Virus record (IMG/VR): IMGVR_UViG_3300022221_000005
Location: 1-31,137 of that record
Source: a virus
Strand: one strand, 5' to 3'
DNA: 31,137 nt
Positions within the stretch are counted from its first letter, which is position 1, and each line of letters opens with the position of its first letter. Positions 1 through 31,137 of this stretch are shown here, in pieces. The notes beneath the pieces were generated by a model, which did no database searches, was not told the DNA's origin, and saw nothing but the letters and a program-made list of their open reading frames with translations. Position numbers and translations under genes: made by a program.

Positions 1-127
1 AGAGAGCTGAGGATGGGAGACCGATGTCTTGGCATTTACATAAGGCGCTCAATAATTATCTGGGTGTATCTTCACATAAGGAGGCCGTTGTCCAGAAGCC
101 AAAAAAGGAAAAGGCGGCTAAGTTCTT
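1..127. repeat. Terminal direct repeat, copy 1 (circular overlap)
   Basis: Bases 1-127 are identical to bases 31011-31137. The repeat is internal to the initiator gene, whose reading frame continues perfectly across the join. A length of exactly 127 bases is a common maximum k-mer length of short-read assemblers, so this is most likely the overlap of a circular assembly graph and not a physical terminal repeat. It shows that the window holds one complete genome of 31,010 unique bases. Confidence 0.93.
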
Positions 128-479
128 TCCGCCTACGGTTAGAGAGGTTAATGAGTATTGTAGAGCTAGAGGAAATAGTATTGATGCGGAGGCTTTTGTT
201 AACTATTACGAATCTTCCGGATGGTGTAGGGGTAGGAACAGAACTCCGATTAAGGATTGGATGGCCTGCGTAAGAACATGGGAGCGCAATAATAAAGAGG
301 CATATCAATATGGCGGTCAACGAAAATTATCACTATCAGAACGATCAGAACGTCAGACAAGGGAGATATTGTCCGAGTTCCAGGCAGGTAGAGATAGTAG
401 TAGCCCTATTCGACAGGATGTGTCAATTGTTTGGCAACCGGTGGACCTCGATAGAGGGGGAGAAAATGGTAGATGGTAA
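1..479 (+). CDS. Replication initiator (lambda O-like role), C-terminal part
   Basis: Continuation of the gene that starts at 30956; the reading frame enters with a codon at base 3. After a lysine-rich linker (around full-length residue 50) comes a segment with 'FFPPTVREVNEYC', 'FVNYYESSGW' and 'IKDWMACVRTWERN'. That set of motifs recurs in phage replication initiator and replisome-organiser proteins, and I recognise it as the small winged/helical domain at their end. The tail is polar and probably disordered. The stop at 477-479 lies inside the next gene (start 310), so the two genes overlap by about 170 bases, an unusually long overlap. Together the pair should load the host DnaB helicase at the phage origin. 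Confidence 0.72.
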   Translation, partial: RAEDGRPMSWHLHKALNNYLGVSSHKEAVVQKPKKEKAAKFFPPTVREVNEYCRARGNSIDAEAFVNYYESSGWCRGRNRTPIKDWMACVRTWERNNKEAYQYGGQRKLSLSERSERQTREILSEFQAGRDSSSPIRQDVSIVWQPVDLDRGGENGRW

Positions 480-771
480 ATTTACCAACAATTTCCTATT
501 TTGGTGTAGAAAGACAGAGGGTTTAGAGTATGAAGACTGGAAAAGAGGGTTTGATCGCCTTGAACAATCGGTTATCCTCGACGCATCAAAAGGCGTCACT
601 AGGTGGCCTCCTAGCTATGCCGAGTTCATTGGATTATGCAGAGAAAGTAAGGAATTGGCGGCTCACAAACACTTTAAAGCTAGCCTCCCAGAGTCGGAGG
701 ATTTCAAAAGACAGCGGAAGGAAGAGGCGAGACAGAGAATGGCTGTTATCAAAAGTATTCTCGATGAATAA
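310..771 (+). CDS. P: Helicase loader, lambda replication protein P-like
   Basis: 153 residues. Lambda P-type proteins bind host DnaB and deliver it to the origin through the initiator. Seen here: an N-terminal helical part containing 'LFDRMCQLFGNRW', then 'FLFWCRKTEGL...W..GFDRLEQS', then the family-typical 'RWPPSYAEFIGLCRE' (residues ~98-112), where the W-P-P-S-x-x-E-F pattern is a hallmark of P-like proteins. The C-terminus is charged. The ATG at 310 lies well inside the initiator gene in another frame. No other replication enzyme (polymerase, primase, helicase) is present, which fits recruitment of the host replisome. Confidence 0.75.
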   Translation: MAVNENYHYQNDQNVRQGRYCPSSRQVEIVVALFDRMCQLFGNRWTSIEGEKMVDGKFTNNFLFWCRKTEGLEYEDWKRGFDRLEQSVILDASKGVTRWPPSYAEFIGLCRESKELAAHKHFKASLPESEDFKRQRKEEARQRMAVIKSILDE

Positions 772-904
772 TGAATATTTGGCTCTTTTGGATAGAAATG
801 GGATAAAAATCCTTGGGTTAGGGGCATATTGAGTTAATTATTTGTTACTATTCGGCCATAATGAGATTATTATCTTAATTCATTGATATCGTATAAAAAA
901 ATAT

Positions 905-1189
905 ATGCTTACATTCAATGATGTTGTTATAAAAAGAGCGGCTATACTCGTCAGTCTTATACTTGGTCTCGTTACGATGTTTGGCGTCATACCGATAAGC
1001 GCCGTGTTTATGTATAAGATTGATCAATATATGCGCATTCAAGATAATAACGTACAACAGCTACTTTTGGTAAAATCACAGATTGCCTCATTAAGTAAAA
1101 AAACGAAGTATAGCCATGAGCACTGTCTTGGGAGGATAGCTCGAATAGAGCAGGTGCAAGATGACGTTATTGGGCGTAGGATTAACTAG
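905..1189 (+). CDS. Small single-pass membrane protein, unknown function
   Basis: 94 residues. One clear hydrophobic segment (residues ~12-37, AAILVSLILGLVTMFGVIPISAV) is followed by a polar, partly helical stretch (residues 40-94) that would be long enough for a short coiled coil. It resembles the general plan of small phage membrane proteins, such as Rz-like i-spanins or superinfection-exclusion proteins, but no family motif is visible. No good Shine-Dalgarno precedes the ATG, only an A-rich leader. It stands alone between the replication genes and the deacetylase-like gene, away from the lysis cassette. Confidence 0.6.
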   Translation: MLTFNDVVIKRAAILVSLILGLVTMFGVIPISAVFMYKIDQYMRIQDNNVQQLLLVKSQIASLSKKTKYSHEHCLGRIARIEQVQDDVIGRRIN

Positions 1190-1327
1190 GCTCTATGAAT
1201 AATTATTATTGTGAGCTATGATTTGCGTAGATTTTAAAAATTGGCGCTTATTGATTAAGCAGTATATTGATAAGTTATAGGGTAAAATTAGATATTAATT
1301 GTCTTTACTGTTAATCGGCAGAAAAAT

Positions 1328-2875
1328 ATGACTCGACTAGCTAAGCGTGTATCCCCAATAGGGGCAAAGGTTCTTATAGATTTTCCTTTAGAAATTAATA
1401 ATTTAGTTATTGATACCGACCAGGGTGGCGATACGGCCGTATCGGTTGATACTGCCGTGTTTGCTAGAGGTAGGTCAAGTTCTTTAAAGATTGTAAGCGG
1501 ATCAGGGGGCCCTCCTCCGGCTTCTCGAATTGACTTTCCTGTGACGTTTAGGACAGAAGGGACAAACACGTTATTGCTTAGGATTCATGTCCCTAGCGGC
1601 CAAAGTCTTGGCGTTGTTCAGCTTCTTATCTCAACAACCAGCAACTTCGCGGCAAATACGTGGATGTCTTTCAATCTTGACGATTGGAGCGCCGGAGGCA
1701 GCCTTTTGCCTGACACTATAGATGGATGGCATGTCTATCAAATTGATTTAAATAACCCTGATGGTGGTGGGTTGGCGCCTGGTCCTAATCATCAGTTTGT
1801 CCGGTTTAGGATTGCTGTATCTCCTGCTTCTGGGACTCTCTACGTAGACCAGTTGGTTGCCATTAAGAACTCTAAGCCTATTGTGTGCCCGATATTTGAC
1901 GATTCTAGCGAAACACAATATACAAGGGCAAGAACGCATATAAACACAGAGAATATTCCGTTTACATTGGCTCATATCCCATCTCTTTATGACTCCGCTA
2001 ATAATTTAACTACGGCTCAGGCGTTAGAACTTATTCAAGATGGGCATGATCTGATACCGCACTGGATTATTGGTTGGGGGACAGGACCTAGCCCAGCAGC
2101 TGGCTGGATAGATGACGCTGTTAATCAGGTCAACATAATTAATGGTCTTGTAACTAATAACCCCAGCACATGGGGCGCTCTTACCGATCAGATACACACC
2201 GAACATTGTGTTTTGCCTGGAGGGCAGGGATATCGTGGCGCTTACGAAACCATTCTGTCATCAAATGGTTTCGTTTCTGCTAGGACAACCTCTGGCCCAT
2301 TAACTTCTGTTTCTAACAAGGTGGCTTTTGGTGGTCTGCAAGAGCCGTTTGGATATAGGTCTTATGAGTCTGTTGATAGTACAGCGGCTACGCTAAATAC
2401 GTATATTACAAATAGGATAGCGGACGGGGCTGATTTTATCCCTATCCACTTCCATGTTGTTATTGATAGCGTCGCGACACCTTCCACGCAGAATGAGATA
2501 AAAGAAAGTGAGTTTCAGACTGCGATGCAAAATTTGGACACTATGAGGACTAATGGCGATATTGTATTGGCCACAATTCCCCAGGCTATTGCCAGCATAG
2601 AGGAGTCTGCCGAGGTTTCGGATCCTGTTCTTTATTCAAGTGATCGGATGGAAATGCTTCTTGATGGCGGGCCATCTGGTGGTAATCTTTGGAAGTATAA
2701 GGCAGATGAGTCAATAAATGTTTTGAACGGCACAGGATACTTTAATGATTCTGTCAAAGCTGGAGTTAAGGACGGAGACATGATCCTTATATTAGGAAAC
2801 AATGGATTTAGCTTCTCAGAGGTATCCGTTTCTGGGTCGACCTATAGCATAGGATCAAATCTTGTCTCATCATAA
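1328..2875 (+). CDS. Polysaccharide deacetylase-like protein with carbohydrate-binding-like domain and C-terminal head-fibre module
   Basis: 515 residues in three parts. Residues ~15-180 look like a jelly-roll or carbohydrate-binding module (many beta strands, 'WMSFNLDDW', 'WHVYQIDLNN', 'LYVDQLVA'). Residues ~185-420 resemble a NodB-type polysaccharide deacetylase: 'IFDDSSETQYTRARTHI' with the Asp pair at 191-192, 'ALELIQDGHDLIPHW' (His240, His245), and 'FIPIHFHVV' (His374, His376) as the late motif. The second metal-site His of the usual H-x3-5-H is not obvious. Residues ~450-515 match the 82-residue protein encoded behind the major capsid gene (31 of 61 positions identical in my hand alignment). 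It probably trims or binds host surface polysaccharide from a position on the virion. The deacetylase fold is inferred, and catalysis is uncertain. Confidence 0.65.
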   Translation: MTRLAKRVSPIGAKVLIDFPLEINNLVIDTDQGGDTAVSVDTAVFARGRSSSLKIVSGSGGPPPASRIDFPVTFRTEGTNTLLLRIHVPSGQSLGVVQLLISTTSNFAANTWMSFNLDDWSAGGSLLPDTIDGWHVYQIDLNNPDGGGLAPGPNHQFVRFRIAVSPASGTLYVDQLVAIKNSKPIVCPIFDDSSETQYTRARTHINTENIPFTLAHIPSLYDSANNLTTAQALELIQDGHDLIPHWIIGWGTGPSPAAGWIDDAVNQVNIINGLVTNNPSTWGALTDQIHTEHCVLPGGQGYRGAYETILSSNGFVSARTTSGPLTSVSNKVAFGGLQEPFGYRSYESVDSTAATLNTYITNRIADGADFIPIHFHVVIDSVATPSTQNEIKESEFQTAMQNLDTMRTNGDIVLATIPQAIASIEESAEVSDPVLYSSDRMEMLLDGGPSGGNLWKYKADESINVLNGTGYFNDSVKAGVKDGDMILILGNNGFSFSEVSVSGSTYSIGSNLVSS

Positions 2876-2907
2876 TTGTACATTTTTGAATAAATGAGGA
2901 GAATAAA

Positions 2908-3141
2908 GTGTTGGAAAACTCAGAAATTGCGGAAATTGAGGAGATTAAGAAGAAGCCTGGACCTGCGCCGCAGCCTAAAGTTACCTATGAAAACTATATC
3001 GGTCTATTGTCCAGGGTGCAGTCTCTGGAAGATATGATCACAAAGTTCGCATCTTTGGCCGGACAGCGTAACCTATCATTAGAATATGGGTTGAAGCCAT
3101 GGGATCCAAGTAGACGAGATATGTCACGATATGTCTCTTAA
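2908..3141 (+). CDS. Small hypothetical protein upstream of the terminase genes
   Basis: 77 residues, starting with GTG after a good ribosome site (GAGGAG, 7 bases upstream). A charged N-terminus (EIAEIEEIKKKPGPAP) leads into a helical middle with an amphipathic pattern (YIGLLSRVQSLEDMITKFASLAG), so a small helical or coiled-coil protein. No family is recognised. It is the first gene of the tightly packed late block, and the next small basic ORF overlaps its end. Confidence 0.65.
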   Translation: MLENSEIAEIEEIKKKPGPAPQPKVTYENYIGLLSRVQSLEDMITKFASLAGQRNLSLEYGLKPWDPSRRDMSRYVS

Positions 3142-3271
3142 GACAGGGACAGACAAGGAGATTATGTCTAAAAGCATTACCTCTATGGTATCCACTAGAA
3201 AGAAGAAGCATAAAGCCGTAATAGCCGCAAGGGATAAGGCTAAGCGCATGAGGATGAAGCTAAAGAGGTAG
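3131..3271 (+). CDS. Very small, highly basic protein
   Basis: Encodes 46 residues from ATG 3131, or 35 residues from ATG 3164. The latter has an AAGGAG motif only 3 bases upstream, so either start is possible. The C-terminal half is almost a run of basic residues (RKKKHKAVIAARDKAKRMRMKLKR). Such peptides can bind nucleic acid, but nothing more specific can be said. It overlaps the stop of the preceding gene and lies 71 bases before the terminase small subunit. Confidence 0.5.
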   Translation: MSLKTGTDKEIMSKSITSMVSTRKKKHKAVIAARDKAKRMRMKLKR

Positions 3272-3342
3272 TATCATTTCTTTGTTGCTTATTAGTTTAA
3301 CTTTATTTACAATTTAGATTACTTGTATATAGAGACAAAGTT

Positions 3343-3624
3343 ATGGCTATGACAAACGCGCAAAGACAAAGAGCTCTTAGGCAGGAGGCTCTTCGAGAGC
3401 AGTTAAAGGCAGGTCAGCTACTCACGCAATATATTAATACTATTAATAAAATGATTGAACTGGACCCCTCTGACGAGAACTTCCCTAATGAGCTTAGTAA
3501 GCTTAAGGTCGTCAACGAGAATAGGCGCGTCCTTATCAATAAGTGCCTCCCAGATGAGAAGACACTAGATGTCCAGGGTGATGTAGGGCTTTCTGGTGGT
3601 CTTACCATTACCTGGGAAAAATGA
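3343..3624 (+). CDS. Terminase small subunit
   Basis: 93 residues. The helical protein begins MAMTNAQRQRALRQEALREQLKAGQ and contains 'LKVVNENRRVLINKCLPDEKTLDVQG', a pattern seen in small terminase subunits of podoviruses (a helical core ending in 'LP..K..E/D'). The C-terminal beta-rich tail (GLSGGLTITWEK) would contact the portal or large subunit. The stop codon overlaps the start of the large terminase (ATGA), which implies translational coupling. The role, choosing phage DNA and handing it to the large subunit, follows from family and position. Confidence 0.75.
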   Translation: MAMTNAQRQRALRQEALREQLKAGQLLTQYINTINKMIELDPSDENFPNELSKLKVVNENRRVLINKCLPDEKTLDVQGDVGLSGGLTITWEK

Positions 3625-4907
3625 ATTCCATCGTAATACCTTATAAGCCTCGCCCACTACAGGCCACTCTTCACGATAGTCTTAAGCGATTTAATGTAAT
3701 TGTATGCCATAGGCGGTTCGGAAAAACCGTATTTGCAATTAATGAGATGATAAAGAAGTGCATGATGAACCAGATGGAGAGGGGACGTTATGCATACTTA
3801 GCTCCAACATACAGGCAAGCCAAAGCTATTGCCTGGGATTACCTTAAGCACTACTCAAGACCTATACCTGGCGTATCTATTAATGAAGCAGAGATGCGCG
3901 TTGACTACCCTAACGGAGGCAGGATCCAGCTTTTTGGGTGTGATAACCCAGATGCCTTGCGAGGGGTTTATCTTGATGGCGTTATATTGGATGAGTATGC
4001 ACAGATGCCTTCAAGCTTATTTGGTGAGGTGATCCGCCCTGCTCTTTCAGATAGACAGGGTTTCGCTGTTTTCATAGGTACGCCAAAGGGAAAGAACGCA
4101 TTTTATGACCTATACCAGAAGGCAGGGGAGGCTAAAGAGTGGTTTACAGCGATATACAGAGCTAACGAGACAAACATAATCTCTCCAAAGGAGCTGGATA
4201 GTGCCAAAGAGATCATGTCTCATGAAGAATATATGCAGGAATATGAGTGCTCTTGGACGGCTGCAATAAGGGGATCTGTGTATGGCCAGCTTATGACTGC
4301 TGCTGAGATTGATCGAAGAATAGGATTTATTCCTATAGAGCCAATACTTGATGTTCACACCTTCTGGGATTTAGGAATATCAGATAGTATGGCGATATGG
4401 TTCGTCCAGGCAACGGGGAGCGAGATACGTTGTATACATTACTACGAGAATAACAATAAGGGTATGCAGCATTACATAGGGTACCTTGAGACGTTCGCAA
4501 GAGAGAAGTCCATAAAGTACGGTGACCATTATGCCCCACACGACATTGAGGTCAGAGAGTTGATGTCTGGGGAGAGCCGAAGGGATACAGCCAGGGCTAT
4601 GGGGATAAACTTCAGAGTTATAAAACAGCACAAGATAGAGGATGGGATAGAGGCTGTTAGGAGGATATTGCCTAGGTGCTGGTTTGACAAGAATAGGTGC
4701 AAGCTTGGGATTGAGAGTCTTTCTCAATACCGTTATGAGTATGATGATAAAAGGGGGGTGTTCAAGAAAAGCCCTCTGCACGACTGGTCTTCTCATGCAG
4801 CAGATGCCTTTAGGCAGATGGGAGTAGCCTGGAATGATAGGTTGGCAAGGCCAAAGATTGAGACCGGGCAGACATTTAACTATAGTTCGGAGTTCAGCGT
4901 ATTTTGA
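3621..4907 (+). CDS. Terminase large subunit (ATPase and nuclease)
   Basis: 428 residues, a normal length. This motor pumps DNA into the procapsid and cuts it. ATPase part: Walker A 'CHRRFGKT' (residues 29-36), Walker B 'VILDEYAQM' (121-129, catalytic Glu125) and the coupling motif 'GTPKG' (153-157). Nuclease part (RNase H-like): 'FWDLGISDS' with Asp250, 'APHDIEVRE' with Asp308, and 'DWSSHAADAFR' with Asp388 and Asp395. Every key residue expected for an active enzyme is present. The start overlaps the small subunit stop. Confidence 0.96.
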   Translation: MNSIVIPYKPRPLQATLHDSLKRFNVIVCHRRFGKTVFAINEMIKKCMMNQMERGRYAYLAPTYRQAKAIAWDYLKHYSRPIPGVSINEAEMRVDYPNGGRIQLFGCDNPDALRGVYLDGVILDEYAQMPSSLFGEVIRPALSDRQGFAVFIGTPKGKNAFYDLYQKAGEAKEWFTAIYRANETNIISPKELDSAKEIMSHEEYMQEYECSWTAAIRGSVYGQLMTAAEIDRRIGFIPIEPILDVHTFWDLGISDSMAIWFVQATGSEIRCIHYYENNNKGMQHYIGYLETFAREKSIKYGDHYAPHDIEVRELMSGESRRDTARAMGINFRVIKQHKIEDGIEAVRRILPRCWFDKNRCKLGIESLSQYRYEYDDKRGVFKKSPLHDWSSHAADAFRQMGVAWNDRLARPKIETGQTFNYSSEFSVF

Positions 4908-4918
4908 AGCTGTATAAC

Positions 4919-5074
4919 ATGAAGTTACACGAGGTTATAGTAGTTGGCGTTTATAGGGTAATTCGCGTGCCTGGCGGGTGGATATATGAAAGGCAGACCA
5001 AGCCTATTTCTAGCGATAAGAGTGAGGTTGAGATAGTCTTCGTTCCTTATAGCCCTGAATTTTTAGATGTATGA
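4919..5074 (+). CDS. Small hypothetical protein between terminase and portal block
   Basis: 51 residues: MKLHEVIVVGVYRVIRVPGG... rich in beta-strand-forming residues, ending in 'FVPYSPEFLDV'. The ATG is 11 bases after the terminase stop with only a weak ribosome site. The stop overlaps the start of the next gene (5067), so it fits the tightly packed operon. No family is recognised. Confidence 0.55.
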   Translation: MKLHEVIVVGVYRVIRVPGGWIYERQTKPISSDKSEVEIVFVPYSPEFLDV

Positions 5075-5486
5075 TATGAAGAGTGGAATTAACGAGCCCA
5101 TAGAATGGTATCTAATATTCACGAATGCTAAATATTCGCATTGGGTATGGAGATTTATAGATAAGAAGATGGGGCATGTCTATGCCGTAAAAGACCTCAA
5201 CCCCTATCAATGGTTAGTGGTTCAGCCATGTGTTAATATGACATACGTCAATATTTTGCTCAAAAGCCAATTCCCTGTTATAAGGGCAATAGCCGATGCT
5301 GATGACGATATTATTAAGGTATCCAGCATTGTTAAGCCTGGAGTTAGGGGAGGATTGAACTGGTTTAATTGTGTTGAGCAGGTTAAGGCGCTAATAGGAA
5401 TGAAGTCCTTCTGGACTTTAACCCCCAAACAGTTACATAGAAAATTACTGGAGACTAGAAATGGCCAGAGGAATGCAAAGTGTTAG
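5067..5486 (+). CDS. Possible permuted NlpC/P60-like (papain-fold) small phage protein
   Basis: 139 residues. Similar small proteins occur near the portal gene in many podoviruses, usually annotated as hypothetical. Seen here: 'WYLIFTNAKYSHW', then 'GHVYAVK' with His37, then 'LNPYQWLVVQP' (46-54), then 'NWFNCVEQVKALIG' with Cys102 at the start of a helix, and a final 'WTLTPKQLHRKLL'. The order His, then Cys at a helix start, is that of the circularly permuted NlpC/P60 and LRAT-like group, which includes amidases, peptidases and acyltransferases. Active function is inference; the protein could also be structural. It overlaps both neighbours by a few bases. Confidence 0.6.
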   Translation: MYDMKSGINEPIEWYLIFTNAKYSHWVWRFIDKKMGHVYAVKDLNPYQWLVVQPCVNMTYVNILLKSQFPVIRAIADADDDIIKVSSIVKPGVRGGLNWFNCVEQVKALIGMKSFWTLTPKQLHRKLLETRNGQRNAKC

Positions 5487-5739
5487 AAGAAAACTTGTCC
5501 AGCCGTTTGGAATCTTAAGAAGCATAAATAGGAGGCTGGAGGACAAGGGTCTTTTTCTTGATAGCAATATTGTCAAGAAGTCTGATCAGGCTAAAGCGGC
5601 CCTTAGAGAGCAGCAAAATAACCTTTTGCGACAAAAACAGGCTGAACAGCTAAGGGTTGCTGAGCTTGATGATGAGATTGGAAGAAAGAAGCTCCTTGCC
5701 AAGTTTGGCGGTCGTAGATCACTGATAGCATCACGATGA
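5461..5739 (+). CDS. Small charged helical virion-block protein
   Basis: 92 residues. The middle (residues ~40-78) is a charged helix likely to form a coiled coil (QAKAALREQQNNLLRQKQAE, followed by more of the same). The end reads 'GGRRSLIASR', a 'G-R-R-S-L' type tail that recurs in small proteins near podovirus portal genes. It begins inside the previous gene and its stop overlaps the portal start (ATGA), so its translation should be coupled to the portal. Function unknown; a head-assembly or ejection accessory role is guessed from position. Confidence 0.65.
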   Translation: MARGMQSVRRKLVQPFGILRSINRRLEDKGLFLDSNIVKKSDQAKAALREQQNNLLRQKQAEQLRVAELDDEIGRKKLLAKFGGRRSLIASR

Positions 5740-7271
5740 TAGAACTTCCTAAAGGCCTTGGTTCCGCCCAAGATATTAAAAAGAGATTTAGCTCTGCTTC
5801 TGATCGTCGCGAGCAGTGGCGGTCTATATTGCAGGAAATGTATGATTATTGCCTCCCAAATAGGGAGACGTTCAATTTTCACTCACCAGGACAAAGGAAG
5901 GCTAGGCATCTATTTGATAGCACGGCTACAGAGTCATTGCAGACGTTTGTCTCTGTTGTAAGCGCTCTTATAACCCCAGAGCATGCCGACTGGATGCTCT
6001 ACGAGGCTGGGACCGACATACCAGAAGATGAAAAGAAGCGTGTCAATGAGCTATTAGAGGCGTCTACAAAGATATTTTTTAAGTATGTATCACACAGCGA
6101 TTTTTACAATCAAATAAATACATCCCACCAGGACATGGCCATTTCAACTGGCTGTCTTTTGATTGAGGAGGGTAATGATGTTGACGAGCCTCTCCTCAAG
6201 TTTACTGCCATTCCGTTGGCTGAGCTGTACATTGAGCCAACCTCGATGGCTAGGGTTCACACTTTCTTTAGAAAGCATGCCGTTGCAGCTCAGGAGATTA
6301 AGCTTAAGTTCCCTGGGGCCAAGCTAAGCCAGAAACTTGAGAATAGAATCGCTAACTCTCCGAATAGCGAAATAGACGTTATTGATGGATCTCAGGTATT
6401 CAATTTCAAGACTAAGCAATACCACCAAGTGGTGATGATTGATGATGAGGTTATATTTCATCAGGATTATGGTAATAGCCCTCCTGGCATCGTATATCGT
6501 TTTGGAAAGGTTGCCGGAGAAACATATGGCCGCGGCCCAGCAGACATGGCGATGTCTGATATTAGAACGATTAACAAGGTAAAAGAGTTCCTTCTGAAGA
6601 ATGCCGCTTTTGCTCTAGCCCCGCCAATGCTTGGGTCTAGCGATGGCGTTTTTAACCCTCATACTGCAAGGATACAACCTGGAGCCCTTCTAGCTGTATC
6701 CGACACTGGCTCCCCACCACTTACTAAGTTTGATATAGGTGGTGATATGAGGCTGGGCCAGTTCGTCATGGAGGACCTAAAGAATAATATACGCAAAATG
6801 TTTTTTGCTGACCCTCTTGGCGATATCACGGATCCAGTCCGAAGTGCCACAGAGAACATAATCCGAAAGCAAGAGATGCTCCAGAAGAGGGGGGCCAACT
6901 TCTCCAGGCTTCACTCTGAGTTTGTCTTCCCTGTTGTTTCTAGGATAACGGATATCTTGGTTAAGAATGGCAAGCTTCCAAACATAAAGGTGGATGGAAG
7001 GGAGGTGACACTTAAGATGTCTTCCCCTCTATCTGTCCTAGAAAAGAGCGAAAACATAGATAACCTATTCGTGTTCCTCAATGCTCTTCAGAGTTTGCCA
7101 GATAATGTTAAGATGCTTGGGGCTAGACTTGAGCATGTTCCACAGTTCCTACAAGAGAATCTTGGTTTGCCATCAAGGTTGGCTAGTACTGCGGATCAGA
7201 TCAAGGCAGCTCAAGAACAGATAATGCAACAGGCACAGCAAATAGGGGCCAATAATGTCGCATCCGCTTGA
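5736..7271 (+). CDS. Portal (head-to-tail connector) protein
   Basis: 511 residues, the typical length of the T7-like head-to-tail connecting protein family. Family landmarks: 'RREQWRSILQEMYDYCLPNRETF' near residues 25-47, 'RHLFDSTATESLQTFVSVV', 'GCLLIEEGND', 'AIPLAELYIEPTS', 'YGRGPADMAMSDIRTIN', and a C-terminal helical barrel rich in Gln and Ala. Twelve copies form the ring through which DNA enters and leaves. The start overlaps the previous stop, and the end overlaps the next gene by 17 bases. Confidence 0.95.
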   Translation: MIELPKGLGSAQDIKKRFSSASDRREQWRSILQEMYDYCLPNRETFNFHSPGQRKARHLFDSTATESLQTFVSVVSALITPEHADWMLYEAGTDIPEDEKKRVNELLEASTKIFFKYVSHSDFYNQINTSHQDMAISTGCLLIEEGNDVDEPLLKFTAIPLAELYIEPTSMARVHTFFRKHAVAAQEIKLKFPGAKLSQKLENRIANSPNSEIDVIDGSQVFNFKTKQYHQVVMIDDEVIFHQDYGNSPPGIVYRFGKVAGETYGRGPADMAMSDIRTINKVKEFLLKNAAFALAPPMLGSSDGVFNPHTARIQPGALLAVSDTGSPPLTKFDIGGDMRLGQFVMEDLKNNIRKMFFADPLGDITDPVRSATENIIRKQEMLQKRGANFSRLHSEFVFPVVSRITDILVKNGKLPNIKVDGREVTLKMSSPLSVLEKSENIDNLFVFLNALQSLPDNVKMLGARLEHVPQFLQENLGLPSRLASTADQIKAAQEQIMQQAQQIGANNVASA

Positions 7272-7527
7272 TCAGTGGGAAGAGGATCAGGAAGCCTCAA
7301 GGAAAGAATTCCTTAAGCAGGCGATGATTGACTCTTCTCTTGTGTACCAGGTCTTTGGCACAGAACCGGGGAAGATCTTGTTGGCGCGATGGAAAGACAT
7401 CCTTATGTGGTCCCCTACTGCGTCAAGGGGTGAGGATCAAGTTTCAATCGGTATTAATGAAGGATATAAGTCGTTCATTCGTACTATCTTAAAAGCAATA
7501 AAAATCCAAGAGGATCAACAATTATGA
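7255..7527 (+). CDS. Bbp19-like phage protein
   Basis: 90 residues. The core 'YQVFGTEPGKILLARWKDILM' and the later 'IGINEGYKSFIRTILKAI' match the Bbp19 family known from Bordetella phage BPP-1 and relatives ('VFGT..G...L', then a helix ending in a 'G.R/K...R.I' pattern). Its role is not established; it is almost always between portal and scaffold genes, as here. It overlaps both neighbours, with an ATGA overlap into the scaffold gene. Confidence 0.75.
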   Translation: MSHPLDQWEEDQEASRKEFLKQAMIDSSLVYQVFGTEPGKILLARWKDILMWSPTASRGEDQVSIGINEGYKSFIRTILKAIKIQEDQQL

Positions 7528-8312
7528 CGGATACTGCCGAAAACGCACCCGAAACAACAGTAGAACCCACAATAGAGCAAGCTAGCTTGTCTAACGAACA
7601 GGTAGGAACGGATCCCGTTCCGGCTCAAGATCAAGCGGCTAATGATTTTAGCTTTGTGCTAGACAAGTACAAGAAGGAAGGCAGGACAGATATGGATGCT
7701 GCCCTAGAGCAAGCTAAGGCGTACAAGGAGCTTCAGAGCAAATTCGGATCCTTCGTTGGCGCTCCTGATGAGTACGAGATAGCCCTTTCTGAGGGTCTAA
7801 AAGATAAGATAGACATGGAGGATTTTGCAGACGACCCTATTTTGCAAGACGCTAAAGAGATGGCAAAGACCTGGGGTATGAACAACGAAGGATTCAACCA
7901 GATGGTTGACCTATACTTTAGGGGACATATGGCTGATTTGGAGGCCATAGATAAAATAAGGGAAGAAGAAATTAAGTCATTGGGTAATAATGCCGAGCGG
8001 CGTCTTAACAATATACAGGATTGGGCAAAGGTTAATTTGGATTCAGATGCGTCAGCTGCTCTTATTGATTCATTGACATCCGCTGCTACCGTTCATGCGG
8101 TTGAGCAGCTTATTGCAAAGACAAGAAACGCTCAACAAGTACAAGATTCGCCATCTCAAACAACTATTAGCCATGAAGAGTTAAGAGCCATGCAGGTTGC
8201 TAAAGATGAGTTTGGTAATCCGAAGATGAATGATCCAGAATATAGGAATAAAGTTAATAAATTATATGACCAGAAGTTTGGGGCGCAACCACACTCTATT
8301 ACAATTGGTTAG
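7524..8312 (+). CDS. Capsid scaffolding protein
   Basis: 262 residues, acidic. A low-complexity N-terminus (Thr/Glu/Pro/Ala, ~1-45) is followed by helical stretches and a C-terminal 'MNDPEYRNKVNKLYDQKFG'. The end motif 'DP.YR.KV..LY...FG' is typical of podovirus scaffold proteins and contacts the coat. It should direct procapsid assembly and leave before packaging. Position between Bbp19-like and capsid genes fits, although two fibre or decoration genes intervene before the capsid gene. Confidence 0.85.
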   Translation: MTDTAENAPETTVEPTIEQASLSNEQVGTDPVPAQDQAANDFSFVLDKYKKEGRTDMDAALEQAKAYKELQSKFGSFVGAPDEYEIALSEGLKDKIDMEDFADDPILQDAKEMAKTWGMNNEGFNQMVDLYFRGHMADLEAIDKIREEEIKSLGNNAERRLNNIQDWAKVNLDSDASAALIDSLTSAATVHAVEQLIAKTRNAQQVQDSPSQTTISHEELRAMQVAKDEFGNPKMNDPEYRNKVNKLYDQKFGAQPHSITIG

Positions 8313-8343
8313 TTTTATAATTCCATTACTCAATGGTTGAGAT

Positions 8344-8829
8344 ATGTCGTTCAATCAAAGCAAGTTCGCCTCTGTTGGCCCATCCTCAACAGAGGCGCCT
8401 AATATTTATACGTATCAGTCTAATGACTCTATTCAGGCTGTAACTGGATCTGGGTATTTTTTTAATAAACGGCTCCAGTTGGAGCCTGATGACATTATAT
8501 TTGCCTTGTTATCTGGAAATCCATACCGGCTTATAATTGGATCGGACACATCAACAGCCGAAATCTACTCTGATTTTGATGTTATATCCACATCTGCTGA
8601 TCATTCGACGGCAGGTGATGAGATTATTTCATGCAATAACGACTCAACTATCACTATAACTCTAAACCCGAATCCGGTTAATGGGGAAGAGGTGATTGTA
8701 AAGCGTAGAAATGCGCCTGTTGTTATAAGTGGGCCTATAGATGGGTCTTCATCAAAAACAATAAACACTATGTACGGTTCGCCTCACCTGGTTTATATAT
8801 CAGGCAATCTTGAGTGGTCAATAATATGA
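8344..8829 (+). CDS. Fibre/decoration protein with a head-fibre-like module
   Basis: 161 residues. Residues ~19-75 ('NIYTYQSNDSIQAVTGSGYF', 'DDIIFALLSG') are a divergent copy of the module found complete in the head fibre protein at 11048 and at the end of the deacetylase-like protein at 1328. The second half (~80-161) is a beta-rich domain ('STITITLNPNPVNGEEVIVKR', 'HLVYISGNLEW') of the sort used in tail or head fibres to position further domains. The stop overlaps the next start (ATGA). A capsid- or tail-surface location is inferred. Confidence 0.65.
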   Translation: MSFNQSKFASVGPSSTEAPNIYTYQSNDSIQAVTGSGYFFNKRLQLEPDDIIFALLSGNPYRLIIGSDTSTAEIYSDFDVISTSADHSTAGDEIISCNNDSTITITLNPNPVNGEEVIVKRRNAPVVISGPIDGSSSKTINTMYGSPHLVYISGNLEWSII

Positions 8830-10022
8830 GTTTTTTCCAGAACACATTCCCTGAAACTGCATTTGGTGAGCTCAGAGTAGGGAGCCTTACCCCTCAGTTT
8901 CAGGGGTCTTTTGAGTACTCTGTCGATAATTCAGAGTTAAATTCGTTGATTGAGATTGGCGGCGGAACGGTTACCCAGGCAGATGCTATGTGTGTATGTA
9001 ACACAAGCACAACAACTGGCAGTATTGCTTCTCTTATATCAAAAAGGCACGCAAAGTATCGCCCAGGTCTTGGTGGTTTATTAAGGTTTACCGCCCTATT
9101 CTCAGCTCCTGCGGCAGGAACCGAATCGTTCGCTGGGATAATGGACGAAGTCGGATCTAGCGAAGCGTACAAAAACGGGCTTGCTATTGGGTATGATGGA
9201 GCTGATTTCGGATTTCATAGGTGGTATAACGACATAAAGCAGACAATAAACATATCAGACTGGGATGATCCTCTTGACGGCACTGGCCCGAGCGGGATGA
9301 CAATAGATTTGACCAGGTTGAATGTTTGGTCAATTAACTATCAATATCTTGGAGCTGGAGAAATATCCCTGTCTGTTGAGAACCCAAGTTCTGGGAACTT
9401 GGAGGCGGTCCATAGAATAAGATACACAAACTCAAACACCCAGCCATCGTCTTTTAACCCAAATTACAACTTTATAATGTGTGCCAATAACAAAGCCACA
9501 TCATCTGATGTCACCATAAAGAGTTCTTCTTATGCATATTTTGTTGAGGGTTTAACTAAATACTCTGAAATGCATCAACCTAAATTTTCCAGCGGAGAGG
9601 TTAGCAAATCTGCTGTCACCACAGAAGTGGCTATACTCACAATAAGAAATAAAAGCACCTACGCATCAAAGAAAAACTTTATAGATTTGCATCTTGAGCT
9701 AGTTACTGGTGATATAGAGGCAAATTCCGCGAATAACTTAGGGTCCATTCGTGTTATTAGGAATGCCACACTGGGTGGAGCCCCATCATATACAGACATA
9801 AATACCAATAACAGCATAGTCGAATATGATACTTCAGGGACTACGGTAACCGGTGGCAAAGAGGTTCTGACTTTGCCTTTTGCAGGAAAAAATGACAGAG
9901 AGGTATTTGTTACGTCAGGCCTTGATCTTATATTGGCGCCCGGCGAAACATTCACCTTGTCTGGATCCAGTGCTAACTCTGCGACAATTAAAGGCGCCCT
10001 TTTGTGGAAGGAGTTGTTTTAG
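8826..10022 (+). CDS. Beta-rich virion surface protein, unknown function
   Basis: 398 residues from ATG 8826, chosen because it overlaps the previous stop (ATGA) and has GAGTGG 8 bases upstream; an in-frame GTG at 8814 is possible. An N-terminal stretch ends in 'GGGTVTQADAMCVCNTSTTTGSIASL', then 'KYRPGLGGLLRFTALF', 'GLAIGYDGADFGFHRWY' and 'IYQYLGAGEIS'-like strands (residues ~30-190). This layout is seen in large phage surface proteins with a lectin-like or jelly-roll fold. The C-terminal part (~250-398) is a second beta domain. It lies between scaffold and capsid genes, so a head decoration is likely. No enzyme motif is visible. Confidence 0.7.
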   Translation: MSFFQNTFPETAFGELRVGSLTPQFQGSFEYSVDNSELNSLIEIGGGTVTQADAMCVCNTSTTTGSIASLISKRHAKYRPGLGGLLRFTALFSAPAAGTESFAGIMDEVGSSEAYKNGLAIGYDGADFGFHRWYNDIKQTINISDWDDPLDGTGPSGMTIDLTRLNVWSINYQYLGAGEISLSVENPSSGNLEAVHRIRYTNSNTQPSSFNPNYNFIMCANNKATSSDVTIKSSSYAYFVEGLTKYSEMHQPKFSSGEVSKSAVTTEVAILTIRNKSTYASKKNFIDLHLELVTGDIEANSANNLGSIRVIRNATLGGAPSYTDINTNNSIVEYDTSGTTVTGGKEVLTLPFAGKNDREVFVTSGLDLILAPGETFTLSGSSANSATIKGALLWKELF

Positions 10023-10122
10023 TATATTTGTATATACCATAATCTTTTGTTTCGTAGTATATTGTAGTAATTCGATACCTCTTTTGAGCCGGATAGTAAG
10101 ACAAAAACACATTTTAATTGTG

Positions 10123-10152
10123 TTAACCGTCCCTGTCTGGGCACGCGGTTAA
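10123..10152 (+). promoter_or_regulatory. Hairpin in the leader of the major capsid gene
   Basis: The arms TTAACCG (10123-10129) and CGGTTAA (10146-10152) form a perfect 7-bp stem. Inside, CCC/GGG can add an inner stem. No U tract follows, so it is not a classical terminator. It sits in a 161-base gap, the only sizeable one in the late block, 31 bases before the capsid ATG, which has a strong GAGGAG ribosome site. Possible roles are mRNA protection or processing to raise capsid expression. Confidence 0.5.
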
Positions 10153-10183
10153 TCAATGCGCAATCAAATAGAGGAGTAGACTC

Positions 10184-11035
10184 ATGTCTATTAATTTAAG
10201 TACAGCTGCAATTACGCAGTTTGACGACCTTGTTAAGCATGAATATCAAGCGCGCGGTCGTCTAAGAAACGCTGTTACAGTCCGTAACGGTGTCCGTGGT
10301 GATACATACCGATTCCAAAGAATGGCTGCCGGTACTGCCAATCAAAAGGCTACCCAAGCTGATGTAACCCCAATGAACGTTGGTTATGCTGTACAGACGG
10401 CAACACTAGAGCGTTGGTTGGCGGCTGAATATACTGATATCTTTGACAAAGATGAAGTTAACTTCGAGGAAATGCAGGAGCTGGCGCAGACTATCGCTAA
10501 GGCTTTGGGTCGACGAGAAGATCAGTTGATTATTGACGCTGCAAATGGCGGGACATATTCAGCTACCCCATCAGGGGCTAACCAAGGCCTTGATATTGTT
10601 ACTGGTGCGGCTGGTTTAACTGTTGATAAGCTGTTGGAAGTCAATGAGCGATTCCAGGATCTTGAGGTCGCAGATGGCGATAAGCACATTGCTATTACGG
10701 CAAAAGGCTTACGTGATCTATTGACTGACCCAGAGGTTACCGGCAGTGATTACAATACCGTTAAGGCCCTGGTGTCTGGTGAGCTCAATACCTGGCTTGG
10801 CATGAATTTCCATGTTCTAGGCACCAGGACTGAAGGCGGTCTTCCAGTTGTTACCGATCAGCGAGCTTTTGCATGGCATAAGGGCGCCATTGGTTACGCA
10901 GTTGGCACTATCGATATGATCACTAAGGTTGATTGGGTTGCACACAAAACGTCTTGGCTGACCACTGGGTTGCTCCGTTCTGGCGCTGTTATCCGTGAGA
11001 ATGCTGGCATAACTCGAATCAACTATACAACTTAA
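10184..11035 (+). CDS. Major capsid protein (BPP-1-like family)
   Basis: 283 residues, HK97-type fold expected. Recognised from 'MSINLSTAAITQFDDLVKHE', 'YRFQRMAAGTANQKA', 'TLERWLAAEYTDIFDKDEVN', 'QTIAKALGRREDQLIIDA', 'WLGMNFHVLGTR' and the ending 'TTGLLRSGAVIRENAGITRI'. These features belong to the phage capsid family typified by Bordetella phage BPP-1. No protease domain is attached. A strong ribosome site (GAGGAG, 7 bases upstream), a leader hairpin and smoother codon use than the neighbours fit high expression. Confidence 0.92.
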   Translation: MSINLSTAAITQFDDLVKHEYQARGRLRNAVTVRNGVRGDTYRFQRMAAGTANQKATQADVTPMNVGYAVQTATLERWLAAEYTDIFDKDEVNFEEMQELAQTIAKALGRREDQLIIDAANGGTYSATPSGANQGLDIVTGAAGLTVDKLLEVNERFQDLEVADGDKHIAITAKGLRDLLTDPEVTGSDYNTVKALVSGELNTWLGMNFHVLGTRTEGGLPVVTDQRAFAWHKGAIGYAVGTIDMITKVDWVAHKTSWLTTGLLRSGAVIRENAGITRINYTT

Positions 11036-11047
11036 TGGGGTATTGAT

Positions 11048-11296
11048 ATGGCTTATTCACTAGATAACTTAGCACTAATAGCCGGATCTAATGGCACTAG
11101 TGGTCGAGTTTGGAAGTACAAAGAAGCTGCAACATTGGCTGCTATTCGTGCGTCTGGGTATTTTAATGATGCCGTAGATGCAGGAATGGTTGATGGTGAT
11201 GTTGTTATGATATTAGGCTCTGATGGGTTTGGGTTTTCTCAAATCGCGGTCTCAGGATCTACCTATACCGTAGGTGAAGGCCTAACTTCAGCGTAA
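11048..11296 (+). CDS. Head fibre / capsid decoration protein
   Basis: 82 residues, placed directly after the major capsid gene, where podoviruses often carry a small head fibre gene. The sequence is one module: 'RVWKYKEAATLAAIRASGYFNDAV', 'DGDVVMILGSDGFGF', 'VSGSTYTVGEGL', i.e. W-x-Y-x...GYF...GD...LG...STY. The same module ends the deacetylase-like protein (1328-2875) and, in diverged form, begins the 8344-8829 protein. It probably trimerises and docks on the capsid. Confidence 0.75.
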   Translation: MAYSLDNLALIAGSNGTSGRVWKYKEAATLAAIRASGYFNDAVDAGMVDGDVVMILGSDGFGFSQIAVSGSTYTVGEGLTSA

Positions 11297-11308
11297 CGGA
11301 GAAGTCGG

Positions 11309-11893
11309 ATGCCGACTAAAGTCGATATTGTAAGTAATGCATTGGTTTTAATCGGCCATCCGACCATCTCTAGTTTTGATCCGGATCAGGGCTCAGGGGC
11401 AACCGTGGGCTCTGCTCTTTATACAACAACGTTGCGGTATCTTCTATCCACAACATATTGGCGTTTTGCTATAAAGCAGCAATCACTTAATAGATTGACC
11501 GCCGCGCCTATATCTGGCTGGCAGTATGCTTACCAGCTGCCGACAGATTACATAACCTTGCATAAGGTCAGTCCTAGGTGTGAATACCAGATATTCGAGG
11601 ATAAGCTTTATTGTAATGTTACAACTCTAACAGCCGACTACAGCTTTTTGCCTGCGGACACATCATTGCCGGATTACTTTGTCCAGGCATTTCAATACAA
11701 GTTGGCGTCTGATTTTGCTATTGCTGTCACTAACGACACGCAAAAAAGCCAACTATACGAATCAAAATATCGCCAGGAGATAAGATCGGCTATGGCCGCA
11801 GACGCCAAAAGCCATCCTCCTGAGCCAATTATGGACCAGCCTTTTACTGATGTTAGGTTTTATGGTGGGGATGGCTCAATAGGGGTCTTCTAA
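11309..11893 (+). CDS. Head-tail adaptor (tail tubular protein A, T7 gp11-like)
   Basis: 194 residues, the usual length. 'KVDIVSNALVLIGHPTISSF' opens the family pattern (a helix with 'NxALxxLG'), then 'YWRFAIKQQSLNRL', 'WQYAYQLPTDYITLHKV', 'DYFVQAFQYKLASDFAIAVT' and 'LYESKYRQEIRSAMAADA' follow, all characteristic. It forms the ring between portal and nozzle. The stop overlaps the next gene start by one base. Confidence 0.92.
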   Translation: MPTKVDIVSNALVLIGHPTISSFDPDQGSGATVGSALYTTTLRYLLSTTYWRFAIKQQSLNRLTAAPISGWQYAYQLPTDYITLHKVSPRCEYQIFEDKLYCNVTTLTADYSFLPADTSLPDYFVQAFQYKLASDFAIAVTNDTQKSQLYESKYRQEIRSAMAADAKSHPPEPIMDQPFTDVRFYGGDGSIGVF

Positions 11894-13947
11894 TGCCAAA
11901 GGTTTGGACAATGCAAAGTAACTTCACTTATGGTGAAGTTGACCCTAAGGTCACAAGCAGAACTGACCTTGCTGTCTATTATAATGCGTGCCGAAAGGCC
12001 AGGAATGTTACACCAATAGTCCAGGGAGGCCTCAGCCGAAGGGATGGGTCAGACCTGATTGACTCCAGATCGGCGCCCACCATTGATCGTTTATTCTCAT
12101 TTGAGTTTTCTACGACAGAGACCTACCTATTAGGTTTTGCTGATTTAAGGATGTACATATATAAAGACGGAACTACACTCCAGACGAATATCAATGGATC
12201 TGGGAATGATTATTTAACAACCACATATACGGCCGCTCAGCTTGCTACTTTGGATATTGTTCAGTCTGCTGATACGGTTATCGTTGTCCACCCAGATCTT
12301 GCTCCTCGCAGAATAGTTAGAACATCCGATACGGTATGGGCTATATCTGACCTGCCTTTAACAAATATACCCCAGTTTGATTTTGATGATGCCTCTAGCC
12401 CTACCCCGGTCAGCGAAGTTCAAACTATAACCTTTATCAACCAGGCCGCCTCCGATCGTTACAAACTTGGGCTAGAGGGGATATTGACTGAGGAGATAAT
12501 AATATCTAGTGATGCAGACACTAATGCAGAAAATATCCAGAGGGCTATACAGGATTTGCCTAATCTGCCGAATAGTGGCGTATCTGTTGTTTCTTTGACA
12601 GCATCAACTTTCCAGGTTACTTTCGCTGATGCAGCGGCAAAAGATTGGGGGTTAATAACAGGAGCCCCCATCCTAACCCAGTTGACCACGTTCAGAATAA
12701 CGTCTGTCGAAGATGCCGCAGGTACAGCTAGGTCCGAGGATGTATGGAGTGCAACCAGAGGCTGGCCTCAGTCAGTCACCTTTCATGAGGGAAGGTTATG
12801 GTTTGGCGGATCCCCGTCAAGGCCATCTACACTATGGGGATCCGTCGTCAATGACTTTTTCAATTTTGATGAAGGAAGGGCAAGGGATGACAGGCTAATT
12901 GATGCGACATTGGATACTGACCAAGTTAACTCGATACAGGGTCTTATATCTAATCGATCCCTTCAGATATTTACCACTGGACAAGAGTTTTATGTCCCGC
13001 AGTCACCGATAACACCGACTGGTGTGTCCGTTGTACCACAGACAAATTTTGGTTCTAAAAAGGTGCGGCCCATCTCTGTCGACGGTAGAACTTTGTATTT
13101 ACAGAGGACAGGGAAAGCTATTAGGGAATTCATTCAGTCGGAAAATGTAAGCAATATTTATAATTCTAACTCCATCTCACTCCTTGCTTCCCATATTGTG
13201 ATCGATCCCGTACGGATGACGGCATCAAAAGGCAACACGGAGATCGACGCCAATTATGCCTATTTTGTTAATAGTGATGGCACTCTGCTTATTTATAATA
13301 TGCTTGGTTCTGAAAACATAATTGGGTTCTCACTATGGGATATAAGTGGGTTTACGTTCTCTGATTGTGCCATTGTTAATGATACCCTGTTTGCTTTGGT
13401 TAAAAAAGGATCTGCATCCTATATTATACGGTTCATGTCATCTTTAGTGACCGATATCGCTGTAAAGAATGCGACTCCCGGGTCTGGCGTGTTCACAGGG
13501 TTATCGCATCTTGAGGGTCTGACCGTTGATATTGTTGGCGATGGGGCTTTTGAGGGAACAGCTGTTGTGTCTGGTGGACAGGTTACCGTTGATGCGACTA
13601 AAACTACAACAGAGGTCGGGTTACGGTTTGCTCCATTGATAGAAACCATGCCGCTTAATGTACAGCTTCAGAACGGGCCAAATTTTGCCGAGCCCAAGAA
13701 GATAAACAGGGTTTCCGTAGATTTCTTTGAAAGCCTGGGAATTATTGTTAAGAATTCTAGTGGGCAAAAGGCTAGAATAGCCGACAAAGTTATGGGGGTA
13801 GACCCTTTTGATAACCCAACACCCAAAACTGGCCGAAAAGATATTTGGCTTTTGGGTTGGGATAATATCGCCACTGTAACAATAACCCAAGAAGAGCCTG
13901 TACCTATGACTATATTGTCTATTGCTGTCGAAGTGGGGGTTCAATAA
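11893..13947 (+). CDS. Tail nozzle (tail tubular protein B, T7 gp12-like)
   Basis: 684 residues. Start 'FTYGEVDPKVTSRTDLAVYYNACRK' and 'VQGGLSRRDGSDLI' are the hallmark of the nozzle family (F-x-x-GE-x-P...R-x-D...GG...R-x-G). Beta-propeller-like repeats follow: 'RGWPQSVTFHEGRLWFGGSP', 'LWGSVVNDFFNFDEG' and 'IQGLISNRSLQIFTTGQEF'. Six copies close the tail tip. It lies directly after the adaptor and before the ejection proteins, as in T7-like tails. Confidence 0.92.
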   Translation: MPKVWTMQSNFTYGEVDPKVTSRTDLAVYYNACRKARNVTPIVQGGLSRRDGSDLIDSRSAPTIDRLFSFEFSTTETYLLGFADLRMYIYKDGTTLQTNINGSGNDYLTTTYTAAQLATLDIVQSADTVIVVHPDLAPRRIVRTSDTVWAISDLPLTNIPQFDFDDASSPTPVSEVQTITFINQAASDRYKLGLEGILTEEIIISSDADTNAENIQRAIQDLPNLPNSGVSVVSLTASTFQVTFADAAAKDWGLITGAPILTQLTTFRITSVEDAAGTARSEDVWSATRGWPQSVTFHEGRLWFGGSPSRPSTLWGSVVNDFFNFDEGRARDDRLIDATLDTDQVNSIQGLISNRSLQIFTTGQEFYVPQSPITPTGVSVVPQTNFGSKKVRPISVDGRTLYLQRTGKAIREFIQSENVSNIYNSNSISLLASHIVIDPVRMTASKGNTEIDANYAYFVNSDGTLLIYNMLGSENIIGFSLWDISGFTFSDCAIVNDTLFALVKKGSASYIIRFMSSLVTDIAVKNATPGSGVFTGLSHLEGLTVDIVGDGAFEGTAVVSGGQVTVDATKTTTEVGLRFAPLIETMPLNVQLQNGPNFAEPKKINRVSVDFFESLGIIVKNSSGQKARIADKVMGVDPFDNPTPKTGRKDIWLLGWDNIATVTITQEEPVPMTILSIAVEVGVQ

Positions 13948-14432
13948 TGGCACAACTCGCCACAATGTTTACTGGCGGTGGACTTCTGTCCAATCTTTCA
14001 TCTATCGCTTCGACAACCTCTTCGGTTGGTGGGCCTCTATTAAGCTTTGGGCTTAAAGAAGCCCAATCAAAAATGGAGCATGGACAGGCTGAAATAGCGG
14101 CTAGAGATGAAGAGCTACGCCTAATACAAAGAGAGGCAGACAGAAAAGATAGGCTGGCTTCAGCCTTGTCGGCTCAGAATGCCATGTCTGGTGCAAGAGG
14201 GGTTGCTGCATTCGAAGGATCTCCATTAGCTGTTTTGCAAGACTCCATTTCTAGGGCTGATGTAGCTTCTGAGAGAGATGAGTTCTCCACCAAGATGGCC
14301 ACGCTGGCCATACGTTCTAGCGCAAAGAGTAAGCGTATTATTGATAAGCTAAGTAATAGGCTTGGATTAATCCAGTCTGGGACGGGGATGCTTAAGTCTT
14401 TATCTGGTCCGATTGGAGGCGCCGGTGGCTAG
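13947..14432 (+). CDS. Internal virion (ejection) protein, T7 gp14-like
   Basis: 161 residues. An N-terminal Gly/Ser-rich hydrophobic stretch (residues 8-40, membrane-inserting in the family) is followed by a long helix with 'LASALSAQNAMSGARGVAAFEGSPLAVLQDS'-type sequence (Q-N-A..GARG...F.GSPL), then another helix. The 'G...GSP' turn is typical of gp14-like proteins, which form the outer-membrane pore during DNA ejection. It overlaps the next gene by 8 bases. Confidence 0.8.
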   Translation: MAQLATMFTGGGLLSNLSSIASTTSSVGGPLLSFGLKEAQSKMEHGQAEIAARDEELRLIQREADRKDRLASALSAQNAMSGARGVAAFEGSPLAVLQDSISRADVASERDEFSTKMATLAIRSSAKSKRIIDKLSNRLGLIQSGTGMLKSLSGPIGGAGG

Positions 14433-16599
14433 ATTTACAGAAACTGTAGATATACGTCCATCTCCATTGATTAATATTGACGTATCACCTCTAACCTCAA
14501 AGCTTGATGCATTTGCTAGCCAGCAGGCTAGTATTCGCGCGAAAAAAATAGCGGAGGCCTCCTTTGATAAAGGGGTGGCCTCATTTAAGAAGGGAGAAAA
14601 GCCAGAGTTTAAAAAAGAGCGTTTCTTTGGGAACATTGGATCAACTTCTTATAACAAGGGGCTCAGGGCTGCCTATGTTGCGTCTATTGATCGGGATAAC
14701 CGAGAGAACATAGCCAGGATAGCTGCGGAGAACAGCGATGATCTGTCTAAGTTCAATGATGAGGTAGAGACCTATAAAAAGTTTACATTAGGAAATATTG
14801 ATCCTACGGCTAGAGACATTGTTGCGGAGTCTATGGAGTCTCTTGTCTCAACTAATAGGATTAGGGTACAGAACAACGAAATCTCCAGGACTCACAAAGA
14901 AAGCGCACAAGCAATCATAGGTCAAGTAGAACTGGCTAGCCGTGATGCAATGGGATTCGCCAGAGACGGAGATGATATCGCCTCGGCTGAGAGTGCTCTA
15001 GCTGCATTTGCCAGCGTCGACGCTGCTGTTGATGCCGGATTCATCACTCCAGAATCCGGCATCAAACAGAAAAGGGATATAGAGAGAGGCCTAGTAGAGA
15101 ATAAAGAAACTGGTAATTTGTTTAGGGTTTTCGACTCTTCTGGTGAAGTAGCCGCTTTTGATAAGCTTGATTCTCTTGCTAGTAAGAGACCGAGAGGCTT
15201 TACGCCTGACGAGTGGGATGACTTTATAGCAAAAGCTCAGACAGATCTAAATCGTAAAGTAAACAGAAGGCGTCAAAATGATAATGAGCAGGCCAAGGAA
15301 AATTCTTTAAACGAGAGCATTGCAAGAGGCTTGTTATTTACATCACCGGATATTCCTGCTGACCCAAGTAAGTCTAGCCAAGACAGAAAAGACATAAATA
15401 ATTATTACGATTCAGCATCTCCACTATGGCGCGGCGATCAAAATCAGCTCATCGAAAATAACGTTTCTTTTGTAAAAAATACCGGATTGGTGCCGAATGG
15501 ATTGATATCGAGTGTTGGAGCCGTTATGAGATCTGGCTCCCCTGATCAGGTTGTTTCTCATATGGAAATAATCCAAAGGATACAGCAAGACTCTCCAAAC
15601 TCAATAAGAGACTTTAGTGAAGAGTCGAGAGCTATTGCTGTTCAAGTTTCAGACGCCATAAGCAATGGCATTGATGCGGAAACAGCAATAGCTGCCGCCA
15701 GAAAAAATACATTTGGGCTAACTCCGACACAAAAGGAGGAGATAAGGATAGCCTCAAGAGGGGAAAGGAAAGTACAGGATAGGATAAAATCATTCGAGAA
15801 GATGGTTTCCAATGAATTTGACCCTATCAAATTTCCTGTAGTTGGCATGTTTGTAGATGAGCCAGATATCCCGCCAGGCATGCAGGCGTCGTATTTGTCT
15901 AACTTTGACAACTTTATGTCACTGACAAATGGAAACATAGAGCAGTCGGAAAAGTTAGCCTTTGATTCTTTGAAGAACGTTTGGGGGGTGACCAAGGTCG
16001 GCAAAAGGAGATTTATGCAATACCCTCCAGAAGCGTTTTACCATGTAGATGGTGTGGATGACGAATGGATTGAGGAGCAGTTCCTAGAGGATATGGAGTC
16101 GATAGGCGTAGATGGCGCTGAAATAGGAATAGATGATTTAGTCTCGAGGAGCGATAGCCCATCATACCCTGTGGTAGCTATGAGGCCTGGTGGGTTCGTT
16201 GATATTATTGAAGATGAGGACGGGAATGTATTGAGATTTAAGCCCGACTTCAAAAAAACAAGAGAATATCAAGACTTGGTGTCCGCGCCAGGAAAAGCGA
16301 GAGAGTCAGCAGCTCAAAAAAGAATGAGAAATCTTGAAAATAGGGCTGGCGTCATAAGGAGAAAAGTCAACAGTCGCGTATTCATGGAAAACATAGACGA
16401 GACTGGCGACAAGCCAGGATTCTTGGCGTCTGACGCTGGAAAGGCTTCTGTACGAAAGGCAGTAAACAACCTATTAGCAATAGGTGATATTGATCAAGTA
16501 GAGGCAAAAGAAGTACTGGATGCTTATGGTGCTGGAGATATTAAAGATATTCCGGTATTCCGGTTTCTGAATAACGGGAATAATGATGGCATTAATTAG
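14425..16599 (+). CDS. Internal virion (ejection) protein, T7 gp15-like
   Basis: 724 residues from GTG 14425, chosen because GGAGG lies 5 bases upstream; a TTG at 14413 is the upstream alternative. The protein is almost entirely helical, starting 'DVSPLTSKLDAFASQQASIRAKK', with 'SFKKGEKP' and repeated acidic-basic helices. Family members form the periplasmic tube during ejection. No catalytic motif is evident. Identification rests on size, composition and position between gp14-like and gp16-like proteins. The end overlaps the next start by 17 bases. Confidence 0.75.
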   Translation: MARFTETVDIRPSPLINIDVSPLTSKLDAFASQQASIRAKKIAEASFDKGVASFKKGEKPEFKKERFFGNIGSTSYNKGLRAAYVASIDRDNRENIARIAAENSDDLSKFNDEVETYKKFTLGNIDPTARDIVAESMESLVSTNRIRVQNNEISRTHKESAQAIIGQVELASRDAMGFARDGDDIASAESALAAFASVDAAVDAGFITPESGIKQKRDIERGLVENKETGNLFRVFDSSGEVAAFDKLDSLASKRPRGFTPDEWDDFIAKAQTDLNRKVNRRRQNDNEQAKENSLNESIARGLLFTSPDIPADPSKSSQDRKDINNYYDSASPLWRGDQNQLIENNVSFVKNTGLVPNGLISSVGAVMRSGSPDQVVSHMEIIQRIQQDSPNSIRDFSEESRAIAVQVSDAISNGIDAETAIAAARKNTFGLTPTQKEEIRIASRGERKVQDRIKSFEKMVSNEFDPIKFPVVGMFVDEPDIPPGMQASYLSNFDNFMSLTNGNIEQSEKLAFDSLKNVWGVTKVGKRRFMQYPPEAFYHVDGVDDEWIEEQFLEDMESIGVDGAEIGIDDLVSRSDSPSYPVVAMRPGGFVDIIEDEDGNVLRFKPDFKKTREYQDLVSAPGKARESAAQKRMRNLENRAGVIRRKVNSRVFMENIDETGDKPGFLASDAGKASVRKAVNNLLAIGDIDQVEAKEVLDAYGAGDIKDIPVFRFLNNGNNDGIN

Positions 16600-19534
16600 A
16601 GAGGGCGATAGAAACTTTAAGCGATTTCTTCCTGTTGATGAAGAGGAGGCTGTTAAGAGTGGCCCAGGTGTTTTTGATGTTATTCAGTCGACTTTCGCGC
16701 AGGAAAATACTTTCGTAAATTTTGCAGCAAATGGGTTTAGCCTGGGCGATGAATATGCGCCTGTTGAAGGATACAACCCTTTCGAAAAAGACATTGAAGG
16801 ATACGAAATATATTCTGAGTCATTTATTGAATCTCGGTCTCCCGAGGAGACCTACGCAATCAAAAATAAGATATCGGAAGAGACACGACGAATTGAGATA
16901 ATGCGTAACGGGGGCGCCACAACAATTGCTGCTACCATAGCCGCAGGGGTTACAGACCCTATTTATTGGCCACTTATGTTAATTGGGGTTGGACAGGCAA
17001 GAACGGCTCAATCAACCGCAAGGGCTTTCTCGGCCGCAGCGAGCGCGGCTGTTGTAGCCGAGGTGCCTGTTGAGGCAGTCAAGCATAAGCTGCAAGAGAC
17101 AAGAACAATTGAAGAGTCTGCGATTAATATAGGAGGAGCGGCTTTGCTTTCTGGACTTCTTGGCTCTGGAGTTCATAAGCTGGCCAAAAAATACCCTGAG
17201 GCTGGGGTAGTTCCAAACAAGTTAATTAAAGAAATTGAAGACGAGTTTAATTCTGTCGATGATGGGCTGTCTATCGGGGCCGCTAGGGTAAAAACTTTGA
17301 CAGACGATGACTTAAGGCTTAAAGGCGTGTTTGGTTTAGAAAAGGTTCCTGTATCGCCACTTATAAGGCTAGCCACGTCACCCTCTACTGAGGTTAAAGC
17401 GATCGCAAGCCAGATGCTGGAGACTCCATTAGTATCTGAGGGGAATATTATTGGTAAGGCTACGGCTCCTGAGGGGGGATCTGTTGAGACAAGGATAAAA
17501 ATGTGGGACGCTAATCTTGCCGAATCTATCCAATCAGTTAACACCCATTATGCCTCATACCGAAAATCACGAAAAGGGGATAAGAGTCTATCTAGCAAAA
17601 ACTTTAGGATAGAGATAGGGAAAGCCATGCGACGAGGGGACGAAAGCGCTATTCCTGAGGTAAGCGCCGCCGCAAAAGAAATAAGGAGGTCATTGTTCGA
17701 CCCTCTTAAGGATGCGGCCATAAAGGCTAAGCTATTGCCCAAAGACGTTGAAGTAACAACGGCAACTAGTTATTTAACTAGGGTATATGATCATAAAAAA
17801 ATAATAGGACTGCGTCCTGAATGGAACAGTATAGTAGACGGATGGCTTAAAGGGATAAGAAAATCATCTCAAGATAAAGTTGATAAAATTCTAGAAGAAG
17901 GCGGTAAAGTTTCTCAATCTCTAAAAGGAGAAGCTGGGGTTTCAGATTTGGAAATTGAGGTGATACGAAATCATATCACTGACAGGATATTAGGGAATAA
18001 TTCTGGCCGCGCCCCGTATGACATAACTCTTGGCGAGAGAGGTCCTTTAAAGGAGCGTACATTTCAAATACCGGACAAACTTATAGAGCAATTTCTTGAG
18101 TCAGATATTGACGACATTGCACATATATACAAGAACACTATGGCCCCAGATGTTGAGCTTGGGAGGATGTACGGCGATGTAACAATGGCCGCTGAGATAG
18201 AGTCTATCAATAATTCCTATTCGATCAAGAGTAACTCAGCAAAAACAGAAAAAGAAAGACTTAATTTGGATAAAAGACAAAAGTCAGATGTAAGGGATGT
18301 AGAAGCGATGAGGGATAGACTTCGAGGAACTTTTGGAGCCCCTAAGAACCCTGATGATTTTTTTGTCAAGACAGGCCGAAGACTTAGAGATCTGAATTTT
18401 ATGTCTCTGTTGGGAGGAATGACTCTATCGGCAATACCCGATGCAGCAAGACTAGTTGCCGTCAATGGGCTAAGAAGCTCAGCTAAAGGCTTGCGTAATC
18501 TCGCCATTTCTCCAAAAAGATTTAAAATAGCAAGAAATGAGGCAAAAAAAGCCGCAGTTGGCCTCGATATGGTTCTGAATTCAAGGGCAGCTTCATTGGC
18601 GGACATAACGGATTCAGCGCAAAGAGGGTCACCTATTGATAAAGGGCTTAGGCAGGCAAGCAACGCATTTTCCAAGCTGGCATTAATGACCCAATGGAAT
18701 GCTGCATTGAAGCAATTTTCTGGGGTTATTACGTCTGATAGAATTATTGAGGAGTCATTAAGGTGGGCTTCAGGTAAGATAAAGCCAAATATGATTAGAA
18801 GACTTGCCGCATCTGGAATTGATGAGGATATGGCGGTTAGAATATCTAAACAGTTCGAAAAATACGGGGATGATGGCGATTTAAAGTTAATTAATGGGGA
18901 TAGTTGGGACGATATCCCCGCCCTAGAAACATTTAGGGCGGCAGTGTTAAAAGATGTTGATAGGACAATTGTCACCCCTGGGGTTGGAGAGAAGCCTTTA
19001 TGGACGAGTACCGAGATGGGGAAAACGATATTTCAATTTAAAACATTTGCCGCCTCTTCGCACCATAAAATTTTCCTTGCTGGCTTACAGCATGTAGATG
19101 CCATGGCGTTAAATGGTTTTTTGTTGTCTGTTGCTTTAGGGACATTAAGTTATGGAATGAAACAATACGTTTCTGGTCGGGAAATATCAGATAACCCGAA
19201 TCAAGTAACCATAGAATCTCTTGACAGGTCTGGCGCGTTTGGATACTTGTGGGACGTTAATAACATCTCATCAAAGATGACGAACGGTAAAGTCAGCGTG
19301 GAAAACATTTTTGGCGCAGATCCGGTGTCAAGGTATGCTTCAAGGAATATAATTGGAGCAATGTTTGGGCCGTCGATCGGCAAGATAGAGGATGCTAGGA
19401 CTATAGTTGGTAATCTGTCTTCAGAAGGTGAGCTTTCAGAAGCCGATATAGGAAGGGTAAGGAGAATGCTCCCGGGTCAAAACTTATTCTATATGCGTCA
19501 ATTACTAGATAAATTAGAAGGTAGAGAACAATGA
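16583..19534 (+). CDS. Large internal virion (ejection) protein, T7 gp16-like
   Basis: 983 residues, shorter than T7 gp16 (about 1300), and no lytic transglycosylase motif is visible at the N-terminus, where T7 gp16 has one. Hydrophobic Ala/Gly-rich segments at ~111-138 and ~180-197 and another at ~840-858 (MALNGFLLSVALGTLSYGM) could cross the inner membrane. The rest is helical and charged. The role as inner-membrane part of the ejection channel is inferred from position and composition. ATG 16583 is followed directly by a second ATG (16586); either could be used. Confidence 0.75.
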   Translation: MMALIREGDRNFKRFLPVDEEEAVKSGPGVFDVIQSTFAQENTFVNFAANGFSLGDEYAPVEGYNPFEKDIEGYEIYSESFIESRSPEETYAIKNKISEETRRIEIMRNGGATTIAATIAAGVTDPIYWPLMLIGVGQARTAQSTARAFSAAASAAVVAEVPVEAVKHKLQETRTIEESAINIGGAALLSGLLGSGVHKLAKKYPEAGVVPNKLIKEIEDEFNSVDDGLSIGAARVKTLTDDDLRLKGVFGLEKVPVSPLIRLATSPSTEVKAIASQMLETPLVSEGNIIGKATAPEGGSVETRIKMWDANLAESIQSVNTHYASYRKSRKGDKSLSSKNFRIEIGKAMRRGDESAIPEVSAAAKEIRRSLFDPLKDAAIKAKLLPKDVEVTTATSYLTRVYDHKKIIGLRPEWNSIVDGWLKGIRKSSQDKVDKILEEGGKVSQSLKGEAGVSDLEIEVIRNHITDRILGNNSGRAPYDITLGERGPLKERTFQIPDKLIEQFLESDIDDIAHIYKNTMAPDVELGRMYGDVTMAAEIESINNSYSIKSNSAKTEKERLNLDKRQKSDVRDVEAMRDRLRGTFGAPKNPDDFFVKTGRRLRDLNFMSLLGGMTLSAIPDAARLVAVNGLRSSAKGLRNLAISPKRFKIARNEAKKAAVGLDMVLNSRAASLADITDSAQRGSPIDKGLRQASNAFSKLALMTQWNAALKQFSGVITSDRIIEESLRWASGKIKPNMIRRLAASGIDEDMAVRISKQFEKYGDDGDLKLINGDSWDDIPALETFRAAVLKDVDRTIVTPGVGEKPLWTSTEMGKTIFQFKTFAASSHHKIFLAGLQHVDAMALNGFLLSVALGTLSYGMKQYVSGREISDNPNQVTIESLDRSGAFGYLWDVNNISSKMTNGKVSVENIFGADPVSRYASRNIIGAMFGPSIGKIEDARTIVGNLSSEGELSEADIGRVRRMLPGQNLFYMRQLLDKLEGREQ

Positions 19535-22134
19535 CACTTAATATTGGCGATTCTAGGAATGAATACACCGCTACATCAGCTCAGACTATATTTAACTACA
19601 CATTTAAAATATATGATGCGGGTGACTTAGACGTTTATGTAACCCCTGCTGGCCAGGAATGCAGCGCGGGCGACCTGACTACCGCCTATTCAGTATCTGG
19701 CGTTGGGAATACTGGCGGGGGGACAATAACGCTTGTTACGCCAACATCCGTTAATGACCTGGTCACTATTGTTAGCGCCATCCCAGGAAACCGAACCACT
19801 GACTACCAAAATAATGGTGATTTTAGGCCGGATACGGTTGACGATGATTTCGACAGGGTGGTTTCTCTTGTTAAGCAGGTTGATGAGCGGGCAAAAAGAT
19901 CTTTATCATTCCCTCCCTGCCAGCAAGGCGTTTCCCAGCTAAGTATGCCTGCTCCAGTAACCCAAACATTTCTACGATGGAAATCTGATTTAAGCGGTCT
20001 TGAAAACGTTACGCTTAGCGCTTCAGGAGTTGCCGCTGAGGTAAGTGTTAACACATATGCTGCTCTCAGAAGCTTGGCGTCTACTGGATATAGTGATGGA
20101 CAGGTTATTTTTGTCACCGGTGACACTATTCACGGTTGGGGAGTAGTTAAGACAGGCACGGTCGTAGATGATGGTGCAAATAATATCGTTTTTAACGATG
20201 ATGCGAATCGGTACTGGGACAGGCTACCGGATTGCACAAAGATCAGCGTAACTCATTTCGGAGCTATCGCAAATAACTCAACTGATAATTCGACAGCGAT
20301 AAAAAACGCGATAATAGCCGCCAGAAAGATACGTGCCGCATCTTCTGAGTTAACGAATATCACGGTCTGGTTCCCAGACGGAGAAGATTCTTATAATCAT
20401 AGCGAAGGTATTCCTGTTGTTTCTGGAGTATATCTGGCCTGTCAGTCAAGAAACTCTGTGACACTAAAATGTACTGGCACACAAGCATCTTTTTATACGG
20501 CTACAGAATCCGGTGGTGTCTTTACTGATAACCTAGACCAACCCATTAACGTAAACACGTCGGAAAATAATGGAATCATAAATATAAGGTGGACTCATAC
20601 CGGGACAGTAAGCGCTAATGCACCGGACTCTGGTGTAGCATTTGCTGGAGTTGGGCACATACACAACGCTCCTAGGATAGAGCTAGACAACCTTAGAATT
20701 AGTTCGCAAACTAATTGGAAGCATGGACTATATATTAAAAACTCCTATGGCTCTAACATAAGACGGTTCTATTCTTCAAGGGGCGCTTCTTACCACGGCG
20801 GAGTTGGCTTATATATAGATTCGTTTAATAACTCTACTCTTGTCGACCAACCTTTCGTCTTTGGGGAGTGGGCAAAAGGGATAAGGTCAACAAACCCAGA
20901 TACTGTAACAATATTAGAGCCAAATGTAGAACAGGCTTGGGTGAATATATCAATAAATGGAGACAATCCTAAGTTATTTGGTGGATATGTCGAAGGAGGT
21001 AAAATATCAGAAATAGACATAGGGTGGGATTCAGCAACCACATGCCAAGATTTTGAGATTAGTAGCATTTGGCTAAATGGCGGAGCAGCCTTTGCGCTAA
21101 GTCTCGTTGATTCCAGTAGGTTTAGGTGGGTTCTTTCTGCGTCTGGAACAAGTGAATACTATCTTCAGAGGGATACTGGGGCGCTCGACCCTCAAGTTCC
21201 AAAGCCATATACATTAAACGAGAACGGAACCCCAATGACTGGTGGCTCCATTGGATCTTTATCTGCTGCTGAGTGGGGATGGGGAGACAATGATAGCCTT
21301 GGGTATTCCACTATATACGCTAGACTTGTTGACAGCACAGACCCAGATACTAAAGCAACTGGATGGCTTAAGCCTGGAGTCCATGGTATTAGGCTTGGAA
21401 GGTGTCAAGGTGGAGATGTGCGGGTAAGACATTTCGAGGGTAGCTATACAACAGAATTCGCCTGTGAAACAGCAGCAAATGGGAATGTTGGAAATAAAAT
21501 TCTATTCCCTAGAGGAGATGCATCTAACCCAGCGCTATCCTCTTTTGGGCTTAACGCAGGGAGAAATGTTGTTGAGGTAGTTGGCCTAGATAATTCTGAT
21601 TATAGACAATATAAGCTTTGGTCAACAGATAATGGGAGAGAGATTCAGACAGAGCTAAACCAGAGAGGCGCAAAATTCCAGAATTTTGTAATAGAAATAA
21701 GAAACAATGCAGCGACACTAGAAGCAAGAATAGTGTCAGGAGCAGGAACGGCAACAGCTTATGATACGTGTTTCGAGACATTTTCCGCAACGTATACGGC
21801 GCTTGGGGCGGATGTATCTTCTGGTTCTGACTTTAGTGGTTCCGGTATAGGTCGTCTCTCTGGGTCTATAAACACTATTGTTCTAGATAACTATGCCCAA
21901 GCGGCTAGCTCTGAGCAAGGAGTTATTGTTGGGTCTATATTTAATTCATCAGGCACAATAGTTTGCGCAGAAGCTCTTCTTGTTAATAGAGATATCAATG
22001 GGGTAACCAGGACTAGAGTTGAGATACAATTTACAGATGCTTCCACAGGTGCAAATTTCGATATAACCACAGCAAACATAGCGGCAGGTAAGATTATAAA
22101 AATACCTGTTCTTGGGTTTTTGTGGGATGTATAG
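19531..22134 (+). CDS. Tail fibre/spike with T7-like anchor and beta-helix
   Basis: 867 residues. Residues ~1-150 match the T7 gp17-type N-terminal anchor ('SAQTIFNYTFKIYDAGDLDVYV', 'TPTSVNDLVTIVSAIPGNR', 'DDDFDRVVSLVKQVDERAKRS'). Residues ~225-560 look like a pectate-lyase-type right-handed beta-helix ('VTHFGAIANNSTDNSTAIKNA', 'VWFPDGEDSY', then many short strands). The end (~700-867) is a beta-rich receptor or trimerisation part. It probably binds or degrades surface polysaccharide; catalytic residues cannot be assigned. The stop is directly adjacent to the convergent minus-strand gene. Confidence 0.9.
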   Translation: MTLNIGDSRNEYTATSAQTIFNYTFKIYDAGDLDVYVTPAGQECSAGDLTTAYSVSGVGNTGGGTITLVTPTSVNDLVTIVSAIPGNRTTDYQNNGDFRPDTVDDDFDRVVSLVKQVDERAKRSLSFPPCQQGVSQLSMPAPVTQTFLRWKSDLSGLENVTLSASGVAAEVSVNTYAALRSLASTGYSDGQVIFVTGDTIHGWGVVKTGTVVDDGANNIVFNDDANRYWDRLPDCTKISVTHFGAIANNSTDNSTAIKNAIIAARKIRAASSELTNITVWFPDGEDSYNHSEGIPVVSGVYLACQSRNSVTLKCTGTQASFYTATESGGVFTDNLDQPINVNTSENNGIINIRWTHTGTVSANAPDSGVAFAGVGHIHNAPRIELDNLRISSQTNWKHGLYIKNSYGSNIRRFYSSRGASYHGGVGLYIDSFNNSTLVDQPFVFGEWAKGIRSTNPDTVTILEPNVEQAWVNISINGDNPKLFGGYVEGGKISEIDIGWDSATTCQDFEISSIWLNGGAAFALSLVDSSRFRWVLSASGTSEYYLQRDTGALDPQVPKPYTLNENGTPMTGGSIGSLSAAEWGWGDNDSLGYSTIYARLVDSTDPDTKATGWLKPGVHGIRLGRCQGGDVRVRHFEGSYTTEFACETAANGNVGNKILFPRGDASNPALSSFGLNAGRNVVEVVGLDNSDYRQYKLWSTDNGREIQTELNQRGAKFQNFVIEIRNNAATLEARIVSGAGTATAYDTCFETFSATYTALGADVSSGSDFSGSGIGRLSGSINTIVLDNYAQAASSEQGVIVGSIFNSSGTIVCAEALLVNRDINGVTRTRVEIQFTDASTGANFDITTANIAAGKIIKIPVLGFLWDV

Positions 22135-22446
22135 CTACCTAAGACTTGGCCACGATGGAAGCTGTACACCATATTCTGTATGGAAGTGAGCAGAAAGAGC
22201 CAGAGAAACCTCAGAGGGCTCTTCTGTATTCTGCTCCATTGTTGACTTTTTACCCATATATACGTCAAGAAAAGGCTTATATATGTAGTATTTGAAATCG
22301 CCCTCTTTCCACTTGATCCTCTTGCCTGACATGGCCGCATATCTGTAGTGGCCAGACTTGTTCAAGGCCCCCTCACACATCCTGCACCACAGGTGAAGAG
22401 ATTTTACTTGCTGGTACGTAATAGATTTATGTGTCGTACTGTTCAA
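22135..22446 (-). CDS. Hypothetical protein, last gene of the early operon
   Basis: 103 residues from a TTG start with GGAG 8 bases upstream, overlapping the end of the upstream gene. It contains 'QVKSLHLWCRMCEGALNKSGH', 'SGKRIKWKEGDFKYYIYKPFLDVYMG' and a polar tail. The middle looks like a compact alpha/beta protein; I do not recognise a family. It ends directly against the tail fibre stop on the other strand. Confidence 0.55.
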   Translation of the reverse strand: MNSTTHKSITYQQVKSLHLWCRMCEGALNKSGHYRYAAMSGKRIKWKEGDFKYYIYKPFLDVYMGKKSTMEQNTEEPSEVSLALSAHFHTEYGVQLPSWPSLR

Positions 22447-22690
22447 CCATATGCTCCATAAATTGAGAGAATGATTCTGTTGTAGAAATCAATCTGACTG
22501 CGTTAAGCGATGACCTTGCCGTTTCTCTCTTATTCTTTAGAATTAGCCATTTCTCTTCCGATTTCATCACCTTAAGCGGGTCATCACAAGTAGACTTTAT
22601 ATAGTTAAAGGTAGCCTCAAGACCTGCTGCTTCCTCGTCAGTATCTTTTAGGAATTGTATTGCGTCTTGTATATCCATGTCACTCAGCAT
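22427..22690 (-). CDS. Small helical hypothetical protein of the early operon
   Basis: 87 residues (ATG 22690 with AGGG 8 bases upstream; an in-frame ATG at 22678 is possible). Helical and charged: 'AIQFLKDTDEEAAGLEATFNY', 'EKWLILKNKRETARSSLNAVRL', 'QFMEHMVEQYDT'. Small proteins with a 'TDEEAA.LKA' helix followed by 'K..R..A..S' are common next to phage annealing-protein genes, but their function is unknown to me. It overlaps both neighbours. Confidence 0.6.
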   Translation of the reverse strand: MLSDMDIQDAIQFLKDTDEEAAGLEATFNYIKSTCDDPLKVMKSEEKWLILKNKRETARSSLNAVRLISTTESFSQFMEHMVEQYDT

Positions 22691-22859
22691 AGGAAGTCCC
22701 TAGAGAGTAGGGCCACGCAAAGAGAAGAAAAACAGCAAGAAGAAAGTTTGATGTTATATGGTGATCCTCCCTATATAGCCGTATCTTTAATAAAGCCCTA
22801 TATCGGCCAAATGTAAACAGGTACCCAATGAACCAAATAAATATAATTAGGTTTATCAT
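22680..22859 (-). CDS. Small membrane protein, two hydrophobic segments
   Basis: 59 residues from ATG 22859, which follows the upstream stop by one base (TAA A ATG); a longer in-frame reading upstream is not needed. Hydrophobic segments at residues 2-15 (INLIIFIWFIGYLF) and ~38-52 (NFLLAVFLLFAWPYSL) flank a basic loop (GRYRALLKIRLYRED). It could be a holin-like or exclusion protein. It is translationally coupled to the 151-residue membrane protein upstream. Confidence 0.55.
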   Translation of the reverse strand: MINLIIFIWFIGYLFTFGRYRALLKIRLYREDHHITSNFLLAVFLLFAWPYSLGTSYAE

Positions 22860-22860
22860 T

Positions 22861-23316
22861 TTAGTCACCCCAAAGTCTATATCGTATTTGAAGACCGACG
22901 GCATCGTATGATTTTGAGTCTGGATTAATTGCGCACGAGTGGTGCCTGTAAACGCCCTCGAAGTTAAACATCTTGTCGTATGACTCATACACATTAAAAA
23001 TAATACCGCCATTGCTTGTCAGCTTATCACTATACATCCCTGCCTCACATTGAGGTGACTGCTTAAATGTATCCTCAACGCCAACATAGATATCCAGATA
23101 GTTTATCCATCGACCGTGATCGTCTGCCCTGGCAAACATAGAAAGAATAGAGCCGAATATGAATATCCCTATAAAAGTAGCTATCCCAACCAGAACACCC
23201 TTTCCGTCTCTTGTCTTAAAATAAGCCTTTATTTCGTCTATCCCCTTAATTTGCCAAACTAGGATTAATGCAACTAAGGCTATTGCTGAGCTTATGGCAA
23301 GGAACAAACTTTTCAT
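22861..23316 (-). CDS. Membrane-anchored protein with a C-terminal beta-barrel-like domain
   Basis: 151 residues. Two hydrophobic segments (residues 3-21 and ~40-62) precede a C-terminal domain with 'YLDIYVGVEDTFKQSPQCEAG', 'SNGGIIFNVYESYD', 'FEGVYRHHSCAIN' and 'YDAVGLQIRYRLWGD'. Strands alternate as in small outer-membrane barrels, with two conserved-looking Cys (93 and 127) that could form a disulphide. I recall similar 'KQSP.C...SN.G...N.Y.S.D..F...Y.HHSCA.N.D...YDAVG' proteins in other phages, without known function. A role in altering the host envelope is possible. ATG 23316 has AAGG about 8 bases upstream. Confidence 0.65.
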   Translation of the reverse strand: MKSLFLAISSAIALVALILVWQIKGIDEIKAYFKTRDGKGVLVGIATFIGIFIFGSILSMFARADDHGRWINYLDIYVGVEDTFKQSPQCEAGMYSDKLTSNGGIIFNVYESYDKMFNFEGVYRHHSCAINPDSKSYDAVGLQIRYRLWGD

Positions 23317-23339
23317 ATCGAACCCTTATTATCAGTTTA

Positions 23340-23438
23340 TTAAACAATTGGGAAAAAGCTTGCTAGCAATGCCCCAGCCAGGAAAACAAGAACAATAACT
23401 CCCAGCGTCTTAGACTTCATAGACTTAATAAGAATCAT
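23340..23438 (-). CDS. Very small membrane protein
   Basis: 32 residues (MILIKSMKSKTLGVIVLVFL, then AGALLASFFPIV). A basic N-terminus leads into one hydrophobic segment. ATG 23438 has AAGG about 9 bases upstream; longer in-frame starts to 23555 lack a good ribosome site. It lies in the gap between the VRR-NUC gene and the 151-residue membrane protein gene. The call rests only on composition and start signal. Confidence 0.4.
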   Translation of the reverse strand: MILIKSMKSKTLGVIVLVFLAGALLASFFPIV

Positions 23439-23598
23439 CTTTTTGAACCTTAGGATTAATTTTAAGATCATAATCAATGATTCAAGATAGAATATTATTC
23501 TAGCCAGAATTGTCTCGAACATAGTGAGCACCGTAACGTGTTGACATATACACAAGTATAGCTCCTATCTTCGTCGTTCATGTCAATAACTCGCATAA

Positions 23599-23976
23599 TC
23601 ATTTCTGCGACATATATGTTGTAATTGCTGCAATAGCTATGTCAGAACCGGCGCACCATATGGCCTCGTAGCCCATTTTAGTCATCAGTTCAATATGCTC
23701 CATCTGATCCTTTGATACAGAGCAAAGTGTCTTATTGACGTCTTTCATCTCTACCCAGAGTCCGTGCTTGTCTCCTACAGGGACAGCGATGAATAGGTCG
23801 GAAACCCCCTTCTTGAATCCTTCAGCCATAAGGTATCGCATCCTGGCCACCCTCTTTTTTGGGATTAGGTCACACAGAATGGCCCCGTTCGGGTTAGAGA
23901 AAATACACCACTTGTGTTTCGGGTACTTTGCTCTAAACCACTGGATAACCGCTACTTGATGATCATGCTCACTCAT
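23599..23976 (-). CDS. VRR-NUC domain nuclease
   Basis: 125 residues, a stand-alone VRR-NUC (PD-(D/E)XK-like) nuclease. Seen: 'EHDHQVAVIQWFRAKYP' (helix with the conserved H/E-x-Q), 'FSNPNGAILCD' (NPNG), 'GFKKGVSDLFIAVP' (metal Asp78-like in G-x-S-D-L), 'GLWVEMKDVN' (E-x-K), 'VSKDQMEHIELMTKMGYEAIWC' (Q-x8-GY). All catalytic elements are present. Such nucleases process branched DNA. It sits in the recombination operon with ERF, SSB and the YbcO-like nuclease. The start overlaps the upstream stop. Confidence 0.9.
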   Translation of the reverse strand: MSEHDHQVAVIQWFRAKYPKHKWCIFSNPNGAILCDLIPKKRVARMRYLMAEGFKKGVSDLFIAVPVGDKHGLWVEMKDVNKTLCSVSKDQMEHIELMTKMGYEAIWCAGSDIAIAAITTYMSQK

Positions 23977-24304
23977 TACCGTATTTTTCTTTTAGTTTAA
24001 TATAACGCTCTCTTTCCTTGGCTTCTTTTTCTACAGACTTTATTATTGTCTCTCTTTCGCGCATACATTTGTATTCGTCATGGGTTATGAGGCCAAGCTC
24101 ATATTTATCAAAAATAGTTAAATTGGATGGTCCGCATATGCTAATTTCCGCATCACCGCGCTCGTAGCCCTCCTCAGATTCAAATACAATCGCGTGTCCG
24201 TCTGTTGTTATAATTGAAACCATACAATTACCTGTGCCCATTGCATGGCTGCAAATGATTTTTCCATGTAAGTCTTCCCAGCGTTTCATTAATATTTTAG
24301 CCAT
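23969..24304 (-). CDS. Hypothetical protein of the recombination operon
   Basis: 111 residues; ATG 24304 has GAGGA about 9 bases upstream. A beta-rich N-terminal half ('LHGKIICSHAMGTGNCMVSIIT', 'HAIVFESEEGYERGDAEISI') is followed by a charged helix to the end ('EYKCMRERETIIKSVEKEAKE'). The family is not recognised. It lies between the YbcO-like and VRR-NUC nuclease genes and overlaps the latter. Confidence 0.65.
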   Translation of the reverse strand: MAKILMKRWEDLHGKIICSHAMGTGNCMVSIITTDGHAIVFESEEGYERGDAEISICGPSNLTIFDKYELGLITHDEYKCMRERETIIKSVEKEAKERERYIKLKEKYGNE

Positions 24305-24322
24305 AGTGATGGTCCTCTTATG

Positions 24323-24619
24323 CTATATGTGTGACACATACCCTTTCTCTATCCAGTATTCCCATGTCCTATATAAGCCTCTGATAATACATTGCTGTAT
24401 CTCAATCTCCGACACATCCTTAACATATCTTCTTTTGTCTATTATGTCGTGGCAATCTGAGCACGCAAAAACAGCAAAATAGTCAGGAGACTTTATCCCC
24501 ATTCCCTTTCTCTCTGTATTTATATGGGCTAAAACCGTTGTCTCGTGATTCATGTTGCAATGCGGATGTATGCCAAGAGCGCAGTCCATAAACCTTGCCG
24601 AGTTACGTAGATTAGTCAT
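24323..24619 (-). CDS. YbcO-type recombination nuclease (DUF1364)
   Basis: 98 residues from ATG 24619, chosen because AAGGAG lies 6 bases upstream; the ATG two codons earlier would abut that ribosome site. 'MTNLRNSARFMDCALGI' start, 'NHETTVLAHINTERKGMGIKSPDYFAVFACSDCHDIIDKR' and a final 'RTWEYWIEKG' match the YbcO/DUF1364 family of HNH-like zinc nucleases (Cys and His at 'C...H' and 'C.DCHD'). These occur next to lambda-type recombination genes and are thought to act on recombination intermediates. The start overlaps the upstream stop. Confidence 0.88.
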   Translation of the reverse strand: MTNLRNSARFMDCALGIHPHCNMNHETTVLAHINTERKGMGIKSPDYFAVFACSDCHDIIDKRRYVKDVSEIEIQQCIIRGLYRTWEYWIEKGYVSHI

Positions 24620-24896
24620 CTTCATCTCCTTCTGTTTTCTTATCTAATATATCCATAAACATGCACATAAGATCTTCCTTTCTAACCATGTAAGAGACAT
24701 CCCCCTGATTACGTATTTTTATAGCATCTCTCTCTGGAAAATACATATATACCACTGGCCCTCCAAGGTCACATAAATCTATATTTATTATGCTGACAAC
24801 TCTTCCGTCTAGCATTTCATATAGTTCTCTTATGTCCCTGAAGGCGCCCTTGGTTAAACGTATCTCTATAAGATCTTTTTCATTTCCATAATTCAT
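24612..24896 (-). CDS. Hypothetical protein downstream of ssb
   Basis: 94 residues from ATG 24896, preceded by GAAGG at 4 bases. A longer reading from 24932 would begin inside the parS-like palindrome (MFHVEQ...) and has no ribosome site. The protein has 'LIEIRLTKGAFRDIRELYEML', 'SIINIDLCDLGGPVVYMYFPE' and an acidic tail (KKTEGDEDD). It looks like a small alpha/beta protein; no family recognised. It is coupled to the YbcO-like gene. Confidence 0.6.
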   Translation of the reverse strand: MNYGNEKDLIEIRLTKGAFRDIRELYEMLDGRVVSIINIDLCDLGGPVVYMYFPERDAIKIRNQGDVSYMVRKEDLMCMFMDILDKKTEGDEDD

Positions 24897-24915
24897 TATG
24901 CCTTCACTCCCGGCT

Positions 24916-24931
24916 TGTTCCACGTGGAACA
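24916..24931. promoter_or_regulatory. parS: parS-like centromere palindrome
   Basis: TGTTCCACGTGGAACA is a perfect 16-base palindrome and fits the bacterial chromosomal parS consensus TGTTnCACGTGnAACA at all 14 defined positions. It lies in the 36-base noncoding gap between the ssb stop and the next gene start. With equal base frequencies one expects about 0.0001 such sites in 31 kb. No parA or parB gene is visible, so any ParB would be the host's. Binding and function are inferred. Confidence 0.75.
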
Positions 24932-24932
24932 T

Positions 24933-25352
24933 TTAGAATGGTATCCCGTCATCTGGGATATCCTGCTGTACATTGGCCATACAAGGAGATTCTGTTTGTT
25001 TTTCTTCGTTTATCTCGGAACGAGAATCCAACATCTGCATGCTTCCACCTATTATGCTTGTTGTGTATCTATCTACCCCATTCTTATCCGTCCATTTCTG
25101 TGTCTGTATCCTTCCCTCAACATAAATTTTGCTCCCCTTGCGAACATACTTACCGACAACGTCAGCCAGATTGTTAAAGAACACAACCTTGTGCCACTCG
25201 GCGGCCTGTTTCTTTTCTCCTGTGTTTGCGTCTTTCCAGTCTGTTGATGTTGCTACGCTAACCTCACAGATAGGGGATCCTCTTGCCGTATATTTCAAGA
25301 CTGGGTCTGCTCCGCAGTTTCCTATAATGATTGCCTTATTTACGCCACTCAT
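24933..25352 (-). CDS. ssb: Single-stranded DNA-binding protein
   Basis: 139 residues. An OB fold at residues ~1-107: 'VNKAIIIGNCGADPVLKYT', 'VSVATSTDWKDANTGEKKQ', 'EWHKVVFFNNLADVVGKYVRKG', 'IYVEGRIQTQKW'. It ends in a short linker and the acidic tip 'DIPDDGIPF', which in SSBs recruits partner proteins. Ribosome site GGAG, 7 bases from ATG. It covers ssDNA for the ERF annealing protein encoded just upstream and for host-type replication. Confidence 0.96.
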   Translation of the reverse strand: MSGVNKAIIIGNCGADPVLKYTARGSPICEVSVATSTDWKDANTGEKKQAAEWHKVVFFNNLADVVGKYVRKGSKIYVEGRIQTQKWTDKNGVDRYTTSIIGGSMQMLDSRSEINEEKQTESPCMANVQQDIPDDGIPF

Positions 25353-25391
25353 AAATTTCTCCGAATATTTATAAAAAATTCAACATCTTTT

Positions 25392-25434
25392 CCCATTTAT
25401 GGGCTCATCATATTTGATGATTGGCTAATATTAG
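25392..25434. promoter_or_regulatory. Cluster of three inverted repeats between erf and ssb
   Basis: Three palindromes follow each other within 43 bases: CCCAT-TT-ATGGG (25392-25403), TCATCA-TATT-TGATGA (25405-25420) and CTAATATTAG (25425-25434). They fill much of the 78-base gap between the ERF stop and the SSB start; the last overlaps the ERF stop region. In minus-strand mRNA they could form stacked hairpins that process or protect the ssb message; as DNA they could be operators. No U tract makes this a standard terminator. Confidence 0.5.
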
Positions 25435-26159
25435 TCAGATTTAGGCGAATCCCCATAATATAGCTGTCTAAATTCGTTCAATATTAGAGCCCTTTCCTCT
25501 GTAGACCATATTCCTCCTTTCGTTGGAGCCAATCTGTATAATATTACCTGGTCTTCCTCGCTGATCATTTCATACCAAAATCCTGCTGCCTGAGTTATAT
25601 CTCCTGACTCTATAGCGGCCTTTATGTCGGTTATAGACTCAATATTTCTTGCAATGCATGACGTGTACTCGCTGAAGAACGCGGCAACCTCCTTCTTAGC
25701 GTTGTCAACCGATTCCGAGCTAGCGTTTACTAACTCTCCCTTATCGTTTTTGCTATCTGCGTCCTTGTTGTCGTCAATCATAAATAGCCCGTTTAGAGCA
25801 TATTTCCTTGCATAAGAGCTTGCACTTCCAGTTATTTGGCTAGAATCCATTCCCTTCCGATCCTCAGCCTCTCTTGCAAAGGCTGATACGCTTATAGTCT
25901 CCTTTCCATTAGACATAGAGGCTGTCGCTTTAACATATATCCTGTCGGCAACAGGCACTATCTCGTCCGTTATGAGAACAAATAATCCGTCTTTCATCCA
26001 TGGTTTTAGTGCATGCAATATGTCTTCGCAGTTCCTATAGCTATAATTACCGAACTTATTGAACTGGCTCTTTGGGGCGTGAAGCTCTCTCTGTATGTGT
26101 GAGAGAAGCTCACTAAGAGGCTTAGACTTAGCGTCTGGCTTATCTTTCTTATCGCTCAT
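25431..26159 (-). CDS. erf: ERF-family single-strand annealing protein
   Basis: 242 residues from ATG 26159 (GAGGT 5-6 bases upstream; an in-frame GTG at 26171 is less likely). The ERF core spans residues ~10-135: 'SHIQRELHAPKSQFNKFGNY' with 'YSYRNCEDILHALKPWMKDG', and 'DSSQITGSASSYARKYALNG' with 'LFMIDDNKDAD', the G-S-x-x-S-Y-x-R-[KR]-Y/L-x-L hallmark. The C-terminal part is acidic and helical. It anneals ssDNA for recombination and concatemer formation, working with SSB and the nearby nucleases. Confidence 0.93.
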   Translation of the reverse strand: MSDKKDKPDAKSKPLSELLSHIQRELHAPKSQFNKFGNYSYRNCEDILHALKPWMKDGLFVLITDEIVPVADRIYVKATASMSNGKETISVSAFAREAEDRKGMDSSQITGSASSYARKYALNGLFMIDDNKDADSKNDKGELVNASSESVDNAKKEVAAFFSEYTSCIARNIESITDIKAAIESGDITQAAGFWYEMISEEDQVILYRLAPTKGGIWSTEERALILNEFRQLYYGDSPKSD

Positions 26160-26313
26160 ATCCCACCTCACATCTGTATGATCTTATTTGCTCCATCTGA
26201 TATTCATCACCGTAGCCTCTGATATAATCTTCAGACATATCATCTCTAGCCTGGAGTCCATCTGCACAGTCCAGGAACCCTTGGATATAGTCATCGCTTA
26301 TTTTCTCATTCAT
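26149..26313 (-). CDS. Small acidic hypothetical protein upstream of erf
   Basis: 54 residues: 'YIQGFLDCADGLQARDDMSE', 'DYIRGYGDEYQMEQIRSY'. The repeated 'Y-I-x-G-[FY]' pattern (Y-x-x-G-F-x-D-C ... S-x-x-Y-x-x-G-Y) recurs in small phage early proteins that I cannot name. The ATG at 26313 overlaps the upstream stop (ATGA), and the stop lies 11 bases into the erf gene, so it is coupled on both sides. This supports a real gene in spite of its size. Confidence 0.65.
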   Translation of the reverse strand: MNEKISDDYIQGFLDCADGLQARDDMSEDYIRGYGDEYQMEQIRSYRCEVGYER

Positions 26314-26534
26314 AGCCCTAGCCTCCTATTAACCTCTGTTCGCCATTTTATGGCCTTATCAAACAGGTGATTGATACCATTTATTCTAGCTCCGACAAGC
26401 TCGACTTCATGATGGTCTATCTCTCCGGACTGAGTTGTCCAGTAATATATGTTCCCAGGGGCACCATTATCTGCTGATCCTATATCGTGGTATATGTAGC
26501 AATTATCTGGGATTTGTCTTTTTAAAGAGCCCAT
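26310..26534 (-). CDS. Small hypothetical early protein
   Basis: 74 residues from ATG 26534, chosen because GGAGG lies 5 bases upstream; the in-frame start at 26546 has no such site. It contains 'PDNCYIYHDIGSADNGAPG', 'YYWTTQSGEIDHHEVELVG' and a helical end (INHLFDKAIKWRTEVNRRLG). The aromatic and His/Asp-rich centre may form a small beta domain. Family unknown. Confidence 0.6.
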   Translation of the reverse strand: MGSLKRQIPDNCYIYHDIGSADNGAPGNIYYWTTQSGEIDHHEVELVGARINGINHLFDKAIKWRTEVNRRLGL

Positions 26535-26641
26535 ATCTTCCTCCATACTCTGATTTTAGTGTCGCGGTGCATCCTTCTATAGTTCTTGATTACATATCGC
26601 ACCATCTCTTTAAAGGGCAGGTCTTCGATTCTAGTAGCCAT
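26522..26641 (-). CDS. First gene of the early operon, 39-residue basic protein
   Basis: 39 residues: MATRIEDLPFKEMVRYVIKN, then YRRMHRDTKIRVWRKIWAL. ATG 26641 is preceded by a perfect GGAGG at 5 bases and lies about 36 bases downstream of the predicted transcription start of the strong leftward promoter. Basic, one or two helices; a nucleic-acid-binding or host-takeover role is possible. The stop overlaps the next gene. Confidence 0.65.
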   Translation of the reverse strand: MATRIEDLPFKEMVRYVIKNYRRMHRDTKIRVWRKIWAL

Positions 26642-26683
26642 GTTTTCCTCCAGATAAGTGGTTTAGTTATCTTTACACTTTCA

Positions 26684-26711
26684 ATTGTATTGACTTATGT
26701 GTTTAAGTCAA
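26684..26711 (-). promoter_or_regulatory. Strong leftward sigma70 promoter for the early operon
   Basis: On the minus strand: -35 TTGACT (26711-26706), a 16-base spacer and -10 TACAAT (26689-26684). Close to the sigma70 consensus. It should start the transcript near 26677 and read the 14-gene early block down to 22135. The operator palindrome covers the -35 and spacer. Confidence 0.8.
26690..26711. promoter_or_regulatory. Operator palindrome in the divergent control region
   Basis: Perfect 8-base arms TTGACTTA (26690-26697) and TAAGTCAA (26704-26711) around the 6-base spacer TGTGTT. This size and symmetry suit a dimeric HTH repressor. One arm is the -35 of the leftward promoter; the other arm overlaps the possible weak -35 (TTATGT, 26695-26700) of a rightward promoter with -10 TATACT (26718-26723). 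The HTH protein encoded at 26746 is the natural candidate to bind it. Confidence 0.78.
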
Positions 26712-26717
26712 GGAAAA

Positions 26718-26723
26718 TATACT
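26718..26723 (+). promoter_or_regulatory. Possible rightward promoter -10 for the HTH/lysis operon
   Basis: -10 hexamer TATACT, 17 bases after a poor -35 (TTATGT) inside the operator. The predicted start near 26730 leaves a leader of only about 16 bases before ATG 26746, with no clear ribosome site. The weak -35 would suit a promoter that needs activation or read-through. Confidence 0.4.
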
Positions 26724-26745
26724 AAAATATTTAGATTATTTAATA

Positions 26746-26961
26746 ATGATAAAAATGTACACAGTAGATGAATTCATAGAGAGGAGCGGATTCAATGGCG
26801 TTTCCATGGCCAAGATCTGTGGAATCACTAAGGCTGCTATTTCTATAAGAAAGAGCGCTGGATGGCGTGTGACATTAGGTAAATACGGGGCTCTTGGGGA
26901 GTGTATTTGCTGGCTTCCTCCTGGAGAGAGGCACTACATATTGACGCCAATTAATCTATGA
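26746..26961 (+). CDS. Cro-like helix-turn-helix regulator
   Basis: 71 residues (alternative ATG at 26755). Residues ~20-39 'SMAKICGITKAAISIRKSAG' have the spacing of a helix-turn-helix (A-K-I-C-G-I-T-K-A-A-I-S, with Gly at the turn), resembling Cro/YdaS-type regulators. The remaining part is short and ends 'ERHYILTPINL'. Its gene faces the early operon across a palindromic operator, so it probably represses the early promoter and its own. The stop overlaps the first lysis gene (ATGA), linking regulator and lysis translation. Confidence 0.7.
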   Translation: MIKMYTVDEFIERSGFNGVSMAKICGITKAAISIRKSAGWRVTLGKYGALGECICWLPPGERHYILTPINL

Positions 26962-27359
26962 TTAATCTTGTCAGATACTTGGAGATACCTGGGTCATGCA
27001 CGTTTGGGATGCTTCTTGTAGGAAATAAGATATTTAACACTCTTGAGCTTCCATGGCGGGATAACGAAAGGAATAGGTCTTGTATTCCTCCAGGAGAGTA
27101 TCAGTGTGTATTTATGGAAAGGTCGTCAAGTGGAAGGTATAGGAATTGTTTCCATGTTAAAGGTGTCCCTGGTCGTACCGGCATATTGATACATGCTGGA
27201 AATGTTCCGGAACAAACAAAGGGATGCATTCTAATAGGTAGAAAGAGGGGGAGTCTTTGCGGGAAGCCTGCTGTTCTTAGCTCTAAGGTGGCTCTTTCTG
27301 AAATGGCTTTTGAGGCTGAAAGAAATTCAATGCTGAGGATAACATCATGGACTGGTTAG
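26958..27359 (+). CDS. DUF5675 family protein, probable lysis-associated enzyme
   Basis: 133 residues. Matches the DUF5675 pattern: 'TFGMLLVGNKIFNTLELPWRDN', 'SCIPPGEYQC', 'VPGRTGILIHAGNVPEQTKG' and 'CILIG'. The conserved His75-type residue in 'IHAGN' and the Cys in 'KGC' resemble the layout of an L,D-transpeptidase-like active site (H...G-C), so peptidoglycan is a likely substrate, but this is inference. It lies directly before a holin-like gene, where phages place the endolysin, and no other endolysin candidate is visible. Confidence 0.75.
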   Translation: MINLVRYLEIPGSCTFGMLLVGNKIFNTLELPWRDNERNRSCIPPGEYQCVFMERSSSGRYRNCFHVKGVPGRTGILIHAGNVPEQTKGCILIGRKRGSLCGKPAVLSSKVALSEMAFEAERNSMLRITSWTG

Positions 27360-27862
27360 TTGATATATTCAGTGGCTCTGGATTTGGCGCCGTTACTGGC
27401 CTGGTTGGCGGATTGCTTTCAAAGTTCACTGAACTTAAGGCAAAGAAGGCGGAATTTTCTTTCAACCTTAGGATGGCGGAGCTTTCTTTAAAGGAGAGCA
27501 TGATGGAGCACAACCATGAGCTAGCTATTGCAGACAAGCATCTTGAGAGAGCCCAGGTAGAAGGAGAGCTTCAGGTCGAGCGTGCTGAGGTTGGCGCTTT
27601 CACAGAGAGCATAAAAAATGCCAATAATGTTACTGGATTTTTGAGGTATGTTAGGCCGGCTATTACGGCTTATATACTGATCGGGTCAACATTTTTATTT
27701 GGCGTTGTTTGGACAAAGGTAGGCGGGCTAGAAGCTTTTTCTGCTTCTGAGCTAAACGATTTACTTAAGGACATGATACAAGCGGTGTTGTTTTTGGCAA
27801 TTACCACAACCTCGTGGTGGTTTGCCTCAAGAGGAGGAAACCTTATAGGAGACAAGAAATGA
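27347..27862 (+). CDS. Holin-like membrane protein (3-TM holin family)
   Basis: 171 residues. Start 'MDWLVDIFSGSGFGAVTGLVGGLL' is a membrane-associated segment (residues ~8-26), then a long charged helix (~30-95, coiled coil likely), then two hydrophobic segments (~102-122 'AITAYILIGSTFLFGVVW' and ~140-160 'MIQAVLFLAITTTSWWFAS'). This plan matches the '3TM holin' family. It overlaps the upstream gene by 13 bases and the next gene by the ATGA signal. It should release or activate the cell-wall enzyme. Confidence 0.75.
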   Translation: MDWLVDIFSGSGFGAVTGLVGGLLSKFTELKAKKAEFSFNLRMAELSLKESMMEHNHELAIADKHLERAQVEGELQVERAEVGAFTESIKNANNVTGFLRYVRPAITAYILIGSTFLFGVVWTKVGGLEAFSASELNDLLKDMIQAVLFLAITTTSWWFASRGGNLIGDKK

Positions 27863-28008
27863 GGGAATTTATGTTTGGCATAGTTGTGATCGTCCTATTC
27901 GTATTATTGCTCATGATGAGTGCATGCAGTAGTGTTGGAGGTATACAGGATGACAGGGACATGCATAAACAATGGAGAATTTTCACCCAAAAAACCATGT
28001 ACGCATAG
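27859..28008 (+). CDS. Small lipoprotein, possible spanin subunit
   Basis: 49 residues from ATG 27859, which overlaps the holin stop (ATGA). N-terminal basic/hydrophobic signal (MREFMFGIVVIVLFVLLLMM) ends in 'MSAC', a slightly relaxed lipobox with the Cys at ~23, leaving a mature part of ~27 residues (SSVGGIQDDRD...). This size and place in a lysis cassette suggest an outer-membrane spanin (Rz1 type), but the expected proline-rich tail and a clear Rz partner are missing. A longer in-frame GTG start (27814) is unlikely because it lies inside the holin gene. Confidence 0.6.
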   Translation: MREFMFGIVVIVLFVLLLMMSACSSVGGIQDDRDMHKQWRIFTQKTMYA

Positions 28009-28017
28009 GAAAACATT

Positions 28018-28380
28018 ATGAATTGTATAGAACGACTTAATAAAATATCTAATACAACGGCAAATCTACAGGTTCGTCTAGCGGACTTAGAGGCTGAGGT
28101 AGAACTTATGAATTCTTCTATAAGTCAAAAGCGAGAAGAGATATCGATAACCCAAGCCGAAATAAATAAAAATGAGGAGATACTATCTATTGTGTCTGAT
28201 GCTGTAAGAGAGGAGGTTGAAAAGAGGGATGAGATATTTCAAGAATCTCTCGGATCATTGCACCTTACTTTCAAAACTGGAGCTATTACAGAAGCAGATT
28301 TCCTCACATGCTACGAATCGGCTAACATTGGGGTCCCTGAAGGGCTTGAAATGCCCGAAAAAGAACAGGAGGAAGCTTAG
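28018..28380 (+). CDS. Coiled-coil protein at the end of the lysis cassette
   Basis: 120 residues. Residues ~5-75 form one long predicted coiled coil (NKISNTTANLQVRLADLEAE and following heptads). The rest is an acidic segment ('GAITEADFLTCYESANIGVP', ending 'MPEKEQEEA'). There is no signal peptide or membrane segment, so it does not fit an Rz i-spanin. Unknown function; the ribosome site is weak (AGGAAAAC region). Confidence 0.6.
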   Translation: MNCIERLNKISNTTANLQVRLADLEAEVELMNSSISQKREEISITQAEINKNEEILSIVSDAVREEVEKRDEIFQESLGSLHLTFKTGAITEADFLTCYESANIGVPEGLEMPEKEQEEA

Positions 28381-28447
28381 GAAAAAGGCCAAGAGGCTTA
28401 GAAAACGGATTATTGACGAATTATCCTATGTTCGCGAGTGCCTGTAG
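28346..28447 (+). CDS. Possible tiny basic protein before the terminator
   Basis: 33 residues from a TTG start with GAAGGG about 2-6 bases upstream, in another frame at the 3' end of the previous gene: 'KCPKKNRRKLRKKAKRLRKR' then 'IIDELSYVRECL'. Very basic and directly followed by the terminator. The reading frame extends further upstream to 28217, but that part overlaps the coiled-coil gene and has no ribosome site. Weakly supported. Confidence 0.3.
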   Translation: MKCPKKNRRKLRKKAKRLRKRIIDELSYVRECL

Positions 28448-28451
28448 CATT

Positions 28452-28476
28452 ACCCCCTTAATTGGGGGTTTTTTTT
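28452..28476 (+). terminator. Rho-independent terminator of the lysis operon
   Basis: Stem ACCCCC (28452-28457) / GGGGGT (28464-28469), loop TTAATT, followed by a run of T (28469-28476). It closes the operon that starts at 26746 and separates it from the promoter at 28522. Confidence 0.93.
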
Positions 28477-28521
28477 GGAATAATGATTCGTTTTTTAATT
28501 ATTATTTATTCTTAAAGAAAT

Positions 28522-28550
28522 TTGACTGTTTCCTGTTGTGGAGTTAAGAT
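28522..28550 (+). promoter_or_regulatory. Sigma70-like promoter for the small-gene operon
   Basis: -35 TTGACT (28522-28527), 17-base spacer, -10 TAAGAT (28545-28550). It lies 70 bases after the lysis terminator and 34 bases before ATG 28584, so it should drive the four small genes to 29455. Confidence 0.8.
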
Positions 28551-28583
28551 AACTATACCAACATTGATTTAGAGGAAGTTATC

Positions 28584-28853
28584 ATGAGACTAAACACATT
28601 GCCCCCTCTGTTTTCTGAGGCTGATATAACCAGAAAATCCTACATTTCAAGAATAAGTGATGACAGCGCAGTAAGGGCAAGTATCTTGCTTTCTCAAATA
28701 GACGCCAGGAATATACAGGTTCCCTCTCAATATATTGAGATTCTATCCGAGATAAGGAAAAGAAATGAAAGCTACACTAAGATTAGGTTTATATCTGTAT
28801 CTAATATCCTATCTGTAATATCTAGATTTATTGAAACAGAGGGGGCAAGATAA
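28584..28853 (+). CDS. Small hypothetical protein, first gene of the small-gene operon
   Basis: 89 residues, mostly helical: 'SEADITRKSYISRISDDSAV' and 'FISVSNILSVISRFIETEGA'. A good ribosome site (GAGGAAG) precedes ATG. The stop overlaps the next start by one base (TAATG). No family recognised. Confidence 0.65.
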   Translation: MRLNTLPPLFSEADITRKSYISRISDDSAVRASILLSQIDARNIQVPSQYIEILSEIRKRNESYTKIRFISVSNILSVISRFIETEGAR

Positions 28854-29101
28854 TGGGAACTATATATTCTAAAATAAGAGTTAAGTGGCTAGATGTTGAA
28901 ATAAGCGCAGATTATTATGAGGATGAAAGGGTGTTTGACAACATAAAGGGATATATATACGTCAAAAACAAGGGTTCTATAACCAGTAAGAAGTCTTATA
29001 TGTCTCGTAGACTCTTGGAGTTTTATGATGACGATATCATCGATGCTCTAAGTAACCAGCTCATAGAAAACGACCGTGCGGAATATTGCATGACATTTTG
29101 A
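28853..29101 (+). CDS. Small hypothetical protein
   Basis: 82 residues; alternating strands and acidic turns at the N-terminus ('YSKIRVKWLDVEISADYYED'), then a helix ('SRRLLEFYDDDIIDALSNQL'). The start overlaps the upstream stop (TAATG), indicating translational coupling. Family unknown. Confidence 0.65.
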   Translation: MGTIYSKIRVKWLDVEISADYYEDERVFDNIKGYIYVKNKGSITSKKSYMSRRLLEFYDDDIIDALSNQLIENDRAEYCMTF

Positions 29102-29109
29102 GGTGTTTT

Positions 29110-29208
29110 ATGGCTAAACTAAAAGATAAGTTGATACAGACAGGCATTGTTTTATCCTTGATGGCCTGCGCATATATAGAGTGGTTAGTTACGTCAGGTA
29201 CGATATAA
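29110..29208 (+). CDS. Very small membrane protein
   Basis: 32 residues: MAKLKDKLIQTGIVLSLMAC, then AYIEWLVTSGTI. A basic N-terminus and one hydrophobic segment (residues ~9-27). GAGGTG lies about 6 bases before the ATG. It is the third ORF of the operon between two genes with 8-base gaps. Function unknown. Confidence 0.5.
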   Translation: MAKLKDKLIQTGIVLSLMACAYIEWLVTSGTI

Positions 29209-29215
29209 TGCAAAG

Positions 29216-29455
29216 ATGTACGCTGACCTATCTCCTAATGGAGAAATCCAAGAGAGCGAGTTTTGCTTTTTTTTTAGAAGGCATCTTCGCTTAAACAAGC
29301 ACTCTTTCGAGTCCTACGCAAAAGAGATAGGCGAGAGTCAATCACTGGTAACCTTGCTTGCGGACGGAAAGGCGCTCCCTTCTAAGAAAATACTCGATGA
29401 CATGGAGTTAGATGTCGTCGAAAATCGATATTACATCAATAAAACGAAGTATTAG
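29216..29455 (+). CDS. XRE/Cro-type helix-turn-helix regulator
   Basis: 79 residues. Residues ~30-65 'SFESYAKEIGESQSLVTLLA' and 'DGKALPSKKILDDMEL' follow the phage XRE pattern (S-x-x-x-Y/L-A-x-x-x-G-x-S-x-S-x-V/L...L-x-x-G-x-x-x-P-x-x-x-I-L). The C-terminus is short (VVENRYYINKTKY). It is the last gene of the 28522 operon and a second regulator beside the Cro-like protein at 26746. Its targets are unknown; the inverted repeats near 30738 and 30910 are candidates. Confidence 0.7.
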   Translation: MYADLSPNGEIQESEFCFFFRRHLRLNKHSFESYAKEIGESQSLVTLLADGKALPSKKILDDMELDVVENRYYINKTKY

Positions 29456-29517
29456 TGCAATTTTTATATAGACCGGGCGTGAGTGCGACCCCAACTTTCT
29501 TTATTATAGAAAATGTT

Positions 29518-29526
29518 TGATATACT
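29518..29526 (+). promoter_or_regulatory. Extended -10 promoter of the secreted-protein gene
   Basis: TGA-TATACT (29518-29526): a TGn extension directly before a good -10. The -35 region is weak (TCTTTA, 17-base spacer), which an extended -10 can tolerate. The start near 29533 gives a leader of about 39 bases to ATG 29572. Confidence 0.6.
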
Positions 29527-29571
29527 AAGACCTATAAGTGAATTCAACAATTTAAACAAAAGGGCTGGTTT

Positions 29572-30123
29572 ATGAATAATAAAATTGTATCTATCATTAT
29601 CATGTTTGTCTGTTTTTCCGCCTCATTTGGCGCCAAAGCAGGTCAGGGGGATAGCCTTATTTTGAATCTAGTAGGCTATGGGGCTATGTATGAAAGAGAA
29701 GTTCCAGATTTGGACGGAGATGGTGTAGACGATCTTTCTGTATGTTTTGATTCCACATTGAAGAACTTAAAAAACAATCAAGTAACTAAAGGCACGGACT
29801 GCTTATCTAATATATCCCTTGTTGGAGGTGGGGTTGCTCTTGTTAATACAACGTTCTTTAATCTTCAGCAAGGAACTATCATCACTCGCACGAGTACAAG
29901 TGTACAGCCTGTTTTGCACCCAACAATAACAGCTAATGGACAAATAAGTACCCATATCACAGGCGCTTCAAGTGATGAGAATGCAATAATAGGCGGCACA
30001 ATGAAGTTCAGGGATGCTGTTGGAACTGTCAGGCTATCCGGGATGGTAGATATGTCAAACTTTTTCGGAAAAGTTGGTGACCCAATTGGGTTTGATTGTA
30101 TTTTTATTATAGATATTAATTAA
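29572..30123 (+). CDS. Secreted protein with calcium-loop-like motif (moron)
   Basis: 183 residues. A signal peptide (residues 1-23, basic start, hydrophobic core, AKA cleavage site) directs export. The mature part begins 'GQGDSLILNLVGYGAMY', then 'DLDGDGVDD' (46-54), an EF-hand/dockerin-like calcium loop, and ends in 'GGTMKFRDAVGTVRLSG' and 'DPIGFDCIFIIDIN'. The G-x-x-x-F-x-x-A-x-G-x-V-x-L-S-G end is reminiscent of dirigent or allene-oxide-cyclase-like barrels, a weak resemblance. Three Cys (58, 77, 176). With its own promoter and terminator it is a typical moron, perhaps a host-envelope or lysogenic-type function. Function unknown. Confidence 0.7.
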   Translation: MNNKIVSIIIMFVCFSASFGAKAGQGDSLILNLVGYGAMYEREVPDLDGDGVDDLSVCFDSTLKNLKNNQVTKGTDCLSNISLVGGGVALVNTTFFNLQQGTIITRTSTSVQPVLHPTITANGQISTHITGASSDENAIIGGTMKFRDAVGTVRLSGMVDMSNFFGKVGDPIGFDCIFIIDIN

Positions 30124-30159
30124 ATTTATAACTAAATAATATATAAATTAAGAAATAAA

Positions 30160-30190
30160 AAGCCCCTTGACCAAGATGGAAAAGGGGCTT
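30160..30190. terminator. Terminator, possibly bidirectional
   Basis: A 9-bp perfect stem AAGCCCCTT (30160-30168) / AAGGGGCTT (30182-30190) with a 13-base loop. After the stem the plus strand has AATATTT, and the minus strand has TTTTTATTT. So it ends the secreted-protein transcript weakly and would end a minus-strand transcript of the downstream noncoding region more strongly. Confidence 0.75.
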
Positions 30191-30585
30191 AATATTTAAA
30201 ACTTGCCGAGCGGTGTAACCAGCACCATTCGTTGCAAACAGTACACGACCTACGGTTCACAACTCATCGACAAACGATGATCATACCATAAAAGTCTACT
30301 GTAGCAAACTCGGCATCGGTTCATTTTGATGCAGTTAGTTTGACACCATAAAACGCAAACTAGACCCAAGGCCTTGTAGGCTGTTTAGATGAGAGTAAAG
30401 GCTAGATCACTAGCTGCTAAGGCCCAGCGTACGAGGATCCCTGGCACTCTCTTCTAAGCAGCTTAATAAGGTAAAAATCCAAGCTCTAACTTAACCCCTG
30501 TTAACTTGGTCACAATTGGCGCTTAAAAGCGACCTGCATACACTGATTGGCCGGTAACAGGCTGGTGTATGTCCCGAAAGGGTGG

Positions 30586-30594
30586 TGTGGATAA
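30586..30594 (-). promoter_or_regulatory. DnaA box (perfect consensus)
   Basis: TGTGGATAA on the plus strand is TTATCCACA on the minus strand, the strong DnaA box. It lies in the noncoding region upstream of the replication initiator, within an 11-base repeat (TGGTGTGGATA) also present at 30638-30648. Confidence 0.65.
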
Positions 30595-30639
30595 GCTATT
30601 CATTAAAGCCTAGGTACCAATAGATGGTACTTACCATGG

Positions 30640-30648
30640 TGTGGATAG
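30640..30648 (-). promoter_or_regulatory. DnaA-box-like site (one mismatch)
   Basis: CTATCCACA on the minus strand differs from TTATCCACA at the first base. It lies 54 bases from the perfect box, close to a whole number of helical turns and in the same orientation. An AT-rich stretch follows (about 30660-30735), as expected of a duplex-unwinding element. Confidence 0.55.
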
Positions 30649-30714
30649 TGGGGTTCCTATGTCTAAAGGAAATATATCGCGCCCTTATTATGAGGATTTA
30701 ATAGTTAAGCTTGC

Positions 30715-30743
30715 TTTACTTATGTTTATCTAAGCGCTATACT
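30715..30743 (+). promoter_or_regulatory. Promoter of the replication operon with overlapping inverted repeat
   Basis: -35 TTTACT (30715-30720), 17-base spacer, -10 TATACT (30738-30743). The -10 is part of an inverted repeat TATAC-TTTAGT-GTATA (30738-30753), so a repressor bound here would block transcription. It drives the 39-residue ORF, the initiator and the helicase loader. Confidence 0.72.
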
Positions 30744-30773
30744 TTAGTGTATACAGCTTAAGAGGTAGTTTAT

Positions 30774-30893
30774 ATGGAATATGAATTGGAAGTTCTGGAG
30801 GAATGCATAGAATCAATCCAGGAAATATGCGACGAAATGAACTTTTTAATATCCCAATCTAAGGATGTAACTGAAAAGTTTTTCAAAAAATAG
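30774..30893 (+). CDS. Small acidic helical protein upstream of the initiator
   Basis: 39 residues: MEYELEVLEECIESIQEICD, then EMNFLISQSKDVTEKFFKK. Helical with an acidic first half and a basic end. ATG 30774 has GAGGT about 8 bases upstream and follows the replication promoter by about 24 bases. It is the first gene of the replication operon. Function unknown. Confidence 0.6.
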   Translation: MEYELEVLEECIESIQEICDEMNFLISQSKDVTEKFFKK

Positions 30894-30909
30894 GTTGAAA
30901 TGGATAAGA

Positions 30910-30931
30910 TATACGTGTATAAATTCGTATA
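30910..30931. promoter_or_regulatory. Inverted repeat before the initiator gene
   Basis: Arms TATACG (30910-30915) and CGTATA (30926-30931) with a 10-base spacer, 24 bases before the initiator ATG. The arm resembles the TATAC/GTATA repeat over the promoter at 30738-30753. It could be a second operator or an initiator-binding site. Confidence 0.4.
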
Positions 30932-30955
30932 ACTTAATAGATTAGAGGGGCGGAC

Positions 30956-31137
30956 ATGAAGATACTTACGGCATTTAGGATTGATAGTGATGTTTATGAC
31001 AGGCTTAAGGAGAGAGCTGAGGATGGGAGACCGATGTCTTGGCATTTACATAAGGCGCTCAATAATTATCTGGGTGTATCTTCACATAAGGAGGCCGTTG
31101 TCCAGAAGCCAAAAAAGGAAAAGGCGGCTAAGTTCTT
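30956..31137 (+). CDS. Replication initiator (lambda O-like role), N-terminal part running off the window
   Basis: This is the 5' part of the gene that continues at base 1; joined through the circular overlap it encodes 177 residues. The ATG at 30956 follows a purine-rich ribosome site (GAGGGG, 5 bases upstream). The N-terminal ~45 residues (MKILTAFRIDSDVYDRLKER...) look like a ribbon-helix-helix or arc-type DNA-binding segment, with a beta strand followed by two helices. The rest, encoded from base 1, looks like the C-terminal domain of phage replication initiators. The gene follows the noncoding DnaA-box region, a promoter at 30715-30743 and a 39-residue ORF, and precedes the helicase loader, as in lambda O-P order. 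The RHH assignment is inference from pattern. Confidence 0.75.
   Translation, partial: MKILTAFRIDSDVYDRLKERAEDGRPMSWHLHKALNNYLGVSSHKEAVVQKPKKEKAAKF
31011..31137. repeat. Terminal direct repeat, copy 2 (circular overlap)
   Basis: Exact copy of bases 1-127. See the first copy for interpretation. The physical ends of the packaged DNA cannot be read from this repeat. Confidence 0.93.

Follow-up and report, generated by a model that had tools for sequence, protein, structure and literature searches.

The palindrome and its surroundings

Why should a phage in which no partition genes can be recognized carry a perfect copy of the site at which bacterial chromosomes load their own partition protein? 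Chromosomal ParB loads at parS and then slides along the DNA as a CTP-dependent clamp, and the window analysed here, a stretch of viral DNA of 31,137 nucleotides, holds the perfect palindrome TGTTCCACGTGGAACA at positions 24916–24931. As the initial annotation had pointed out, this palindrome is identical to the chromosomal parS consensus, TGTTNCACGTGNAACA, at all 14 of its fixed positions. It is the single perfect parS match of the window, the only CACGTG of the window sits inside it, and no second perfect match was found across the 3.03-Mb bin G000, in which the window is contig C311. The number of perfect matches expected in the window is 1.3e-4 when computed from the base composition and 4.7e-5 under a second-order Markov model, which agrees with the chance of about 1 in 10,000 that was first put forward. 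That figure leaves aside the number of windows and motifs scanned, and we therefore added three control palindromes, equal in base composition to TGTTCCACGTGGAACA, to the search of the IMG/VR collection.

The site is flanked upstream by ssb, which encodes a single-strand DNA-binding protein (24933–25352, minus strand; Pfam SSB, 4.7e-35; phrog_44, 9.9e-47), and downstream by an ORF of 94 amino acids (24612–24896, minus strand) to which no function could be assigned. ssb ends at 24933, and if the next ORF starts at ATG 24896, the palindrome falls in a noncoding gap of 36 bp (24897–24932). In our reading of the sequence, ATG 24896 is preceded by an AAGG/GGAG stretch resembling a Shine-Dalgarno motif, and this start is more likely than the alternative at ATG 24932, from which the ORF would be 106 amino acids long and the palindrome would lie inside its first codons (MFHVEQ...). 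The original description of the site as placed in a noncoding gap after ssb thus stands with the former start and would give way to a coding position with the latter. With either start, the ORF gave no convincing Pfam or PHROG family, and the 94-aa product had no relative among the viral contigs or phage records. The RNA fold at the palindrome is unremarkable; the transcript could form a 6-bp hairpin, and a functional hairpin or terminator is not supported, given the z-score of -0.69 and the absence of a U-tract.

The window has an exact repeat of 127 bp at its two ends (1–127 and 31011–31137), which is consistent with an assembler trace of a circular genome rather than with a true terminal repeat. 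We interpret it as the circular genome, about 31 kb long, of a podovirus related to the HTVC010P-type phages, and its TerL is about 48% identical to that of the HTVC010P-type pelagiphages. The structural genes are read rightward and encode the terminase, connector, head and tail-tube proteins, an internal virion protein and a tail-fibre protein. A frame that crosses the contig junction (30956–31137 and 1–479) into the ORF at 3–479 begins with a ribbon-helix-helix-like segment (a weak match to Pfam RHH_1, 0.0065). The parS site lies within a leftward group of genes, which includes ssb and, likewise on the minus strand, genes for an Erf-like single-strand DNA annealing protein (25431–26171; Pfam ERF, 6.8e-35), an HNH nuclease of the YbcO type (24323–24625; Pfam YbcO, 8.2e-23; phrog_131) and a VRR-NUC nuclease resembling Holliday junction resolvases (23599–23976; Pfam VRR_NUC, 3.6e-7; phrog_5702). 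The scanned proteins of the window gave no match to a ParA, ParB or integrase family in the Pfam and PHROG libraries, and a search of the bin for the ParB_N domain (PF02195) matched contigs C202 and C72 only, in agreement with the original remark that the phage has no visible parA or parB.

Orphan parS sites in viral genomes

Orphan parS sites occur in many unrelated phages, well above the level expected by chance. The palindrome TGTTCCACGTGGAACA was recovered from at least 120 IMG/VR stretches and its inner variant with TT..AA, TGTTTCACGTGAAACA, also from at least 120, whereas across all of IMG/VR the control palindromes were found in only 10 (TGTCTCACGTGAGACA), 6 (TGTTCCTCGAGGAACA) and 1 (TTGTCCACGTGGACAA). 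With a simple gene caller, and with the parS counts taken as lower bounds, 50 of the 120 listed TGTTCCACGTGGAACA loci fall outside predicted genes or at their edges, as compared with an expectation of 16.2, and the remaining 70 lie within predicted genes. Once near-duplicates had been removed, 42 of the 105 listed loci were outside genes, where 14.7 would be expected (P 4e-12). The TT..AA variant was outside genes at 57 of 113 non-redundant listed loci, with an expectation of 13.5 (P 1e-25).

Two other origins of these sites were considered and rejected. For chromosomal contamination, no match to ParA, ParB, RecF, GyrB, DnaN or RsmG was obtained at the 120 listed loci (E 1e-3). A coding artefact was suggested by the peptide VPRGT, which most of the sites inside genes encode, yet a control palindrome that encodes VPRGT was present in only 6 stretches. 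The genes flanking the sites outside genes include those for the terminase, the head protein and the portal. Furthermore, the ParB_N domain was found in none of the 50 records with TGTTCCACGTGGAACA sites outside genes and in 2 of the 50 records with TT..AA or multiple parS sites.

The probable host and its ParB protein

The phage is linked to its probable host through co-binning, the window being one of the contigs in G000. The bin contains a canonical chromosomal parA-parB pair within an rsmG-parA-parB-atp region, and the encoded ParB has kept the ParA-binding motif LGRGL as well as the C (GERRWRA) and P (ENIQRE) motifs. When aligned to the Caulobacter ParB, it displays the parS-type residues R173, A184 and G201 along with the conserved N178 and R204, and it has a leucine at position 179 (Caulobacter numbering), which is variable among ParB proteins; the residues that confer specificity on Noc are Q173, K179, K184 and R201 (PMC7383237). 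Judged from these residues, the ParB of the bin probably has the specificity of parS-binding proteins rather than that of Noc.

This ParB is 84 and 81% identical to those of two other genomes of the same genus, G041 and G042, and the chromosomes of both carry the exact 16-mer TGTTCCACGTGGAACA, with three copies in G041 and two in G042. A distance of 624 bp separates two of the copies, which in G041 lie within recF, and the third copy in G041 is located downstream of gyrB. A recF gene could not be identified in the bin, which would explain why no chromosomal TGTTCCACGTGGAACA was seen there. The use of the same 16-mer in the genus, together with the parS-type residues, makes the host ParB the plausible partner that had been proposed at the outset. 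Beyond the 16 bp, the flanks of the phage site are unlike those of the same-genus chromosomal sites, and the site is not near oriC or parAB, the contig being without parAB. A sequence with one mismatch to parS, TGTTCCACATGGAACA, is present at 3494–3509 of C139 (L243), a further phage-like contig of the bin; it was rejected as a second phage site because a match of this quality is no more than chance would provide.

Relatives of the phage

No close relative of the phage was identified in the collections searched. Perfect parS sites were found in none of 40 records related by TerL, some of which are near full length, and in none of five cultured relatives that were scanned (Methylophilales MEP301, Venkman, Vibrio 1.138.O, HTVC010P and Dunaliella virus SI2). 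The nearest record, G002, has a TerL protein that is 68% identical and structural genes that are syntenic with those of the window. Apart from ssb (46%), the early regions of the two have little in common, and G002 contains no parS site even when one mismatch is allowed. A capsid search in 369 gammaproteobacterial genomes led to a single further bin, G252, in which two contigs are phages of this kind. One of these, C35 (L456), was chosen by capsid homology alone, independently of the parS motif, and is syntenic with the window (49% identity for terL, 40% for the connector and 51% for the capsid). The gap that separates its scaffold gene from its capsid gene holds a perfect parS site, TGTTCCACGTGAAACA (9135–9150); a terminator hairpin and its T-tract directly precede the site, and a promoter-like TTGACA follows closely. 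The second contig, C41, has no parS site, and two copies of TGTTCCACGTGGAACA, separated by 630 bp, are present elsewhere in G252. The parS sites are found in different places in different phages: in the gap after ssb in the window, between the scaffold and capsid genes in C35, and in others in front of terL or next to the major head gene.

A proposed role for host ParB and the alternatives

The explanation that we favor, and consider probable on balance from the sequence data, is that the window carries an orphan parS of the host type, which would recruit the host ParB protein onto the phage DNA. The first step, binding of the phage palindrome by the chromosomally encoded ParB, is likely; the bound protein would then, in a CTP-dependent manner, form a clamp that moves out over the phage DNA by sliding. 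Because the phage lacks ParA and ParB, any complex formed at the site would have to use the proteins of the host. Phage genomes coated with ParB could be handled like the origin region of the host and be positioned in the cell, and an extrachromosomal phage genome that persists across cell division might in this manner be shared between the daughter cells. At high copy number, the phage sites would also pull ParB off the chromosome. Since the place of parS differs between phages, a role that concerns the whole genome, such as positioning, segregation or the titration of ParB, is favored over the control of a single operon. Plasmids can be stabilized by a par operon of the chromosomal kind together with one parS site (PMC7022226), and SGI1 is stabilized by parS-like sites that bind the ParB of IncC plasmids (PMC10954446), and for these reasons we lean toward the positioning and segregation of extrachromosomal phage DNA, although we propose this as the main benefit only tentatively, at somewhat less than even chances. 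What speaks against recruitment of host ParB as the overall explanation is that the host was assigned by binning, that the site is present in a single copy, that no relative was found with a site at the same place, that perfect sites are missing from the 40 TerL-related records and the five cultured relatives, and that the majority of the listed IMG/VR sites (70 of 120) are within predicted genes.

The main rival concerns the benefit alone, as the binding of ParB would be the same: the parS sites of many replicating phage copies might deplete the chromosome of ParB and, by way of ParB, of SMC as part of a host takeover, and the phage would profit from disturbed host segregation or from freed resources. 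Among 41 long viral records with parS, some of which are 200–350 kb in size, a tyrosine integrase was identified in only 2, and the library scans found no integrase in the window phage, suggesting that many of the carriers may be lytic; the records may, however, be fragments, the count refers to integrases of the tyrosine type, and a missing integrase is also in line with an extrachromosomal carrier state. Furthermore, one site per genome of 31 kb could compete for ParB only at high copy number, and we consider titration unlikely as the main benefit.

Less likely still is a local effect, in which ParB between ssb and the next gene would serve as a roadblock, silencer or insulator of the leftward group. 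The location of the site inside a co-directional gene group of the early type fits with such an effect, as do the frequent sites upstream of terL in one terminase clade and the finding that expression in P. aeruginosa is reduced by an artificial parS site placed close to a promoter (PMC7022226). However, the varying position of parS from phage to phage speaks against it, and a promoter scan yielded no strong promoter-like match beside the site and fewer promoter-like sites than in shuffled sequences. Silencing or insulation of the early operon had been among the functions first suggested, and as a general function it is argued against by the site between the scaffold and capsid genes in C35.

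A chance match without function is very improbable. An event with a probability of 1e-4 will turn up in a scan of very many windows, and the nearest relatives do not have the site, but the control palindromes were rare in IMG/VR and, for two of them, only 2 of 16 loci were outside genes as compared with 50 of 120 listed loci for parS; perhaps 1–8% of such matches are due to chance, and the identity with the parS sites of the same genus and the relative's own site make this origin less likely for the window. We find it just as improbable that the palindrome is the target of another protein, an RNA element or the first codons of the downstream gene, since the possible start at ATG 24932 and the 6-bp hairpin are offset by the ordinary RNA fold, the lack of a U-tract and of a convincing family for the ORF, and the enrichment in viruses of both the CC..GG and the TT..AA inner variants, which fits the N positions of parS.

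Comparison with known partition systems

The 16-mer is identical to the chromosomal parS site of the Pseudomonas-type ParABS systems in the Gammaproteobacteria, which in the same genus is located in recF and near gyrB, but the site in the window is on a phage, in a single copy and far from any parAB. A parallel is offered by SGI1, a mobile element that has no partition proteins of its own and carries the parS of another replicon, as the ParB-less phage would do. The difference is that SGI1 relies on a plasmid ParABS system and a helper protein, Sci, whereas the element considered here is a phage and its presumed ParB donor would be the host chromosome. In phage-plasmids, such as P1 and the extrachromosomal mycobacterial prophages (PMC7157519), parS on phage DNA serves extrachromosomal partition, but these encode their own ParABS systems, whereas none was detected in the window and its site is of the chromosomal type. 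The temperate phage Lacachita (PMC10286716) also has an incomplete partition system and no identified integrase; however, the roles are reversed, in that Lacachita has a ParB-like gene and the window phage a site without ParB.

We think it reasonably probable that many unrelated phages, mostly without a recognizable integrase or ParB, carry orphan host parS sites and recruit host ParB, and that such recruitment during infection or carriage represents a general and so far undescribed use of the host segregation machinery. Our literature search, which left aside preprints and most subscription papers, revealed no report of phages without ParB that carry parS sites of the chromosomal type. If such recruitment takes place, the chromosome segregation proteins of the host are a common phage resource, and the phages involved can be found by a simple sequence search. 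The orphan sites would also offer a direct test of whether phage DNA is moved, distributed, compacted or protected when ParB loads onto it, and they represent a natural counterpart to engineered ParB/parS labelling.

Arrangement of the viral parS sites

Some of the viral sites directly abut the T-tract of an intrinsic terminator (L003, L005, L037, L045, L055, L104, L358 and L456), an arrangement seen for 8 of 112 sites outside genes as compared with 0.8% of random gap positions. The terminator may keep transcription from displacing ParB; the parS site in the window adjoins no terminator.

In four records (L049, L071, L108 and L109), a CC..GG and a TT..AA site start 24 bp apart just upstream of terL, and in other members of that terminase clade a single copy precedes the gene by no more than about 160 bp. 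The clade, in which 15 of 79 loci have a perfect site, was rejected as an unbiased test because the query had been built from parS carriers; when the contigs already found by the 16-mers were subtracted, 2 independent perfect sites were left. L105, a viral contig with a WhiB-like regulator and no ParB_N domain, has five perfect TGTTCCACGTGGAACA sites, at 4324, 6308, 8135, 9161 and 10442, four of them clearly in gaps and one within a predicted ORF near its start.
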